Positions 1 to 64,000 of a stretch of DNA of 64,000 bases are shown here, piece after piece; within the stretch, counting starts at the first letter, position 1, and the number at the start of each line of letters is the position of its first letter. This stretch comes from Synechococcus sp. CC9616. GTDB lineage: Bacteria > Cyanobacteriota > Cyanobacteriia > PCC-6307 > Cyanobiaceae. The stretch spans positions 2,511,896 to 2,575,895 of the forward strand of contig NZ_KI911558.1 of assembly GCF_000515235.1 (NCBI RefSeq). The letters are read 5' to 3'. Made by a program: the position numbers and the translations under genes. Below the pieces are notes generated by a model. It was not told the origin of the DNA and ran no database searches. It saw nothing but the letters and a program-made list of their open reading frames with translations.

Positions 1-609
1 CGGCGCATTCATGCGACGACGCAGGTCATGGATTCGCCCAAGCGCGGCTGTCCAGGCCTCCTCTTCGCTCTCTGCCCGATCGATGTCGGCGTAGGCAACA
101 GCGGTGATCAGCCGTTTCACCTGATCAAAAATCAGGACGGCATCCATGAGCATCCAAATGCCATCAGGAGGATCGTCTGCTGCTCTGGGATGAACTGGAA
201 CCGTTGACTCAATCCACTGGATCAGTTCATAGCCCCACATTCCGTAAAGCTGCCCCAGTGGGGGAAGTCCAGGCAAGTTGCCACAGCGATAGTCGCTGAG
301 GCACTGCTGGAGGGCCTCCAGAGGGTTGCCCTGAAAGGTGTCCTGATCACCATTGCGCCACCGCCTGGTCAAGCAGTCGCCCCTCGCCGATGCGGTCCAG
401 AGTGGATCGCAGGCCACAACGCTCCACCGGCCCAGGGTCTCCCCACCCTCCACCGATTCGAGGAGGACTCCGGGAGGATGATCCGCTCCCACCTTGATCC
501 AGGTGGTGAGAGGAGTCTCCAGGTCTGCCGGCCAGCTTTCCGCCAGTGGAATCAGGTTGGCGCCAGCAGCAGCAGCCTCGCGAAAGGCACTGCGATCAGG
601 ATTGAACAT
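1..609 (-). CDS. trpE: Anthranilate synthase component I, N-terminal part (cut by window edge)
   Basis: The frame opens at ATG 609 and stays open to base 1, giving 203 codons of the N-terminal domain. The start MFNPDRSAFREAAAAG and the later VLLESVEGGETLGRWSVVA match the opening of TrpE/PabB chorismate-utilising enzymes, where this region forms the tryptophan-feedback domain. The enzyme converts chorismate and glutamine-derived ammonia to anthranilate, the first step of tryptophan synthesis. The catalytic C-terminal domain lies outside the window. PabB or a salicylate-type paralog is possible, but the N-terminal pattern and the place next to psaD, as I recall from marine Synechococcus, favour TrpE. 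Confidence 0.8.
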   Translation of the reverse strand, partial: MFNPDRSAFREAAAAGANLIPLAESWPADLETPLTTWIKVGADHPPGVLLESVEGGETLGRWSVVACDPLWTASARGDCLTRRWRNGDQDTFQGNPLEALQQCLSDYRCGNLPGLPPLGQLYGMWGYELIQWIESTVPVHPRAADDPPDGIWMLMDAVLIFDQVKRLITAVAYADIDRAESEEEAWTAALGRIHDLRRRMNAP

Positions 610-631
610 GCGCGCATCCTGCCAGCTTCAG

Positions 632-650
632 CAGTGTTCAAAAAACACTG
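632..650. repeat. Short inverted repeat between psaD and trpE
   Basis: CAGTGTT (632-638) and AACACTG (644-650) form a 7-bp stem just past the psaD stop and just before the trpE start, both read on the minus strand. The A/T run is in the loop rather than after the stem, so it is not a textbook terminator. It may attenuate read-through or protect the psaD mRNA 3' end. Confidence 0.35.
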
Positions 651-663
651 AAGAGTCTGGGAT

Positions 664-1095
664 TCAGCCGTCGTAGGTGTTGCGGCCGCTGAATTTGATG
701 TTCGCTGGATTGACGTTCTGGCCGATACGACGGGGATTGTGCCCGACTATGGGGCGACCTTCGTTGACCTTCTCAGGGAAAACGCCGTCGGCAGGGTGCA
801 GGAACTCGGTGTCTCCGCCAGGGAAAATCCGGTAGATCTTGTAGTTCTCGATCCGAGGCTTGAACTTGGTTCTCAGCTGTGTTCCCAGTGCCAGGCACTG
901 CTCTTTGCGGGCGAAATACATGAGGTTGTCGCCCTCGTTCATCATCGCCGCGCCTCCCGTTGGGAGCTCGAAGGCCTGGGCGCTCGCACTGTTCCAGGTG
1001 ATCGCGTACTTCTCTTCGGTCTCAGCGGAATTCAACAGGCCGCCAGTGCTGCCGATGTACTGAGGAAGTTGACCGTTCAACGCCGATGCTGTCAT
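664..1095 (-). CDS. psaD: Photosystem I reaction centre subunit II (PsaD)
   Basis: A 143-residue protein, the usual cyanobacterial PsaD length. PsaD sits on the stromal face of photosystem I and docks ferredoxin with PsaC and PsaE. Recognisable blocks are [20 protein letters not shown] near residues 30-48, [12 protein letters not shown] near 84-95 and [16 protein letters not shown] near 100-115, followed by the basic C-terminal tail that clamps PsaC. I chose ATG 1095 because family members begin with a short leader before [14 protein letters not shown]. The frame also stays open upstream to 1191, but that extension looks like read-through of the intergenic space. It lies between a sensor kinase gene and trpE on the same strand. 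Confidence 0.97.
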
Positions 1096-1187
1096 GGGCT
1101 GCAGGACTCCAGACGGGCCATTACGACTGGAAAGTAGCACTGCGACCGGGCCCTGATTCCCACTCTGATCACAACCGTCACACCCCT

Positions 1188-2555
1188 TCATCCAGTCTCG
1201 AACGCAACAGGGAAAAACACAGTGAGATTTCGGTCTTCCCGTTGCCGGTAGCGTCCGCCAAGGCTGGCCAGCAGCTGGCGGGTTGCCTGCTGGCTCAGCT
1301 GGAGGCTGCCGGTACTGGGGTCCCAGCTCAGGACGGCACCGACCTTGGCTGTCTGGGAGGGCTCCTGTCCCGTCAGCTCGGATGGACCCGTTTCCCGACT
1401 CGGTGGCTGCGCAAGGATCTCAAGCTTGAGGCGAGCGCCTGCGGCACCAAGCAGCAGCGTCAGGCCGCTGCCCGACGGGAGCCCGCGACTGGCCCGGTCA
1501 ATCAAACCGCCGAGCATCGGCTCCAAACGCCTTGGATCACTGAGCACGAGCGGAAGCCCTGCTTCCAGATCGAGTTTGAGCTCGATTCCTCGCCGTTCCA
1601 GCTGGTTGGTCCAGGCTGGCTCGAGCGACTCGAGAATCTGAGCTAAATCGGTGCGGGCCAGATTCGAAGGCTGCGGTTGCCTCTGCAATTCAGCGGCATG
1701 AAAGATCAGGCCGAAGCGGTCGATCTGTTCGCTGCATTCCACATCGATCTGGCGGAGCCGTTTCATCACCACCGACGGCAAATCGCGCCGTCTGATCAGG
1801 GAGCGGATCAGGGTGCGGATGGTTGCTAGCGGTGTGCGGACTTCATGGCTGAGTGCCTCCAGCAGGCCCAGGTCGTCCTGCGGATCGGATTCGCGTTGCG
1901 CGGAGTTTGTGGGTGTTTGCAGCGTGATGCTGGGAGCCATCGTGGTGAGCCTCTCCGCCAGTTGTGGCCAGAACCGCTTTGGCAGCGTTTCATCGGTGTG
2001 GAGTGGTCCGAGCTGTCTCAGGTCGTCCTGAAGTTGTTCCGCCATGGCGGGGTCCAGCTCCTGCAGCTGACGTCCAATCAGAGCCAGGCTGTCCCCAAGC
2101 GTGGTGGGGTCACTGCTCATCAGCAGCTGACGCTTGCCCTCTGATCCCTGCAGTGCCAGAGCCAGTTGAAGCTGGGGCGTGATCAGGATCAGCAGTGGAT
2201 CCCTGCAATCCTCAGGATGCAAAGCCAATCGTCTGTAGTTGCGTCCAGTTGGGTGACGCACCGCAGTTCCGGTCCCGGGCAGAGCTGCCGAGACGGGCAG
2301 GAGTTGCTCCAGCTCCTCCGGAGCCCAGACCCAGCCGTGCAGCGATCCCAGCAGCTGAGGTTCATAGAGGGCTGGCAGCGGAGCCGCCAACCAAAGTCCG
2401 TTCTGAACATCCTCTGGAATGAGCAGATCCTGTTGCAGGGTTTCCAGTGCTGCCCACCAGAGCCGTCGGACTGAGGCTTCGTCGCAGCGGCCGATCGGGC
2501 GGTCGGCTGCCAGGCGCTGACGCAGCTCCTCGAAATGGAGGCCTGTCCCGCTCAA
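1188..2555 (-). CDS. Two-component sensor histidine kinase
   Basis: A 455-residue protein with no predicted membrane helix. The HisKA dimerisation and phospho-acceptor domain is clear, with [13 protein letters not shown] placing the phosphorylated histidine at about residue 237. The first 220 residues show no sensor domain I can name. The ATPase domain after residue 320 is divergent: its N-box position reads [13 protein letters not shown], without the usual N-x3-N pattern, and no clear DxGxG box is visible. Either it is a degenerate kinase needing a partner, or the ATP lid is unusual. Its start overlaps the rodA stop by 4 bases, so the two are co-transcribed. The cognate response regulator is not in the window. 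Confidence 0.85.
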
Positions 2556-3790
2556 CGTCGTCCCGGGCTCAGCCCTCGGCTCTGACGCACGACGGACAGG
2601 CAGAGGCCAAGAGCAATGAAGTTGACCACCATCGCCGAACGTCCGTAGCTGAGAAAGGGGAGGGGAATTCCTGTGACCGGTCCCAGGCCGATGGTCATGA
2701 AGATGTTCACAACCACCTGAAACATGATCATCGTGCCGATCCCGATCACCACCAGTGCCTCGAAATCGGAGCGGGCATGACGAGCCACCTGCAGGAGTCG
2801 GGCCATGAGCAGTGTGAAACCCACCACCACAAGGATGCAGCCGATGAAGCCGGTCTCCTCCCCAAGTGCGCTGAAGATGAAATCCGTGTGTTGCTCAGGA
2901 ATGAATCGCAGCTTGGTCAGCTGACCCTGCATCAGTCCGGTCCCGAACAATCCGCCTGAGCCGATCCCCACCGTGCTCTGAAGCAGGTGATAGCCGCCTC
3001 CGAGTGGATCCTTGGATGGATCAAGAAACAGCACCAAACGATCCCTTTGGTAGTCCTTCAGCCCGTGCATCCAGAGCCATGGGGTCACGAAGGCCATGCT
3101 TCCGTGGACCAGCACTGTGACCGTTGCGGCCAGGCGTTTCCAGGGAAGTGAGCGGTAGGCCAGAAGCGCCATCAACGGAATCCAGATGGCCATTCCCCAG
3201 GGAAGCAGCCCGGCGAACAACGCTGTCAGCAGTGGTGACAGCAGCAGCACAACCCATTCGATGGGCATCCCCGACCAGTACAGCATCGTGAGCATCAGAG
3301 CCCCGAACACCAGTGAAGTGCCGAGATCGGGCTGGATGAAAACCAGCAGCCATGGGATCGAAATCACCCCGAGGGGGCGCATCAGATCAACGGGTCGTTC
3401 GACTGGATGGCGCGAGAGAACAGCGGCCACAAGCAGGATTGCGGCGATTTTCGCGAATTCCGATGGCTGCACGTTCACCCCTCCGATGCTGATCCAGCGC
3501 TGGGCTCCGAGTGCGGTGGTGCCAATCACCTTCACCGCCACGAGGCTGATCAGCGTCAGTCCGTAAATGGGGATCAGAAGTGGTTTCAGACGGTTCAACG
3601 GCAGCCGCTCCAGCACCAGCGCGATCAGCACACCGGCACCGGCTGTGATCCAGTGGTGGTACCAGTCGGCGTAGTTGGCCTGGCGCTGGGTGCTGGCGAT
3701 AAGCAGGCCCGCAACCGCCACCATGGCCAATGGGACGCCCCAGAGAACCCATTCCCGCCGTCGTCTCCGACCCTTGCGGCTGGAGTACAT
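2552..3790 (-). CDS. rodA: SEDS-family peptidoglycan glycosyltransferase (RodA)
   Basis: A 412-residue polytopic membrane protein of the SEDS family, with about ten hydrophobic helices after a very basic N-terminus (SSRKGRRRRREW). RodA/FtsW proteins polymerise lipid II into glycan strands together with a class B penicillin-binding protein. Family signatures are GAQRWISIGGVNVQPSEFAK near residues 94-113, the FIQPDLGTSLV segment near 151-161, FIPEQHTDFIFSALGEE in the long periplasmic loop, and the C-terminal GIPLPFLSYGRSAMV. RodA is preferred over FtsW because it is not next to murein or division genes. It lies 4 bases into the sensor kinase start and directly follows the Mrp-like gene. Confidence 0.93.
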   Translation of the reverse strand: MYSSRKGRRRRREWVLWGVPLAMVAVAGLLIASTQRQANYADWYHHWITAGAGVLIALVLERLPLNRLKPLLIPIYGLTLISLVAVKVIGTTALGAQRWISIGGVNVQPSEFAKIAAILLVAAVLSRHPVERPVDLMRPLGVISIPWLLVFIQPDLGTSLVFGALMLTMLYWSGMPIEWVVLLLSPLLTALFAGLLPWGMAIWIPLMALLAYRSLPWKRLAATVTVLVHGSMAFVTPWLWMHGLKDYQRDRLVLFLDPSKDPLGGGYHLLQSTVGIGSGGLFGTGLMQGQLTKLRFIPEQHTDFIFSALGEETGFIGCILVVVGFTLLMARLLQVARHARSDFEALVVIGIGTMIMFQVVVNIFMTIGLGPVTGIPLPFLSYGRSAMVVNFIALGLCLSVVRQSRGLSPGRR

Positions 3791-4908
3791 CAGGCCCTGA
3801 TGTCCGCCTGTTGCAGCACTGCGTCTGCCAGCGCCCCGAAGGCAGACGCGCTGGCGGATTCGCTGCGGCTGAGAACAATCGGCCGGCCTGAATCCCCACC
3901 CTCCTGAACCGGCATTTCCATGGGGATCTGAGTCAGCAGAGGGACGTCGTATTCATCAGCCAGGCATTGGCCTCCGCCGCTGCCGAACAAGGCGTATCGC
4001 TTGTCAGGCTGATCAGGGGGGATGAAGGCGCTCATGTTCTCAACCACCCCCAGAACAGGGATGTCGAGCTGACGGAACATGGCCAGCCCGCGGCGGGCAT
4101 CCTGAAGCGACACCTGTTGCGGTGTCGTCACGATCACAACGCCTGCCATGGGAACAGCCTGTGCCAGAGACAACTGGGCATCGCCTGTGCCAGGGGGAAG
4201 GTCAACCACCAGGACGTCTCGATCACCCCATTCGGCCTGATATAAGAACTGACGAATAATTCCATTGAGCATCGGGCCACGCCAGATCACCGGTTGGTGC
4301 TCATCGATCAGAAGGCCCATGGACACCATGGCCACCCCGCAGCTGCTGATCGGGATGATCCGTTGGTCATCACCGCTGCCGATGACCTCCGGCGTCTGAT
4401 CAGCGACCCCCAGCATGGTTGGGGCGTTGGGGCCGTAAATGTCGGCGTCAAGAAGGCCCACCCGTTGGCCCTGTTGGGCCAACGCGCAGGCCAGATTGAC
4501 GGCGACGGTGCTCTTGCCGACACCGCCCTTGCCGCTGCTGACAGCGATGACCCGCTGAACACCTGGGATGCTCTGTCGCTCGGACTGCTGTCCATGACCC
4601 GCCTGGCCGATGCCGCCTTGACTGGCAGGTTGTCCGAGTTCGATCTGGATGTCGCTGATGCCATCCAGAGAATTCAGCAGCTCTTTGGCTTCTGTGGCGA
4701 TCCGCTCTCGCTGGCTCTGGGCAAACCCGGGAAGCGAAAGTCGGAATACCACTCTCGGCGGTGCAACACGGACATGCTCGATCCATCCCAGATCGATGGC
4801 GGAGCGGCCGCTGCCGGCATCCTTCACCTGTTCCAGGCAGCTCAGCGCCTGCTCCGCCGTAACCATCTCACGTGGTGTCGTGAGCTGGATCCTAGGGGTG
4901 GCGCCCAT
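3790..4908 (-). CDS. mrp: Mrp/NBP35-family iron-sulfur cluster carrier ATPase
   Basis: A 372-residue P-loop ATPase that loads Fe-S clusters onto target apoproteins. Residues 15-95 are an MIP18-like (DUF59) domain. The deviant Walker [11 protein letters not shown] is at about 124-133, followed by DADIYGPNAPTMLG and the ParA-like DLPPGTGDAQLSL. In many Mrp proteins a CxxC pair follows the ENMS motif and bridges the cluster. Here the segment reads ENMSAFIPPDQPDKRYALFG and has no cysteine, a form I recall from cyanobacterial Mrp. Cluster binding must therefore use other residues. The stop shares a base with the rodA start. Confidence 0.9.
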   Translation of the reverse strand: MGATPRIQLTTPREMVTAEQALSCLEQVKDAGSGRSAIDLGWIEHVRVAPPRVVFRLSLPGFAQSQRERIATEAKELLNSLDGISDIQIELGQPASQGGIGQAGHGQQSERQSIPGVQRVIAVSSGKGGVGKSTVAVNLACALAQQGQRVGLLDADIYGPNAPTMLGVADQTPEVIGSGDDQRIIPISSCGVAMVSMGLLIDEHQPVIWRGPMLNGIIRQFLYQAEWGDRDVLVVDLPPGTGDAQLSLAQAVPMAGVVIVTTPQQVSLQDARRGLAMFRQLDIPVLGVVENMSAFIPPDQPDKRYALFGSGGGQCLADEYDVPLLTQIPMEMPVQEGGDSGRPIVLSRSESASASAFGALADAVLQQADIRA

Positions 4909-4983
4909 GACAGTCCCTGACGGGTCCTTGTCGGTGTCTCCCCCGACCTGTTTAGGTGCTCAGATCCCCACCAGTTGCCTCCC

Positions 4984-6081
4984 ATGGTTCGCAGCCTGCT
5001 CCGACGCGTCTTCGGCCCTGCCGGGAAGCAGGCTGGCGGCGCGTCCAATCCTGCGCCGGAGCCGCCCCCCAAGGATTCACGAGAGCGCGCTCGCAGCATG
5101 GTGATGGGCCTGCAGGACGAGATCTGTTCGGGTCTCGAAGCCCTTGATGGGGAGGGCCGTTTCACTGAGGAGAGTTGGGAGCGACCAGAGGGTGGTGGCG
5201 GTCGCTCCCGGGTGATGCGTGATGGTCGGGTCTTTGAACAGGGAGGCGTGAACTTCTCCGAGGTGCAGGGCCAGGAGCTGCCTCCTTCGATTCTGAAACA
5301 ACGCCCGGAAGCCAAGGGGCATCCATGGTTTGCAACCGGGACGTCCATGGTTCTGCATCCCCGCAGCCCTTATATCCCCACAGTCCACCTCAATTACCGC
5401 TATTTCGAAGCCGGTCCGGTGTGGTGGTTCGGAGGTGGAGCCGACCTGACCCCCTACTACCCCTTTCTCGAGGATGCTCGCCATTTCCATCGCACGCTTC
5501 AGGCTGCCTGCGATTCGGTGCATCCCGATCTCCACAAGGTGTTCAAGCCCTGGTGCGACGAGTACTTCTTCCTGAAGCACCGCGGCGAGACCCGTGGCGT
5601 CGGAGGCATCTTCTACGACTACCAGGACTCCAATGGGATCCTTTACAAGGGGCAGGATGGCGGCGGTCCGGCTGCTGCAACGTCGTCCGAGCTGGGTCCG
5701 TGCCCCCTCGGCTGGGAGCAGCTCTTCTCGCTCGGACAGGCCTGTGGCCGAGCGTTTCTGCCCTCATACAGCCCCATCGTCGAGAAGCGGCAGGCGCTCC
5801 CCTATGGCGAGCGGGAACGGAATTTTCAGCTGTATCGGCGCGGTCGCTATGTGGAATTCAATCTCGTTTGGGATCGGGGAACGATCTTCGGGCTCCAAAC
5901 GAACGGTCGCACTGAGTCGATTCTGATGTCGCTGCCCCCTCTCGTGCGCTGGGAGTACGGCTATCAGGCCGAGCCTGGGTCAAGGGAGGCGCTGCTGACA
6001 GAGTTGTTCACCAAGCCGCAGGACTGGCTGGGAGATCATTCTCTTGAGGATCGTTGCCGACCTCATCACGCGGTGTACTGA
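4984..6081 (+). CDS. hemF: Oxygen-dependent coproporphyrinogen III oxidase
   Basis: A 365-residue enzyme that decarboxylates two propionates of coproporphyrinogen III to give protoporphyrinogen IX using O2. It supplies haem, chlorophyll and, through haem, the bilins used by the rod cluster. Diagnostic blocks are [13 protein letters not shown], the [20 protein letters not shown] segment, [25 protein letters not shown] and [16 protein letters not shown] basic, low-complexity N-terminal extension of about 35 residues precedes the conserved core. I chose ATG 4984; a TTG three codons upstream is also in frame. It is transcribed away from mrp. Confidence 0.96.
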
Positions 6082-6131
6082 CGCGGTTCAACGACAGGAA
6101 CTCCAGCTTCATGGAGTTGGGTTGGGCCCGA

Positions 6132-6953
6132 TCAGCTGCGACCCACACCCCTGGCCAAGGCATCCACCACGCGGCTGGCCAGGCATTGGATAGTTTCCTC
6201 GCGTCTGCTTGGATCCCTAAGCCGGTTTTCCAGCTCCCCCTGGAGCATGCCGATTTCAAGGATGCCGATGCCGCGGCGAGGACCGCCAAGGCCACCGCGG
6301 AAATTGCTGGGGAAGCGGCCGAAGGCGATGGCCAGGCTTTCATCCACCACATTGAGCCTGCGGTTGATTGCCGGAATCAGGCCCGAGCCGAAGCCATAGG
6401 GGCTGTAGGCATCGAAGTGAATCTCCAGGATGTAATCACCACGTGCCGACCGCATCTTGGCCTGGGTCCAGTTGGTGGCTGGGTCCCTGTGATTGCGGAT
6501 CGTGAGTGACGGAGGCGTGTAGCCGCTGATGTTCAGGCCCCGTTGCCGTCCCAGCTGCACAACCTTCTGTTGCACCTTGAAGTTCCAGTACAGCTCATCG
6601 CGCATGCGGCCATCCATCGGACGCTGCTTCAGCACATCAACGGCATACCCAGGGGTGCCGGACCCATCCATGTTCTGGGAATCGGCATGGCCTGCCATCA
6701 CGACAATCGGAAGATCGGGGCTGACTGGCGCGACGCCCTTCCAGCGACCTGGTATCCGGGTCCGCGGCCCCATCAGGGGATCGGGGTTGGTGATGGCAGG
6801 ACAACTGGCAACGACGGGCTCTTTGCGCTCTGGAGGATTCGGCAGCCAGTTGCGCGGAGTTTCTGCCGCTTTGGCAAGCACGAGCAGCGACAGGGTTGTC
6901 AGGGAGATCGTGAGGGAGATCCGACGACTTCGGATCCAACCGGGTAATGGCAT
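6132..6953 (-). CDS. Exported N-acetylmuramoyl-L-alanine amidase-like protein
   Basis: A 273-residue protein with an N-terminal hydrophobic segment (residues 12-28, SLTISLTTLSLLVLAKA) that looks like a signal peptide. Four features resemble the Amidase_3 zinc site: VVMAGHADSQN (first ligand), a following helix WNFKVQQKVVQL, YILEIHFDAY (second His) and IGILEIGML (catalytic Glu). Amidase_3 enzymes cut the bond between N-acetylmuramate and L-alanine in peptidoglycan. The pattern is diverged and the second zinc ligand, normally a Glu, is uncertain, so activity is inferred. It is convergent with hemF and followed upstream by a CCB2/CCB4-like gene 4 bases away on the same strand. Confidence 0.55.
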   Translation of the reverse strand: MPLPGWIRSRRISLTISLTTLSLLVLAKAAETPRNWLPNPPERKEPVVASCPAITNPDPLMGPRTRIPGRWKGVAPVSPDLPIVVMAGHADSQNMDGSGTPGYAVDVLKQRPMDGRMRDELYWNFKVQQKVVQLGRQRGLNISGYTPPSLTIRNHRDPATNWTQAKMRSARGDYILEIHFDAYSPYGFGSGLIPAINRRLNVVDESLAIAFGRFPSNFRGGLGGPRRGIGILEIGMLQGELENRLRDPSRREETIQCLASRVVDALARGVGRS

Positions 6954-6956
6954 CGA

Positions 6957-7520
6957 TCAGATCGGTGATGAAAGCAGTGAGCCATCACTGGCGAGCTCAA
7001 GGGACTCCGAGAGTTCGAGCTCGATGGCGATCAGCTCGTCGCGATGAGCACGCAGACGCAGGTAGCTGCCCGTGGTGAGAGTGGTATCGACGTCTTCAAG
7101 AAGACGAAGTTCGAGGTCTTCGATGCGTGCAGCCCGTTTGTCGTAAACGAGTCCTGCGACTGGACCAAGGCCAATCAGGAGGAGTGGCCAGCCATGCCAT
7201 TGGGGGTTCAGCTGCTGAAGCACCAGGCCAAAGCAGGCGCCTCCGATGGCTGCCAGAACGGACAGCAGAACCGCCAGCGGACGACTTGCCGCCACCTGGC
7301 CACGGAAGCGCAAGACCTGACGTTCTGCATCGCCTCCAATGCGGCTCCAGCCGCGCTTCTCAAGCCACTGAGTGAGCGTCTCAAGCACCTCGAGAGGAGG
7401 TTTCGGAGAGCTCACATCCACAACCGTGGTCCGGTCTTTGCTGGCCGCCCGCAGGAAAAACACCAGCCCGATGGCCAGCAGCACCGTCAGTAGAAGGGTG
7501 GATTGAAATCCTGCGGGCAT
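6957..7520 (-). CDS. CCB2/CCB4-like cofactor assembly factor for cytochrome b6f
   Basis: A 187-residue membrane protein. The N-terminal helix FQSTLLLTVLLAIGLVFFLRA (cited here as residues 5-25) is followed by a soluble loop, two more helices near 80-97 and 108-126, and a charged C-terminus rich in Glu and Leu. The opening FQSTLLLT...GLVFFLRAASKDRT is what I recall for the family annotated as cofactor assembly of complex C subunit B (CCB2/CCB4), needed for covalent attachment of haem ci to cytochrome b6. That assignment rests on recall of the family pattern. The gene sits 4 bases upstream of the amidase-like gene on the same strand. Confidence 0.65.
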   Translation of the reverse strand: MPAGFQSTLLLTVLLAIGLVFFLRAASKDRTTVVDVSSPKPPLEVLETLTQWLEKRGWSRIGGDAERQVLRFRGQVAASRPLAVLLSVLAAIGGACFGLVLQQLNPQWHGWPLLLIGLGPVAGLVYDKRAARIEDLELRLLEDVDTTLTTGSYLRLRAHRDELIAIELELSESLELASDGSLLSSPI

Positions 7521-7573
7521 CTCGCCGAGGCGGCGTTGGCAGGAACTTATTCCACCGTCGCCTCAGGAAGCGT

Positions 7574-7957
7574 TCAGCTGAGCACGAGGCGATGCGAGTC
7601 GAGCCAGCTGTGCCAGGGAGACATCAGCTTTTCTGCCTCATTGCGGGCTGTCGGCTGCAGGTGGAGCATCCGTCTTGGTCGCCCACGGCTGGGGCATCGC
7701 TGGGTGTATGTGGTGATGGATCCCTGTTGCTCAAGGAATTCCAGCGCTTGTTGCAGGACGGTCTCGGAGAGCCGCAGCTGGGGCTCTTCACGGGTCAGTT
7801 TCTGTAGAAGTCCGGAGGGATAGTTGTCATCCTTCAGGAGGCATTCGAGAACCCAGCAGACCGCAAGTTCCAGATCGAGGAACTGTGGTGGCGGCTGCTG
7901 GAAGTACTGCTCGATATCCGCAAGGCAGTTGCGCGAGGGCTTTCGTCTGGAGAACAA
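7574..7957 (-). CDS. PadR-like winged-helix protein (possibly Pex-like)
   Basis: A 127-residue soluble protein. The stretch LELAVCWVLECLLKDDNYPS, then LSETVLQQALEFLEQQGSI and the basic CPSRGRPRRMLHLQPTAR, has the shape of a PadR winged helix: helices, a recognition helix ending in LEQQG, and an arginine-rich wing. In freshwater Synechococcus the PadR-type Pex protein binds the kaiA promoter and lengthens the circadian period, and this protein is about the right size. Equivalence to Pex is only inferred. It stands alone, divergent from the RNase D-like gene. Confidence 0.55.
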   Translation of the reverse strand: MFSRRKPSRNCLADIEQYFQQPPPQFLDLELAVCWVLECLLKDDNYPSGLLQKLTREEPQLRLSETVLQQALEFLEQQGSITTYTQRCPSRGRPRRMLHLQPTARNEAEKLMSPWHSWLDSHRLVLS

Positions 7958-8077
7958 AGCGGCTGTGTCGCTTTTTCCATGAAAGTCGATCTCATTTTGA
8001 GATTCAAGAGGGAATTTTGATCTTCTTGGTCATTCCGGCGGGCACACTGGCCGCGATCCATCCGTTCGCGCTTCCCA

Positions 8078-8722
8078 ATGGCTGAGCCGCTGCCCGCTGC
8101 CGCAGAGTTTGCCGTCTTCGATGGGGACCTGGATCCGCTCTGGACCGAGCGTTATCTGGGGGTGTCTGCCCTGGCGGTGGACACCGAGGCGATGGGCCTG
8201 ATCCACGGCCGCGACCGGCTCTGCCTGGTGCAGATCGCCGATGAGCACGATCGGGTGGCCTGCATCCGCATCGCTCTGGGGCAATCCGAAGCTCCGAGGC
8301 TCAAAAGTCTCATGGAAGCCAAGGATGTGGAGAAGGTGTTCCATTACGCCCGTTTTGATGTGGCAGCCCTGGCCAGCGGGCTAGGTATCGCTGTCAATCC
8401 TCTGTTCTGCACCAAGGTCGGCAGCCGTTTGGCCAGGACATACACCCCGCGCCATGGTCTGAAGGATCTGGTGATGGAGCTTGTCGGCGTGGAGCTGGAC
8501 AAAGGTGCTCAGAGCAGCGATTGGGGTCGGGTTGATCAGCTGTCAGAGACCCAGCTCGCCTACGCGGCCAACGACGTCCGCTACCTGCTCCCCGCACGCC
8601 AGAGGCTCGAGGAGATGCTGCGCAGAGAAGGGCGCTGGGACCTGGCTTGCCGCTGCTTCAGCTGCATTCCCGTTGTCGCTGAGCTGGATCGTCTGCGGTT
8701 TCACCAAACCTTCGAGCACTAG
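8078..8722 (+). CDS. RNase D-like 3'-5' exonuclease (DEDDy family)
   Basis: A 214-residue protein holding only the exonuclease domain. All five DEDDy residues can be placed: D35 and E37 in AVDTEAMG, D94 in YARFDVAAL, and Y162 with D166 in YAANDVRYLL. Enzymes of this family trim tRNA and other structured RNA 3' ends using two metal ions. The HRDC domains of E. coli RNase D are absent, so it is the short form found in cyanobacteria. The ATG start is preceded by a short gap and no partner gene. Confidence 0.9.
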   Translation: MAEPLPAAAEFAVFDGDLDPLWTERYLGVSALAVDTEAMGLIHGRDRLCLVQIADEHDRVACIRIALGQSEAPRLKSLMEAKDVEKVFHYARFDVAALASGLGIAVNPLFCTKVGSRLARTYTPRHGLKDLVMELVGVELDKGAQSSDWGRVDQLSETQLAYAANDVRYLLPARQRLEEMLRREGRWDLACRCFSCIPVVAELDRLRFHQTFEH

Positions 8723-8752
8723 TTTCGAGTGCTGGACAAGCTTCTGGCCGGA

Positions 8753-9010
8753 TTAGTCCTCAAGCTGGAAATTGCCGTCCCCTTCACTGTTACTGAGCAG
8801 CGTGTTGAGTCGTGCTCTGGCTGCATCGCCATCCCGTCTCGCCTCCTCCAGCAAGGTTGCGGCAAGGGTTCTCCTGCGCTCGTTGTCGCGGGTTCCTTCC
8901 CGCGCTGCCATCTGATCAACTTTGCGGCGAGCACTGGCCAGACTGATTCCCAGCTCACTGGCCAGCTGGGCGCAAAGTTTCACGTAAGCGTGATCTTGGA
9001 TCGCAGCCAT
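8753..9010 (-). CDS. Conserved hypothetical small helical protein
   Basis: An 85-residue protein starting MAAIQDHAYVKLCAQL. It is predicted to be mostly helical, with an Arg/Glu-rich stretch near the middle (AAREGTRDNERRRTLAATLL) and an acidic tail. I do not recognise a domain. Its ATG shares one base with the stop of the LpxB-like gene (TGATG), so the two are translated from one mRNA and probably coupled. Confidence 0.7.
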   Translation of the reverse strand: MAAIQDHAYVKLCAQLASELGISLASARRKVDQMAAREGTRDNERRRTLAATLLEEARRDGDAARARLNTLLSNSEGDGNFQLED

Positions 9011-10236
9011 CAAAGGTCCCCGCAGAGTTGCTTGAGAACCAGCCTCGCAAGCCGTTGGCTTCCCCCTGGCGGGCCCATCCGTCGTTGCCCGATCCTGCCG
9101 AGTCGTTCAACCAGCTCATCGTCGCTGAGCAGGCGGTCAAGCTTGCGGGCGAGCTCGATGGTGTCTCCGCAGGGATAGACGGCTCCTCCGAGAAGACGAC
9201 TCTGACGTCTGGCAAATCCTTTTTTGAACTGTGGGCCAGGGCCTGGCAGGGACACAGCTGGGATGCCCAATCCCACCAGCTGTTCCGTCGCCGTACCGGC
9301 TGTAGCCAGGCCGGCTTCCACCCAGCCCGCCCAGCGATCGAAGCAGCGGCGCCCGATCAGAACCAGCAGAGGCCCTTTGACCCAGCAGGCTACGGCTCCC
9401 AGCTCGTCTGATGGCGGCAGGCTGCGCCGGAAACCGTCTTGCTTCAACAGTTGTTCCAGGACCTCGAGAGGGGGCTGGGATCCCACGGCCACCAGCAGTG
9501 CCACAGGTGTTGGGGAGGTCTCCAGTTGATGGGTCGCTGCCAGAAGACGGCGGAAATTGCTGCTCGCTTCCGGCATCCGACTGCCGCAGAGCATCAGGAT
9601 CCGTCGGCAACGCTTCAGCGCAGCTGGTGGCGATTCCCGACACAGGCCATCCATCATCGGGTTCCCTGGCGCGACCGCCGATACCCCATGACGCTGGAGT
9701 CCTCGAGCCGTGAGGCGGTCTCTCATGGCCACCAAACGGCAACGTCTGGAGGTCATCAAGGCCCACTCCCAGGGATCCCATTCGCTGCCTTTCAAGCGGT
9801 GATACACATCGCTGAGGGCATGACCTGGGCCGCTGCGCCAGGTGTAATCGCTCTTTGGAGTTCCGAGGAACCCGAAGCATGCTCCACTGCTGCGAGCCAG
9901 CAGAAGCGGTAACAGGTCACCAATGGCCAGCATCACTCTGTTCTGGCGAGCCAGTCGTCGGCACAGCCTCCACTGCCGCCAGCTCAGCAGTGGCAGTCCG
10001 GCTGAGAGGTCTGAAAGGAGCCCCTTGAAGCTCTGGTTGCTGAAGCCTCCACTGGGCAACGTCGCCGAAGGACCGATTTTCTGCAGCCAGCCGCCCTCGA
10101 CAGCCGCGTCAAAGGCTCGCCCCTTCCCCACCAGGGGCATCACTTCCAGAGACAGCTGAGGACGCAGCCGGTGGACGGCCTCGAGCACTCTGAGGGCAAT
10201 CAGATCCTCACCATGACCGTTGCAGAGCACCAGCAA
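9010..10236 (-). CDS. Lipid-A-disaccharide synthase-related glycosyltransferase-like protein
   Basis: About 408 residues with an LpxB-like, GT-B type layout. The N-terminal Rossmann-like part begins LLVLCNGHGEDLIALRVLEA, followed by VMPLVGKGRAFD, and a middle block reads FLGTPKSDYTW. The C-terminal half has a donor-site-like TAGTATEQLVGLGIPAVSLP. This matches the cyanobacterial family annotated as lipid-A-disaccharide synthase-related (TIGR03492), whose substrate is unknown. The frame continues upstream through tRNA-Cys to 10371, but that part translates the tRNA antisense. I therefore put the start at TTG 10236, just before the conserved core. No ATG or GTG is better placed. Confidence 0.75.
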   Translation of the reverse strand: MLVLCNGHGEDLIALRVLEAVHRLRPQLSLEVMPLVGKGRAFDAAVEGGWLQKIGPSATLPSGGFSNQSFKGLLSDLSAGLPLLSWRQWRLCRRLARQNRVMLAIGDLLPLLLARSSGACFGFLGTPKSDYTWRSGPGHALSDVYHRLKGSEWDPWEWALMTSRRCRLVAMRDRLTARGLQRHGVSAVAPGNPMMDGLCRESPPAALKRCRRILMLCGSRMPEASSNFRRLLAATHQLETSPTPVALLVAVGSQPPLEVLEQLLKQDGFRRSLPPSDELGAVACWVKGPLLVLIGRRCFDRWAGWVEAGLATAGTATEQLVGLGIPAVSLPGPGPQFKKGFARRQSRLLGGAVYPCGDTIELARKLDRLLSDDELVERLGRIGQRRMGPPGGSQRLARLVLKQLCGDL

Positions 10237-10290
10237 GGTGGTCCTGATGTGGCTGATACGATCGCCTGATGGGGACTGAGGTTCCCGTTC

Positions 10291-10361
10291 GGCGGCATGG
10301 CCAAGTGGTAAGGCAGAGGATTGCAAATCCTTTATCCCCAGTTCGAATCTGGGTGCCGCCT
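10291..10361 (+). tRNA. tRNA-Cys (anticodon GCA)
   Basis: A complete cloverleaf. Acceptor strands GGCGGCA and TGCCGCC pair over 7 bp with discriminator T. The anticodon stem-loop GGATTGCAAATCC exposes GCA, and the T arm is CCCAGTTCGAATCTGGG. The 3' CCA is not encoded. It stands alone between the LpxB-like gene and a secreted-protein gene, both on the other strand. Confidence 0.97.
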
Positions 10362-10372
10362 TCGATCGCATC

Positions 10373-10885
10373 TCAAAGTCTGGCTTCTGCGCTCAGGGTC
10401 CAACCGCTGCGCGATTGACTTCGGCAAGCGATCAGCTCCTGTGAAATCTTGCATGTCCCGCGCATCGGCCAGGCCTTGGGGAGGTTGTCCGGCAGCCCCC
10501 GAGCATTGAACTGGGCTGTGGAACCACTGATCACCGTTGCGGCCCATGGCGTGCCTGAAGGTTTGCAGTTCCCTTTATCGCAGGCAAGCGCAAGTTCTCC
10601 AGTGGGGTGGCTGGCGATGAACGTCACCCTGCTAGTAGATCCTGGTTCTCCTCCGGGGCCGGAGAAACGGATTCGCAGCCCAGTTCTGCCCCGTTGGGTC
10701 AGCTGAACACGGGAACAGTTGTTGACGGTTCCATTGCGATCCATCGAGCAATGGCTGGCCGTGGTTTCAAAGTTGCCGAAGTTGGGTTCCTGGACAGGCC
10801 TAGGTGCCTGGGCCATTGCCGACCGCTTAGACAGGACCACCAGCTGCATCGTCAAGAACAACGAGACCTTGATCAATCGCAGCAT
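10373..10885 (-). CDS. Hypothetical exported protein
   Basis: A 170-residue protein with a likely signal peptide: MLRLIKVSLFLTMQLVVLSK, then SAMAQA as a probable cleavage region. The mature part has about six cysteines (SHCSMD, NNCSRV, ACDKGNC, GTCKIS, IACRSQ), suggesting disulfides in an exported protein of beta-rich character. No family is recognised. Its ATG shares a base with the stop of the small Cys-rich gene upstream (TGATG), so the pair forms an operon of two exported proteins. Confidence 0.7.
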   Translation of the reverse strand: MLRLIKVSLFLTMQLVVLSKRSAMAQAPRPVQEPNFGNFETTASHCSMDRNGTVNNCSRVQLTQRGRTGLRIRFSGPGGEPGSTSRVTFIASHPTGELALACDKGNCKPSGTPWAATVISGSTAQFNARGLPDNLPKAWPMRGTCKISQELIACRSQSRSGWTLSAEARL

Positions 10886-11076
10886 CAGTAATCACTGTCC
10901 GCAACGCACATTCCCAAACATCGGATTCCATTGGTTGCCGTGCGCTTGCAGTGCTGACAAAGCACTTTGTCGCTGTTGGACGTCTCACCTGCTTCAGCGG
11001 ACAGGCTTGCTGAGGCCTCAGCTGAGGCTTGGACTGGCCTGCCGGACATGGTGACTGCAGAAAGTGAGACGATCAT
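10885..11076 (-). CDS. Small Cys-rich exported protein overlapping a divergent gene
   Basis: 63 residues from ATG 11076, or 78 from an in-frame GTG at 11121. The N-terminus (MIVSLSAVTMSGRPVQASA) resembles a signal peptide. The mature part carries two Cys pairs, CQHC and CLGMC, which could bind metal or form disulfides. Its stop overlaps the start of the next exported-protein gene by one base, good evidence that it is translated. Oddly, its start overlaps the start of the divergent aldo/keto reductase in a shared CATG. Function unknown. Confidence 0.55.
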   Translation of the reverse strand: MIVSLSAVTMSGRPVQASAEASASLSAEAGETSNSDKVLCQHCKRTATNGIRCLGMCVADSDY

Positions 11077-12058
11077 GGCTCGTAGCAGTGTGTTCCGGTT
11101 GAGCGGGATCGGATTCGGCACCTGGGCCTGGGGGAATCAACTGGTCTGGGGGTACGACCCAGAGAGGGATGACGATCGTTTGTCCCACACCTTTCGTGAG
11201 GCTGTGACCGCTGGCCTGACGCTGGTGGACACAGCTGATTCCTATGGAACAGGGCGCCTCAACGGGCGGAGCGAGACCTTGCTAGGTCGCTTCATCGCGG
11301 CATTAGCGCCAGCTCAGCAGGCCGGGCTCGTTGTTGCAACAAAACTGGCACCGTTTCCCTGGAGGTTGGGCCGTCGCGGGTTCCATCGCGCCTTCCAGGC
11401 AAGTTCTTATCGCCTGCAAGGACATCTTCAGCGGGTGCAGTTGCACTGGAGCACGGCTCGTTATGCCCCCTGGCAGGAGTCCGCGCTGCTTGACGGCATG
11501 GCGGATCTGGTTCTTCAGGGCAAGGTGCAGGAACTGGGCGTGTCCAATGTCGGGCCGTCACGCCTGGCCTGGATGCACAACCGACTGGCGGATCGGGGTG
11601 TGGTTTTGCGCAGCTTGCAGCTCCAGTACTCCCTTCTGGCTCCTGATGATCAACGCCTGGATCGGCTGCTGCGCCTCTGTTCTGAGCTCAAGATTGAGGT
11701 GCTGGCCTACAGCCCCTTGGCGTTTGGGATGCTTGGGCAGCTGCCCGATGCCAGCCCGGCACCTTCAACCCCTCTTCGCCGAGGTTTGTTCCGTCGACTC
11801 CTGCCTGCAAGCCTTCCACTCCGACGTGTGATGGAGGAGATCGCCCTCAGCCATCGGGCCTCGATGGTGCAGGTGGCTTTGAACTGGTGCCGATCGCATG
11901 GAACAACACCGATCCCCGGTTTGCGCAGTCCGGAGCAGGCCCGTGATGTGGCCGCGGCGCTCAAATGGTCGTTGACCGACGAGGAGGTTCAAAGACTTGA
12001 CCTGGAGCGACAACGTTGCGGGGAAAGGATGCCGTCCAATCCCTTTCAGAGTTCCTGA
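11075..12058 (+). CDS. Aldo/keto reductase
   Basis: A 327-residue TIM-barrel NADPH-dependent oxidoreductase. Visible family features are IGFGTWAWGN at the start, TLVDTADSYGTGR (catalytic Asp and Tyr), VVATKLAP (catalytic Lys), the VQLHWS strand replacing the usual His position, and LGVSNVGPS. The C-terminus has the cofactor-binding IPGLRSPEQARD. It belongs to the Tas-like/AKR group found in cyanobacteria and plants (pyridoxal reductase-like); the substrate cannot be deduced. ATG 11075 is chosen because the barrel begins within ten residues; the frame stays open further upstream. Confidence 0.9.
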   Translation: MARSSVFRLSGIGFGTWAWGNQLVWGYDPERDDDRLSHTFREAVTAGLTLVDTADSYGTGRLNGRSETLLGRFIAALAPAQQAGLVVATKLAPFPWRLGRRGFHRAFQASSYRLQGHLQRVQLHWSTARYAPWQESALLDGMADLVLQGKVQELGVSNVGPSRLAWMHNRLADRGVVLRSLQLQYSLLAPDDQRLDRLLRLCSELKIEVLAYSPLAFGMLGQLPDASPAPSTPLRRGLFRRLLPASLPLRRVMEEIALSHRASMVQVALNWCRSHGTTPIPGLRSPEQARDVAAALKWSLTDEEVQRLDLERQRCGERMPSNPFQSS

Positions 12059-12065
12059 ATGTCAG

Positions 12066-12689
12066 TTATGCCCCGGCGGCGTTGTCCTCAGGGTCTGGAC
12101 TGACCACAACCGGGAGACTGGCTTTGTCCTGGCGGAGAGGAACAACCTTTTCCGGTTTTGGGGTCTCCTGGACTGGCTTTTGTCGCTGTTCGCAGGCTGT
12201 GAGCGCTTCCTGAAGCAATGAATCAAACGTTGTGCCCGGGAGGCGATGTCGTGCAACCTCGAGGAAGGTTCTGGGCAACGACTCACCTGCCGCTCGACGC
12301 AATGCAGGGTTGTTGCGACGTTGCTCCTGTTCGCCCTGGATGGCACGAATGAAACGACGCGTGACTTCAAGCTTGGTTGATGCCTTGATCAGGGTGTCGC
12401 GGTCCTGCGCCGGCTGATTGGGATCCTGCTCAAGTTCAGTGACCCTACGCTCCAGGCTCACCAGCACTTCTTCAGCTTCCTTGCCGATCTGAGCTAGTTG
12501 TCCATCGGAGAGGTAAGGCAAATCAGCCACGAACACCTTCCCGTGATCTCTCAGGGTCAGAAAGGTCGGTCGCGGGCCCTGTCTGTGGCCGAGGCCCCGA
12601 TCGTGAGCTGTCGGTAACGGACGGCGGGGAGGCGTCGGACCTGCAGACGAACGACGGCGCGTGACTCGTTGAGATTTATCAAAAGGCAT
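12066..12689 (-). CDS. Conserved hypothetical cytoplasmic protein
   Basis: A 207-residue hydrophilic protein. The first 45 residues are basic and low complexity (VTRRRSSAGPTPPRRPLP), followed by a helical centre containing LSDGQLAQIGKEAEEVLVSL, a likely coiled coil, and a proline/charge-rich tail. No transmembrane segment and no family I can name. It is convergent with the aldo/keto reductase, with the stops 8 bases apart. Confidence 0.7.
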   Translation of the reverse strand: MPFDKSQRVTRRRSSAGPTPPRRPLPTAHDRGLGHRQGPRPTFLTLRDHGKVFVADLPYLSDGQLAQIGKEAEEVLVSLERRVTELEQDPNQPAQDRDTLIKASTKLEVTRRFIRAIQGEQEQRRNNPALRRAAGESLPRTFLEVARHRLPGTTFDSLLQEALTACEQRQKPVQETPKPEKVVPLRQDKASLPVVVSPDPEDNAAGA

Positions 12690-12819
12690 CGGAATTAACC
12701 TGATGTATCGACGCTGCTATCGGATTGGCATCCGATGTGCTTTGCGCACCTTAATTCATCTGCTGGGCTTGATGTTCGGCATGCAGCTTCTTGATCAACA
12801 CTGACGCAATCAGGAGCAA

Positions 12820-13857
12820 TCAGGACGGAATGCCGATGAGTCCTGGTTTGCAACGTTCTGGGCCGGCTGACACCTCGCCGATCGGCCAGCTCTGAACCCC
12901 GTTGTTGTCACAGATCGCCATCGCGTCATTCACTTGATGGTCCGAAAGCACGAGGCAGAAGCCGACGCCAAGGTTGAAGGTCTGCCACATGTCCTGCTCT
13001 GGAATCGCACCGTTCTCCTGCAGCCAGTTGAAGAGCGCCGGTCGCGGCCAGCTCGAGGGATCAATCACAGCCAAGGTGCCGTCCGGTAAACAGCGCGGCA
13101 GATTTTCGGGAAGCCCTCCTCCAGTGATGTGAGCCATGCCGTGGATGTCGATGTCGCCTTCCAAAAGGCTTCTCACAAGTGATGGGTAGAGACGGGTGGG
13201 GCAGAGCAGATCCTCAATGAGCCGCCGGCCCTCGGGTCCGTAAGTGGTGTCTGCTGTTACTTCAGCGCTGTTCAGCACACTCCTCACAAGGCTGAAGCCG
13301 TTGCTGTGAACCCCGTTACTGGCAATGCCGATGATGCGATCGCCAGGTTGAACGCGCTGAGAAACGATCAGATCCGACTCCTCCACAACGGCGACACAGA
13401 ATCCCGCCAGGTCGTAGCGACCCGCCGGGTAAAAACCGGGCATCTCGGCTGTCTCTCCGCCCAGCAAGGCGCATCCGCTCTGGCGGCAGCCATCAGCGAT
13501 GCCGTCCACAACCTCCGCCATGGCTGATGGCGTCAGCGCTCCTGTGGCCATGTAATCCAGGAAGAACAGGGGGGAGGCCCCTGATGTGATCACGTCGTTC
13601 ACGCACATCGCGACCAGATCAAGGCCGACTCCACGATGTTGGTGATGGATCTGAGCCAGGTCGAGTTTGGTCCCGACCCCATCGGTTCCAGCAATCAGGA
13701 GTGGCTGGCGCATTCCGGATGGAAGCCGCATGATGCCTCCAAACCCTCCAAGGCCCCCCAACACCTCAGTTCGGCGGGTGGATTCCACGGAGCCACGGAT
13801 CCGATCAACAAAGTCTCGTCCGGCTTGCACATCCACGCCGGCAGCTTTGTAATCCAT
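12820..13857 (-). CDS. purM: Phosphoribosylformylglycinamidine cyclo-ligase (AIR synthetase)
   Basis: A 345-residue enzyme, the normal PurM size. It closes the imidazole ring of formylglycinamidine ribonucleotide with ATP in purine synthesis. Signatures are [13 protein letters not shown] at the start, the glycine-rich [16 protein letters not shown]-site [58 protein letters not shown] and [17 protein letters not shown] chose ATG 13857, where PurM proteins begin. The open frame runs 33 codons further upstream with an unlike-family sequence. It is a single-gene unit divergent from rlpA. Confidence 0.96.
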
Positions 13858-14141
13858 GGATTGCGGTCTTCCTGCACTTGATCCTGCACCGTCATGCGTT
13901 GAATGACGGTGAGCCAACTGTCTCGCCAGGGAATCAATGGCGCTTTTGGCTGTCATCAGCTCGGCTGATCGTTCGGTTGTTCTCGTCGGACGACAGACGC
14001 CAGTGTTGTAGGGCTTTTGGAAGGGATTCAGTCCCTGTAGATGGCTGTTCTTGGATGGGTTGAGGCCAGCCCAGGTGTTGTCAATTTTCTTACTTTTTTG
14101 AAGCTGTTTGACACGAAAAGGTTCAGGTTTTTCGCGGTCAT

Positions 14142-14876
14142 TTGACAGCGCTCAGATCTGAATCGTTGGTTTTGCGCAATCTGATCATCCTGTTCGGTCT
14201 CTGTGGGACCGTGTCTGCCAGCCCAGCTCTGTATCCGGTTGTCGCAGGCGACCTTGAGGCTCGCGATCAAACGAACCCACTGGCGGAGACGGAGCGCGTT
14301 CAGGCTGATGCTGAGACTCTTTCCGCTGAGTCTCAAAAGGAAGAGGCCTCAGGTGAGTCATCGGCCTCATCCACGGAAACAATCAATTCAGAAGCAACCA
14401 ACTCAGAAGCGAGCAGTTCTGAAGCGGCCACTGCTCAACCGGCTGCTGATCAACCGGCCGCTGATCAACCGGCCAAGGACGCTAATTCTTTGAAAGCGAC
14501 CCTGACTCCAGTTGAGTTGAACGAATCACCCGAGCTCGAGCCGGCTCCCCCAGCGCCGAAGGTCAAAACGGTGCCTGATGTGGTGAAGATCATCACGGGA
14601 GAGGCCAGCTGGTACGGCCCTGGCTTTTACGGCAACCGCACGGCCAGTGGTGAGATCTATCGCCCCGGAACGATGACGGCCGCCCACCGCACACTGCCCT
14701 TCGGGACAAAGGTTCGGGTGACCAATCTCTGGAATGGTCGCTCGGCGGTGATTCGGATCAATGATCGGGGGCCCTTCGTGGGACATCGCGTCATTGATCT
14801 CGGCCATGGGGCTGCCAGCAGCCTTGGTCTGACAGCATCCGGAATCGCTCAGGTGCGTCTCGAGGTGTTGCGCTGA
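14142..14876 (+). CDS. rlpA: Septal ring lytic transglycosylase RlpA-like protein
   Basis: About 244 residues from TTG 14142; another TTG at 14166 is equally possible. A signal peptide ([16 protein letters not shown]) is followed by a low-complexity Ser/Glu/Ala linker of about 100 residues with a perfect short repeat of AADQP. The C-terminal 90 residues form the double-psi beta-barrel: [38 protein letters not shown] and [16 protein letters not shown], the last holding the catalytic Asp region. RlpA-type enzymes cut denuded glycan strands. Its stop is only a few bases before the panC-cmk reading frame. Confidence 0.9.
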
Positions 14877-14917
14877 CCCCGGTTCTGCTGCAAACAGCAA
14901 AGGACCTCCACTCCTGG

Positions 14918-16396
14918 TTGGCCGAAGGCCATGCCCCTCTTTCCTTGGTTCCCACGATGGGAGGCCTCCATGAGGGTCATGTCCGTTTGATGAGGCTGGC
15001 CACATCAAACTCCGACGGTTCGACTGTCGTCAGCCTGTTCGTCAACCCGCTCCAATTTGGTCCTTCGGAGGATTACGACCGCTACCCGCGCTGCTTGCAG
15101 GAGGATCTCGCCCTTGCAGCATCCGCCGGCGTGGACGCTGTATGGGCGCCGGACATCAGCGAGGTCTTCCCTGGTGGCCCCGAACACTGTTTTCGTCTTC
15201 AGGTCCCAGCTTTTCTTCAATCCCATCTCTGTGGACGGATGCGCCCGGGGCATTTCGATGGTGTTGCCACTGTTGTGGCTCGCCTCCTGGCCTTGGTGCA
15301 GCCTGATCGCCTGATCCTTGGAGAAAAAGACTGGCAGCAACTGACCATTCTCCGGCGTTTGGTGGCGGATCTGAATCTCCCGATCACGTTGTTGGGAGTG
15401 CCAACGGTGCGCGAGGCCGACGGCCTCGCGATGAGTTCACGCAATCAATACCTCTCTCCGGAGGACCGCGAACGGGCTGTGGCGTTGCCCCGAGTGCTTC
15501 AAGCGGTCCGTTTTGAAGACGATGTGACCGATGTGCGGCAGGCTCTCATCACCGCTGGGCTCGAGGTCGAGTATGTAGAAAGGGTTGCTCCTGCAAGCCT
15601 GCAGCCCTGCGGTCAGGAGACGGCGATTTCGCTGCTTGCAGCCGCAGTTCGCTGCGGAAGCACCCGTTTGATCGATCACGTGTTTCTGATGAGTCGAGCT
15701 CCTCTTGTCGCCATTGACGGACCTGCAGGGGCCGGCAAGAGCACGGTGACCCGTGCCTTCGCCGAGCGTCTCGGGCTGACCTATCTCGACACCGGGGCGA
15801 TGTATCGCTCGGTGACCTGGTTGGTTCAACAACGCAAGCTCGATCCTGCTGATGCCGTTGCGATCGAGTCCCTGCTGATCGATTTCAAGCTTGATCTCCG
15901 TTCTCTGCCAGGAGGAGGCCAGCAGGTGCTGGTGAATGGGGAGGATGTCAGCAGTGCGATCCGATCACCGGAGGTAACAGCTTCTGTGTCGGCTGTGGCC
16001 GCCCATCGTTGCGTCCGCCAGGCGCTTACGGCTCAGCAGAAGGCCATGGGTGCCAAGGGTGGGTTGGTGGCTGAGGGCCGGGATATCGGCACCGCCGTGT
16101 TCCCCGATGCAGACCTCAAAGTGTTTCTCACCGCCACGGTCAGTGAGCGGGCACGCCGGCGGGCTTTGGATCTGGAGCAACGTGGATTCGAGCCCCCGAA
16201 CCGCCAGGAACTCGAAACTCAGATCGCCGAGCGCGACCGGATGGACAGCAGTCGTGAGGAGGCTCCGCTGGTACAGGCGTCAGACGCTCTGGAACTGGTG
16301 ACTGACGGCATGACGATCGATGCGGTGATCGACGAGCTGGTGGGACTGTTTCGTGCCCGGGTGGCTGAAGAGGCTTGGCCTACGCCGGAGGGCTGA
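14918..16396 (+). CDS. panC/cmk: Fused pantothenate synthetase / cytidylate kinase
   Basis: One 492-codon frame carries two enzymes. The PanC part has SLVPTMGGLHEGHVRL, VSLFVNPLQFGPSEDYDRYPR, LCGRMRPGHFDGVATVV, GEKDWQQL and MSSRNQYLSPEDR. It joins pantoate and beta-alanine with ATP. From about residue 260 the Cmk part starts VAIDGPAGAGKSTVTRAF (P-loop), followed by YLDTGAMYRSVT and the GLVAEGRDIGTAVFPDADLK block, and phosphorylates CMP. The fusion is typical of cyanobacteria. Start problem: family similarity continues upstream as VLLQTAKDLHSWLAEGH, back to about base 14879, but no ATG, GTG or TTG lies there. TTG 14918 is used here; a CTG start near the rlpA stop is possible. Confidence 0.94.
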   Translation: MAEGHAPLSLVPTMGGLHEGHVRLMRLATSNSDGSTVVSLFVNPLQFGPSEDYDRYPRCLQEDLALAASAGVDAVWAPDISEVFPGGPEHCFRLQVPAFLQSHLCGRMRPGHFDGVATVVARLLALVQPDRLILGEKDWQQLTILRRLVADLNLPITLLGVPTVREADGLAMSSRNQYLSPEDRERAVALPRVLQAVRFEDDVTDVRQALITAGLEVEYVERVAPASLQPCGQETAISLLAAAVRCGSTRLIDHVFLMSRAPLVAIDGPAGAGKSTVTRAFAERLGLTYLDTGAMYRSVTWLVQQRKLDPADAVAIESLLIDFKLDLRSLPGGGQQVLVNGEDVSSAIRSPEVTASVSAVAAHRCVRQALTAQQKAMGAKGGLVAEGRDIGTAVFPDADLKVFLTATVSERARRRALDLEQRGFEPPNRQELETQIAERDRMDSSREEAPLVQASDALELVTDGMTIDAVIDELVGLFRARVAEEAWPTPEG

Positions 16397-16853
16397 GATC
16401 GTCGAGCAAGTTGGAGCAGGCATTCTCCAGCAGATCTAGGACGTGCTCAAAACCTTCTTCACCGCCGTAATAGGGGTCAGGGACTTCGGTTTCACTGAAC
16501 TGACTCGTATAGCTCAGTATTGGCTTGATCTTGGCTGTGGCCCGGCGGCCCGCTTCGCTGGCAAGGCTCGTCACGGCCGCCAGGTTGGCATCGTCCATCG
16601 TGAGGATCAGATCAAATTCACTGAGATCGTCGAGGCTGATCTGTCGTGCGCAGCTGGGGAGCTGAATCCCTCGACGGTTCGCGGCAGCCTGCATGCGCCG
16701 ATCAGCTGGATTGCCGACATGCCAGCCCCCTGTGCCGGCTGAATCCACCACGAAATGCTCGTTGAGCTCTCTCTCAACGAGCTGATGTAGAAAAACACCT
16801 TCGGCAGCCGGTGAGCGGCAGATGTTGCCGAGGCAGACGAACAAAATCTTCAT
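16380..16853 (-). CDS. ptpA: Low-molecular-weight protein tyrosine phosphatase
   Basis: A 157-residue enzyme. The P-loop CLGNICRSP (residues 7-15) holds the Cys nucleophile and the Arg, and the general acid is in VPDPYYGGEEGF near residue 122. It hydrolyses phosphotyrosine or phosphoarginine. Its last 17 bases overlap the convergent panC-cmk end. Its start overlaps the rpcG stop by 4 bases (ATGA), so it is co-transcribed with a phycobilin lyase gene; this gene marks one end of the rod cluster. Whether it acts on phycobilisome proteins is unknown. Confidence 0.93.
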   Translation of the reverse strand: MKILFVCLGNICRSPAAEGVFLHQLVERELNEHFVVDSAGTGGWHVGNPADRRMQAAANRRGIQLPSCARQISLDDLSEFDLILTMDDANLAAVTSLASEAGRRATAKIKPILSYTSQFSETEVPDPYYGGEEGFEHVLDLLENACSNLLDDLSPPA

Positions 16854-18271
16854 GGCGCTTTGGGCTTTTGTTCTTGAATGGTATGGACAGATGTTGTTTT
16901 CGAAAGAGCTAATCCAATCCGTTCTTTGACTAAAAAGTCGTTCTCTGTTTCATAGGCATCAGCTAAGGACATTCGCGCATCATGATTTGCGATCTGTTCC
17001 AAAGCTGTAGTAGCGCTGTATCGCAATCCCCAATCTTCAGGATGAACAATCGTCCAGGTCAATTTGTTGACGATTTGACTGCGGATGGAAAGATCAATCA
17101 TTTCAGATCCGATGCGCCCAAGCCCGCAAGCGGCAACCCTGCGGATGTTGCCTTGGCAGTGGTTGGCGATTTCAAGCCCAATGGCTTCCATCAGCACAGA
17201 CGAAAACTCAGGACATCCTGTTGATGTCATGGTTTTGATCAGGCCCATAATCACGTCCTGGTCAGTTTCCTTTTGGTGGAGCGAAAGAATCATGGCAGGA
17301 TCCTGACGGGACAAAGCACTCAAGAGATGAATTCCATACTCTCGATCAAAGGATGTACGACTTTTTAAAAGCCCAATAGCTTCGGCAATGATGTCTTGTA
17401 CTGATTGTTTCTCATTTGAAACATCTGGTGGGTGAGGTGAAATTTGATGTTTCTGATTCAATAAATTTCCATTCGTTGTTTCTGCCACCAGTTGATCCAT
17501 TGTCGCCATCCATTTGATTACTTGACTTGATAAAGGCTTTGCACTTGTTTGCCTGTTTTCAATGTTTGATGTGATTGATCGGCTCAAGATTTCTTTGAGT
17601 ACATGCAACTTGATGTTGTTTGGAATATTGGCATTTTGAATGGACGAACCTTCTTCGAGTGTGGCTACCCGAGCCAAGTCAAAAGCTGCTGATTGTCGAG
17701 CGAATGGGTTGTCATGGCTTAGTAAGGAAAAGATCTGCGCTAGGTGAGCTTTGTCGTTCGTGCAGGCGTAGAAATAGGCGCTCGCAGCACCTTTTATTCG
17801 GGCAGAGTCGTCAAGAAGGTAAGGTCTTATTTTGTCTTTAATGCTCCATGCCTTGAAAAGAGTGAAGGCTTCAATCAAGGATTCAATGGGTTTTCCTTGC
17901 ACTTCGGAATTGAAGTAACTGATAAGGGGGGCGATACATTCTTTTGATCCAAGGTTAATGAGAGAGCGAATACTCGCTTCGTGTAATTGGATGTCGTCGC
18001 TTTCTGTCAATGTCTTGACAAGTTCTTCGACGCAGATTTTGTTTTTAATCAGCCCTAATGATCGTGCTGCTTGACGCCTAAGGGGGAAGCCGCCGGTTGA
18101 TGTTTCATCACGTCGATCGTGGAGGCAGCGAATCAGTGCGGGAACAGAATTCTGTACGCGATGTTTCCCTAGCCACCAGGCCGCGTGGTAGCGAATTCCA
18201 GGATCGTTGCTCTCAAGTGCAGCAAGTGCTGATTGCTCGGAGTTGATCAAGCTCAAAAGACTGGGTCGCAA
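16850..18271 (-). CDS. rpcG: Phycoerythrobilin lyase-isomerase for R-phycocyanin alpha (RpcG)
   Basis: A 473-residue HEAT-repeat protein that looks like a fusion of an E-type and an F-type lyase subunit. The N-terminal half has repeats such as IRYHAAWWLGKHR. The C-terminal half contains NHCQGN at about residues 370-375, the motif known from PecF and RpcG whose His and Cys are needed for isomerisation. RpcG attaches phycoerythrobilin to Cys84 of the R-phycocyanin alpha subunit and converts it to phycourobilin. It lies beside rpcBA, its expected substrate. Base composition is noticeably more A/T-rich than the left flank. CpcE/CpcF-type lyases lack the motif, which makes RpcG the best call. Confidence 0.9.
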   Translation of the reverse strand: MRPSLLSLINSEQSALAALESNDPGIRYHAAWWLGKHRVQNSVPALIRCLHDRRDETSTGGFPLRRQAARSLGLIKNKICVEELVKTLTESDDIQLHEASIRSLINLGSKECIAPLISYFNSEVQGKPIESLIEAFTLFKAWSIKDKIRPYLLDDSARIKGAASAYFYACTNDKAHLAQIFSLLSHDNPFARQSAAFDLARVATLEEGSSIQNANIPNNIKLHVLKEILSRSITSNIENRQTSAKPLSSQVIKWMATMDQLVAETTNGNLLNQKHQISPHPPDVSNEKQSVQDIIAEAIGLLKSRTSFDREYGIHLLSALSRQDPAMILSLHQKETDQDVIMGLIKTMTSTGCPEFSSVLMEAIGLEIANHCQGNIRRVAACGLGRIGSEMIDLSIRSQIVNKLTWTIVHPEDWGLRYSATTALEQIANHDARMSLADAYETENDFLVKERIGLALSKTTSVHTIQEQKPKAP

Positions 18272-18525
18272 ACTCGACTCTTGCCATTATCTTAGATGGC
18301 ACGATTTGGTTGCCGGAGCTGATCTGTTAAGACAGACGTCAATCCTTGTTGCTTACGCTGCAGCTCTCTCAGTGCGTGGGAACATGAGATCGCATTTGAA
18401 AGTGGTGACGTTTTTGAGGTCTTCGCAATCGCGTTGATCTCTCGAGGCAGATCAGTGGAAGCTCAAGAGCGGTCACATTTACTTGCCTCCACGAATTGAT
18501 CCATTGCCTTTTTCAACCTGAATTC

Positions 18526-19395
18526 ATGTCAAGCACGCAATCTCGGGCTCTTGATTTCGTCGCAGAAGCGGGAGGTCAGGTTTCACGCTCCTATCAGAGT
18601 CGCTTTTCAAAAACGAACAAGCCGGCTTTGACAGTTGCTGAATTCAAGCTGAAAAGCTGCAGCAACATGTCTATCGGCCTCGGTCCCAGAATTCACGAGG
18701 AATGCCCTTTTGGCAGTGTCTTTGGCGAATTGACGTCATTGGACACGTCCTCATTGGATGCCGTGATCACTGCTGCTTACAAGCAGGTTTTCGGCAATGT
18801 GCCACCAACACTGAATGAGCGCTGCACGGAGTTGGAAGCGTGCCTTCGTCAAGGTGACATCAATGTGAGGGGGTTTGTTGCAGGCCTTGCTAAGTCTGAA
18901 TTTTATAAAAAGAATTTCTTTCATCAGGTTTCACCCCAGCGTGGAATTGAGTTGAATTACAAGCACCTTTTCGGTCGTCCTCCTGTAGATCAGGCGGAGA
19001 TGTCGAAGAGTATTGCTCTACTTGCAGATCAAGGTTTTGATGCACTGATCGATCACCTCACCGGTTCAGCAGAATACGCTGAGGTTTTTGGGGACAACAC
19101 GGTTCCTTATGTTCGAGCTTTTAAATCAGCGGCAGGAGCTTATACCTCGACCTTCCCATCGATGGTTGAGCTGCACCATCCATCGGCTTCAAGTGATCGG
19201 TCGCTTGGAAATAGAAGTTTGATCATGGGAAGGGTCGCTTCCCTGGGTCGTATCAAGACATCGACCAACCCAAATTATGTCTATACGAAGGCAATGGCTC
19301 CACAAATTAGCCCGAACTTCTTTGACAAGTATGCCAAAGCAAGCGTTCCTGTGAGTTATAACAATTTTAGTTATGCGAAAGTGGCTCGTGCATGA
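18526..19395 (+). CDS. Phycoerythrin II-type rod linker (MpeC/MpeE family)
   Basis: A 289-residue linker with one rod-linker domain (PF00427-like) at about residues 65-215: VITAAYKQVFGN, RGFVAGLAKSEFYKKNFF, RGIELNYKHLFGRPP and YAEVFGDNTVPYVRAF. The N-terminal extension has CSNMSIGLGPR with a Cys at residue 45, in the position equivalent to the bilin-bearing Cys of the MpeC gamma-like linkers. A C-terminal CpcD domain is absent, as in MpeC. The size matches the roughly 300-residue MpeE described for strain WH8102, but its place next to rpcG is why I leave the symbol open. ATG 18526 is chosen; an upstream in-frame start at 18496 adds ten residues. Its own terminator follows. Confidence 0.85.
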   Translation: MSSTQSRALDFVAEAGGQVSRSYQSRFSKTNKPALTVAEFKLKSCSNMSIGLGPRIHEECPFGSVFGELTSLDTSSLDAVITAAYKQVFGNVPPTLNERCTELEACLRQGDINVRGFVAGLAKSEFYKKNFFHQVSPQRGIELNYKHLFGRPPVDQAEMSKSIALLADQGFDALIDHLTGSAEYAEVFGDNTVPYVRAFKSAAGAYTSTFPSMVELHHPSASSDRSLGNRSLIMGRVASLGRIKTSTNPNYVYTKAMAPQISPNFFDKYAKASVPVSYNNFSYAKVARA

Positions 19396-19420
19396 GTCAG
19401 TTGCTTATCAGGTGATATAA

Positions 19421-19445
19421 AGCCGGTCAATTGACCGGCTTTTTT
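19421..19445 (+). terminator. Terminator of the linker gene downstream of rpcG
   Basis: A perfect 10-bp palindromic stem, AGCCGGTCAA/TTGACCGGCT (19421-19440), is followed by a T run to 19445. It lies 26 bases after the linker stop at 19395. Confidence 0.9.
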
Positions 19446-19477
19446 ATGAACAACTAGTTTATGAACGGCAAAATAAA

Positions 19478-19497
19478 AGCCCCCTTGATAGGGGGCT
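19478..19497 (-). terminator. Terminator of the rpcBA operon
   Basis: A 7-bp GC stem (AGCCCCC/GGGGGCT) with a TTGATA loop. On the minus strand it is followed by TTTTATTTTG. It lies about 35 bases past the rpcA stop and faces the linker-gene terminator. Confidence 0.88.
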
Positions 19498-19530
19498 GAC
19501 TGATCTGATCAGTTGTTTTTTGAAAAGAAC

Positions 19531-20019
19531 TTAGATCAGAGCGTTGATGGCGTAATCGATGTAGCTGTTGGCTTCTGTAGCCGCATCGCCACTGAGGCCG
19601 TGGTTGCCCTTGATGTGCCTGAGAGATTCCACATACCAGGATGGGGAGAGCTCAAAGGTGCGGTTGATTTCAGCCAGACCAGCGATCAGGTAATCGTCCA
19701 TCGGACCTGTTCCACCTGCTACCAGGCAATACGTGATCATCCGCAGGTAGTAGCTGATGTCGCGCGAACATTTCTCTTTGCCACGTGCATCGGCGGCGTA
19801 GTTCGCGCCTTGCATTTGAGTGGTGAAAGGGAATTTTGTGTAAACAGCTTGCGCTGCACCTGCAACCAGAGAGTCAGCTTTGCTGGTGAGCACTTTGGCG
19901 GCTTCGAGGCTGGCCTGGGCCCGGGTGAAACGGCCTGAAGCACCCTGGATTTCAGTGTTGCTCAGAAAGCGACCCTGGGAATCAGCAGCTGCTACAGCCT
20001 CGGTGAGAGGGGTTTTCAT
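19531..20019 (-). CDS. rpcA: R-phycocyanin alpha subunit
   Basis: A 162-residue phycobiliprotein alpha chain, the standard phycocyanin length. The single bilin site is Cys84 in [12 protein letters not shown], with the conserved Arg and Asp that hold the chromophore. In strains with RpcG this cysteine carries phycourobilin, giving R-phycocyanin V. The protein pairs with RpcB to form the discs next to the core. It follows rpcB by 47 bases and ends at a strong hairpin. Confidence 0.96.
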
Positions 20020-20066
20020 GATGGAGTGGGGAAATGTGGTGTGTCGTTAAAAGCGCAGAACCTGAT

Positions 20067-20585
20067 TCAGGCCACAGAGGCGGCAGCGCGATCGAAGTAG
20101 GTACCGATTTCGCTGCTGAGTGAGGCGCAGTCTCCAGCTGTGATTCCGGCGCGGTCATTCACCAGGTCGAGAGCAGAGCTCTTCATCAGGTTCACACCAG
20201 CAGCCACGGAAGCTCCAGGAGTTCCGAGGGCCAGGTACGTTTCGCGAAGGCCGTTGAGGCAGCGATCTTCCATCACAGAAGCGTCGCCTGTGAACACGGA
20301 ATAAGTGACGTAGCGGAGGATGATCTCCATGTCCCGCAGGCAGGCGGCCATGCGGCGGGAGGTGTAGGCGTTACCACCCGGTGCGATCAAGGCAGGCTGT
20401 TGAGCGAAGAGCTCGCGAGCAGCGTTAGCAACGATGGTGGACGCGTTGCTTGAAATACGGTTCACGGCGTCCAGACGCTTGTTGCTGTCGGAAACCACCG
20501 AGGCGAGAGCATCAATCTCACTGGTGCTGATGAACTGTCCCCTGGCATCGGCCTGGGCGACAACCTTGGTGAAGGCGTCGAACAT
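20067..20585 (-). CDS. rpcB: R-phycocyanin beta subunit
   Basis: A 172-residue beta chain. Bilin sites are Cys82 in [13 protein letters not shown] and Cys153 in [20 protein letters not shown] around residue 72 supplies the Asn72 that is gamma-N-methylated in phycobiliprotein beta chains. The first gene of the rpcBA operon; it has a good AAGGAG ribosome site 7 bases before ATG, unlike mpeB. CpcT is expected to serve Cys153 and an S/U lyase Cys82. Confidence 0.96.
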
Positions 20586-20596
20586 TTGGAACTCCT

Positions 20597-20704
20597 TTGG
20601 GCAGCGTCTAAATGGGTGTCACAGACACCGGAGGGGACATCCTAAGGAGAGTCCCATCGGGTCGAGACGATTCTCGCGAAAGCTCCGAGGAGCTCTCGAT
20701 GCCG
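20597..20704 (-). promoter_or_regulatory. Structured 5' leader of rpcBA
   Basis: The leader of about 120 bases between the promoter candidate and rpcB has two short perfect hairpins when read on the minus strand: AGCTCC/GGAGCT with a TC loop, and GGTGTC/GACACC with a TGT loop. Both lie upstream of the AAGGAG ribosome site. They may stabilise this highly expressed mRNA or regulate it; no known riboswitch class was recognised. Confidence 0.4.
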
Positions 20705-20705
20705 G

Positions 20706-20733
20706 TTCATAATGTTTAATCCGTCTGTAGCAA
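20706..20733 (-). promoter_or_regulatory. Candidate promoter of rpcBA
   Basis: On the minus strand, TTGCTA (20728-20733) and TATGAA (20706-20711) are separated by 16 bases, a reasonable sigma-70 type pair about 120 bases before the rpcB start. Identified by eye only. Confidence 0.4.
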
Positions 20734-20768
20734 TTGCTGTTTTGCAGTTCGCTGAACCGAGCTGACGC

Positions 20769-21542
20769 CTACAGGTCAAAGAGCACGCTGTGGATGTAGG
20801 CCTCTGTCCATTCGCCGCCGTGAAAGCGCGTCAACATCCCCCGCGCAGGATCTTTCTCCGCTCTGTACGTGGTGTAGCGACGCTGCCCAGCAAGGAGATG
20901 CTGCTGCCGCTCCGCCGAGACGGCCTCCGCTTCTGAGGTGAGTTCGAGGTAGAGGTTGAGGTAGTCGTTGAAGGCTGGCCGAACGATGGACGCAATGATC
21001 TGATCTCCTTCCTCTCCGAGCGGTAGTCGTGTCCAGAGAAAAGCTGGTGAGAAGTAGGGCTGAGCTTCCTCCGGAATCGGTCCTCCATCAGGGAGTTCCT
21101 GGCGCCAACGTTCAAAGATTGGCATGAGTCGATCCCACACCGGCTGCGTGTGATCGGGATCGTTTTTGTCCGCTGGCTGTAGATCCAGAGCGAGGAGATG
21201 TCCTGAGGGAAGAGTCACCAGATCTCCACCGAAAAAAGGAAGATCGAACTGGCTGGACGGGTTGATCACAAAATTAAGAACCGATGCCGCCCGACCTGCA
21301 TTCACACAGGCGGCCCGAACCTGTCGGTACTTCTGGGTTTGGCAAGCCCAGGTCGCTGTGGTGACGGGAAAGGGGTTGGCCTTCGAGCCCGTCTGGTCGT
21401 CCCGTTGCAGGAATTGGTTGTCAACGGGGTAGGGCTCAACGTTCAGGGGCTGCAAGGCCTGAACGGCGTCGTCCAGAAAGGGTTGCCAAGTCCAGCCAGC
21501 TAGGCGGACCGGGTCAGTGCTTAGAACACGAGATGTGGACAT
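20769..21542 (-). CDS. pebB: Phycoerythrobilin:ferredoxin oxidoreductase
   Basis: A 257-residue ferredoxin-dependent bilin reductase. It reduces 15,16-dihydrobiliverdin to 3Z-phycoerythrobilin, the precursor of every bilin used in this cluster. Family blocks include the [20 protein letters not shown] stretch, [19 protein letters not shown] and [20 protein letters not shown] near the C-terminus. Its start abuts the pebA stop, so PebA and PebB are translated together, in keeping with the known channelling of the intermediate between them. Confidence 0.96.
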
Positions 21543-22244
<702 letters not shown>

Positions 22245-22847
22245 TCAGATCAACGCTCCCACCGTTGATTGAGCCGCGAGAGCTTCGGCAGATTCAGCAA
22301 GTTTCTGAATGTCAGCTTCCTCGTGACATCGCAATTCGGTGCAATACGTGGTCATCGACACCCCTCCCATGTATTGGACTGAGCTCACGCGCATCCGCAC
22401 CTGATCAGTGACGAACCAACAGCGTTCAATGCCGACGTTCGTGTCGTATCGCGTCGTGATGGTGAGGACGCCGTCTTCTGCAAACTGATAGGTACTGAGA
22501 ACTGGCTGTTTTTCAACGTACCCAACATCCCGCACCAGCAGACCGTGCAGGTTGTCGTCATCAGATGGGATGTCCACCACAACAGCGGCATAGTCCTCGT
22601 TGCGGACACCATGCTTGAGGTTGCTTTCCCACCAAAAACGGGCACCGCCGGTGGCTTTTGAGCTGCTCATATTGAGTGTTCGGCAGACTTTTTCCACCGC
22701 ATGATCATCAGCAGCAAACGGTTCGATCACCAGGTTGGAATCAGCTGCTTCGTCGTCTTGGTGGTCGAGGTGATGAATCGAACGTCGATTCAGCCAAGTT
22801 CCTCGACTCGCTTCGAAGAAATCAGCCATTGTCATCGGTTGGAACAT
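22245..22847 (-). CDS. cpeU: CpcS/CpeS-family bilin lyase, CpeU type
   Basis: A 200-residue S/U-clan lyase, a lipocalin-like fold that attaches bilins to Cys82-type sites. It has ADFFEASRGTWLNRRSIHHL at the start, a middle RFWWESN, and SSVQYMGGVSMTTYCTELR near the end, all family positions. A second S/U gene in this window (33555-34085) sits in the cpeCDESTR order and fits CpeS, so I call this one CpeU. The CpeS/CpeU split is inferred from context. In-frame ATG codons at 22835 and 22829 are also possible starts. It is joined to pebA without a gap. Confidence 0.8.
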   Translation of the reverse strand: MFQPMTMADFFEASRGTWLNRRSIHHLDHQDDEAADSNLVIEPFAADDHAVEKVCRTLNMSSSKATGGARFWWESNLKHGVRNEDYAAVVVDIPSDDDNLHGLLVRDVGYVEKQPVLSTYQFAEDGVLTITTRYDTNVGIERCWFVTDQVRMRVSSVQYMGGVSMTTYCTELRCHEEADIQKLAESAEALAAQSTVGALI

Positions 22848-22879
22848 GGGTCGACCGTGGTGTTTCCAGGTGTCTTGAT

Positions 22880-23131
22880 TCAGGACTTCGATGCCATGGC
22901 GTCACGCTGCTGAGTGAGCTGTTCGAGAATTTCCCCAAGCCTCTGCAATTCGGCGTGATCATCCACAGCAGCTTGGATTTTTTTCTGGGGCATCCGAAGC
23001 TTCTGTCCCATTGCTTTCACGTCGTTCTCGAGCCGCACTCTGTAAGCGGTGAGTTGTTCGATCGAATCCTGTAGTTCCTCAAGGCTGGGTTCCATCGTCT
23101 GGTCCCGCAAGATGGCCACATCATCAAGCAT
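22880..23131 (-). CDS. Small conserved coiled-coil protein of the rod cluster
   Basis: An 83-residue acidic protein, probably one long helix pair: LEELQDSIEQLTAYRVRLEN followed by LQRLGEILEQLTQQRDAM, with heptad-like leucines. No known domain. It leads the minus-strand unit of this gene, cpeU, pebA and pebB, and is divergent from cpeB. Co-transcription suggests a role linked to bilin supply or attachment, but nothing in the sequence shows it. Confidence 0.7.
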   Translation of the reverse strand: MLDDVAILRDQTMEPSLEELQDSIEQLTAYRVRLENDVKAMGQKLRMPQKKIQAAVDDHAELQRLGEILEQLTQQRDAMASKS

Positions 23132-23290
23132 GGCCTCCCATCGGAGAAAGCTTGGCCGCGCTAGGTGACGAACCGTTGCGTGATGTCGCGATACCGGCCT
23201 GCCAGCTCGGAAGCACCCCTTACTGTTTTTAAGCGCTTCGCCTGTGGTGCCAGGCCTCCAGCCTCTTCAAACCGTTCATTCTTCGAATGA

Positions 23291-23911
<621 letters not shown>

Positions 23912-23952
23912 GTCAATTCGTTCATTCCATCAACCAACTTTTCAGGATCTGA

Positions 23953-24450
<498 letters not shown>

Positions 24451-24475
24451 GTCTGATTCAATTCAGAATGGTTTC

Positions 24476-24502
24476 AAAGGGGGGCGTTCAGCCCCCCTTT
24501 TT
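24476..24502 (+). terminator. Terminator of cpeBA
   Basis: GGGGGGC and GCCCCCC form a 7-bp GC stem with a GTTCA... loop, flanked by AAA on the left and TTTTT on the right, 26 bases after the cpeA stop. It probably limits read-through into cpeZ so that the lyase is made in smaller amounts than the subunits. Confidence 0.9.
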
Positions 24503-24560
24503 GTTTGAAAACGTGTTTCTCCTCGACTTACCCGGACCTACTTTCTGCAACTGATCACGC

Positions 24561-25199
24561 ATGAACGACGCTGAAATCCCGTCGCTTGACGAGTTGTTTG
24601 ATGATCTTACAAATCACCCCAGCCCAAGAATTCAGGAGCAAGCTTCTTGGGTGATGGTGGATCACTATCCAGCGGAATCTATGCCGCGTTTAATTGATTT
24701 GATTGAGAATCCTGATCCAATTATTTACCGAGCTGCTGTTAAAGCGTTGGGCTTGTTTGGGCTGGATGCTCTTGATCCCTTGTGCAGTAAATATCGCTCA
24801 AGTAGTAACCCTACGGTGCGTGCTTGTTGCATCAAGGCGTTTGTACAGGTCTCCGCTAAACACCCTGATGAGGTATTCACAGATAATGCAATGAAGGTTT
24901 TGGAGGATGGATTGTCTGATGATGATCCTGTTGTCTCGCAGTCGGCGGTGATGGCAATTGCACAGGTGGGTAAGCAAAGCGCAACGCGTGCAGAAGCCTT
25001 GCCACTGCTCTTGAAAGTATCACGTGGAAACAACACTGCTCACGCAATATCTGCCATCATGGCATTAGGTGAAATCAAGAACATTGATGCAAATAATGCG
25101 CTACAAGATCTGATTAATGACTCTGCATTGGACCCAATTATTGGCGAAATTGCAAAGTCCTCACTGGAACGTTCTCAAATGCAAAAGCCTAAGAGCTAA
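24561..25199 (+). CDS. cpeZ: Phycobilin lyase subunit CpeZ (HEAT repeats)
   Basis: A 212-residue HEAT-repeat protein. Helical repeats such as IYRAAVKALGLFGLDALDPL and VVSQSAVMAIAQVGKQSATR cover most of the length. CpeZ works with CpeY, raising its loading of phycoerythrobilin on Cys82 of CpeA, and acts like a chaperone for phycoerythrin subunits. The short length, lack of NHCQGN and place right behind cpeBA fit CpeZ. It is convergent with the mpeU candidate, with stops 2 bases apart. Its composition is more A/T-rich than cpeBA. Confidence 0.85.
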   Translation: MNDAEIPSLDELFDDLTNHPSPRIQEQASWVMVDHYPAESMPRLIDLIENPDPIIYRAAVKALGLFGLDALDPLCSKYRSSSNPTVRACCIKAFVQVSAKHPDEVFTDNAMKVLEDGLSDDDPVVSQSAVMAIAQVGKQSATRAEALPLLLKVSRGNNTAHAISAIMALGEIKNIDANNALQDLINDSALDPIIGEIAKSSLERSQMQKPKS

Positions 25200-25201
25200 G
25201 C

Positions 25202-26068
25202 TTATTTATCGATTTGATTGATGGCCACCGCAAAGACTGCTTTCACATCATTGTTGTTCTCAGCCTCTTGAGCTCTTCTTAACACTTCTAGCGCATCCTG
25301 TGCCTCAAGTTTCATCAACGACAATGCAGCATTTTTCCTGACCTGAGGGCAGGTATCTTCTAAAGAAGAACACAGAAGAGGTGTTGCTTCTTCTGGGTCC
25401 TGCAGCTTGCCCAAAAGTGTCGCCGCTTCAGCACGAACTTCTTGGTTCACATCGTTGAGGGATGAAACGAGTAACTCTTTGGCTTCTGTATCTTGTAATG
25501 ATTGAATTTGATCTCCAAGAGCGGAGATGGCAGCAACCCTAATTTCAGCATGTTCTGATCGTGCAGCATCTCGCAATGCTTCAGGTGCTTTTGATCCAAT
25601 GAAAGACAACCCAAGGTTGGCAAGTCCGATCTGAAATGGTGTGCAATTTGGGTCATTCAGAATCTTCAGAATCATGCCAATCGCTGGTGGCCCGATGGTT
25701 GCCATGGCGCCTGCAGATGATCCTTGAACAACTGGATCCTCATCTTCCATAAATGCTTCATAGAGATACGGGAGTGCATCAGCGCTGCCGATGATATTCA
25801 GGGTTTTAGCTGCAGCCCTGCGAACAATCACATTCGAGTGGCTCCTCAATGCAGAGCACAAAGCCGGCAAGGCTGCCTCTCCTACCGACCCTAGACTTTT
25901 GGCAAATGTTAAACGTAGTTTGCCCCGGTTATCACCAAGGCCCGCAATCATTCGATTAATCGATTCTTGATCTGTGTCCACAAGGCATCCGTCGCTCAAC
26001 TGCTGTTGCAGCGACTCTGCCAACGATTGAGCCTCCTCAGTGCTGAGCTCGAGATTCTGATCATTCAT
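25202..26068 (-). CDS. mpeU: HEAT-repeat bilin lyase, probable MpeU
   Basis: About 288 residues from ATG 26068; ATG 26125 would add 19 residues of Gly/Ser/Asp-rich sequence. HEAT repeats are clear (VIVRRAAAKTLNIIGSADAL, IRVAAISALGDQI, VRAEAATLLGKLQDPEEA, VRKNAALSLMKLEA). This is an E/F-clan lyase by fold and place. MpeU, a lyase-isomerase of PE-II strains, has about this length and, as I recall, this location. The substrate subunit cannot be told from sequence, and MpeV is an alternative. It is divergent from an unknown gene that leads to cpeY. Confidence 0.65.
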   Translation of the reverse strand: MNDQNLELSTEEAQSLAESLQQQLSDGCLVDTDQESINRMIAGLGDNRGKLRLTFAKSLGSVGEAALPALCSALRSHSNVIVRRAAAKTLNIIGSADALPYLYEAFMEDEDPVVQGSSAGAMATIGPPAIGMILKILNDPNCTPFQIGLANLGLSFIGSKAPEALRDAARSEHAEIRVAAISALGDQIQSLQDTEAKELLVSSLNDVNQEVRAEAATLLGKLQDPEEATPLLCSSLEDTCPQVRKNAALSLMKLEAQDALEVLRRAQEAENNNDVKAVFAVAINQIDK

Positions 26069-26148
26069 AAACGTTGTGCCTGCTTCCCCATCGCGCGGGG
26101 CTGAACCTGATCCATTATCGTTCATGGTTCAGCTCGGATCGTCCCCGA

Positions 26149-26583
26149 ATGACTCAGTTCGTGTTGTCTCATAACCCCCAGGTGGTCTCTCAATCGCTTC
26201 CGATCATGTCGGCATCTGAATTGGCCAATGGCCTAAGTGGTCAGGGAATGCAGGGAGTGAACGTCAGTGCTTTGCAGCATCCACATTGGAAAGTTCGGGT
26301 TGAATCTGACCTTGCTCCTGAAGCACTTGCTCAAACTCTGCTGCAAGCCTGGCGTCGTTTTCGCAAAAGTAATGGTGTTCAGGCCGATTTCACGATTCTG
26401 GCTCTAGGTGGACGCAAAGATGGGGCCGCGACGACAAACTCGTTACTGCAAACAGGGTCTTGGGGTGTGGATGTTGTTGAAACAGACCGGCCTTCTGAAT
26501 TTTTAGGAAGTATTAACTGGGAAGGATTAAAAGCGGGTCGTCCGGCAGATGCAATCTTCGAGATTCATGATCTTCCTCAGTAA
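26149..26583 (+). CDS. Unknown protein upstream of cpeY
   Basis: A 144-residue soluble protein from ATG 26149, 23 bases before cpeY. It has a Gly/Ser-rich segment near residue 30 (ELANGLSGQGMQGVNVSALQ) and a possible alpha/beta core: WKVRVESD, FTILALGGRKDG, SWGVDVVETD. No membrane helix, signal peptide or bilin-site motif. I do not recognise the family. Tight linkage to cpeY suggests a part in phycoerythrin maturation, which is inference only. Confidence 0.7.
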   Translation: MTQFVLSHNPQVVSQSLPIMSASELANGLSGQGMQGVNVSALQHPHWKVRVESDLAPEALAQTLLQAWRRFRKSNGVQADFTILALGGRKDGAATTNSLLQTGSWGVDVVETDRPSEFLGSINWEGLKAGRPADAIFEIHDLPQ

Positions 26584-26605
26584 TTAAATATAGAATAGAT
26601 ATTCC

Positions 26606-27937
26606 ATGACTGGTAAATTTAATAATATCCATCCAGGTTTATCTCTTGAAAGTTCTCTAAGTATCCTGGCAACACCTGAGAAGGACTTGGAGTCTTCAAG
26701 CGATTACTACATGGCGGTGTGTCACCTGTTGAATTTCCCAGGTGTTCGTACTGAAGATGCTCTTCTGACTGTTGCAAACAATGAGTCAGACACGCAAGCG
26801 ATTCGCTTGGCACGGCGAAAGTCACTCGAGATATTGGGCCGCTTAGGTTGCAGACGGGCCTTGCCAACTTTAACAATTTCTCTCGATCATTCTGATCCTT
26901 ATCTAGTTGAAAATGCCGTCTGGAGCCTTCTTCAACTTGGTTGCGACGACCATGATGTCCATCAACGTCTAATTGAGCTTCTGGTTCAGAATCAGGTCAA
27001 CCAGCGCATTCTTATTCAGTGTTTGGCTGGTCTTGGTGTTCAAGAGGCCATTGACGCCATCCAGCAATGCATCAAATCACCAACTGATTCTGTAAGGACG
27101 GCCGCGATCTCTGCCTTGTGCAGACTCACTGGTGATCGTCGTTCTCTTAATGTCCTCGAACCGGTTTTGTTTTCGGATAGCCAGATGGATCGCCAGATGG
27201 TGATCGAAGATCTGGCTGATTGCAAGGGCATTGAGCTCCTGGGTTCCGTTCTCAAGTCTCCAGTGTCTCCTGTTTTCCGTCTGCGCTTTGTCCAAGCGGT
27301 CTGGCCGTCGCCAGAAGCTGGGACCAGCACAGTGAAATCGGATTTGGTGACTGTTTTGGATCAAATCCTCATTGATTCACCTGATTCACTTTCGCTGAAA
27401 CAGCGCTTCAATATCGAGTCGACTGTCAGTATCAGTGATTCTTTTGAAGGACTGTTCTCTAACGATTTTTCTCGCTGTTATCAAAGTCTGGTGCGTTTGA
27501 GCTGTATTGAGGGATCGAAGTTATGGCCTCTGTATCTGCAGCAATGGAATGATCGGGCTTTTAATGATTATGGGGCCCACTATTTCTTTGTCCGATTGAT
27601 CGGACTCGTTCCCTCTTGGCCTGCTGACAGTATTTGTATCTTGGAAAATTTGTTATTGGAGGCCGTTGAAAATTTGAGGCCGCAATTCAGCAAATCTAGG
27701 CCCGTAGCATTGTTGTCATTGTTAGATCTATCGCCTCAGGCAATCTCTTGGCACAGGCTCGTTGATATCCTGGAATCTCCCAGCAGCCCCTGGCAGCTGC
27801 AATATGCTGTTTTGATGGTTGTTGAGCGGTTGGCAGGCCAGTACCAATCAGCTCTTCAGGACTATCTTGATGATTCTGGCAAGATTTCTATTACTCATCC
27901 ATTTGTGTGCGACAAGCTTGACTGCATTGTTGCATAA
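26606..27937 (+). CDS. cpeY: Phycoerythrobilin lyase for PE-I alpha (CpeY)
   Basis: A 443-residue E/F-clan HEAT-repeat lyase. The N-terminal DYYMAVCHLLNFPGVRTEDA and the repeats AIRLARRKSLEILGRLGCRR and VRTAAISALCRLTGDRRSL match CpeY/MpeY proteins. CpeY attaches phycoerythrobilin to Cys82 of CpeA, helped by CpeZ. It has no NHCQGN motif, so no isomerase activity is expected. Two such genes are present; this one, near cpeBA-cpeZ, is taken as CpeY, and the other, beside mpeBA, as MpeY. Its 3' end overlaps the hairpin that terminates mpeC. Confidence 0.85.
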   Translation: MTGKFNNIHPGLSLESSLSILATPEKDLESSSDYYMAVCHLLNFPGVRTEDALLTVANNESDTQAIRLARRKSLEILGRLGCRRALPTLTISLDHSDPYLVENAVWSLLQLGCDDHDVHQRLIELLVQNQVNQRILIQCLAGLGVQEAIDAIQQCIKSPTDSVRTAAISALCRLTGDRRSLNVLEPVLFSDSQMDRQMVIEDLADCKGIELLGSVLKSPVSPVFRLRFVQAVWPSPEAGTSTVKSDLVTVLDQILIDSPDSLSLKQRFNIESTVSISDSFEGLFSNDFSRCYQSLVRLSCIEGSKLWPLYLQQWNDRAFNDYGAHYFFVRLIGLVPSWPADSICILENLLLEAVENLRPQFSKSRPVALLSLLDLSPQAISWHRLVDILESPSSPWQLQYAVLMVVERLAGQYQSALQDYLDDSGKISITHPFVCDKLDCIVA

Positions 27938-27966
27938 AAAAGCGCTGCAAGATATTTGCAGCGCTG
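27936..27966 (-). terminator. Terminator of mpeC
   Basis: AGCGCTGCAA and TTTGCAGCGCT pair over about 10 bp around a GATA loop; on the minus strand the stem is followed by TTTTTT. It lies 40 bases beyond the mpeC stop and includes the cpeY stop, so it may work in both directions. Confidence 0.85.
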
Positions 27967-28005
27967 AATGATTTAGAGCTTGTACAGACCAATTAAGGGG
28001 CTAAC

Positions 28006-28851
28006 CTATTTGCAACCCCAGGCGCGGAACACGACTGGCTTCTCTAATTTGGGAGGATTGTGGCCTTTAAATTCCTGTGTAGGCAATTTCACACTGACAG
28101 TGCCAGCTGTAATGGAGGTTTTGTTTAACATCCGAGCATTGAGCTGGCTGTAAATACGGCTTCTGGAGCCCAGAGCATTGTCGCTGACAACACGGCTGGC
28201 TTCAAGGTCCACCATGTTGTTGAAACTGGCTGTGGTCATTCCAGCCAGTGATCCAAGCGCACGGGGGTAAGGCACGATGTCACTGCCAAAGACCTCTGTG
28301 TATTCCGCCGAATCAGTCAGCGTGTCGACCACTGCATCGAATCCGCTACTCGCCAATAGTTCAATGTAATGAGTAACTTCTGCATGGTTCAGTGGGGGAC
28401 GACCCAGAAGATGCTTGAAGTTCAGTTCAATCCCGCGCTGGGGAGAGACATTATGGAAGTACTGATCTTTATAGAACTGAGATTTTGCAAGTCCAGCGAC
28501 GAAGTCGCGCACACAAATCTCACCATTTAAAAGACGTGCTTCCAACGAATCACAGCGCTGATTCAGCGTTGGGTTTTTGTTGCCGAAAACCTGCTTGTAA
28601 GCCGCATCGATCACTGTATCGAGAGCTTCGCGATCACTGGGATTGAACTCGTCGAACACAGGACGATGAGGGCACTCGCCATACTTTCGGGGCCCGATTG
28701 CAATGGCCATGTTTGAACATGCCTGCCGATTGAACTCTGCAATTGTCAGCGCAGCACCTGATGGGGAAGATTGAGCTGTTGAGTAACCAACAGGCTCATG
28801 GCGACGTGCATCAACCAGAAATTTCTTGGAGCGAGATTCAATTTTCAGCAT
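28006..28851 (-). CDS. mpeC: Phycoerythrin II gamma-like linker MpeC
   Basis: A 281-residue linker from ATG 28851. Two in-frame upstream ATG codons would extend it by 9 or 45 residues. N-terminal FLVDARRHEPVG is typical of MpeC. ACSNMAIAIGPRKYGECPHR puts a Cys at residue 45, the position of the phycourobilin attached to MpeC in other strains. The rod-linker domain spans about 65-215 (VIDAAYKQVFGN, RDFVAGLAKSQFYKDQYF, RGIELNFKHLLGRPP). It links PE-II discs at the distal rod, and its level falls in high light in WH8102. It lies downstream of mpeBA after a strong terminator. Confidence 0.92.
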   Translation of the reverse strand: MLKIESRSKKFLVDARRHEPVGYSTAQSSPSGAALTIAEFNRQACSNMAIAIGPRKYGECPHRPVFDEFNPSDREALDTVIDAAYKQVFGNKNPTLNQRCDSLEARLLNGEICVRDFVAGLAKSQFYKDQYFHNVSPQRGIELNFKHLLGRPPLNHAEVTHYIELLASSGFDAVVDTLTDSAEYTEVFGSDIVPYPRALGSLAGMTTASFNNMVDLEASRVVSDNALGSRSRIYSQLNARMLNKTSITAGTVSVKLPTQEFKGHNPPKLEKPVVFRAWGCK

Positions 28852-29083
28852 GTTGAATGTTGGAGGATGAGGGGACATGTTGATGTGCTCGCTGCCTAGA
28901 GATCCTCTCGACACAAAGTCGTAAAGGTCGGCACGAACCCAAATTGAGTCGACTGACTTTATGGCATTATTTTTGCCAAATGCCAATCATGGATAATTTG
29001 AATTGAAAAGATAATTTTCTTCAAAGAAACGCTTTCGAGAGCAAGCTGTCAACTTTGCGCGCCCAAAGGGACTTTTTGATACA

Positions 29084-29112
29084 AAAAAAAGGGCAGGATG
29101 AACCTGCCCTTT
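29084..29112 (-). terminator. Terminator of mpeBA
   Basis: On the minus strand AAAGGGCAGG and CCTGCCCTTT pair around TTCAT and are followed by more T's. It is 20 bases after the mpeA stop and separates the abundant mpeBA message from mpeC. Confidence 0.92.
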
Positions 29113-29132
29113 GTTTAAGCTGAAAATGTAGA

Positions 29133-29663
<531 letters not shown>

Positions 29664-29671
29664 TTATTGAC

Positions 29672-30271
<600 letters not shown>

Positions 30272-30311
30272 TTACAAGCGGCCTAAGAAACCCTCCCTTC
30301 ACCTCTCATGA

Positions 30312-30317
30312 TCTATA
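30312..30317 (-). promoter_or_regulatory. Candidate -10 element of mpeBA
   Basis: TATAGA on the minus strand, preceded by TGTG, lies about 95 bases before the mpeB start in an A/T-rich stretch. No convincing -35 box is visible, as is common for activated promoters. By eye only. Confidence 0.35.
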
Positions 30318-30371
30318 CACAAGTTCACTTTAATTTTCCAGAAGAAAATCAAATCGAGTCCAGATCGAACA

Positions 30372-31568
30372 TTATGACAATTCCTCAAGAACTCTTCGGC
30401 AAGCCCATTTCAATGGTACCCAACGAGCATTTTTGTTGAGTTCTGCTAAGAAATCCGTCTCGGCCATTAAGCCCAGCTGTAAGCAGCCCCAAGTGGCCGC
30501 CACACGAGATTTTGTGTATTGCGGAATTGTTTCGTGCAAGGATGAAATAATCAGCTCTTTGTGCTCGGTTAAAGCCATTAAGCCAGCGCACATCGTCAGG
30601 TAGTAGTGGATGACATAGTCGCTTCCTAGTTTTTGATGAAGGTTCTCAATGATTTGGCTTGCAGAATTTTGTGGTGTTTTTAAAAGACGCTTCGCCGCAC
30701 CATATTGCTTTGCTTCATCTCGATGTTGGAGAAAATTTTCGATCGATTCTGCTGAGTCAGGGCAGACGTGCTCTTCTTTCAACACCAGGTCGTTTGGATT
30801 ATCGATTAATAACTGACGGAATAATTTTCTTTCCTCCGGGCTTTCCTCGTCGTTTTCCAATTCAGGAATTAACTCCAATACACTCTTGGCTCGAAGGGGC
30901 ATCGAAACCGGACATTGAATGAGCTTGTGGACCTGTTTGCGATCACCGCTGTCTCCAAGATCGATCACAGCCGCACGGCGTTGTCCAGGAGCATCACTAC
31001 AAAGCTGCTCAACGAGTTGCGTCAATAGGTTCGTTTCACCGTGGCGCTTTGCGAAATAGCTCCGCGCAGCGCCAGAGACGAGAGGGTTGTCGTGCTTGAT
31101 CAGAGCACGGATTTCGTCGATTGCGTTGTTTAATCCAAGCCTGGTGTGAGCCTGGATGATGACACGCTTGCGATTATCAGAGCCATCGAGTGCTGCTGCG
31201 AGGGAGTTGCTTTGTTGAGGAGTTAATTCTCCATTGATCTTGATGATGGCGTCGACGGCATCAATGATGGCGATCTCGTCTTCTCCGATCAGGCAACTTA
31301 GTAAATGCGGCAATGCGCGGGGATCACGTCGTCTGCCTAGTGCTTCGATGGCTTTGCGTCGTGTAATTCTTTCATATAAATCGTCGATCGTGAGACTCAG
31401 GCATGCGATCAGAGCTTGGAGAGATTCCTCAGAATGACAGGCTCCCAGACGCGTCGCTGCCATGTATTTTGAAACTGGATTATCCAGATGCGAAGCAGGT
31501 GACTTTATCTGCTGAAGTGCGCTTTCTTCACTGATTCCGGCGAAAAGCGAATCAAATCTTTCAGCCAT
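30372..31568 (-). CDS. mpeY: Phycoerythrobilin lyase for PE-II alpha (MpeY)
   Basis: A 398-residue HEAT-repeat E/F-clan lyase. KYMAATRLGACHSEESLQAL and RITRRKAIEALGRRRDPRAL correspond to the same positions in CpeY. No NHCQGN motif is present, which fits a lyase without isomerase activity. MpeY attaches phycoerythrobilin to Cys83 of MpeA in green-light-adapted or low-PUB states. It lies immediately upstream of mpeBA on the same strand, with the mpeB leader between them. Distinguished from CpeY by this context rather than by a diagnostic residue. Confidence 0.85.
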   Translation of the reverse strand: MAERFDSLFAGISEESALQQIKSPASHLDNPVSKYMAATRLGACHSEESLQALIACLSLTIDDLYERITRRKAIEALGRRRDPRALPHLLSCLIGEDEIAIIDAVDAIIKINGELTPQQSNSLAAALDGSDNRKRVIIQAHTRLGLNNAIDEIRALIKHDNPLVSGAARSYFAKRHGETNLLTQLVEQLCSDAPGQRRAAVIDLGDSGDRKQVHKLIQCPVSMPLRAKSVLELIPELENDEESPEERKLFRQLLIDNPNDLVLKEEHVCPDSAESIENFLQHRDEAKQYGAAKRLLKTPQNSASQIIENLHQKLGSDYVIHYYLTMCAGLMALTEHKELIISSLHETIPQYTKSRVAATWGCLQLGLMAETDFLAELNKNARWVPLKWACRRVLEELS

Positions 31569-31727
31569 TTCGACTTCAAGTATTGGGATTGATCGTAGCC
31601 GATGCCTGCTGAATTGAGATTTGTATCCTCAAGAGTGAATTGATTGTTCCTAATGTTATGAATCTGGCTCGCCAGGCATGCTGGGGTTCTCGCGACAGTA
31701 TGATCTGGACGAGAATTTTTTTTATCG

Positions 31728-32048
31728 ATGTCTGCTTCTGTTGAAGCTGAGGCCGCACTCTCAAAATTCATTGCGTCCTGTGAGAACAATCCTTCCAGTG
31801 TTCAATCTCTTCAAACCATCTCTGATCTTGATCAACTAAGGCAGTTTGTTGTTTCCGTAGATCCTTCAATTACTGGATTAGCTTTGATACCTCTTGATCA
31901 GGCGACGAGAAAACCAAAAATAACTGTGGATTCAGGCCATTTACAGGATGTAATCCCTTGGAGGCTGTTGCGTTGCCCTGGTGGTCCACTCGTCCTCCAG
32001 ATGATATGCCAAAGTGCTAACTTCGCATTGTGGATTGAGAGCTGTTAA
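31728..32048 (+). CDS. Hypothetical protein with weak Nif11-like N-terminus
   Basis: A 106-residue protein. The first 45 residues (AALSKFIASCENNPSSVQSL, then LDQLRQFVVS) have the length and helix pattern of a Nif11-type domain, though diverged. The rest contains PLDQATRKPK and a hydrophobic C-terminus with several Cys. It is 3 bases before a gene with two clearer Nif11-like domains. Function unknown. It starts the plus-strand pair that is divergent from mpeY. Confidence 0.6.
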   Translation: MSASVEAEAALSKFIASCENNPSSVQSLQTISDLDQLRQFVVSVDPSITGLALIPLDQATRKPKITVDSGHLQDVIPWRLLRCPGGPLVLQMICQSANFALWIESC

Positions 32049-32051
32049 AGA

Positions 32052-32603
32052 ATGTCACAAACCGAGCTTCAACGCTTCGTTAAAAGCATCGAGACCGAGC
32101 ATGTACTTGCGACTGGGCTGAAAGCCCTGTCAAACCACCATGACGTTGTGCAGTTTGCATCAAGTCAAGGCTTTAATTTTTCTCTGAGCGAGTGGATTCG
32201 CTTTTGTTGGTTAGATCAACTTCAATTAACTGACAATGATTTGGAGTTGATATGGACAACAAAGAATGATCATTGGTCCTGGGCCTTTCGTCAGATTGCT
32301 GCTTGGCGGGCTTTGCTCATGGATGGTGCTAATCAAGATAGTTCTATGGATTCCACAGAGATAGTTTCAGCGCCTGTTTCTAATACTGCTGTTGTCGATA
32401 AAGATCAACTTTTAGAAGATTTTATAGCCCTTGCCCGCCAAGATCAAAGTCTTCAACTAAAGATTCGCGAAGCAAGAAATGATACTGAAATTTTAGAAAT
32501 CGCAAACGCATATGGATTTGCAATAGATTCCATGACCTTACTCAAAAAGTGGAGTCAACATACTGATTTTTCTAAACCAACTTGGCAAGGTTGGTTTGAG
32601 TGA
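32052..32603 (+). CDS. Protein with two Nif11-like domains
   Basis: 183 residues with two similar modules. The first is LQRFVKSIETEHVLATGLKA...DVVQFASSQGFNFSLSEW (about 5-50). The second is LLEDFIALARQDQSLQLKIR...EILEIANAYGFAIDSMTL (about 120-165). Both follow the Nif11 pattern of a Phe in the first helix and a G[FY] before the second part, known from leader peptides of peptide natural products and from proteins near nitrogenase genes. There is no GG cleavage site or modifying enzyme nearby, so a precursor peptide is unlikely. Convergent with cpeR, stops adjacent. A/T-rich compared with its neighbours. Confidence 0.75.
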   Translation: MSQTELQRFVKSIETEHVLATGLKALSNHHDVVQFASSQGFNFSLSEWIRFCWLDQLQLTDNDLELIWTTKNDHWSWAFRQIAAWRALLMDGANQDSSMDSTEIVSAPVSNTAVVDKDQLLEDFIALARQDQSLQLKIREARNDTEILEIANAYGFAIDSMTLLKKWSQHTDFSKPTWQGWFE

Positions 32604-32915
32604 TTATCGATTGATATCTGAGTAGCGTGTTTCAGATGAACCATGCTTCGCCCAATATTCAACAATCTTTTCGCCGCCGGGTCTTGGGACTGATGCTTTT
32701 GTACGCAAGATTTTAAAAGCCCGACCCGACCCCATTGGCCAATTTCCTACAGCTTCAACGCTTCTTACTTTTCCGCCAAGAGTCATCAGGCAGCATTCAA
32801 ATCGTTCTAAATGTGATTGGTCGACAGTCTCAAAGATGAAATCTCGATCAAAGCAGATCAGATGTTGTGATCTAATCCATCCTCTCAGATATTTTTCTGC
32901 ATCTTTTCTGTTCAT
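32604..32915 (-). CDS. cpeR: Phycoerythrin operon activator CpeR
   Basis: A 103-residue basic protein. WIRSQHLICFDRDFIFETVD and RFECCLMTLGGKVRSVEAVG, then the charged end IVEYWAKHGSSETRY, fit CpeR, which in Fremyella is needed for cpeBA expression in green light. It is the last gene of the unit cpeC-mpeD-cpeE-cpeS-cpeT-cpeR, and its ATG overlaps the cpeT stop by 4 bases, exactly the cpeCDESTR order. No DNA-binding motif is evident, so the mechanism is open. Confidence 0.85.
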   Translation of the reverse strand: MNRKDAEKYLRGWIRSQHLICFDRDFIFETVDQSHLERFECCLMTLGGKVRSVEAVGNWPMGSGRAFKILRTKASVPRPGGEKIVEYWAKHGSSETRYSDINR

Positions 32916-33529
32916 TCTATATTATCTGACCCTGATTTTAACCAGTTCTCGTTGATGCTTTCATTGAGTTCTGCGATACGTTCAAAACGAAGTAATCCAT
33001 GTTCGCTTCCCCAACATTGGACATCTGTTTCGAGGTCATAGCCTCTGTCGCGACTGTTCCACGATTGGGAGCTTAATTCGACTTCGCTGACAAGATATGT
33101 CAACTTTCCATCTCTTGGTACAAGACATTTCTTGCCTGGTTCAACTGATCCCTCATAGTATCCATCTCTCATTTCTTTGAAATGCATGGCGCAGCCACAG
33201 CGCTCTTCAATTTGTTCCGTTTTGATCTTATTGAGTAAATCTGGATAACGTCCTGCTCCAGCAATACGATGATGTTGTCGGTATCCAAAATTTTCAACAA
33301 TCAATAACTCATCTTTCTGCCTCAAATTATGCATGCCTTGGCGATACGGATTCCAAGGATCGTGGTCATAACTCTGCTCAGAGTAAAGAGACGGTTTTCC
33401 AAAGATTTTGAATGGAAGTGGTCGAAAGTAGATGTTAATACGTGCAAAATCCTTTGGGTTATATTGTGCCTGTTGATAATTGCTGAAATGCCCGGCGAGT
33501 ATCCGCGCAAATTTTAGAAGCGAATCCAT
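32912..33529 (-). CDS. cpeT: CpeT/CpcT-family bilin lyase or chaperone (CpeT)
   Basis: A 205-residue T-type protein from ATG 33529; the open frame extends 12 codons further up. Family blocks are the N-terminal LLKFARILAGHFSNYQQAQ, INIYFRPLPFKIFG, SLYSEQSYDHDPWNPYRQG, ERCGCAMHFKE and RDRGYDLETDVQCWGSEHG. T-type lyases load the Cys155/165 site on beta subunits; CpeT serves or assists CpeB Cys165. A paralog, CpcT, lies at 39312-39923. It sits between cpeS and cpeR in the operon. Confidence 0.9.
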   Translation of the reverse strand: MDSLLKFARILAGHFSNYQQAQYNPKDFARINIYFRPLPFKIFGKPSLYSEQSYDHDPWNPYRQGMHNLRQKDELLIVENFGYRQHHRIAGAGRYPDLLNKIKTEQIEERCGCAMHFKEMRDGYYEGSVEPGKKCLVPRDGKLTYLVSEVELSSQSWNSRDRGYDLETDVQCWGSEHGLLRFERIAELNESINENWLKSGSDNIE

Positions 33530-33554
33530 CCGATGTAGATACGACGAACTTATC

Positions 33555-34085
33555 CTAAACGGCAAGTCGCCTTACTTCGGAGGCAAATGATGCTTGCAGG
33601 ATCCCAGCCCCTTCGGACGTGCGAATGATAGAGGAGCGACAACGTACATTCTCTGAAACGAACCATATTCTTTCTTCTGCAATCGATTGACCATATTGTG
33701 TGTTTAAGATAAAAGTACCATCTTCAAGTAGTTGATAAGAGGATATTGCTTCTTCTGATTCTGCATAACCAATACTGCGAATTAGGCGGCCTTTCGAATT
33801 GTTTTCTGGGATAGGAATAAGGAGGCACTCTCCTTTGGATACTTCACCCGGATTCTCGGGTTCCCAGTCACTGTCAGCCTCCCACTTCATGAAAAAGGGA
33901 CAGAGGTTTTCGGAACTAATACCAGATTTAGCTAACAATTCTACTACGCGAGGATCATTGCTTTTAATAGGGGTGATGCTAATTTCGCTAACGACGTCTT
34001 CGAAAATTTGAAAAGCAAGCGAATGGCCGCTCCGCATTGATTTCCACTCGCCAATGCTCTGAGCAACAAATTGCTCAATTGTCAT
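33555..34085 (-). CDS. cpeS: Phycoerythrobilin lyase CpeS
   Basis: A 176-residue S/U-clan lyase. IGEWKSMRSGHSLAFQIFED near residue 11 and LIRSIGYAESEEAISSYQLL match CpeS of Prochlorococcus as I recall it, which attaches phycoerythrobilin to Cys82 of beta-phycoerythrin. ERIWFVSENVRCRSS is the lipocalin-strand block of the family. It stands directly before cpeT and cpeR, as in cpeCDESTR. ATG 34085 is preferred to an in-frame start four codons upstream. Its start overlaps the small preceding gene by 11 bases. Confidence 0.88.
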   Translation of the reverse strand: MTIEQFVAQSIGEWKSMRSGHSLAFQIFEDVVSEISITPIKSNDPRVVELLAKSGISSENLCPFFMKWEADSDWEPENPGEVSKGECLLIPIPENNSKGRLIRSIGYAESEEAISSYQLLEDGTFILNTQYGQSIAEERIWFVSENVRCRSSIIRTSEGAGILQASFASEVRRLAV

Positions 34086-34248
34086 GCGACAAATCACGCT
34101 TGCTTGAGTCTAGTTCTGCCTTCCTTGATGTTTGCACCATATTAACCATTGAATCAATCATCATAGACATTGAAGCCGGAACTTCCTTGATTGATTCATT
34201 GAATAATCTGTTGTAGTGGTTGCGTCCTGAGGCGCGAACGATAGCCAT
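34075..34248 (-). CDS. Small conserved-position protein between cpeE and cpeS
   Basis: 57 residues: starts MAIVRASGRNHYNRLFNESI, then a helix rich in Met/Ser (SMSMMIDSMVNMVQ) and a charged tail. No known domain. It lies 57 bases after cpeE and overlaps the cpeS start by 11 bases, so it fits into the operon without gaps. This spacing is the main reason to believe it is translated. No strong ribosome site is seen. Confidence 0.5.
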   Translation of the reverse strand: MAIVRASGRNHYNRLFNESIKEVPASMSMMIDSMVNMVQTSRKAELDSSKRDLSHDN

Positions 34249-34304
34249 GGCTGAAAATGTTGGCGAGAAGATTTTAGATGTTTATAAGTGGTGTTATTCC
34301 TGTT

Positions 34305-35030
34305 TTAATTATTCGTTGTGATAGAGACGATTTTTCCACCTTGCTGATGAATGCTTTTGACAGTGGCTGACAATGAAGTTTGGCTCACCACAGACCGTTG
34401 CGCAACCCTGCGGTTAGCGCCTAGTTGTTTCCGTGATCTCCACAGCACAGTGAGAGTCGAACCAATGCCGACGCTTTTGCGTCCGACAAGATCTGGTGTT
34501 TCACCGGTGGCAAGACTGCTTAGCAATCTTGAACGAGAGACTCCATCAAATCCTGCAGTACCTGGGTCTACTGCATTAGCTCGATTATAAGCAAGTGTTG
34601 TGGAACCAACGGTTGTTTGCTTGTTTCTAAGAAATGGAACCTGATCGACTCCAAAGGTTTTCAGGTACTCATCGCTATAAGTGTAACTGGCGATTTCAGC
34701 ATCAAATCCTTCATCCGCCATTAGGCGTACGTGCTCCATGACTTCGGCTTGGTCGTTAGGAGATCGACCCAGTAAATGTTTGAAGTTTAGTTCTACAAAT
34801 CGGTAAGGGCTATTTCTCTCAAGAAATATTTTACGGTAAGTTTCTGACTGTGCCAGGGCTGTGATTAAGCCCTGCACAGTGAGATCACCATTCATGAATA
34901 GTGCGTCTATCGAAGGCAATATATCCAGCTCCATCAGATGCATGTTGCCAAACACCTGCCGGTAAGCGGCATCGAGAACCTCACGCGAGTGGCCCGGGTC
35001 GAGATTGGCTGTCGTTGCTTGGGTAATCAT
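34305..35030 (-). CDS. cpeE: Phycoerythrin I rod linker CpeE
   Basis: A 241-residue linker. The rod-linker domain (VLDAAYRQVFGNMHLMELD, RFVELNFKHLLGRSP, YSDEYLKTFGVDQVPF) covers residues 15-150, and a CpcD-type C-terminal domain covers about 185-241, ending VKSIHQQGGKIVSITTNN. It has no N-terminal Cys extension, so no bilin is expected. CpeE ties a PE-I disc to its neighbour in the rod. It follows mpeD in the operon by 64 bases. Confidence 0.87.
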   Translation of the reverse strand: MITQATTANLDPGHSREVLDAAYRQVFGNMHLMELDILPSIDALFMNGDLTVQGLITALAQSETYRKIFLERNSPYRFVELNFKHLLGRSPNDQAEVMEHVRLMADEGFDAEIASYTYSDEYLKTFGVDQVPFLRNKQTTVGSTTLAYNRANAVDPGTAGFDGVSRSRLLSSLATGETPDLVGRKSVGIGSTLTVLWRSRKQLGANRRVAQRSVVSQTSLSATVKSIHQQGGKIVSITTNN

Positions 35031-35094
35031 TGCTTGGAGTAATTAGGTCGATAAAACATCATTCCCGAATGTCTCGGGAATATCATTGCTAATG

Positions 35095-36750
35095 TCACAT
35101 CACTTCTGTGATTGAAACGATTTTACCGCCACGGGCGTGAATATACTTCATTTGGGAGCTCATATCTTTTCCGGAGACGAGATAAGTGCTGCTGGCAGTT
35201 CGTTGTCTTGCGTTTCTCGTTTGAGCACTAACGACAATCCGGAACCTCTTCGTGGTTGGATCTGGTGAACCTGACTGTGCGCTGTTGCGATTGATGCGGC
35301 TTGTGGTGTTAGACCAACCGCTTGGAACCATGCCTGTCGCGACTGAGTTCACCAAGGCGGAACCCGTGAGGACGGTGTCGCTTGCTGCGAAACCTTCTGC
35401 TAGTGAAAGATGGCGGTTGAATGCCACCTGTGAACGGCCGTTTTCGCTCAGAATTCGCATGTAAGGGATGGTGTCCTCACCAAACACTTCTTGATACTCT
35501 GAGGAATCGATGTAGCTGCTGATTTCAGCTTCATAACCCTGATCGGCAAGAATTTGAATATGTTCGCTCACTTCCTGTTGGGATTTAGGTGCTCTCCCGA
35601 GGAAATGTTTGAAGTTCAGTTCAATGAAACGATAGGGTGCGTTGGTTTCAAAGAAGCGACGCTTGTATTCAGCTGAATTACCGATTGCACGCACGAATTC
35701 GCGTGTGCTGAGGTAGCCATCGCAGTAGCGGCTTTCAGCCGACATGGAACGTTCGAACTCCATGAGATGGGGATTACCCATCACTTGGCGATAGCAGGAT
35801 CTAATCAGAGCACTGATCTGATCAGAGCTATCTCCAGGGCATCGCTGGAAAACTTCTTGTTCTCTTTGACCGAGGCCGAAGTTGACGTAGGCGTCGTTAC
35901 GAATTGGAGCTGCATCTTTCCCTGAAGTGACTCCAGGTTTTTTAGGTGCAAAAGCGGCGCGCGCATAGATGCCTGAAAGTGACGTTGTTCCACCTGTTAC
36001 TTGGCTTGGCGTGTTAATCCGCTGTGTGGTGTTCTTAGCCAAATTGCCCTGCAAGATGCTGCGGGCACCAACAGCACTATCACTGATTGCAAAACTTCTC
36101 TCAAGTGCCGCCATGTTGGGGAAACAAGCGGTAGACAGATCCGCTGGAGAGTTCCAGGCGCGGGCATAAGGAATGATGTCTTCGCCAAAGACTTCGGCGT
36201 ATTCTGCAGAGTCAACAAGTGCATCAACGACGGCGTTGTGACCGCCTTCATTGAGAATGCCGATGAGGCGAGACATCTCAGATTGGCTCTGGGGAGGACG
36301 ACCCAGCAGATGTTTTGTGTTGAGTTCAATGCCCCTCTGGGGAGCTACTCCCTCGAAAAATCTTTTCTTGTAGAAACTGCTCTTTGCTAAGCCACGGATG
36401 AAGTCGCGTACATTTAAGTCTCCGTTGCAGAGCTGGGCCTCAAGTTCAACGGATCGCTCGAAATCCATCACGTGTGCATTGCCATAGACCTGTCGGTAAC
36501 CGGCTGCGATTGCCTGCTCAAGAGCTGCACTGTCGTTGGGGCTGTAGAGCTCTTGAACCACACCGTGGGGGCAATTTTCGTGTAAGCGAGGCCCAATCGC
36601 GATATTCATGTTGGCGCATGACTGACGTAGATATTCGCTGTTCGTCAGTGCTGGCTTGTTCTGTGTGGTACCTCCACGGTTGAAAGAAACAGGGCTTGAC
36701 CACTTGCTGGCGGCACCGAATCCGGTTGATGCAGGCTTACTGAGTGTCAT
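35095..36750 (-). CDS. mpeD: Large bilin-bearing linker MpeD (MpeC-CpeD fusion)
   Basis: A 551-residue double linker. Residues 1-245 resemble MpeC, including SCANMNIAIGPRLHENCPHG with Cys45 and a rod-linker domain (RDFIRGLAKSSFYKKRFF, RGIELNTKHLLGRPP). Residues 290-450 are a second rod-linker domain of PE-I type (RSCYRQVMGNPHLMEFERS, RFIELNFKHFLGRAP). The C-terminus is a CpcD domain ending ARGGKIVSITEVM. This is the layout published for SYNW2000 of WH8102 (548 residues, named MpeD, phycourobilin-bearing), proposed to bridge PE-I and PE-II discs. It lies between cpeC and cpeE. Confidence 0.93.
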   Translation of the reverse strand: MTLSKPASTGFGAASKWSSPVSFNRGGTTQNKPALTNSEYLRQSCANMNIAIGPRLHENCPHGVVQELYSPNDSAALEQAIAAGYRQVYGNAHVMDFERSVELEAQLCNGDLNVRDFIRGLAKSSFYKKRFFEGVAPQRGIELNTKHLLGRPPQSQSEMSRLIGILNEGGHNAVVDALVDSAEYAEVFGEDIIPYARAWNSPADLSTACFPNMAALERSFAISDSAVGARSILQGNLAKNTTQRINTPSQVTGGTTSLSGIYARAAFAPKKPGVTSGKDAAPIRNDAYVNFGLGQREQEVFQRCPGDSSDQISALIRSCYRQVMGNPHLMEFERSMSAESRYCDGYLSTREFVRAIGNSAEYKRRFFETNAPYRFIELNFKHFLGRAPKSQQEVSEHIQILADQGYEAEISSYIDSSEYQEVFGEDTIPYMRILSENGRSQVAFNRHLSLAEGFAASDTVLTGSALVNSVATGMVPSGWSNTTSRINRNSAQSGSPDPTTKRFRIVVSAQTRNARQRTASSTYLVSGKDMSSQMKYIHARGGKIVSITEVM

Positions 36751-36808
36751 TGTGAATGTGTGGTGAGGTTGAGATTGGTTGGATGTCTTGACGAGGTAAG
36801 TCAGATCA

Positions 36809-37687
36809 TCAACTTATGGGAGTAATGCTGGCGATTTTGCCGCCTTCTCGGTGGATGCGAATGAATTGTTCAGATAACTTGTCGAATGGGACGTAATAGA
36901 CCCTGTTTGATTTCACATAGCGAGAAATACGTTTCAGGTTGTTTGATCTGTAGCCAGTCACTTCAACACGAAAAGTTTTCCCTTCAGCTCCCGCGCCAAC
37001 GCCCAGGCGAGTAGGGGCTTCCTGAAGATTGGTTGCTGGTCGGAAGCTCCAACCGGTGCTTTCTTCAGACGAAGGCCGAACGACCGGAAGCGGTCGATTT
37101 TGGTATGCCGCTCCACCGAGCTTTGAGGCTTTACCGGAGAGATCACCCTTGAGACTGCTACTGCTGTTGCCCCGCAACAGCTGAAAACTCCATGTGAATT
37201 CCTGCATCGTTCCGCAGGATTCAGTTTTCCATCCGCGTTGATAGGGAACAATCCATTCTCCATAGGTGTCTTGATATTCTTTTGAGTCAATAAAAGTGTC
37301 TATATCTTTTTCAAATCCAGCAGAATCGAGTGTGTCGGAGTGGCCTCTCATTTCCTCGTAATCTGTTGGCGCACGTCCGAGTAAATGTCGAAATGTAAGC
37401 TCGATATAGCGGTAGCGAGAACAGCTATCGAAAAATCTTGTTCTGTAGAGGTCGCTTTTGGCGAGTTTGCGAACCAGCTCGCGAACGCTTAATTCGCCGA
37501 GTTTGAATTGAGATTCTGTGATGAGATCTCTCTCACTGTCCATGACGTAGGCATTGCCTAGCACCTGGCGGTAGGTGGCACGAATAATCTCAGCTTTTTT
37601 GAGATCATCATCTCCTGGCAGAAGTTCAACAACTGCATCAGTGTCGAAGCTTTCTACCCCAAGGAGCGAGGCCGGACCGAATGGCAT
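36809..37687 (-). CDS. cpeC: Phycoerythrin I rod linker CpeC
   Basis: A 292-residue linker. The start MPFGPASLLGVESF is typical of CpcC/CpeC/CpeD linkers. The rod-linker domain includes RATYRQVLGNAYVMDSERD, RYRYIELTFRHLLGRAP and EYQDTYGEWIVPYQRGWKTE. A CpcD domain occupies the last 60 residues (TFRVEVTGYRSNNLKRISRY, ending EGGKIASITPIS). ATG 37687 is chosen for the family start; an upstream ATG at 37735 is in frame. It is the first gene of the cpeC-mpeD-cpeE unit. CpcC is excluded because only one phycocyanin disc is expected in this lineage. Confidence 0.85.
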   Translation of the reverse strand: MPFGPASLLGVESFDTDAVVELLPGDDDLKKAEIIRATYRQVLGNAYVMDSERDLITESQFKLGELSVRELVRKLAKSDLYRTRFFDSCSRYRYIELTFRHLLGRAPTDYEEMRGHSDTLDSAGFEKDIDTFIDSKEYQDTYGEWIVPYQRGWKTESCGTMQEFTWSFQLLRGNSSSSLKGDLSGKASKLGGAAYQNRPLPVVRPSSEESTGWSFRPATNLQEAPTRLGVGAGAEGKTFRVEVTGYRSNNLKRISRYVKSNRVYYVPFDKLSEQFIRIHREGGKIASITPIS

Positions 37688-37811
37688 GGACAGGATCCAC
37701 TTATCGCCGTACCATGATCGGCCAATTGTCGTCATGTATACGGCGGTCTTTACAAACCTCAACCCGTACTGCTCCTGAGGCAACTCGGGGGCGTGAAGAG
37801 TTGAGCTTTGA

Positions 37812-38498
37812 TTAGAGATCCTGAAGATTCTCGAGGCTGAGACGTGTTGTCTTCCTCGTGATCGGGTTCCAATGGTCGAGTTGCTCTGATGGTCGTGTCA
37901 GCAACATTGAGATCATTGTTTCAAAATTTTTGCAGTACGAAAAATCTGCACCTTTGATTGAATCCGCAGTTTCGAAATCTGCGTTTTCAAGGTTGGCGCC
38001 GCGGAAATCGGCCAGATCCAGTTGCGATGTGCCAAAGCGTGCTCGCTTGCAGCAGGCTCCTTTGAAGCTGGCATTGCGAAGGTCTGCACCAACAAATGAA
38101 ACGTCATCGAGAACGGAACCGCTTAAATCGGCACCACTGAGATAGGCCCCCAAAAAACTGGCGCCCCTGAGATCAAGCCCTCGGAGGTCTGCGCCGTTGA
38201 AAAACTGTCCGTTCAGTCGTGCTCCAGGACCAACGGCGCCAGACGAGGCATATTGGAATTCACTCGGCCAACGAGTCGCCCAGTCAAATCTTGCGAGCCG
38301 AAGATCGGCACCTTCCAGGTTGGCATTGCTGAGATCTGCTCCCCTCAGATCAACGCGGCAAAGCTTTGCCTGGCTCAAGTTTGATTCTTTAAGATCTGCG
38401 TTTTTCCACGATGCGCCCCTTGCATCGATGCCTTCGCTCCCATCTCGATCAAGAAAAAACGGTTGTTGTTGTTCAGATGTAACCCAATTCTTGATCAA
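37812..38498 (-). CDS. Pentapeptide-repeat protein
   Basis: A 228-residue protein with two runs of A(D/N)LxX pentapeptides: residues 33-68 (ADLKESNLSQAKLCRVDLRG onward) and about 100-185 (ADLRGLDLRGASFLGAYLSG onward). These fold as a right-handed quadrilateral beta-helix. Four or five Cys occur in the second run. There is no signal peptide, so it is probably cytoplasmic. Its place directly upstream of cpeC on the same strand ties it to the rod cluster, but the role is unknown. Confidence 0.85.
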   Translation of the reverse strand: MIKNWVTSEQQQPFFLDRDGSEGIDARGASWKNADLKESNLSQAKLCRVDLRGADLSNANLEGADLRLARFDWATRWPSEFQYASSGAVGPGARLNGQFFNGADLRGLDLRGASFLGAYLSGADLSGSVLDDVSFVGADLRNASFKGACCKRARFGTSQLDLADFRGANLENADFETADSIKGADFSYCKNFETMISMLLTRPSEQLDHWNPITRKTTRLSLENLQDL

Positions 38499-38692
38499 AA
38501 TAGCTTATAAGTAAACAAGAATCATACAGTGCGGCGTCCGACTGGTATGGCATTTGTTTGCCTTCATTGCGTTATTTGGATCAATCATTAATGATGTGAA
38601 GTAAGTATTGAGTATCTTGTAGATTTCTTTTCATTCGAAACTGATGTATCTCTCTGCTTTACAGTCGTTGCTCTAAAGGCTGTTTCTTCATT

Positions 38693-39019
38693 ATGAGCAA
38701 GAGCGAGTTACGGAGATTCATTCATGACGCCAACCGATCGGATGAAATCAAGGCAAAGCTCTCGACTGCTGGTCCCGAGCAGATTCTTCAGATTGCTCAA
38801 AGTTATGGGTTTAATTTCTCCGATGAAATAAAAGGTAGGTTCATCAATCGATGGTATGGAGTGTATTTCTGCCCGGATCGCGAAGAGGTTGATCAGCTGT
38901 GCCCATGTCTAAAGCCGAATGGATTCCCCACGCTTGCCCATTACTCTCAATCAACTTGTAATGTTGAAATGCAACAGGAGGAGAAGAATTTTCGTTCAGG
39001 AGAAAAGTATTTTCGCTGA
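38693..39019 (+). CDS. Nif11-like domain protein
   Basis: 108 residues. The first half, MSKSELRRFIHDANRSDEIK...ILQIAQSYGFNFSDEIKGRF, is a single Nif11-type domain closely resembling those at 32052-32603, including the GFNFS end. The C-terminal half has four Cys (FCPDREEVDQLCPCLKP and STCNVEM) and could bind metal. No processing or transport genes are nearby. Divergent from the pentapeptide-repeat gene. Confidence 0.75.
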   Translation: MSKSELRRFIHDANRSDEIKAKLSTAGPEQILQIAQSYGFNFSDEIKGRFINRWYGVYFCPDREEVDQLCPCLKPNGFPTLAHYSQSTCNVEMQQEEKNFRSGEKYFR

Positions 39020-39047
39020 ATGTCTAAGGGTAACCAAATGAGCTGGC

Positions 39048-39227
39048 TTACAGCCCAAGGAATTTTGCGGGAATGCCATCAAGCCCGTTGTAGCCGAGCA
39101 TCTGAGCGATCAAATTGATGGTCATGCCACCCAGGTGAATAGCTGCAATAAGAATCAAGCCGCGCCAAAGCTTTTCAAATGTTGCGGGAGGGTTGCCCTG
39201 GGACCATGCGCTCGACTGCTCTGGCAT
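39048..39227 (-). CDS. Small single-helix membrane protein
   Basis: 59 residues with a soluble N-terminus (MPEQSSAWSQGNPPATFEKL) followed by a hydrophobic segment, WRGLILIAAIHLGGMTINLI, and a short tail ending AKFLGL. It resembles small thylakoid proteins in size and layout but lacks the E-x2-N-G-R motif of high-light-inducible proteins. It fills the gap between the Nif11 gene and cpcT. No family recognised. Confidence 0.6.
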   Translation of the reverse strand: MPEQSSAWSQGNPPATFEKLWRGLILIAAIHLGGMTINLIAQMLGYNGLDGIPAKFLGL

Positions 39228-39311
39228 GAATCAGCTAGTTGTTCTTGGATAAAAATACGTTTTTGAGATTTTCATGGAGCATTCCTCATTACTTCTTTAC
39301 AAAAAATCTCG

Positions 39312-39923
39312 TCACGCCCACCACTGTGGCGGGATTTCCTCAGACCAGTCTTCCTCGCGATGGAAGTGGAAGTCTCCAGCGACTGATCCCCAGATCCGTT
39401 GGTGTGTTGTCAGGTCATAGCCCCGGTCCAGGGTGGTCATTCCCTCAGGACTGAGTTGAAAATGGCTCTTCAGGTAGGTGTCGACGCCGTTTCGATGCAC
39501 GATGCAGCGACAACCCGGTTCGGTGGCGCCGACAAACGTTGAAGGGCCGCTTGGGGTGACGTCGTAGGCGCAACCTTCAAGGGCATCTAGCGCTGTTTCT
39601 GCAATAGCGTTGCGAACCGCACGAACTTCAGACGCGCCCTGAAAACGTTGTGGCTCCTTCAGGCGAAAGTTGATCACACGAATGGACGTCGTCTCCCCAT
39701 GGAGAGTCGGCCGCAGAATTCGAACCCGATAGGGCTGATTCGGGTCGACGGCATAACCCTGTTCGAGCAACAGCGTGGGCGTTGAAAAGTGCGGTAAGGC
39801 CCTGTATTTGAGAATGATGTGGGCAAAGAATGGGGGATTCTCAAAGGCCTGCTGCTGATTGCTATGCCGTCCGGTGAGCAAGCTGCAGAACTGCTGAAGG
39901 AGCTCACTGCCGACCTGTGGCAT
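39312..39923 (-). CDS. cpcT: Bilin lyase for the beta-phycocyanin Cys153 site (CpcT)
   Basis: A 203-residue T-type lyase. LLQQFCSLLTGRHSNQQQAF, IILKYRALPHFSTPTLLLEQ, GYAVDPNQPYRVRI, EGCAYDVTPS, GCRCIVHRNG and LDRGYDLTTHQRIWGSVAGD align block by block with the CpeT at 32912-33529. Members acting on phycocyanin load the bilin at beta Cys153/155. It lies 64 bases after the CpcG/CpcL-type gene on the same strand, which favours CpcT over a second CpeT. Confidence 0.85.
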   Translation of the reverse strand: MPQVGSELLQQFCSLLTGRHSNQQQAFENPPFFAHIILKYRALPHFSTPTLLLEQGYAVDPNQPYRVRILRPTLHGETTSIRVINFRLKEPQRFQGASEVRAVRNAIAETALDALEGCAYDVTPSGPSTFVGATEPGCRCIVHRNGVDTYLKSHFQLSPEGMTTLDRGYDLTTHQRIWGSVAGDFHFHREEDWSEEIPPQWWA

Positions 39924-39987
39924 GGACCGAAAACAGGAGCGCTGGCCTTGAACCTAGTCAGCTCTCTGCCACCACGTGTTGGGCCGA

Positions 39988-40755
39988 TCAGGTGCGCAGC
40001 ATCTCGCCGGCGATTGTGAGCAGCACCCGTCCGAGCTCGAACGCACCAACGGTCGCCAAGACCAGCCAGGCTTTCAGGGCCCATGCAGGCGGTTGTCCAT
40101 TGACCCACACCGGGGAGGTCTGCATCTGCGATGCGACGAGCAGATCCATCCGATTCGGGCTCGGTGCCCGATCCTGCAGGGAATCGCGCCAGTCGGCTCC
40201 ATAGCGAGGGAATTGTTGGTAAACCGGGGTTTCACCAAGAGCTCGGCCCGGCAGAACACGCGACCTCTGCTGCGGGACCAGGTCATAGCCAAAACAATTC
40301 ATGTATTCCGGGCTGTCCAGCAAGGTGTCGATAAAGGCTGCGAAGCCCTTCTCTCCAATCACGATCGACCAGGCTCGGCGTTCGCTGTCTCCGTGGGTCG
40401 GGCGGCCGAGTACACGCCCTACAACCTGATCCACCATCCGGTAGTTCGAACTGCACTGGTAGTAGCCCTGCTGAAATCGCTCGGAGAGGAGCAGGCCACG
40501 GATGAAATCCCGAACAGTGATATTGCCGCTGCGAAGCTGAGACTCAAGGAAGGGCTCCCGATCAGAGAGCATGGCGTGGAAGAACACCTGGCGGTAAGCC
40601 TGTTCAATCAGGGTGTCCATCTCGCCGCGGATCGTCTCGTCTCCAGCAGCTGAAGAGGTATAGATCTGACCTCGAACCGTGCTGTTATCGCCTGCGAGAT
40701 TGCTGACGCGACCGTTCTGCGTGATGAGCTGGTACTCAAGGAGCGGGATGGCCAT
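39988..40755 (-). CDS. cpcG2: Rod-core or rod-membrane linker, CpcG2/CpcL-like
   Basis: A 255-residue linker. The start MAIPLLEYQLITQNGRVSNL is that of CpcG proteins, and the rod-linker domain spans about 45-180 (LIEQAYRQVFFHAMLSDREP, RDFIRGLLLSERFQQGYYQ). The C-terminal 32 residues, from AWALKAWLVLATVGAFELGR to the end, form one hydrophobic helix. CpcG1 proteins end in a soluble core-binding tail. CpcL proteins end in such a helix and tie core-less rods to the membrane and photosystem I. The gene is probably what WH8102 work calls CpcG2. No core-binding domain follows. Confidence 0.82.
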   Translation of the reverse strand: MAIPLLEYQLITQNGRVSNLAGDNSTVRGQIYTSSAAGDETIRGEMDTLIEQAYRQVFFHAMLSDREPFLESQLRSGNITVRDFIRGLLLSERFQQGYYQCSSNYRMVDQVVGRVLGRPTHGDSERRAWSIVIGEKGFAAFIDTLLDSPEYMNCFGYDLVPQQRSRVLPGRALGETPVYQQFPRYGADWRDSLQDRAPSPNRMDLLVASQMQTSPVWVNGQPPAWALKAWLVLATVGAFELGRVLLTIAGEMLRT

Positions 40756-40826
40756 GAGATGAGCCGTAAGTAGAAATACTTGGTTGAGATCTTGATTTGG
40801 TTCTGCGGTGCTCCGCTGGTCTCTTA

Positions 40827-41402
40827 TCAGCTCTTAACTGCAGATTTGTTGAGCTGGGCGCTGAGGTGCCGGAAGCAGTCGCGAATGAGTTGCTGATCGC
40901 TTTCCTGCGAGATCCCCTCCAACACAAGCTCTTTCAGTTGATCGAGGGCGATGTTCATCCCTTCTGTGGGCACGTTCATCTGCCGATACAGCTCTCGCAG
41001 TGCCGCCATTCCTTGCGGGTTTGTAAAGGTGCTCTGATTGCAGGCCACTGCGTAAATGATCACGCGGAGAAAGTTCCAGCAATCTCGCCAACAGGCCTCC
41101 GCCCTCTCTGCCGGAAACAACGCACCACCAGGTTCCACCAGCTGCGGCTGTGCTTCAAGCAGGTGGGCCCTCGCTTTGTTCACCAACTGATCTGCCCTGT
41201 TCAGCAGATTGCCGGGAAGCCCGCCATCCACGGCGGATGCCTGGCAGATGCCTTCCAGTTCCTCGTGCGTGAGCAGTCGTTGGGCCTGGTCTGCCTTGCT
41301 GATGATGGTGCGAGTGGTTTGCGGTAGTGCAAGGTTCGTGCTGAGGCCCTGCACCTGGGCGTTTTGGATCAGGGTCTTGACGTCGGGCTTTTGGGAGCTC
41401 AA
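40827..41402 (-). CDS. Orphan phycobiliprotein-fold protein
   Basis: 191 residues from TTG 41402. The segment EACWRDCWNFLRVIIYAVAC (about 102-121) matches the bilin-site helix of phycobiliproteins, AACLRDxExxLRYVxYAxxxG. It keeps the Cys (104), Arg (106) and Asp (107) that bind and protonate the bilin. The following GMAALRELYRQMNVPTEGMN parallels [17 protein letters not shown]. It therefore has the globin-like fold, but it is not any standard subunit: the N-terminal helices are rearranged and the beta-type second Cys is missing. Its start overlaps the stop of an unknown partner. It may bind a bilin or help assembly. Confidence 0.7.
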   Translation of the reverse strand: MSSQKPDVKTLIQNAQVQGLSTNLALPQTTRTIISKADQAQRLLTHEELEGICQASAVDGGLPGNLLNRADQLVNKARAHLLEAQPQLVEPGGALFPAERAEACWRDCWNFLRVIIYAVACNQSTFTNPQGMAALRELYRQMNVPTEGMNIALDQLKELVLEGISQESDQQLIRDCFRHLSAQLNKSAVKS

Positions 41403-41824
41403 GGGTTGGTGATGGCAACCGGGGTAGCGATCAGCCAGCCGTGGCGCTCAAGGTAAAAAGCCCACACCAGATCTTTCCCCAGCCCCGGGCAACGGTTGAC
41501 GGCAGCGTCCGTGAGTTCCGGCGCCACACCCAGTTGCGACAGAAGTAAGGCGACGGCCTCAGGGCTGGAGGCCGTGGCGGTGCGGATGGCTGATCCAACG
41601 ACCCAGGTCAGACGTGTGTCCTTGAGATCTCCTCTGCTTTTCTCGCAAGCCAGAAGCAGATTGGCCGGTGTGGTGTGTTGCTCGAAAGTCTCCTGCCAGA
41701 GCGCGATGTTGTCATCGAGAAGATTGATTCGAAAACAACCTTCTCCCACGGGTAAATCCAGCTCGCCTCTAGTGCCCGCCTGTTCCTGCAGCGCAGCAAT
41801 TCTTGAATCAGCCAGTGCGTTCAT
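41399..41824 (-). CDS. Unknown protein coupled to the phycobiliprotein-fold orphan
   Basis: 141 residues from ATG 41824. It contains a helical N-terminus (ALADSRIAALQEQAGTRGEL), then LPVGEGCFRINLLDDNIALW, and a C-terminus ending WLIATPVAITNP. No recognised family, no membrane helix. Its stop overlaps the TTG start of the phycobiliprotein-fold gene by 4 bases, so translation of the two is coupled and they probably act together. Confidence 0.7.
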   Translation of the reverse strand: MNALADSRIAALQEQAGTRGELDLPVGEGCFRINLLDDNIALWQETFEQHTTPANLLLACEKSRGDLKDTRLTWVVGSAIRTATASSPEAVALLLSQLGVAPELTDAAVNRCPGLGKDLVWAFYLERHGWLIATPVAITNP

Positions 41825-41933
41825 CGAAAAACGCCACGAAAGTTGGATCTGTCCAGTGTCCCGGAATTTCTCCACCCCAGTCCCCGGTTCGTTGGAATCG
41901 ACATGCAGATCACGACACACACTGCAGGTGTCA

Positions 41934-42590
41934 TCAAGGGGATTCTTTGGAGGAAGCGGCCGAGGATTTCTTTTTCAGCAGGCCGGTGAAGGTGGCAAGG
42001 GCAAACATCGCAAGCAGCGCAATGCCCAGCGAGACACTGGCGCCCTTGGTGACTCCGGCTCCAACGGCAACAAGAATCGAATCACTGATCAGCACGCTGA
42101 TCAGCAGGGCTGGCGCAAAGATCCGCCAATGGGTGCGGCTGATGCCGATGGCATAGCTGAGGAAATCGAACAGGCCGGTCATGAGCAGTCCGGTCATCAG
42201 GAAGAAATTGCCTTCCAGCTGGTTCTTGCTGAAGCCGTCGATCTTCTCCATGGCGCCGGCACCCACGAGACGGCTCACTGGACCTCGCCCCCAGCGTCGG
42301 GCGATGTAGAAGGCCGAACTGCAGAACACCAGGTCGGAAAGAATGATGGTCAGATAGCCAACCTTGAAGCCCAGAAGGGACCCCGCCAGGAGTGAATAAA
42401 CGGAACTCGGTAGAGCGGGAAGAATGATGCTGATGCCACGCAGGAGAAACAGGCCCAGCGGGGCCCAGATTCCCATCTCGTTCACAGCGTTTTGAAGTGG
42501 TGCGATGCCGTAGCGCTGGAGATAAACAACAACGACGACAACAACGGCGACCCAGGCGCTGATCTTCAGTGCTGTCTTCAGCCTGGACAT
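41934..42590 (-). CDS. TVP38/TMEM64-family membrane protein
   Basis: A 218-residue protein with about six hydrophobic segments. The signature block ILPALPSSVYSLLAGSLLGF followed by GYLTIILSDLVFCSSAFYIA matches the VTT (DedA/TMEM64) domain, a family related to lipid scramblases. A Lys/Ser-rich soluble tail closes it. The substrate is unknown. It marks the end of the rod cluster and is divergent from the acidic hypothetical gene. Confidence 0.85.
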   Translation of the reverse strand: MSRLKTALKISAWVAVVVVVVVYLQRYGIAPLQNAVNEMGIWAPLGLFLLRGISIILPALPSSVYSLLAGSLLGFKVGYLTIILSDLVFCSSAFYIARRWGRGPVSRLVGAGAMEKIDGFSKNQLEGNFFLMTGLLMTGLFDFLSYAIGISRTHWRIFAPALLISVLISDSILVAVGAGVTKGASVSLGIALLAMFALATFTGLLKKKSSAASSKESP

Positions 42591-42708
42591 CTCATTGGCT
42601 CGAAAGCACTCGGGAATGTAGGGCAGTCGTGGTGTGCCTCACTGCCGTGTGGACACAAGGCACAGCATCGATACCATCAGCGAGATCTCTCCACACGAGG
42701 CCAGCCCG

Positions 42709-43122
42709 GTGACCACCACCTCCCCGCGCACCGCGTTTGAGCAGCAGTTGTGCACCCATCTGCTCAGTCTCAGTGAATTGGTGGAGACCCTGGCCGACCG
42801 TTTGATCGATCTGGACGCCAGGCTGGCCGAGGTTGAGGGGCAGCAGGTTGCTGATGCCGAGATCGCCGCAGTGAGTGATGACGCAGGCGAACTGCTTTCC
42901 GCGAGTGAAGAGAAAGTTCGAATGCTGCGGGAACGTCTGAACCCCAGCCAGGTGATGTCCCTTCACACCGTGGATTCGCCAGATTCCGCCGCTGACGAAG
43001 CCCCTCATCCCGAGGCGTTGAGGGAGGACGAATGCGTTGAGGACGAACGCGTTGAGGACGAGGCTATTAGTGATGACACTGAATACGTGGATGACCCGCA
43101 GATCGATCTGCTGTCGGCCTGA
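42709..43122 (+). CDS. Acidic hypothetical protein with a short Glu/Asp repeat
   Basis: 137 residues from GTG 42709. The N-terminal half is helical (QLCTHLLSLSELVETLADRL then IDLDARLAEVEGQQ), a likely coiled coil. The C-terminal part is very acidic with repeats of the type EDECVEDERVEDEA. No known domain. Its stop is immediately followed, on the other strand, by the stop of the next gene. Confidence 0.65.
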   Translation: MTTTSPRTAFEQQLCTHLLSLSELVETLADRLIDLDARLAEVEGQQVADAEIAAVSDDAGELLSASEEKVRMLRERLNPSQVMSLHTVDSPDSAADEAPHPEALREDECVEDERVEDEAISDDTEYVDDPQIDLLSA

Positions 43123-43362
43123 TCAGTCCAGCTCTAGAAGGCGAATGCGAAAACCAGCCACTTGACGTGCCATTTCAGGTGAACTGATCAGAAATGGATG
43201 GTCTGCCATCGCGGCCAGTACAGCTTCGAGATGGTCCGCCTGGCTGGCGGTGGAGCCTTTGCCGCTTCGAAGTTGTTTCCACGTGCGGTCGAAGACCATC
43301 GCGAAGCTGTCGGCGTTGTTAAACAGCCTGTCTGTCGCCGCATCGGGGGGGATGAAGGACAC
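43123..43362 (-). CDS. Conserved hypothetical small protein
   Basis: 79 residues: MSFIPPDAATDRLFNNADSF at the start and helical after, with FDRTWKQLRSGKGST and ISSPEMARQVAGFRIRLLEL at the end. No domain recognised. It lies just downstream of tRNA-Phe on the same strand. Confidence 0.65.
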   Translation of the reverse strand: MSFIPPDAATDRLFNNADSFAMVFDRTWKQLRSGKGSTASQADHLEAVLAAMADHPFLISSPEMARQVAGFRIRLLELD

Positions 43363-43384
43363 AGGACATTCGGCATCAAGGTGA

Positions 43385-43457
43385 TGCCAGGACCCAGATT
43401 TGAACTGGGGACACGGCGATTTTCAGTCGCCTGCTCTACCAACTGAGCTATCCCGGC
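43385..43457 (-). tRNA. tRNA-Phe (anticodon GAA)
   Basis: On the minus strand the acceptor strands GCCGGGA and TCCTGGC pair (one G-T), with discriminator A. The anticodon loop CTGAAAA exposes GAA, and the T arm is CCCAGTTCAAATCTGGG. The first ten bases are also the end of comF, whose TAG stop is tRNA positions 8-10. Confidence 0.97.
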
Positions 43458-44086
43458 GTGTCGCCTAAGCGACCGCGACATCTTAAATCACGGCCTGGGG
43501 GCGGTGTACGGGCAAGACAGATCAGCCCCGCGACTCGATGGCCCGATGCCTCGAGGGCGGAACAGGCCGCAAGTGCTGTCCCACCGGTCGTGAGAATGTC
43601 GTCGGCAAGCCAGATGACCTGATCGTTGCCTTGCCAGTCAGCTCTGGTTTCGGCGCGGAAGGCCCCCTGCAGATTGGCGAGCCGTTGGTGGCGGTTCAGG
43701 CTGTGCTGACCAACGCCAGCCCGGGTGCGCTGCAGCGTGGGACGAAACTCCATTCCCATCCCGGCTGCGATCAATTCAGGAAAGGACTGCCGCTGGCGAC
43801 GTCTCCAGCTTGGTATCGGCACTAACACTGCATTCCTTCCCAGGGTGCAGCGATCGGCCAGAAGCTGAACCAATCCCTGCAGCTGAGTTGTATCAGGAAC
43901 CAGGCGCTGTCTGATGACAAGCTTGCGGAACTCTCCTGAGTAAGAGGCCAGTGCCTGAAAGGGCAAAGGGTCTGTCCCGTTCAGAAGAGCCGTTGGAATC
44001 TCCAGTCGCCTGCGACAGAGATCGCAGGGACGTCCTCTTGCGCTGGCTTCAATGCCTTGCCGACAGAGCGGGCAGCAGGGTTCCAC
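43448..44086 (-). CDS. comF: ComF-family phosphoribosyltransferase-like protein
   Basis: A 212-residue protein. An N-terminal four-Cys zinc motif (CCPLCRQG and CDLCRRR) is followed by a type I phosphoribosyltransferase domain with VWLADDILTTGGTALAACS (the PRPP loop, acidic pair in ADDILTTG). ComF proteins take part in DNA uptake and natural transformation. Together with dprA in this window, this suggests competence. The stop codon lies inside tRNA-Phe. Confidence 0.9.
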   Translation of the reverse strand: MEPCCPLCRQGIEASARGRPCDLCRRRLEIPTALLNGTDPLPFQALASYSGEFRKLVIRQRLVPDTTQLQGLVQLLADRCTLGRNAVLVPIPSWRRRQRQSFPELIAAGMGMEFRPTLQRTRAGVGQHSLNRHQRLANLQGAFRAETRADWQGNDQVIWLADDILTTGGTALAACSALEASGHRVAGLICLARTPPPGRDLRCRGRLGDTPG

Positions 44087-44158
44087 CAGGAGGCTGCGGG
44101 CCGCTTCGAGAATGCAGTTCAGCAGTGTGGGGTTCGCAACTCCTGATCAGGATTCCCC

Positions 44159-44434
44159 TCAGCCGTTTTCTTTCGGCATGGCCCGAAGCATCGAGACCAG
44201 GGTGCGATGGGCATCATCGCTGTCGGTGAGGTTGTGATCGAAGCGGATGCGAACGGATTCGCCATCCACCTCCAGTTCCATGTCCTCAGGGGTGACAGAC
44301 ACCATGCGTGCGTTTGTTGGGGCACTGACGCCCCCGTAATGACGCGCGTAGGCCAGCACAGCCTCGGCGTGATCGTCATTCATGTGTCGGCAGATCCGAG
44401 TGCTGACGTCGGTGGTCAGTGGGTCGGCAGTCAT
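44159..44434 (-). CDS. DUF2470-domain protein
   Basis: A 91-residue protein from ATG 44434. RICRHMNDDHAEAVLAYARH and the later VSVTPEDMELEV form the DUF2470 domain, which occurs at the C-terminus of HugZ-like haem-handling proteins and alone in plants and cyanobacteria. Here it stands alone without the flavin-like partner domain. Its role is uncertain; haem or tetrapyrrole related binding is inferred from relatives. Confidence 0.8.
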   Translation of the reverse strand: MTADPLTTDVSTRICRHMNDDHAEAVLAYARHYGGVSAPTNARMVSVTPEDMELEVDGESVRIRFDHNLTDSDDAHRTLVSMLRAMPKENG

Positions 44435-44474
44435 GACGGAAACGGTTCTTTTGCAAACTCTGGCAGTGATCGGG

Positions 44475-44588
44475 TCAGCCGAAGCGATCCAAGAGCAGCA
44501 AGCCGAGCCGAATTCCACTGAACGCTACGTAGCCGGCCAGGATCACGAACAGTCCGATGGCCAGACCATCGCGCAACTTGTTGGGCAT
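44475..44588 (-). CDS. Very small membrane protein
   Basis: 37 residues: MPNKLRDGLAIGLFVILAGY followed by a second hydrophobic stretch, GIRLGLLLLDRFG. One or two short helices with a basic N-terminus, similar in form to small photosystem or cytochrome subunits but matching none I know. Lies between the FGGY kinase and the DUF2470 gene on the same strand, with tight spacing. Confidence 0.55.
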   Translation of the reverse strand: MPNKLRDGLAIGLFVILAGYVAFSGIRLGLLLLDRFG

Positions 44589-44613
44589 GACGCTCCAGCG
44601 GTGCGTTGAATTC

Positions 44614-45852
44614 TCACCCGGCGACGGCATCCAGTGCTAGACGTGCGACCCCGGCGGCTGGCGGATGAAAGCAACTCACGACCGGAACCCTTAACCGGCG
44701 TTCGCGAAGTCTTCTCCACTGCGGATTGCGGGCCCCGCCTCCGAGGCTGATCACCCGGCTGGGAGGTGATGCCCCGAGCTCCGTGAGGCAGTGCCAGCCC
44801 TGTTGTTCAATATCCGCCAAACCCTCCAGCAATCCGTGGAGGTAGAGCGCGTCGCTGACTGGGCGAGGCTCCAGAACGGGCTCAAGGTCCGGGTCGTCGA
44901 CGGGGAAGCGTTCGCCTCGTTTTGGGTATGGACGAAGGCTCAGGCCACTGTCCGTTTCTGGATCAATCTGCCGGCTGAGTTCCTTGAGCAGCTCGTCATC
45001 AAAAAAACGGCTTAGTACGCCACCGCCAGCATTGGAGGCTCCTCCACACAGCCAGCGTCCCCCTACCCGGTGACTGGTGATCCCCGGTCCCCGGATGGGT
45101 CGTTCCGTGAAACGCTTCATCACCAACGTGGTCCCCAAAACCGTGATTCCGTCGTCGTCTCCGGGATCCGCCGCCAGTACAGCTGCGTTGGAATCGGTTG
45201 TTCCTGCGATGACCTTCAGCTGTTCGGGCAAACCCAGTTCAACGGCGCGCTCAACGGCAATTCGCCCAAGCGTTGATCCGCTGGGACTGATCTGAGGCAG
45301 GGCATGCATCCATGTCTGCTCAACAACTCCAGGAAGCCAGGCGTTGTGCTCGAGATCCCATCCAAGCCTGATGTTGTTCCCTTCTTCTCCCCAACGCCAG
45401 TCGTTCAAAAGCCAACCGTTCAGCCAGTCCGCCTGATGGCGCACCAGCAGATCGCCGCCGTACTGCTGAATCAATTGCAAGCAGCGGGCAAGGCTGCTGC
45501 TCGTGCTGGCAGCCGGTCCACCATCAGGGACCAGCTGTTGAAGTTGTTCCGCGTGAACTGGAAAGGCTTCTGAGTATTGGAGTGCTCGGCTGATCGGTGC
45601 TCCATCGGGCTGGCAGGCCAACAGGGTGCCTGAGGTGCCATCCACAGCCAAGGCAAGCAATCGGCAACGCATTCCTTCAGGAATGGCGTGAATGAGCTCC
45701 CTGCATCCCTGCTGCCAATCTTCCGGCCGCGTCAGCCCTGTTCGATAGCGAGACGATTGGCTGTGCAGAATCGTTTTCTGCTCATTCAGCACGGCAACCC
45801 TGATGCCGCTGGTCCCCAGGTCGATACCCAGAACCAGCGGACTCTCCCCCAT
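44614..45852 (-). CDS. FGGY-family sugar kinase (possibly D-ribulose kinase)
   Basis: A 412-residue enzyme, shorter than most FGGY kinases (about 500). The N-terminal ATP-binding GIDLGTSGIRVAVLNE, the catalytic region LALAVDGTSGTLLAC, IAGTTDSNAAVLAADPGD, and the C-terminal VISLGGGARNPQWRRLRERR are clear. A short kinase of this type in S. elongatus acts on D-ribulose; that is the basis of the substrate guess. It is 5 bases after metK on the same strand. Confidence 0.85.
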   Translation of the reverse strand: MGESPLVLGIDLGTSGIRVAVLNEQKTILHSQSSRYRTGLTRPEDWQQGCRELIHAIPEGMRCRLLALAVDGTSGTLLACQPDGAPISRALQYSEAFPVHAEQLQQLVPDGGPAASTSSSLARCLQLIQQYGGDLLVRHQADWLNGWLLNDWRWGEEGNNIRLGWDLEHNAWLPGVVEQTWMHALPQISPSGSTLGRIAVERAVELGLPEQLKVIAGTTDSNAAVLAADPGDDDGITVLGTTLVMKRFTERPIRGPGITSHRVGGRWLCGGASNAGGGVLSRFFDDELLKELSRQIDPETDSGLSLRPYPKRGERFPVDDPDLEPVLEPRPVSDALYLHGLLEGLADIEQQGWHCLTELGASPPSRVISLGGGARNPQWRRLRERRLRVPVVSCFHPPAAGVARLALDAVAG

Positions 45853-45857
45853 CGGGT

Positions 45858-47117
45858 TCAGGCGGTGACGCCCTGCTTGAGACGGTTGGATTCCGCCTGC
45901 AGGAGCTCAGCACTCTTGTCGGCGACATCTTCCCAGGGTGCCTGGAGATCGTTCCGTCCGAAGTGTCCGTATGCGGCGGTGTTTTGGTAGAACCGTCCTC
46001 CCCGTTGCTGGGGAAGTGTTCGCAGCCCGAAGCTCTCGATAATCGCGCCAGGGCGCAGGTCGAAGTGTTCCTGAACCAGTTCGGTGAGTTCCGCATTGGA
46101 GACCTTCCCTGTGCCGAAGGACTCGACCAGGATCGAGACGGGTTGTGCCACTCCAATCGCGTAACTCAACTGCACTTCCGCACGCTCGGCCAGGCCGGAG
46201 GCCACCAGGCACTTCGCGACATAACGAGCGGCATAGGCCGCTGAACGGTCAACTTTGGTGGGGTCTTTGCCGGAGAAGGCACCACCGCCATGACGGGCAT
46301 AGCCCCCGTAGGTGTCGACGATGATCTTGCGGCCTGTCAGGCCTGCGTCGCCCTGAGGCCCACCCACCACAAATTTTCCGGTGGGATTCACGAGGTATTT
46401 GGTGGCAGTCCTGTTGGGCTTGAGGGTCAGATCTGCAGTGGCTGGTTCCACCACATGGGTCCAAAGATCCTCTGTAATGCGATCCCTGATTCCTTTCTCG
46501 TCAGTGATGCCGGCCACCTCAGCGGTGTGTTGGGTGGAGATCAGGATGGTGTCGATGGCGACGGGTCGGTCGTCCTCGTAGACGACGCTGACCTGGGTTT
46601 TTCCGTCCGGCAGCAGATACTCGAGGGTGCCGTCATGGCGGACCTCGGCCAGACGTTTTGAGAGCCTGTGAGCGAGGCTGATCGGCAGCGGCATCAGCTC
46701 CGGCGTCTCATTGCAGGCATAGCCGAACATGATCCCCTGGTCTCCAGCACCAACCAGATCGAGGGGATCACCCTCGTGATCATCGGCTTCATCGACCCCC
46801 TGGGCAATGTCCGGGGATTGCTGATCAAGGGCCACCAGCACTGCACAACTATTGGCGTCGAACCCGCCTGCTCTGGCGCCGCTGTAGCCAATCTCCCGGA
46901 TCACATTGCGAACCAGATGGATGAAATCCACCTGGGCTTTGGAGGTCACCTCGCCAGTGATCATGCAGAGACCTGTGTTCACAACGGTCTCGCAGGCGAC
47001 CCGGCTCGCTGGATCCTGAGCCAGCAGTGCATCCAGCACGGCATCACTGACCTGGTCACAAATCTTGTCCGGATGTCCCTCCGTGACCGACTCAGACGTG
47101 AACACGAAGCGGCTCAT
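45858..47117 (-). CDS. metK: S-adenosylmethionine synthase
   Basis: A 419-residue enzyme making S-adenosylmethionine from methionine and ATP. All landmarks are present: [20 protein letters not shown] at the start, the flexible-loop region [68 protein letters not shown] and the C-terminal [21 protein letters not shown]. Normal length and no anomalies. It follows the HAD phosphatase on the same strand. Confidence 0.97.
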
Positions 47118-47144
47118 GGACCAGCAGGAACAGTTCGGCGGACT

Positions 47145-47921
47145 TTACGCGCAGGGTCTCACGCTCAGATCTGCCCATCGATCAACCAGATGATGGGCGC
47201 TTGGCAGTTGTGGAGTCACAGCCCAGCCGCCACGGAACCCGATGACAACGCCGATCCCTGCGGAGCGGGCCATCGTTAGATCCGTTTCCGCATCGCCAAC
47301 TAGGGCACAGTCGTTTGCTTGGAGCTCAAGCTGCTCGCAGAGGGCATGAACGGCGCCGGGATCAGGTTTCGGCGGGGTGTTGTCGGCACTCCAGAACCCG
47401 TTCATCCGCTTGTGAAGGTCGTGGTGAGATAAGAACTGCTCGATCCCATCAGCAGTGTCATTGCTGATCACGGCCATCGTCACCGCTGCGCGATCTAGGG
47501 ATTTCATCAAGGTATCGACGCCTGGCAGCAGAGCGCTGATCGTGGAAAGCCCTGCAGGGCCTTGATCGCTGGCATCAAAGCTGGCTGAAGCGATCTCGCA
47601 GGCTTCCGGCCAGCTGCACCCCTGAAGACAAAACACGGTGGCCATAGACGTGAGATTGTCACGCCGGGCGGCAACTGCCAGGGTGCCAGCTGGATCGAGA
47701 CCGTTTTCTCGTCGTCCGAAGGCATTTCGCAGTTGTTGGTGAAGCTCAGCTTCAGAGGAAACAGAACGTCCCTGCTCTCTCCAGGTCTGTAGAGCTTGCT
47801 CAATCCGTTCGTCAGCGAGCCGCAACAGGTGCGGCTCGCTGTGAGAAAGGGTGCCGTCCTTGTCGAACAGCACCCCCTTCACACGTCCGATGGGCTGCCC
47901 CCTCAACAGCAGCTCCGCCAT
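47145..47921 (-). CDS. HAD-family phosphatase
   Basis: A 258-residue haloacid dehalogenase-type hydrolase. Motif I is VLFDKDGTLSHS (nucleophile Asp, second Asp two residues later), motif II is VISNDTADG, the motif III Lys lies in PPKPDPGAV and motif IV is LVGDAETDLTMARSAG. A helical cap sits between motifs I and II. It resembles phosphoglycolate phosphatase and related enzymes; the substrate is unknown. It is located between rpsA and metK on one strand. Confidence 0.9.
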   Translation of the reverse strand: MAELLLRGQPIGRVKGVLFDKDGTLSHSEPHLLRLADERIEQALQTWREQGRSVSSEAELHQQLRNAFGRRENGLDPAGTLAVAARRDNLTSMATVFCLQGCSWPEACEIASASFDASDQGPAGLSTISALLPGVDTLMKSLDRAAVTMAVISNDTADGIEQFLSHHDLHKRMNGFWSADNTPPKPDPGAVHALCEQLELQANDCALVGDAETDLTMARSAGIGVVIGFRGGWAVTPQLPSAHHLVDRWADLSVRPCA

Positions 47922-47939
47922 CGACTGATTCTGGTTTGC

Positions 47940-49058
47940 TCAGACCATCATCGTGCCCAGGGCTTCTTCGCCTTCTTCAGCCTGCTCGAGCAGCATCTTC
48001 TTGTAGCGAGCAGCCATTTCCTCGGCGTTGTCGAAGACCTTCTGCGGGTCCGTGAGCATGTCACCTGGTTCGGGTTCCAGTGCTTTGGTGGACAGCGAAA
48101 TTCGTCCACGTTCCGCATCGAGATCAATGATCATCACCTTCATTTGATCGTTCACATTCAGCACCGAATGAGGTGTTTCGATGTGTTCATGGCTGATCTC
48201 AGAGATGTGGAGCAGACCGCTGACGCCGCCGATATCAATGAATGCGCCGTAAGGCTTGATGCCTCGAACGGTGCCGATGACAACTTCTCCAACCTCGAGG
48301 CGATTCATCTTGCGTTCAACCAGCGCCCTGCGATGGCTGAGCACCAGGCGGTTGCGCTCTTCGTCCACTTCCAGGAACTTCAGCGGAAGGAAGTCAGCAA
48401 CCAGTTCTTCTTTGGGCTTTCGGGTGCTGATATGAGAGCCGGGAATGAAGCCTCGAAGTCCTTCAACCCGAACCAGAGCTCCACCTCGGTTGGTGGCGAA
48501 GACCTCTGAATAAATGGTGGCGTCCTCCTTCTGAAGTTGTCGTACCCGCTCCCAGGCACGTTGGTATTCGATTCGACGAACCGACAGGGCTAGCTGCCCA
48601 TCCTCGTTCTCCTCACTCATGATGAAGAACTCACGGATTTCACCTGGCTGCAGCACGTCGCTAAGACCCTCGACGCGATTGATCGACACTTCCTGCAGGG
48701 GCATGAAAGCCGCGGTTTTTGCGCCGATGTCGATCATGGCGCCCTTGGATTCAAGGGCAAACACGGTGCCATTGACGATGTCGCCCGGCTTGAAGTTGTA
48801 GTCGTACTTGCTCAGAAGAGCAGCAAATTCATCCAGGGTGAAGCCAGCATCATCAAGGCTTCGGCTCGTGGCTCTGCTGCTCGGGTCATCCGCGCTGGGG
48901 ACGTCCTCCGGGATGCTCAGATCGTCCTCGGCGAATGCATGTTCAGCCTCTTCAACGGCAGAGCTCTGATCCGCAGTTGTCTCAGCGGTCACTGGGGCGC
49001 TGCTGGCTTCAGCTGTTGGAGTTTCCTGAACCTGCTCTTCGGTAGGAGTCGCGGACAT
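47940..49058 (-). CDS. rpsA: 30S ribosomal protein S1
   Basis: A 372-residue S1 of the short cyanobacterial type. An acidic, Thr/Glu-rich N-terminal 80 residues are followed by three S1 (OB-fold) domains, at about 93-165 (GDIVNGTVFALESKGAMIDI), 180-250 (NRGGALVRVEGLRGFIPGSH) and 263-335 (GEVVIGTVRGIKPYGAFIDI). It binds mRNA leaders at the ribosome. The E. coli protein has six domains, so length is half but normal for the group. Confidence 0.95.
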   Translation of the reverse strand: MSATPTEEQVQETPTAEASSAPVTAETTADQSSAVEEAEHAFAEDDLSIPEDVPSADDPSSRATSRSLDDAGFTLDEFAALLSKYDYNFKPGDIVNGTVFALESKGAMIDIGAKTAAFMPLQEVSINRVEGLSDVLQPGEIREFFIMSEENEDGQLALSVRRIEYQRAWERVRQLQKEDATIYSEVFATNRGGALVRVEGLRGFIPGSHISTRKPKEELVADFLPLKFLEVDEERNRLVLSHRRALVERKMNRLEVGEVVIGTVRGIKPYGAFIDIGGVSGLLHISEISHEHIETPHSVLNVNDQMKVMIIDLDAERGRISLSTKALEPEPGDMLTDPQKVFDNAEEMAARYKKMLLEQAEEGEEALGTMMV

Positions 49059-49155
49059 GGGGGTATGGCGGTCTGCCTCGGGGGGGCAGTACGAGAATTT
49101 CCATGGTCCGCCCGCCGACGATCCACGGAGAATTCACGATCTTACAGAGTGGGCT

Positions 49156-49632
49156 TCAGCCGACGGCTGCGAGGTGTGTCTCGTCCCGATTCATGGTTTC
49201 GAGAGTTGAGATGAAATCGCTGATGCCGCGGAACTGTCGATAAACCGAGGCAAAACGGATGTAGGCCACCTCACTCATGACTTTGAGCTGGGCAAGAACA
49301 AGTTCGCCAATTTCGGCGCTGCTCACTTCGCGTCCGCTCCGCTGTTGCAGCTGCAGTTCCAGTTCCTCAACCATGGATTCCAGGCGGGAGGCGTCGAGGC
49401 CTGTTTTTTCGCAGGCACGGTTCAGGCCATGCAGAAGTTTGCTGCGACTGAAGATCTCTCGGCTGCCATTGCGTTTGACCACGGTGATTGGAACGGTTTC
49501 CACCCGCTCATAGGTCGTGAAACGGAATTCGCAGTTGAGACATTCTCTGCGTCGGCGCACACTGCGTCCGGAGTCAGCCGCGCGTGATTCGAGAACACGG
49601 CTATCTGTGTTTTGGCAGGAGGGGCACTGCAC
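49156..49632 (-). CDS. nrdR: Transcriptional repressor NrdR
   Basis: A 158-residue regulator from GTG 49632. The zinc ribbon ([15 protein letters not shown], then [17 protein letters not shown]) is followed by an ATP-cone domain beginning [20 protein letters not shown]. NrdR senses nucleotides and represses ribonucleotide reductase genes. The frame extends upstream, but family members begin with the first Cys-x2-Cys. Lies between rpsA and the psbT-psbB unit on the same strand. Confidence 0.95.
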
Positions 49633-49808
49633 GCCCAGTAGATCCTTAAAAGTGCACCAACTGTAGACAGTGTTTTGAGTCTTGAGAAGGGCCTGCACGA
49701 CATCAGTCTCAGCTTCGATTCGCCGGGATCCTCTCTGCTGTCATGAGACTGGCCGTTTTACGGATCCAGATCGAGATCAATCTGCGACGCAATGTCGGCG
49801 AGGCAATC

Positions 49809-49835
49809 AAAAAGCCCTGCCGTAGCAGGGCTTTT
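49809..49835 (-). terminator. Terminator of psbB-psbT
   Basis: AAAAGCCCTGC and GCAGGGCTTTT pair over 11 bp around CGTA, 10 bases past the psbT stop, with further T's at the 3' end on the minus strand. Confidence 0.92.
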
Positions 49836-49843
49836 GGTGAAAC

Positions 49844-49939
49844 TCACTTGCCGATCTTTGGGGGATCGCGGAAAGCGATTGCAAAAAACAGAGTGGCAAT
49901 CGCGAGGGTGAGGATGAGGATGTAAGCGAGGCTATCCAT
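49844..49939 (-). CDS. psbT: Photosystem II protein T
   Basis: 31 residues, the normal PsbT length. The single membrane helix starts [20 protein letters not shown] and is followed by the conserved tail FRDPPKIGK. PsbT lies at the photosystem II dimer interface. It is 21 bases downstream of psbB, in the standard psbB-psbT order, and ends at a strong hairpin. Confidence 0.96.
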
Positions 49940-49960
49940 CGGAAGAATCCTGTAGGGAGA

Positions 49961-51520
49961 CTATTTGAGGGGAGTTCCCGCTGGGGGAACGTAACCATCG
50001 GGGAGACGGCGTGTGGACTTGTCACCGAGCTTGGCGAAGAGACCGAATTCAACCTGGTCGCCAAGATCCGGATCGATACCCGCGAACACATCTCTGTAAA
50101 GGGTGCGAGCACCGTGCCAGATGTGGCCGAAGAAGAACAGCAGCGCGAAAGTGGCGTGTCCAAAGGTGAACCAACCCCTTGGAGAACTCCGGAAGACACC
50201 GTCAGAGTTGTAGGTCTCTCTGTCGAAGTCAAATCCTTCGCCAAGCTGGGACTTGCGTGCAAGACGCTTCACGTCTGCAGGGTCACTAAAGGACTGTCCG
50301 TTGAGAGCGCCCCCAAACACCTTGGCTGTTACGCCTTGTTGTTCGAAGGAATACTTCGCTTCAGCACGGCGGAAGGGGATGTCTGCGCGAACAATGCCCT
50401 GCTCGTCTTCGAGAACAACGGGGAAGTTCTCAAAGAAGTTGGGAAGACGACGAACCTGAAGCTCTCTGCCTTCTCCATCGGTGAACACGATGTGGCCCAC
50501 CCATGAGGTTGCCAGACCATCGCCGTTCACCATTGGACCTACTCGGAACAAACCACCTTTGGCGGGGCTGTTGCCGACGTAGTCATAGAAGGCAAGTTTT
50601 TCAGGAATCGTTGCGTAAGCCTCTTCACGGGTGGCGCCGTCATCCATTGCCGTTTGAACACGGCGATTGATCTCTGTCTTGAAGTAGCTCTGATCCCACT
50701 GATAACGAGTGGGGCCAAACAACTCAACAGGGGTGGCTGCCGAGCCGTACCACATCGTTCCAGCAACGATGAAGGCTGCAAAGAAAACAGCCGCAATTGC
50801 ACTCGCCAGAACAGTCTCGATATTTCCCATTCGAAGTGCTTTGTAGAGCCGTTCCGGAGGACGTGTCGTGATGTGAAAAATGCCGGCAATGATGCCAACG
50901 ATGCCGGCTGCAATGTGGTGGGCAACAATTCCGCCTGGATTGAATGGATTGAACCCTTCAGGTCCCCAGGACGGTTGTACGGCTTCGAGATGGCCCGTAA
51001 TTCCGTATGGGTCAGATATCCACATACCTGGACCGAACACACCTGTGAGGTGAAACGCTCCAAATCCGAAGCAACCCAGACCCGCAAGAAGCAAGTGGAT
51101 TCCAAAAATCTTGGGTAGATCCAGTGCAGGCTCACCAGTACGAGGGTCCTGCCAGATTTCAAGATCCCAGTAGGTCCAGTGCCAGATCGCCGCGAGCATC
51201 AAAAGGCCGCTGAAGATGATGTGGGCAGCGGCGACTCCTTCAAAGCTCCAGAAGCCTGGGTCAACACCCGTTTCTCCGGTGATGCTCCAGCCTCCCCAGC
51301 TACCGGTGACCCCAAGGCGAGACATGAAGGGCATCACAAACATCCCCTGACGCCACATCGGGTTCAGAACCGGATCAGAGGGGTCGAAAATGGCCAGTTC
51401 GTAGAGAGCCATGGAGCCGGCCCAGCCGGCAACCAGGGCTGTATGCATGAGGTGCACGGCCAGGAGTCGACCTGGATCGTTAATAACGACTGTGTGCACC
51501 CGATACCAGGGCAATCCCAT
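49961..51520 (-). CDS. psbB: Photosystem II CP47 chlorophyll-binding protein
   Basis: A 519-residue inner antenna of photosystem II, full length, with six membrane helices. Recognisable parts are [20 protein letters not shown], His-containing helices ([60 protein letters not shown]), and the large lumenal loop between helices five and six with [20 protein letters not shown]. The His residues bind chlorophyll a. It leads the psbB-psbT unit and is divergent from the 2Fe-2S gene. Confidence 0.98.
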
Positions 51521-51700
51521 GGGACAGGTTCGAGGAACAAGGCTGCATCGGCAGCCAGACTCGGCGATGGTAAGGGTTATCAGCTGTGCTTCGTCGGCTT
51601 AGGCAAAGGGACGAAACGTGCCGTGACACGGATCCCAGCAGGCTGTATTCACAAAACGCAATCCTTCCTCCCATAGTGGTGCCCCTTTCGCGAATCCTTT

Positions 51701-52144
51701 ATGCCCGTCATTCGATTTGTGCGTGAGGGTCGCGATGTTGATTGCTACCCGGGAGAGAACCTCAGGGACGTTGCGCTGCGGGAAGGGATTCAGCTGTACG
51801 GGCTGAAAGGTCAACTGGGCAACTGCGGGGGTTGCGGACAATGCGTTACCTGCTTTGTGTCCGTTGTCGATGAGGGCGACTCCGATGCCCTAACGGCCCG
51901 GACGGGTGTTGAAGAAACCAGGCTGCGTCGTCGACCCCAGGACTGGCGTTTGGCTTGTCAGGCCCTCGTTGAGCGCTCGTTGTTGATCCTCACCCGTCCG
52001 CAGGTCCGTCTTCCCAATGCAGATGCGCGATTGACAGCAGCGCGTCAAGCCGCTCTCCCCGAGGGGCCGACGGCCTGGCCAGCTGTGGCTGTCGCTGATC
52101 AGGATGAAGATGCTGAAGCTGCTACTGCCGATGAAGAGGACTGA
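51701..52144 (+). CDS. 2Fe-2S ferredoxin-like protein
   Basis: A 147-residue protein with an N-terminal plant-type ferredoxin fold. The cluster-binding Cys are in GNCGGCGQCVTC (about 47-58) with the last in LACQAL (about 88). The C-terminal 50 residues are acidic and low complexity (ADQDEDAEAATADEED). It is a diverged, low-potential-looking ferredoxin rather than the main photosynthetic one. Placed between psbB (divergent) and psbM, which hints at a link with photosystem II assembly or electron sharing; this is inference. Confidence 0.82.
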   Translation: MPVIRFVREGRDVDCYPGENLRDVALREGIQLYGLKGQLGNCGGCGQCVTCFVSVVDEGDSDALTARTGVEETRLRRRPQDWRLACQALVERSLLILTRPQVRLPNADARLTAARQAALPEGPTAWPAVAVADQDEDAEAATADEED

Positions 52145-52203
52145 CCCCGGTGGGCTGATCGACACGTGTCGGTGATACCTTCTCGAGGCTCGTCCCAGCG
52201 GCC

Positions 52204-52311
52204 ATGGAAACCAACGATCTCGGATTCGTCGCCAGCCTTTTGTTCATTCTGGTCCCAGGGATCTTTTTGCTGATTCTCTATATTCAGACCAACAGCAAGC
52301 AGCAGGGCTGA
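52204..52311 (+). CDS. psbM: Photosystem II protein M
   Basis: 35 residues. The N-terminus METNDLGFVASLLFILVPGI is the PsbM signature, followed by the rest of the single helix (LLILYIQ) and the polar end TNSKQQG. PsbM is at the photosystem II dimer interface, as is PsbT. It lies 59 bases after the 2Fe-2S gene on the same strand and overlaps its own terminator. Confidence 0.96.
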   Translation: METNDLGFVASLLFILVPGIFLLILYIQTNSKQQG

Positions 52312-52324
52312 TTTCAGCCCTTTT
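52305..52324 (+). terminator. Terminator of psbM
   Basis: GGGCTGA and TCAGCCC pair over 7 bp with a two-base loop and are followed by TTTT. The psbM stop codon is inside the stem. The stem also overlaps the 3' end of the convergent stress-protein gene. Confidence 0.85.
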
Positions 52325-53162
52325 CTGCCTCGCGAACAAGAAGAACGGGAGCCGGGGCATGGACTCTGATGTAATCGCTCACCGACCCCCCCAGTAACTT
52401 GTCGAGGTCGACAAGACCTCTGGCAACGAGTGGGCGACGGTCTTGAGATGCGATTACGACCAGATCAGCCTGTGTCTGCTTCGCTGCTTGGCAGACCTCA
52501 CGGCCGATGTCAGCACCGGTTGCATGCAGCGGTTTCAGGTCGATTCCATAGCTCCGAGCCCGTTGCACGGCGGAATCAAGCACGTCGTCTGCCTTGGTTC
52601 GCCCCCCGCGTGTTGGTGTGATGTCCTGACGACTGACGTGGACGCCGGTCAAGGTTCCTCCTGGGATGTCCCGAACCAGTTCACAGGCCGTACGCACGGC
52701 CTCATCGCCAACACCCGTTCCGTCGACGGTGACCATGACTCGATTGACGTGGCGGACATAAAGGTCATCCCGCACTAGCAGCATCGGTCGTGTGGACAGC
52801 TGAAACACGTACTGACTGGTGCTGTTGGAGAGGATGGATTGGAGTCTGCCCAGCCCTCGTGAACCCATCACGATGAGATCGCAGCTGAGTTCTTCGGCAA
52901 CTTTCAGCACGGTCTGCTTGGGATCTCCCTCGCGAACCAACGTGTTCACCCCGTCTGGATTCAGGGCCATCTTTTGGATGGCGGCTTTCAGCAGCTGTTC
53001 AGCATTGCTGCGGTGGTCATCCGCCTGTGATTTGTTCTGTTCCTGCACGACGTGCAGGAGATTCACCTTGGCTCGTCCAAAGCTCGGGATGTCTTGAAGC
53101 ATTCGGACCATTTCCTCGACATGCCCTGTCCCTGAGTCGGCGATCAACAGGTTTCTGAACAC
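52314..53162 (-). CDS. Tandem universal stress protein (UspA family)
   Basis: 282 residues from GTG 53162. Two Usp domains lie in tandem. The first has DLIVMGSRGLGRLQSILSNS, an ATP-binding G-x2-G-x9-G(S/T)-like motif. The second has VTVDGTGVGDEAVRTA at its start and ADLVVIASQDRRPLVARGLV, which has lost part of that motif. Tandem Usp proteins act as dimers in stress or energy sensing; the specific role is unknown. An in-frame TTG at 53207 would overlap the divergent thioesterase start. Confidence 0.88.
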   Translation of the reverse strand: MFRNLLIADSGTGHVEEMVRMLQDIPSFGRAKVNLLHVVQEQNKSQADDHRSNAEQLLKAAIQKMALNPDGVNTLVREGDPKQTVLKVAEELSCDLIVMGSRGLGRLQSILSNSTSQYVFQLSTRPMLLVRDDLYVRHVNRVMVTVDGTGVGDEAVRTACELVRDIPGGTLTGVHVSRQDITPTRGGRTKADDVLDSAVQRARSYGIDLKPLHATGADIGREVCQAAKQTQADLVVIASQDRRPLVARGLVDLDKLLGGSVSDYIRVHAPAPVLLVREAEKG

Positions 53163-53206
53163 GGTGGTGCGGCAGTCTTTGCGAAAGCCTATGGGCGTGA
53201 TCCCCA

Positions 53207-53665
53207 ATGAACAGCAAGCTGAGGGAGAGCGTTACGCCCCAGCCCTGGCGCCTCCAGAAACGTGTTTTGCCGCAGCACACGGATCATGCTGGCGTGGTTT
53301 GGCATGGCACCTACATCGCCTGGCTTGAGGAAGCACGTGTTGAAGCCCTGGCCTTGGCCGGAGCCCGTTATGACCAGATCGCTGCGGCTGGAATTGAGAT
53401 GCCGGTGGTGTCGCTCCAGATCGATTACAGACGCAGCCTCAAACATGGCGACGTTGTAGAGCTTGAAAGTGTTTGTGGCCCTCAGCGCGGTGTCCGCTGG
53501 CCCTGGTCCTTCCATCTGTTTCACAACCGCGACTTGGTCGCGGTTGCGGTCGTTGAGCTGGTGATGCTGGCTGCCGAGGGTCGCGTTCTCAGGCGAGCCC
53601 CAGACGAGTTGATGCCGGTGATGGAGCGATTGATCCTTGGCCCGCAGAGAGAGGCGTTAAGTTAG
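53207..53665 (+). CDS. Hotdog-fold acyl-CoA thioesterase (DHNA-CoA thioesterase-like)
   Basis: A 152-residue hotdog-fold protein. VLPQHTDHAGVVWHGTYIAW holds the Asp/His active-site region of the 4-hydroxybenzoyl-CoA thioesterase family (D-x-A/G-G-x-V-x-H/N). A cyanobacterial member hydrolyses 1,4-dihydroxy-2-naphthoyl-CoA in phylloquinone synthesis, which suits a photosystem I organism. The assignment to that substrate is inferred. It leads a plus-strand group with dprA, prmC and sua5. Confidence 0.8.
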   Translation: MNSKLRESVTPQPWRLQKRVLPQHTDHAGVVWHGTYIAWLEEARVEALALAGARYDQIAAAGIEMPVVSLQIDYRRSLKHGDVVELESVCGPQRGVRWPWSFHLFHNRDLVAVAVVELVMLAAEGRVLRRAPDELMPVMERLILGPQREALS

Positions 53666-53687
53666 TTGGTACATTTGTACTGATTCG

Positions 53688-54782
53688 ATGCGAGCCTGGT
53701 GGTGGCTGTGGAGTCGTTGCCCGGGCATCGGTGCGGCGCGAATGCGGATGCTTGAGGCCGTGGCTGTTGAGCATGGCGTCGGTCTCGAGGATCTCTGGGC
53801 GTGGCCGATCGATCGGTTGCAGCGGGCACTGGCCTGGCCAAATTCACTGGTGCAGCAGGTCGATTACTTTCGCCGGATCTCTGGGGCTGCTCCTGATCTC
53901 AACGTTCCTGGCGACGTCATCCTTCCGGGGGATCCAAGCTGGCCAGTGCTGCTGAATGAATTACAGAGGCCGCCTCTGGCCCTGTTCCATCGGGGTCGTT
54001 CGGAGCTCCTGGCGGTCATTGCCCAGCAACGCTGTGTTGCCGTGGTCGGCACCCGATCGGCATCCCCCCATGGCCTTCACGCAGCTGCTGAACTCAGTAG
54101 CGCGCTGGCGCTGGCGGGCTGGCCTGTACTGAGTGGCCTTGCCGAGGGCATCGATGCTGCGGCCCTTCGCGCCTGTCTGAACGCAGGCGGGTCTCCCATC
54201 GCGGTGCTTGGAACCCCCCTCAACCGTGCGTATCCCAGCCATCACCGCAGGCTGCAAGCAGCGATTGGTGAGAAGGGCTTGCTGCTGACTGAGCAGGCCC
54301 ATGCGGCACCGGTCCGTCGAGGTCATTTCGCAGCTCGTAACCGTTTGCTTGTTATCCTGTCCTGTGCCGTGGTGGTGGTGGAGTGCCCTGAGCGAAGCGG
54401 TGCCCTGATCACGGCTCGCTGCGCTGTTGATCAGCAATGTCCTGTCTGGGTTGTTCCCGGTGATGCCGGACGCGGGTCCGCAAGGGGGAGCAACGCATTG
54501 CTTCTCGACAAGGCGGCTCCGCTGCTCTCGCCACAGCAGCTCATTCACCATCTCGGTGAAGGCCCCTTGCCGGCCCAATCGCCAGTGGTATCGGTCCGAA
54601 CGGAGTGGAGCCACTCTGATCAGAGGCTCCTTGAGGCCCTGGAACATGGAGCATCGCTCGAGGAGCTCAGTCGTGTTCTGAACCGGCCATCGGCACGTCT
54701 GGCCAAGGACTTGCTGGCCCTGGAATTGCAAGGACGTGTGCTGTGTGAATCTGGACATCGCTGGCGTCCGATCCCGGGATGA
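53688..54782 (+). CDS. dprA: DNA-processing protein DprA
   Basis: A 364-residue protein that loads RecA on incoming single-stranded DNA during transformation. The Rossmann-like core is clear: RCVAVVGTRSASPHG, GWPVLSGLAEGIDAAALRAC, GGSPIAVLGTPLNRAYP, FAARNRLLVILSCAVVVVEC and GALITARCAVDQQCPVWVVP. A C-terminal winged helix (LEELSRVLNRPSARLAKDLL) follows. Its stop overlaps the prmC start (ATGA). With comF in the window it suggests natural competence. Confidence 0.94.
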   Translation: MRAWWWLWSRCPGIGAARMRMLEAVAVEHGVGLEDLWAWPIDRLQRALAWPNSLVQQVDYFRRISGAAPDLNVPGDVILPGDPSWPVLLNELQRPPLALFHRGRSELLAVIAQQRCVAVVGTRSASPHGLHAAAELSSALALAGWPVLSGLAEGIDAAALRACLNAGGSPIAVLGTPLNRAYPSHHRRLQAAIGEKGLLLTEQAHAAPVRRGHFAARNRLLVILSCAVVVVECPERSGALITARCAVDQQCPVWVVPGDAGRGSARGSNALLLDKAAPLLSPQQLIHHLGEGPLPAQSPVVSVRTEWSHSDQRLLEALEHGASLEELSRVLNRPSARLAKDLLALELQGRVLCESGHRWRPIPG

Positions 54783-55672
54783 GGGCTGTCCAGACCACAG
54801 AGGGCGGGCAGCTTCTCGCATGGCGACGTCGTCAGCTCCAGCGAGGTGGACAGCCAGTCGATCTCGACTGGCTGCTCGATCTTGCCGGAGGCCTGGCCTG
54901 GTCGGATCTGCAAAAACTGCTTGTGGACAGTGAGCGGTCTGTTGCTTTGCGGGTCCCCCTTTCGCAGCTGGAGGCGATTTGGCAACGTCACCTCAGCGAA
55001 CAGGTACCACTGCAATATCTGGTGGGTCTCTGTCCATGGAGGGATTTGCTTCTGGAGGTGAGCGCGGCTGCTCTTATCCCCCGGCAAGAGACGGAACAAT
55101 TGCTGGATCTCGCCATCAGCCTCTGCGGGGAGGGGGCGGTCAAGCGTTGGGCGGACCTTGGCACCGGGTCCGGTGCCATCGCCGTCAGCTTGTCCCGTGC
55201 CTATCCAACTGCGGTAGGACATGCCGTTGATGCCAGCGATGCGGCACTGGGTTTGGCTCGTCGCAACCTGATGCGCCTTTCTCCAGAACACATCTGCCAC
55301 TTGCACCACGGCCAGTGGTGGGATCCGCTGAAGCCCTGGTGGGGTCGCTTCGATCTGGTGTTGAGCAACCCCCCGTATATCCCCAACAGCGTCATCGACA
55401 CCCTTTCCCCAACGGTGCGCGACCAAGAGCCCAGGTTGGCTCTGGATGGAGGTGCGGATGGCCTGGACTGCATCCGCAGCATTGTTGGTTCGGCCGAAGA
55501 CGCTCTGGCCCCTGGCGGTTGGTTGCTGCTCGAACATCACCATGACCAAAGCGAGGCAGTGCTCCAGCTGATGCGGAATGCCGGTCTTGAGCGGCTTTCC
55601 GCATCAGCAGATCTTGGAGGCATCCAGCGCTTTGCCATCGGTCAACGTTCATGTCAGGAGGGATTGGGATGA
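54779..55672 (+). CDS. prmC: Release factor glutamine methyltransferase
   Basis: A 297-residue enzyme that methylates the GGQ glutamine of release factors RF1 and RF2. The SAM site is LGTGSGAIAVSLSRAYP and the substrate motif is LVLSNPPYIPNS. The N-terminal five-helix domain (residues 1-100) contains QYLVGLCPWRDLLLEVSAAA. The N-terminus overlaps dprA by 4 bases, and the stop overlaps the next gene's ATG, so three genes are translated as a chain. Confidence 0.95.
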   Translation: MRAVQTTEGGQLLAWRRRQLQRGGQPVDLDWLLDLAGGLAWSDLQKLLVDSERSVALRVPLSQLEAIWQRHLSEQVPLQYLVGLCPWRDLLLEVSAAALIPRQETEQLLDLAISLCGEGAVKRWADLGTGSGAIAVSLSRAYPTAVGHAVDASDAALGLARRNLMRLSPEHICHLHHGQWWDPLKPWWGRFDLVLSNPPYIPNSVIDTLSPTVRDQEPRLALDGGADGLDCIRSIVGSAEDALAPGGWLLLEHHHDQSEAVLQLMRNAGLERLSASADLGGIQRFAIGQRSCQEGLG

Positions 55673-56262
55673 CACCATCCCCCCCAGTGCTGGATGCTGT
55701 TTCGCTGGCGTCGCTGCTTCGGAACGGACAAGCTGCCGCGATTCCAACCGACACGGTTGTAGGCCTGGCCGTGCGGCCGGAACATTCACGTCAGATCTGG
55801 TTGTTGAAGCGGCGTCCTGCCGACAAGCCCTTGATCCTGATGGGAGGTGATGTGGATGTCTTGCTCGAGGGTGTGGAGGAGTGTTGTCATGTCGACGCAA
55901 GGTCGCTGGCCGAGCGCTTTTGGCCCGGGGCCCTCACGCTCGTACTGCCTGCCAGGGGTCCCATCGTCGACCTGTTGAATCCAGGGGGCTGCAGCCTGGG
56001 CATCAGGATTCCCGCTTGTCCGCCCACCTGCGCTCTGCTGAAGACCGTTGGTCCGCTCGCCACCAGCAGTGCCAACCTCTCCGGCCAGCCGGCCGCAGGA
56101 TCAGCGAAGGAGGCAGCTTTGATGTTTCCGGCCCTTCCGCAACTGGGTCCTCAGCCCTGGCCAAAGCCGTCCGGTCTGGCCAGCACGGTGGCGCAATGGT
56201 GTGGATCAGGTTCCTGGCAGGTCTTACGGCAGGGTGCTGTGATGCTTCCAGAACGGTTCTGA
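55669..56262 (+). CDS. L-threonylcarbamoyladenylate synthase (Sua5/YrdC/YciO)
   Basis: A 197-residue enzyme from ATG 55669, which overlaps the prmC stop. Features: AAIPTDTVVGLAVRP (threonine and ATP region), KRRPADKPLILMGG, FWPGALTLVLPARG and the end block GPLATSSANLSGQPA. The family makes the intermediate for t6A37 in ANN-decoding tRNAs. A tRNA-Thr gene that needs this modification lies about 200 bases away. It lacks the second Sua5 domain, as in YrdC. Confidence 0.92.
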   Translation: MTPSPPVLDAVSLASLLRNGQAAAIPTDTVVGLAVRPEHSRQIWLLKRRPADKPLILMGGDVDVLLEGVEECCHVDARSLAERFWPGALTLVLPARGPIVDLLNPGGCSLGIRIPACPPTCALLKTVGPLATSSANLSGQPAAGSAKEAALMFPALPQLGPQPWPKPSGLASTVAQWCGSGSWQVLRQGAVMLPERF

Positions 56263-56265
56263 AGC

Positions 56266-56439
56266 GTGATCACCCTTATCGGTCTCTGTCTTCTCTTTAT
56301 GACCCTTCTTCACTGGATCGTTAAACCACTGGAGATGTTGCTCACTCCGTTTCTGGAGCTGCAGCACATCGGTGTGGCTGGCCTTCTGCTCCTGGCATGG
56401 ATCTTCGCCACCTCAACGGGGGAGAGATCTGGTGTCTGA
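56266..56439 (+). CDS. Small two-helix membrane protein
   Basis: 57 residues from GTG 56266 (46 from ATG 56299). Two hydrophobic helices, ITLIGLCLLFMTLLHWIVKP and the later VAGLLLLAWIFATS, are joined by EMLLTPFLELQH. No known family. It lies 3 bases after the sua5-like gene, so it is probably the last gene of the dprA-prmC-sua5 unit. Confidence 0.6.
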   Translation: MITLIGLCLLFMTLLHWIVKPLEMLLTPFLELQHIGVAGLLLLAWIFATSTGERSGV

Positions 56440-56446
56440 TTCATCA

Positions 56447-56518
56447 AGCCGGCTAACGGATTTGAACCGATGACCTTCGCTTTACAAAAGCGCTGCTCTA
56501 CCGCTGAGCTAAGCCGGC
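56447..56518 (-). tRNA. tRNA-Thr (anticodon TGT)
   Basis: On the minus strand the acceptor strands GCCGGCT and AGCCGGC pair fully, discriminator T. The anticodon loop TTTGTAA exposes TGT, and the T arm has GGTTCAAATCC. The first ten bases are also the end of a small LuxR-type gene, whose TAG stop is tRNA positions 8-10. Confidence 0.96.
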
Positions 56519-56718
56519 GTTGAACGCATCGTAAGCATCCACAGCGCCAGCTCCACCCTGTTTTTGCAGCCTGTCTTGGCCAGGGCTCTGCTGATGTGAG
56601 TCTCCACCGTGCGATGGCTTATTACCAGTCGAGTCGCGATCGAACGGTTGGTCAAACCTTCCAGCAGAAGTGCGCTGACACGTTCCTCAGCCGCCGTGAG
56701 TGGAAAACTTGAAGGCAT
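56509..56718 (-). CDS. Small LuxR-type DNA-binding regulator (PedR-like)
   Basis: 69 residues from ATG 56718; an in-frame start at 56796 would overlap minE. It is only a LuxR/GerE helix-turn-helix: LTAAEERVSALLLEGLTNRS, then VISHRTVETHISRALAKTGC (recognition helix) and a C-terminal helix. No receiver domain. PedR of Synechocystis is a similarly small LuxR-type protein that responds to photosynthetic electron transport through thioredoxin; a Cys is present here (TGCKN). The stop lies inside tRNA-Thr. Confidence 0.75.
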   Translation of the reverse strand: MPSSFPLTAAEERVSALLLEGLTNRSIATRLVISHRTVETHISRALAKTGCKNRVELALWMLTMRSTPA

Positions 56719-56749
56719 CTCTGAACATCGACTGCTCAGAGTGTTCCCC

Positions 56750-57022
56750 TTAGGAGGAGCTGCCGATCGTTCGGCGAATCGGAAGGTTGGCGACAAGAGC
56801 TGTCACCCGGTCCTCAGTTTCCAGGCTCACGTCCCCTTCCTGAACGTCGATCTCCACATAGCGGGCGACCACCTCAAGAATCTCCTTCCTCATCTGCTCC
56901 AGCAGTTCGGGGTTGAGATCACTTCGGTCGTGAGCCAGCACCAGCTGGAGGCGCTCCTTGGCAGTGCTGGCACTGCTGGGCTGGCGGCCGAGCACTTTGT
57001 CGATCAGATCCTTCAACGTCAT
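56750..57022 (-). CDS. minE: Cell division topological factor MinE
   Basis: A 90-residue MinE. The anti-MinCD segment [20 protein letters not shown] (about 23-42) and the dimerisation strand [20 protein letters not shown] are conserved. MinE stimulates MinD ATPase and restricts MinCD to the poles or membrane. It follows minD with a 4-base gap in the order minC-minD-minE. Confidence 0.95.
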
Positions 57023-57026
57023 CGGT

Positions 57027-57839
57027 TCAGAAGATCTTGGTTTGCATCAGCTGGCGCACCTTGGCACGCAGTCCACGACGGGCTTTGGCCGGATCCATGA
57101 GTGGGATGTCTTCCCCCTGAAGCCGCCTGGCAACGTTGTTGTAGGCCTGCGCAGCCGGTGATGAGCTACCCCCAAGTGTGAGAGGTTCCCCCCGGTTGGT
57201 GCTCACGATCACCTGCTCATCTTCAAACACCAGGCCCAGAAGAGGCAGCGCGAGGATGTCCGTGACGTCGTCCACGGAGAGCATCTCCTGAGTGGACATC
57301 ATCTTGGGCCGAACGCGGTTGAGCACCAGCTGAACCGGGGTGACCCCTTGCGTGTTCAGCAAGCCGATCACACGGTCAGCGTCTCGGACAGCAGCCACCT
57401 CCGGCGTTGTGACAACCACGGCTTCTTTGGCTGCGGAGGCTGCGTTCTTGAAGCCATCCTCAATTCCTGCCGGGCAGTCGATCAGCACGTAGTCGAATTT
57501 CGACTCAAGAAGCGAGACGATCGCTTGCATGTCCTTGGGTGTCAGCCACTCGAGCATGCGGGGGTTTCCAGCTGGCAGGAGAGCGAGATTCGGCTCCTGT
57601 TTGTGCTTCACGAGAGCTTGTTCGAGTCGGCAGGATTCAGCCAGGACCTCCTGAGCTGTGTAGACGATTCGATTCTCGAGACCAAGCAAGAGATCGAGGT
57701 TGCGAAGGCCGAAGTCGGCATCAAGAACCACCGTGCTGCAGCCGAGTCGCGCCAGAGCGATGCCGAGATTGGCTGTGGTGGTGGTTTTGCCGACGCCGCC
57801 CTTGCCGGAACAGATCAGGATTGTTCGGGACGTCGACAA
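57027..57839 (-). CDS. minD: Septum site-determining ATPase MinD
   Basis: A 270-residue ParA/MinD ATPase. Deviant Walker [21 protein letters not shown] at about 9-28, switch [14 protein letters not shown], switch [12 protein letters not shown], and a C-terminal amphipathic helix ([14 protein letters not shown]) that binds the membrane. It recruits MinC to block FtsZ rings away from midcell. Central gene of min operon. Confidence 0.97.
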
Positions 57840-57920
57840 CGGAGTCTCACCTCGGTCTGGCCAGAATAATCAGACCCTTTCCACTGACAAGCACGGAGAT
57901 AGCCGTCTCGAATGCCGTAC

Positions 57921-58562
57921 TCAGTGGTCGCAGAGTCGATCAGCCGGTGCCGGCTCGATCACGATGGCATCACCTTCGAGGCGGGCTTGTTCCGCCAATC
58001 CCACCTGGGGAAGGTCGTTCGGCCCTCGGGCGACGACATCAGCAATGCGCAGCTGGAGTGGGCGCAGCTGGAGCGCAACAATTCTTGCCTTGCGGTCGCC
58101 TTCCCTGCCGGCATGGGCAACCCCCCTAAGGCGACCCCACACCATCACATGCCCTGTGGCGGAGATCGTGGCGCCAGGATTCACATCTCCCAGCACCATC
58201 ACATTGCCATCACTCTGCACGTGATCCCCGGATCGCAGGGTGCCTTGATGAAACAGCAGCCCCTGGGGCAACGCGCCCTCGTTATTCCGTGTCGTCGGGG
58301 GCAGAGACGACACACTGTTCAACCGGGCCGGCAACCCCAGGGCATTGGCGCTGACGACAGTCTCCGGAACCAGGCCCGAGAGCAGTTCCAGGCTGATCCC
58401 ATGGTCGGACAGGGCCGTGAGAAGACGTTGAACATCACTGCAGGTCAGCCGCCAGTCACCACAGTCGATGTGAATTGTTCCCGATTCGAGGTTCTGCAAC
58501 AGTCCTGGCAGGGCGTCGAGCCAGTGCTGAACGTGCCGATCAGGCAGTCGGAGGATCTGCAT
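57921..58562 (-). CDS. minC: Septum site-determining protein MinC
   Basis: A 213-residue protein from ATG 58562; an in-frame TTG at 58574 is possible. The C-terminal right-handed beta-helix that binds MinD is clear: LRSGDHVQSDGNVMVLGDVN, PGATISATGHVMVWGRLRGV and AHAGREGDRKARIVALQL. The N-terminal domain is diverged but has the MinC pattern IHIDCGDWRLTCSDVQRLLT. It inhibits FtsZ polymerisation. First of the three min genes, 81 bases before minD. Confidence 0.93.
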   Translation of the reverse strand: MQILRLPDRHVQHWLDALPGLLQNLESGTIHIDCGDWRLTCSDVQRLLTALSDHGISLELLSGLVPETVVSANALGLPARLNSVSSLPPTTRNNEGALPQGLLFHQGTLRSGDHVQSDGNVMVLGDVNPGATISATGHVMVWGRLRGVAHAGREGDRKARIVALQLRPLQLRIADVVARGPNDLPQVGLAEQARLEGDAIVIEPAPADRLCDH

Positions 58563-58594
58563 CGGCCTCGTCAACAGTGCACTCCATTGAAGGG

Positions 58595-59845
58595 TCAGAG
58601 ACCCTCACGGTCCATTGCAAGCAGCAGGTCCCCATGGATCTCGCCGGGATGAATCAGCCATGAGGTTTCCGCTGGCGTCACAAGACTGCTCACGAGGGGT
58701 GAGACTTTCTCTAAGGCCAGGAGATGGCGGCCATCCCAAATTCTGAGGCCACCGCGATAGGGGTGGTAGCCCCTCAGTTCTTGATGCCGCAGGCCGCAGC
58801 AGAGGGTTGCGTCGTAACCGATGGTCTCGGCCAGCCGGCTGGCGATGGCCAGAGCTGCGAGCTGTTTTTCGCGACTGAGGTGCTCCACGGCGATGGCTTT
58901 CAACAGGCGGCGATCCAGGAAGCGGCTGCAGAGATCAGCCAGTGGTTCCGGCCCCTCCTCCTGCCAGCGTTGGAGGTGATAGCCCGTGCGCAAATCATCG
59001 TTGGCCAGAAAGACGTTCAACGTCATCTCAGCTGGCGCCCAAAGCCACTGATGCATGACGTCATCCGTCCAGACCTGTCCCGGTCCGAGATTGCGGGCCG
59101 TCTGCACCAGGCGTTCAAGGAGCCAGTTGCACACCACGTTGAGTCGGTGGTTGTAGACGCTCCGATACATCAGGTTGCGCACGACCAGGTAATGCTCCAC
59201 GGCCATCAGACCTTTGGGGTGAATGGCCAGATCGCCGTCGGGCGCCAGGGTGATGCCGGCAAGGATCCGGTCGAGGTCCAGCTGCCCGTAGCGAGTCCCG
59301 GTGCTGTAGCTGTCCCGAACCAGGTAATCGAGTCGGTCACAGTCCAACTGGCTGCTCACCAGCCTCTTGATCACTGGGCGATCGGTCAGTCCGTGCTCGA
59401 GCAGATCCGCGACGCGATCTGCCGTTCCTTCGGCGTAGTCCTCCAGAGGGTCCCGAATGCTTGGCTGCTCACGGATCACCCGGGCTGACCAGGCTTCATG
59501 GTGATAGCCGAACATGTCCTCCCCGGTATGGCTGAGAGGGCCATGGCCGATGTCATGGAGCAGGGCCGCGGCGTAAAGAATCCCTCGGTGTTGCGCCAGG
59601 TCAGGATCACCGCTGTGCAGGTGCCGGAAGGCACGCCTGGCGAGATGGAACACCCCCAGGGAATGGGTGAAGCGACTGGATTCGGCTCCATGAAAGGTGA
59701 GGAAGGCTGGGCCGAGTTGACGGATTCGCCGCAGTCGTTGGAAGGCGGCTGAATCCACGAGGGCAATCACCATGCACTCCGCCGGGTCCTCGGCGTTCAT
59801 GCCGATTCCGCCGTGGAGTGGATCGTGATACGTGCGCTGGCTCAT
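58595..59845 (-). CDS. HD-domain phosphohydrolase
   Basis: A 416-residue HD-superfamily protein, SAMHD1/dGTPase-like. Metal ligands: His in RFTHSLGVFHLARRAF, the His-Asp pair in AALLHDIGHGPLSHTGE, and a later Asp in SQLDCDRLDYLVRDSY. The N-terminal RTYHDPLHGGI and the AFQRLRRIRQLGPAFLTF segment are typical of the dNTPase-like group. The substrate (dNTP or nucleotide second messenger) is not shown. Its ATG overlaps the stop of the protease gene. Confidence 0.9.
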   Translation of the reverse strand: MSQRTYHDPLHGGIGMNAEDPAECMVIALVDSAAFQRLRRIRQLGPAFLTFHGAESSRFTHSLGVFHLARRAFRHLHSGDPDLAQHRGILYAAALLHDIGHGPLSHTGEDMFGYHHEAWSARVIREQPSIRDPLEDYAEGTADRVADLLEHGLTDRPVIKRLVSSQLDCDRLDYLVRDSYSTGTRYGQLDLDRILAGITLAPDGDLAIHPKGLMAVEHYLVVRNLMYRSVYNHRLNVVCNWLLERLVQTARNLGPGQVWTDDVMHQWLWAPAEMTLNVFLANDDLRTGYHLQRWQEEGPEPLADLCSRFLDRRLLKAIAVEHLSREKQLAALAIASRLAETIGYDATLCCGLRHQELRGYHPYRGGLRIWDGRHLLALEKVSPLVSSLVTPAETSWLIHPGEIHGDLLLAMDREGL

Positions 59846-61140
59846 GCCTCGCTGGTGTTTTGCTCCGTCTCCAGCAGCGACTCCATCTCCAGCTGCGAAC
59901 CCATCCAGTTCATGGCTTCCGTGATCCAGCGATCGCCCTCGGCTCCTGGGTTGAGTGGCTCTGGTCCATCGAGAATGCGCTCCGGCTCAATTCCCTCGCC
60001 CTGGATATCCCGGCCACTGGGTGTGACATACCCAGCCACAGTGACGGCAAGACCACTGCCATCGCTGAGGTTTGTCAGGGTCTGGATCAGCCCTTTCCCA
60101 AAGGTGCGGCTGCCCATCAGCGACGAGCGATCGTTGTCCTGAAGGGCACCAGCAAGGATTTCACTGGCGCTTGCTGTCCCACCGTTGACAAGGGTCAGCA
60201 TCGGACCGTCGAAAACAGTTCCGACGTTGGCTCGGATGGTGTCGTTGATGCCCTCCCGATCACGGGTTTCGACGATCGCCGCACCACTCAGGAAGTCATC
60301 GGCCACCGCCAGCCCTGAGCTGACAAGCCCACCGGAATTGTTGCGGAGATCTAGGACGAGCCCCTCGACGTCTTTTGCCTGAAGCTCCTGGAGAGCTTCC
60401 AGGACCTGCTCTGGAACCCCTTCGGTGAATTGGGTGATCCGGATGTAACCCAGTGTGTGCGAGTCATTGCGCAAGCGTCTCGTGCGGACCGGTCGCAGAT
60501 CGACATGGCGGCGTTCGAGATCAAGCTCCCGTTCCAGTCCATCGGCTCCCTGGATCGTCAGCACGACCTGTGTGCCGACATCACCGCGCAGGGCCTCAGC
60601 TGTTCCCTCAAGGCCCAACGGTTCCACCGATTGGTGGTCCACCGCAAGGATCTTGGTCCCGCTGCTCATATCCGCGTCGGCTGCCGGTGAGCCATCGAGG
60701 GCGGAAATCACAACCACCTCCCCTGTCTCCTCTCCAGGACCCAGCTGCAAGCCAACCCCGCTGAGGTTGCCGCTGGTGCTGTCCTTCAGCGCTGCGTAGT
60801 CCTCAGGTCTGAGCAGGCGTGTGTATGGGTCGTCCAGGACGGCGAGCATCGTTTCAATGGCTCCGTAGGCGTCATCACTGCTGACGATCGTTTTCTCGAG
60901 AGCTTTCTGTCGTTGTCGCCGCCAGCGCACGCGATCCAGTTGCTCCGGATCGAAATACCCCTGGTTGACCAAACGCCAACTGTCGACCACAAGTTGCTGG
61001 GCATCGCTGAGGGCGTCGACGGACTGGACCCCAGGCGTGAGGCTGACGATCAGAAGCAATGTGATCGCAACGAGCGTTCGGCCAGCCGCACACCCCAGGC
61101 GGCGCAGTGGATTTGAATATTCGTTAATAAACGGATACAT
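59842..61140 (-). CDS. C-terminal processing peptidase (CtpA family, S41)
   Basis: A 432-residue exported protease. Signal peptide region (RTLVAITLLLIVSLTPGVQS), a PDZ domain near 130-210 (GVGLQLGPGEETGEVVVISA), and the S41 core with VLDLRNNSGGLVSSGLAVAD. Catalytic Ser is in GGTASASEILAGAL and Lys in RTFGKGLIQT. CtpA cuts the C-terminal tail of precursor D1 in photosystem II; CtpB and CtpC paralogs exist, and this could be any. It is divergent from petB. Confidence 0.88.
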   Translation of the reverse strand: MYPFINEYSNPLRRLGCAAGRTLVAITLLLIVSLTPGVQSVDALSDAQQLVVDSWRLVNQGYFDPEQLDRVRWRRQRQKALEKTIVSSDDAYGAIETMLAVLDDPYTRLLRPEDYAALKDSTSGNLSGVGLQLGPGEETGEVVVISALDGSPAADADMSSGTKILAVDHQSVEPLGLEGTAEALRGDVGTQVVLTIQGADGLERELDLERRHVDLRPVRTRRLRNDSHTLGYIRITQFTEGVPEQVLEALQELQAKDVEGLVLDLRNNSGGLVSSGLAVADDFLSGAAIVETRDREGINDTIRANVGTVFDGPMLTLVNGGTASASEILAGALQDNDRSSLMGSRTFGKGLIQTLTNLSDGSGLAVTVAGYVTPSGRDIQGEGIEPERILDGPEPLNPGAEGDRWITEAMNWMGSQLEMESLLETEQNTSEA

Positions 61141-61207
61141 AGCGTTCCTCCTGGCGCGGTGTCAGAAACGTGCTCAGTAGACTTTCGCAACTCGAGCCCG
61201 CTTGTGC

Positions 61208-61864
61208 ATGGCGAACTCATCTCCGGTTTACGACTGGTTTCAGGAACGTCTTGAAATTCAAGACATTGCTGACGACATCAGCTCCAAATACGTGCCCCCC
61301 CACGTCAACATTTTCTATTGCTTGGGAGGAATCACGCTTGTTTGCTTCCTGATCCAGTTCGCGACCGGGTTCGCGATGACCTTCTACTACAAACCGACGG
61401 TGGCTGAGGCCTACACGTCGGTTCAGTACCTGATGACCGATGTCAGCTTCGGCTGGCTGATCCGTTCTGTGCACCGCTGGAGTGCATCGATGATGGTGTT
61501 GATGCTGATCCTGCATGTGTTCAGGGTCTATCTCACGGGTGGTTTCAAGCGTCCGCGTGAGCTCACCTGGGTAACAGGCGTCACCATGGCCGTGATCACG
61601 GTTTCTTTCGGGGTGACCGGTTATTCCCTCCCCTGGGACCAGGTTGGCTATTGGGCTGTGAAAATCGTGTCTGGAGTCCCCGCCGCCATCCCTGTTGTCG
61701 GCGATTTCATGGTTGAACTCCTTCGTGGTGGTGAAAGCGTTGGACAGTCCACCCTCACTCGCTTCTACAGCCTCCACACCTTCGTGATGCCTTGGTTGCT
61801 CGCGGTGTTCATGCTCATGCACTTCCTGATGATCCGGAAGCAAGGCATTTCTGGCCCGTTGTGA
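61208..61864 (+). CDS. petB: Cytochrome b6
   Basis: A 218-residue cytochrome with four membrane helices. The haem-binding His pairs are in [20 protein letters not shown] and in [20 protein letters not shown], and the Cys that fixes haem ci covalently is in [12 protein letters not shown]. It is the quinol-oxidising subunit of the b6f complex. ATG 61208 is the standard start; 38 bases separate it from petD. The assembly factor candidate at 6957-7520 would act on its Cys. Confidence 0.98.
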
Positions 61865-61902
61865 TCAGCGCTTCTACTGTTCTTTCAACACCCGATTAAC
61901 CG

Positions 61903-62385
61903 ATGCACATCCTTAAAAAGCCAGATCTGTCCGATCCCAAGATGCGGGCCAAGCTCGCCAAGGGCATGGGTCACAACTATTACGGTGAACCCGCTTGGCC
62001 TAACGATCTTCTTTACATTTTCCCTGTCGTCATTCTCGGCACGATTGCTTGCATCGTTGGACTTGCAGTTCTTGATCCGGCCATGCTGGGTGATAAGGCC
62101 GATCCCTTTGCAACTCCTCTGGAAATTCTCCCTGAGTGGTACCTCTATCCCGTTTTCCAGATTCTGAGGGTCGTTCCCAACAAGCTTCTCGGTATTGCTC
62201 TGCAGACCCTTGTGCCTCTTGGTTTGATGTTGGTTCCCTTCATCGAAAGCTTCAACAAGTTCCAGAATCCGTTCCGTCGTCCTGTCGCCATGGTCGTGTT
62301 TCTGTTCGGAACCATCACCACCATTTACCTGGGAATTGGAGCTGCCCTTCCCATCGACAAATCTCTAACCCTCGGACTGTTTTGA
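61903..62385 (+). CDS. petD: Cytochrome b6f complex subunit IV
   Basis: A 160-residue subunit with three membrane helices. [20 protein letters not shown] at the N-terminus, and the quinol-site loop [20 protein letters not shown] with the PEWY motif, are decisive. It pairs with cytochrome b6. Co-transcribed with petB and ended by a hairpin terminator. Confidence 0.98.
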
Positions 62386-62434
62386 TCGCCTAGTTTTCAA
62401 CGTCTGAAGTTGATCAAATTAAGCTTCCTGCAGA

Positions 62435-62464
62435 CCTTCGGGCTTTGAGTCCGAGGGTTTTTTA
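62435..62464 (+). terminator. Terminator of petB-petD
   Basis: CCTTCGG and CCGAGGG form the stem, with one G-T pair, around an A/T-containing loop, followed by a T run of seven or more, 50 bases past the petD stop. It faces the 3' end of the convergent invertase gene. Confidence 0.85.
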
Positions 62465-62466
62465 TG

Positions 62467-63930
62467 TCAGATCAATGAATCGCTTCCCGGATCAAGATGC
62501 AACATCAGCACATCATCCGGATTGACCCTCAGAAAATGATGCATCAGCAGAAAACCGACGATCGTCCAGGTTTGATAAGTCCTTGACTGCTGTCCCACCC
62601 AGGTGCCTGTTGGCCCATCGAAATATTCGGCCCACTGCTGACGGGGCAATTGGTTGAGATGGCTCCAGTAGCACTCCTCGATCAATGTGTTCATCTGGCT
62701 CATCAGGAGAACATCGGCATTTGGATTCAGCCGTTCATGCAGCAGGACTGAGGCCCCAAAGAACCAGAGCAGGCTCGGCCAGTGGCCTCCGTTGTGATAA
62801 CTCCATGGCCAGTTTTTTGGGTCGGAGCCTGTTTTGTTCTGCCATTCAATGTTGTCCATCGGTGGGTGACAGATCCGCATCGGCATTTCAGCCATGAGGT
62901 CGTCGCGGTTGTGTTGAACGAGGCGAAAGAGAGCCCTCTGCTGGGGAGCGGTGAGTAAACCGAACAGGGAGGCCAAAGAGTTCCCCAGGCTGTAGAAGCG
63001 GAAGTCAGGCCGACCAGTTCGCATGTTGCCGATCATGTAACCGCCTCGGTTGTCCAACCAGTCCTGAAGCCAGTCGGGAATCACCTGGGGTTGGACGTTG
63101 AATTCGTTTTGGTACTGGTTGTCTCCGTACTGTTCCGTCGGTCGTCGCCTCAGCACCTGCATGGTCTTACTGGTAACCCAGTAGTGCTTGAGCAGGTACT
63201 GGCGCAGGTCGTGCATCCACTGGCGGCTGAGTCTGAGACGCTGATCGAGCAGGGCACTGTTCTCCTGGCGGCGATGCAGTTCCATAAGTTCGATGCAACT
63301 GCGCAGCGCGGCGAAGAGGAGAACCTCCACTTCCAAAGGCGCCCCCCAGACGTCCATCGGGCGATCGATCATGAAGGCGCAGTCCGGCACAAACAGCACC
63401 GGAGTGCCTTCAAAGCTGGGGTTCAAGACAAGATCCAGCAGGAGCTGTAAGCCCCGCTGAACCCGCTGACTGCTGCCGAACGCTTTATCCCCGCTGCGTT
63501 TGACGTAGATCCAGCAGAGGATCGGCCACCACAGGCTGGCGTCCACAGAGGTGATCCGTCCAATGGAGCGTTGGCCATAGTCCGCGATCAGTTCGCCTTC
63601 CTCTTCCACGAAGCTGGTTGGGAACACACCTCTCGTCTGAACGGTGGTGCTCTGAAGATCGAGGCAAACACTGAGAAACTGCTTCACCACCGGGAAGCGG
63701 TTCTGCAGAAGCAAATAGATCATGACGGGAACGTTGTCCCGCAGAAAGATTTCGCCGTAATTGAGGGCTTCGTCGTGGTTGGGATGCTCAAGCGCTGCGA
63801 CGCTGCCGGCTAACTCGCCTCGGATCGCAACAAGGGTTCGTTCGAAGTGTTCCTTCGCCTTGTCCACCACCTGGTCTTCCTTGGAACTGGGGCGGAACCT
63901 CTGGTTGTGCTGCGTGAACCGTGCCGGCAT
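62467..63930 (-). CDS. Alkaline/neutral invertase (glycoside hydrolase family 100)
   Basis: A 487-residue enzyme that splits sucrose into glucose and fructose in the cytoplasm. GH100 signatures are ALNYGEIFLRDNVPVMIYLL (catalytic Asp region), RSIGRITSVDASLWWPILCW, FVPDCAFMIDRPMDVWGAPL, and the C-terminal WSYHNGGHWPSLLWFFGASV and EYFDGPTGTWVGQQSRTYQT. Marine Synechococcus make sucrose as a compatible solute, so this may adjust its level. It is convergent with petBD. Confidence 0.93.
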   Translation of the reverse strand: MPARFTQHNQRFRPSSKEDQVVDKAKEHFERTLVAIRGELAGSVAALEHPNHDEALNYGEIFLRDNVPVMIYLLLQNRFPVVKQFLSVCLDLQSTTVQTRGVFPTSFVEEEGELIADYGQRSIGRITSVDASLWWPILCWIYVKRSGDKAFGSSQRVQRGLQLLLDLVLNPSFEGTPVLFVPDCAFMIDRPMDVWGAPLEVEVLLFAALRSCIELMELHRRQENSALLDQRLRLSRQWMHDLRQYLLKHYWVTSKTMQVLRRRPTEQYGDNQYQNEFNVQPQVIPDWLQDWLDNRGGYMIGNMRTGRPDFRFYSLGNSLASLFGLLTAPQQRALFRLVQHNRDDLMAEMPMRICHPPMDNIEWQNKTGSDPKNWPWSYHNGGHWPSLLWFFGASVLLHERLNPNADVLLMSQMNTLIEECYWSHLNQLPRQQWAEYFDGPTGTWVGQQSRTYQTWTIVGFLLMHHFLRVNPDDVLMLHLDPGSDSLI

Positions 63931-64000
63931 GCACCCCTTCCAAGGCCTGATCTGCCGAACCTAGTCATGGCAATGGTTTTCGCCAGTGGAAGCAAGTCTT

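Follow-up and report, generated by a model that had tools for sequence, protein, structure and literature searches.

The window, a stretch of 64,000 nucleotides from Synechococcus sp. CC9616, carries a run of four genes that are read from the minus strand, the last two of which share bases. In the direction of transcription, the features are:

57027–57839, minus strand: minD (open reading frame; a homologue was found in 92 of 106 loci, several of which are 842-base stretches too short to reach minD)
56750–57022, minus strand: minE, the neighbour upstream of the regulator (Pfam MinE, 2.6e-26; synteny conserved)
56509–56718, minus strand: coding sequence of a small LuxR/GerE-type helix-turn-helix (HTH) regulator (ATG at 56718; frame open to a TTG at 56796)
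56528–56533, minus strand: −10-like hexamer TACGAT, at −15 to −10 of tRNA-Thr and within the regulator coding sequence (recognised by conservation of TANNNT)
56509–56511, minus strand: TAG stop codon of the regulator, which is also positions 8–10 of tRNA-Thr (sequence and ARAGORN)
56447–56518, minus strand: tRNA-Thr (UGU) (ARAGORN; Rfam RF00005 at G000:C1:2568342-2568413)

With position 1 of tRNA-Thr at 56518, positions 8–10 correspond to 56511–56509. The sequence-only reading had proposed that the regulator ends at these three letters, and ARAGORN and the minus-strand open reading frame confirm it. The stop codon lies within the mature tRNA and on the same strand, which makes the junction a same-strand overlap between a coding sequence (CDS) and a tRNA gene.

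We identified the regulator as a GerE/LuxR HTH protein (PF00196, 5.2e-14, 52 bits against a gathering cut-off of 23.5), with the match spanning positions 2–56 of the 57 in the profile. It had been called PedR-like. PMC13421787 describes PedR of Synechocystis PCC 6803 as a thioredoxin-sensitive LuxR-type regulator with the C-terminal redox cysteine Cys80. The regulator is likewise a small, one-domain LuxR-type HTH protein, but its score against the PedR profile (NCBIfam NF052366) is 53.7–55.3 bits (55.3 for the 69-residue form, 54.1 for the 95-residue form), less than half of the cut-off of 120. The match stops at position 59 of 74, and the tail of the regulator, LALWMLTMRSTPA, has no cysteine; the cysteine-rich C-terminal segment of PedR is lacking. 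The genome has its own PedR elsewhere (G000:C1:1741265, 136.3–136.7 bits), with the cysteine-rich end GRICRDGFNCCALPEAEHHEP; the cysteine comparison was made with the profile and with this protein. We therefore rejected the assignment to PedR, and the resemblance is confined to the HTH.

To place the junction among relatives, 107 loci were examined. One (L068) was dropped as it has no tRNA-Thr, and eight duplicated a genome already represented, which leaves 98: 28 of the 34 genomes of the genus, G035, 22 from the best 30 loci and 47 from hand-chosen stretches. The genus loci are the best matches to the window regulator and so are biased towards genomes that have it, and the 98 are a non-random sample of the family. 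A further search over genome contigs gave 38 loci, of which only the first four are Synechococcus, and these were excluded from the counts. A regulator homologue lies upstream of tRNA-Thr in 82 of the 98 genomes. Its stop codon is at positions 8–10 in 29, at 19–21 in four and upstream of the tRNA in 49, with no regulator detected in the remaining 16. Within the genus, 21 of 28 genomes have the stop at position 8, counting one (L067) with an extra in-frame TAG farther upstream; upstream stops also occur there, at −5, −14, −28, −38 and −62, the last at an internal TGA (L059). All 90 loci with a recognised regulator have minE upstream on the same strand, minE is also present at 12 of the 16 regulator-less loci (none was found in the other four), and the order minE–regulator–tRNA-Thr is old. 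Half of the regulator-less genomes (8/16) are neighbouring lineages of about 1.7–2.0 Mb on a tree of MinD and MinE, some of them being incomplete drafts.

The state 'stop at 8' is clustered on the MinD/MinE tree. Across 94 genomes it required 10 Fitch changes, compared with a minimum of 19 and a mean of 25 in 300 shuffles of the labels; with a tree of these two proteins only, the count takes gains and losses together. The stop at 19 required four changes (four origins) and absence of the regulator three. In the marine clade, the position-8 state is mostly inherited. One genome (G108) stops at 8 within a clade whose other members stop at −15 or 19, and it seems to have gained this state separately. 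In another (G130), TAC (the frame reads TACAAT) stands in place of the TAA of its relatives, and the frame runs on to 19.

Upstream of tRNA-Thr, a promoter-like hexamer is found at a fixed distance. Of the 33 genomes with an overlap, 30 have TANNNT within −22 to −8, always at −15 (TACGAT in 19), comprising all 21 of the genus genomes and 9 of the 12 others, whereas control windows 30, 60 and 90 bases farther upstream have it in 0, 1 and 0 of the 33; the genomes are related, and the counts are hence not independent. The hexamer is also present in 14 of the 16 genomes with no detected regulator, at −15 (12) or −14 (2). Because it persists where there is no regulator CDS, it reads as an element of the tRNA promoter, and its constant spacing makes it probable that tRNA-Thr is served by a promoter of its own within the regulator CDS. 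For a frame ending at position 8, the −15 hexamer is read as ANN, and no stop codon begins with A. Of the 49 genomes with upstream stops, TANNNT occupies −15 or −14 in only 23; in 35 of the 49, a TANNNT begins with the stop codon itself, as in GAGCGATAAGCT. These merged elements lie −14 to −55 from the tRNA, and those far from it need not be its −10 element.

We found no consistent −35 element upstream of the tRNA-Thr hexamer; the candidate TTGAAT was rejected, as it lies 17 bases before the hexamer in one locus (L049) but 14 in another (L052), counted by eye. The merging of stop codons with TANNNT was not significantly enriched beside tRNAs in general (7 of 24 CDSs next to tRNAs in two genomes of the genus against 7 of 51 window CDSs, p = 0.12), so a general rule was dropped and the claim is kept for the Thr junction, the Ser(CGA) and Asn junctions being recorded alongside it. 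In the window genome, 28 of 41 tRNAs have TANNNT somewhere in −45 to −8, a wide interval counted without a control.

How often tRNA letters themselves supply a stop codon was assessed with 213 tRNAs from five genomes (41, 43, 39, 46 and 44). The sequence-only reading took U8, A9 and G10 to be near-universal. This holds for U8, present in 213 of 213, and fails for the triplet, as TAG occupies positions 8–10 in 133 of 213 (24, 24, 24, 29 and 32 per genome; 24/41 in the window genome); both counts are unchanged under a start rule that gives no reward for U8 or A14. We recorded the first stop met in every combination of tRNA and phase (three phases, 639 entering frames) and repeated this with dinucleotide-shuffled tRNAs over 50 rounds. 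The first stop falls at position 8 in 136 frames (three of them TAA), at positions 17–24 in 161 and past the tRNA in 229, so that positions 17–24 capture more frames than position 8. In shuffled tRNAs, position 8 averages 6.5 of 639, with a maximum of 14. A lost stop is thus caught at position 8 about one time in five, by the tRNA sequence alone. The idea that upstream frames meet UAG through the tRNA sequence is supported.

We consider it probable that the regulator and tRNA-Thr are an old head-to-tail pair whose ends have merged, with the −10 element of the tRNA contained in the CDS and the tRNA-borne stop acting as a passive backstop. The −10 element of tRNA-Thr would sit in the 3′ end of the regulator, and the CDS would end at the first stop codon that it meets: a TAA or TAG opening a −10-like hexamer, as in many relatives, failing which the UAG at 8–10, and failing that the UAG at 19–21. 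Should the earlier stop be lost to a frameshift or a point change, translation would run on and end early in the D arm, at U8-A9-G10. The overlap is then most likely a neutral, inherited accident rather than a device, since the last residues are set largely by promoter and tRNA letters, and since other stops occur within the genus. Selection could alternatively be the source of the position-8 state that 21 of the 28 genus genomes have kept.

A functional role for the overlap would come from RNase P, whose cleavage of a regulator–tRNA transcript leaves the regulator without its stop codon. A cut at the tRNA 5′ end would take away the final seven bases of coding sequence together with the stop; each transcript would then yield either the tRNA or the full regulator, and the cut, stop-less mRNA would pass to rescue by tmRNA. 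Such coupling agrees with the position of the stop inside the mature tRNA, with the lack of a gap for a terminator and with the retention of position 8 in most of the genus, but in 49 of the 82 genomes that share the gene order the stop is upstream, some of them within the genus, the residues from the hexamer to the tRNA differ among species, and a promoter of the tRNA's own would make the two genes largely independent; we regard it as unlikely. Its stronger form, a conserved post-transcriptional switch in which RNase P destroys the regulator stop, making tRNA-Thr maturation and regulator synthesis mutually exclusive on each transcript with a link to tmRNA rescue, is disfavoured because upstream stops are frequent in relatives and a separate promoter is probable, and we give it little credence. 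A literature search, restricted to open-access sources, found no account of RNase P removing a stop codon of this type.

The preferred reading, of merged neighbours with a backstop in the tRNA, can be compared with a second junction in the window, where the following features occur:

43448–44086, minus strand: comF CDS, with its end in tRNA-Phe (TIGR00201 comF, 3e-9, under the cut-off)
43480–43485, minus strand: TAAGAT, a −10-like hexamer ahead of tRNA-Phe (within comF in this genome, immediately past the comF stop in relatives)
43460–43473, minus strand: stem-loop in the tRNA-Phe 5′ leader (5 bp stem)
43385–43457, minus strand: tRNA-Phe (GAA) (ARAGORN)

As had been suggested from the sequence, comF (44086–43448), which is unrelated to the regulator, shows the identical arrangement, ending in TAG at positions 8–10 of tRNA-Phe. 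We examined 33 comF loci and scored 25 of them, finding a TGA at −33 in 18, a stop at −122 in one and a score of 8 in six. Four of these six (L266, L377, L380 and L389) were set aside owing to earlier stops in the tail, the stop of the first (from G071) being at −11 in a separate scoring, so that position 8 with no earlier stop is seen only in the window species and its sister G021. All 25 genus loci (25 of 25) have a TGA-N-TTA element ahead of tRNA-Phe, regardless of the frame that comF uses. In the window species and G021, the TGATTTAAG letters are still present but fall outside the comF frame, and comF continues to position 8; in the window species, 11 rather than 18 bases separate the shared Thr-Pro codons from the TGA, consistent with an out-of-frame TGA. 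The entry of comF into tRNA-Phe is recent. The position-8 stops arose separately in comF and in the regulator, where the state is common to many marine relatives.

A third overlap in the same genome was found at comEC, like comF a competence (DNA uptake) gene (Pfam Competence, 4.6e-49), whose TGA is at position 22 of tRNA-Ser(CGA) (G000:C1:1228933-1229019, L169). Of 30 comEC/tRNA-Ser loci examined, 16 were matched, and the stop is at 22 in the window species and G021 only. In nine the stop falls at −28 to −30, in every case inside a TANNNT (TAAAGT or TAGAGT, for example), and five stop earlier, at −55 to −342; these five may be broken or misread copies.

We then counted, in five genomes, CDSs with homology support that end inside a downstream same-strand tRNA. 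Ten of the 62 candidate open reading frames were run against Pfam, and the rest were judged by coding score, rival open reading frames and tblastn. The coding model is a rough one, placing even the window regulator, which was retained by homology, below its threshold of 8, and the count may miss short genes without homologues among the loci. Overlaps affect 3 of 41 tRNAs in the window genome (regulator at 8, comF at 8, comEC at 22), 1 of 43 in a 2.1 Mb genome of the same genus (G033; regulator at 8), 0 of 39 in a 1.7 Mb relative (G083), 0 of 46 in a 3.9 Mb genome (G071) and 1 of 44 in a 5.5 Mb cyanobacterium (G058). In the last, an M48 (HtpX-like) peptidase gene (L318:2-919; Pfam 6e-22) ends at positions 20–22 of tRNA-Leu(CAA), and such overlaps therefore also occur in a large genome. 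Long open reading frames running into tRNA-Arg CCT, Pro CGG, Leu UAA, Lys and two Val tRNAs of G071 were left uncounted, as they have no Pfam support and several have better antisense open reading frames.

These counts bear on the proposal that selection for a compact genome pushes CDSs into tRNAs via U8-A9-G10, a general route in streamlined genomes. It drew on two cases in 64 kb, to which comEC adds a third overlap in the same genome, but the 1.7 Mb relative has no supported overlap where the 5.5 Mb cyanobacterium has one, and the eight neighbouring lineages of 1.7–2.0 Mb have no detected regulator. In this small sample of five genomes the general route was not borne out, and we consider streamlining a highly improbable explanation. 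Counted by eye, about nine separate entries into tRNAs are represented (the regulator in the marine clade, G108, four at position 19, comF, comEC and the M48 peptidase gene), all ending by position 24, as would be expected for 315 of 639 entering frames. This hints, and no more than hints, at removal of longer overlaps, since the tally is post hoc and depends on how many origins are counted.

Codon comparisons indicate that the regulator is a real gene under purifying selection. Median dN/dS values in four groups were 0.118, 0.119, 0.143 and 0.172, the usable pairs numbering 15 of 28 in the clade of the window regulator (median 0.118) and 45 of 55, 8 of 21 and 17 of 45 in the others. Relative to the sister G021, the regulator has 20 synonymous and two non-synonymous differences over 50 codons. 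That its end is the chance extension of a decayed or unexpressed gene, as the in-frame stops in L059 and L067 and the highest single dN/dS (0.878, one within-clade pair) might suggest, can be all but dismissed against these medians, sequence evidence that is strongly contrary, and the presence of a homologue in 82 of 98 genomes. The two genus copies with in-frame stops are possibly decaying.

In animal mitochondria, the stop codon of a CDS can share bases with the next tRNA, and the junctions described here are similar in that the stop is taken from the 5′ end of a downstream same-strand tRNA. They differ in lying on a bacterial chromosome, and in that a promoter for the tRNA itself seems to be contained in the CDS. 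In mitochondria, moreover, mRNAs are released by cleavage at the tRNAs and their stops can be completed by polyadenylation. Among compact bacterial genomes, PMC2768785 gives 94 of 139 gene overlaps in Blattabacterium as same-strand, of 1–70 bp. The overlaps here are likewise of a few bases between tandem neighbours, but the downstream gene is a constrained tRNA, and the D arm sets the overlap length. Our literature search of open-access sources turned up no report of bacterial CDSs that stop at tRNA positions 8–10. The junctions show how bacterial CDS–tRNA overlaps can form and why their ends tend to fall in the D arm, with ready-made stops offered by conserved tRNA letters and, seemingly, by the tRNA promoter. 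For annotation, gene callers that bar CDS–tRNA overlap would trim or lose the regulator, comF and comEC. Together, the three junctions provide a natural test set for the effect of RNase P on an mRNA with its stop inside a tRNA.

Two further observations concern the sequences upstream of tRNAs. At tRNA-Asn(GUU), G000, G033 and G071 all have the stop of the upstream CDS at −19, with TAAGTT or TAGTTT, which could likewise serve as both stop and −10-like hexamer. The stem-loop in the tRNA-Phe 5′ leader (43460–43473, compared across L367–L391) is kept through sequence changes: every pair is present in 21 or all of the 22 distinct leaders, and one pair occurs as both C-G and T-A. Inverted repeats resembling it are found before tRNA-Ser(CGA) and before tRNA-Thr of the relatives with long leaders.
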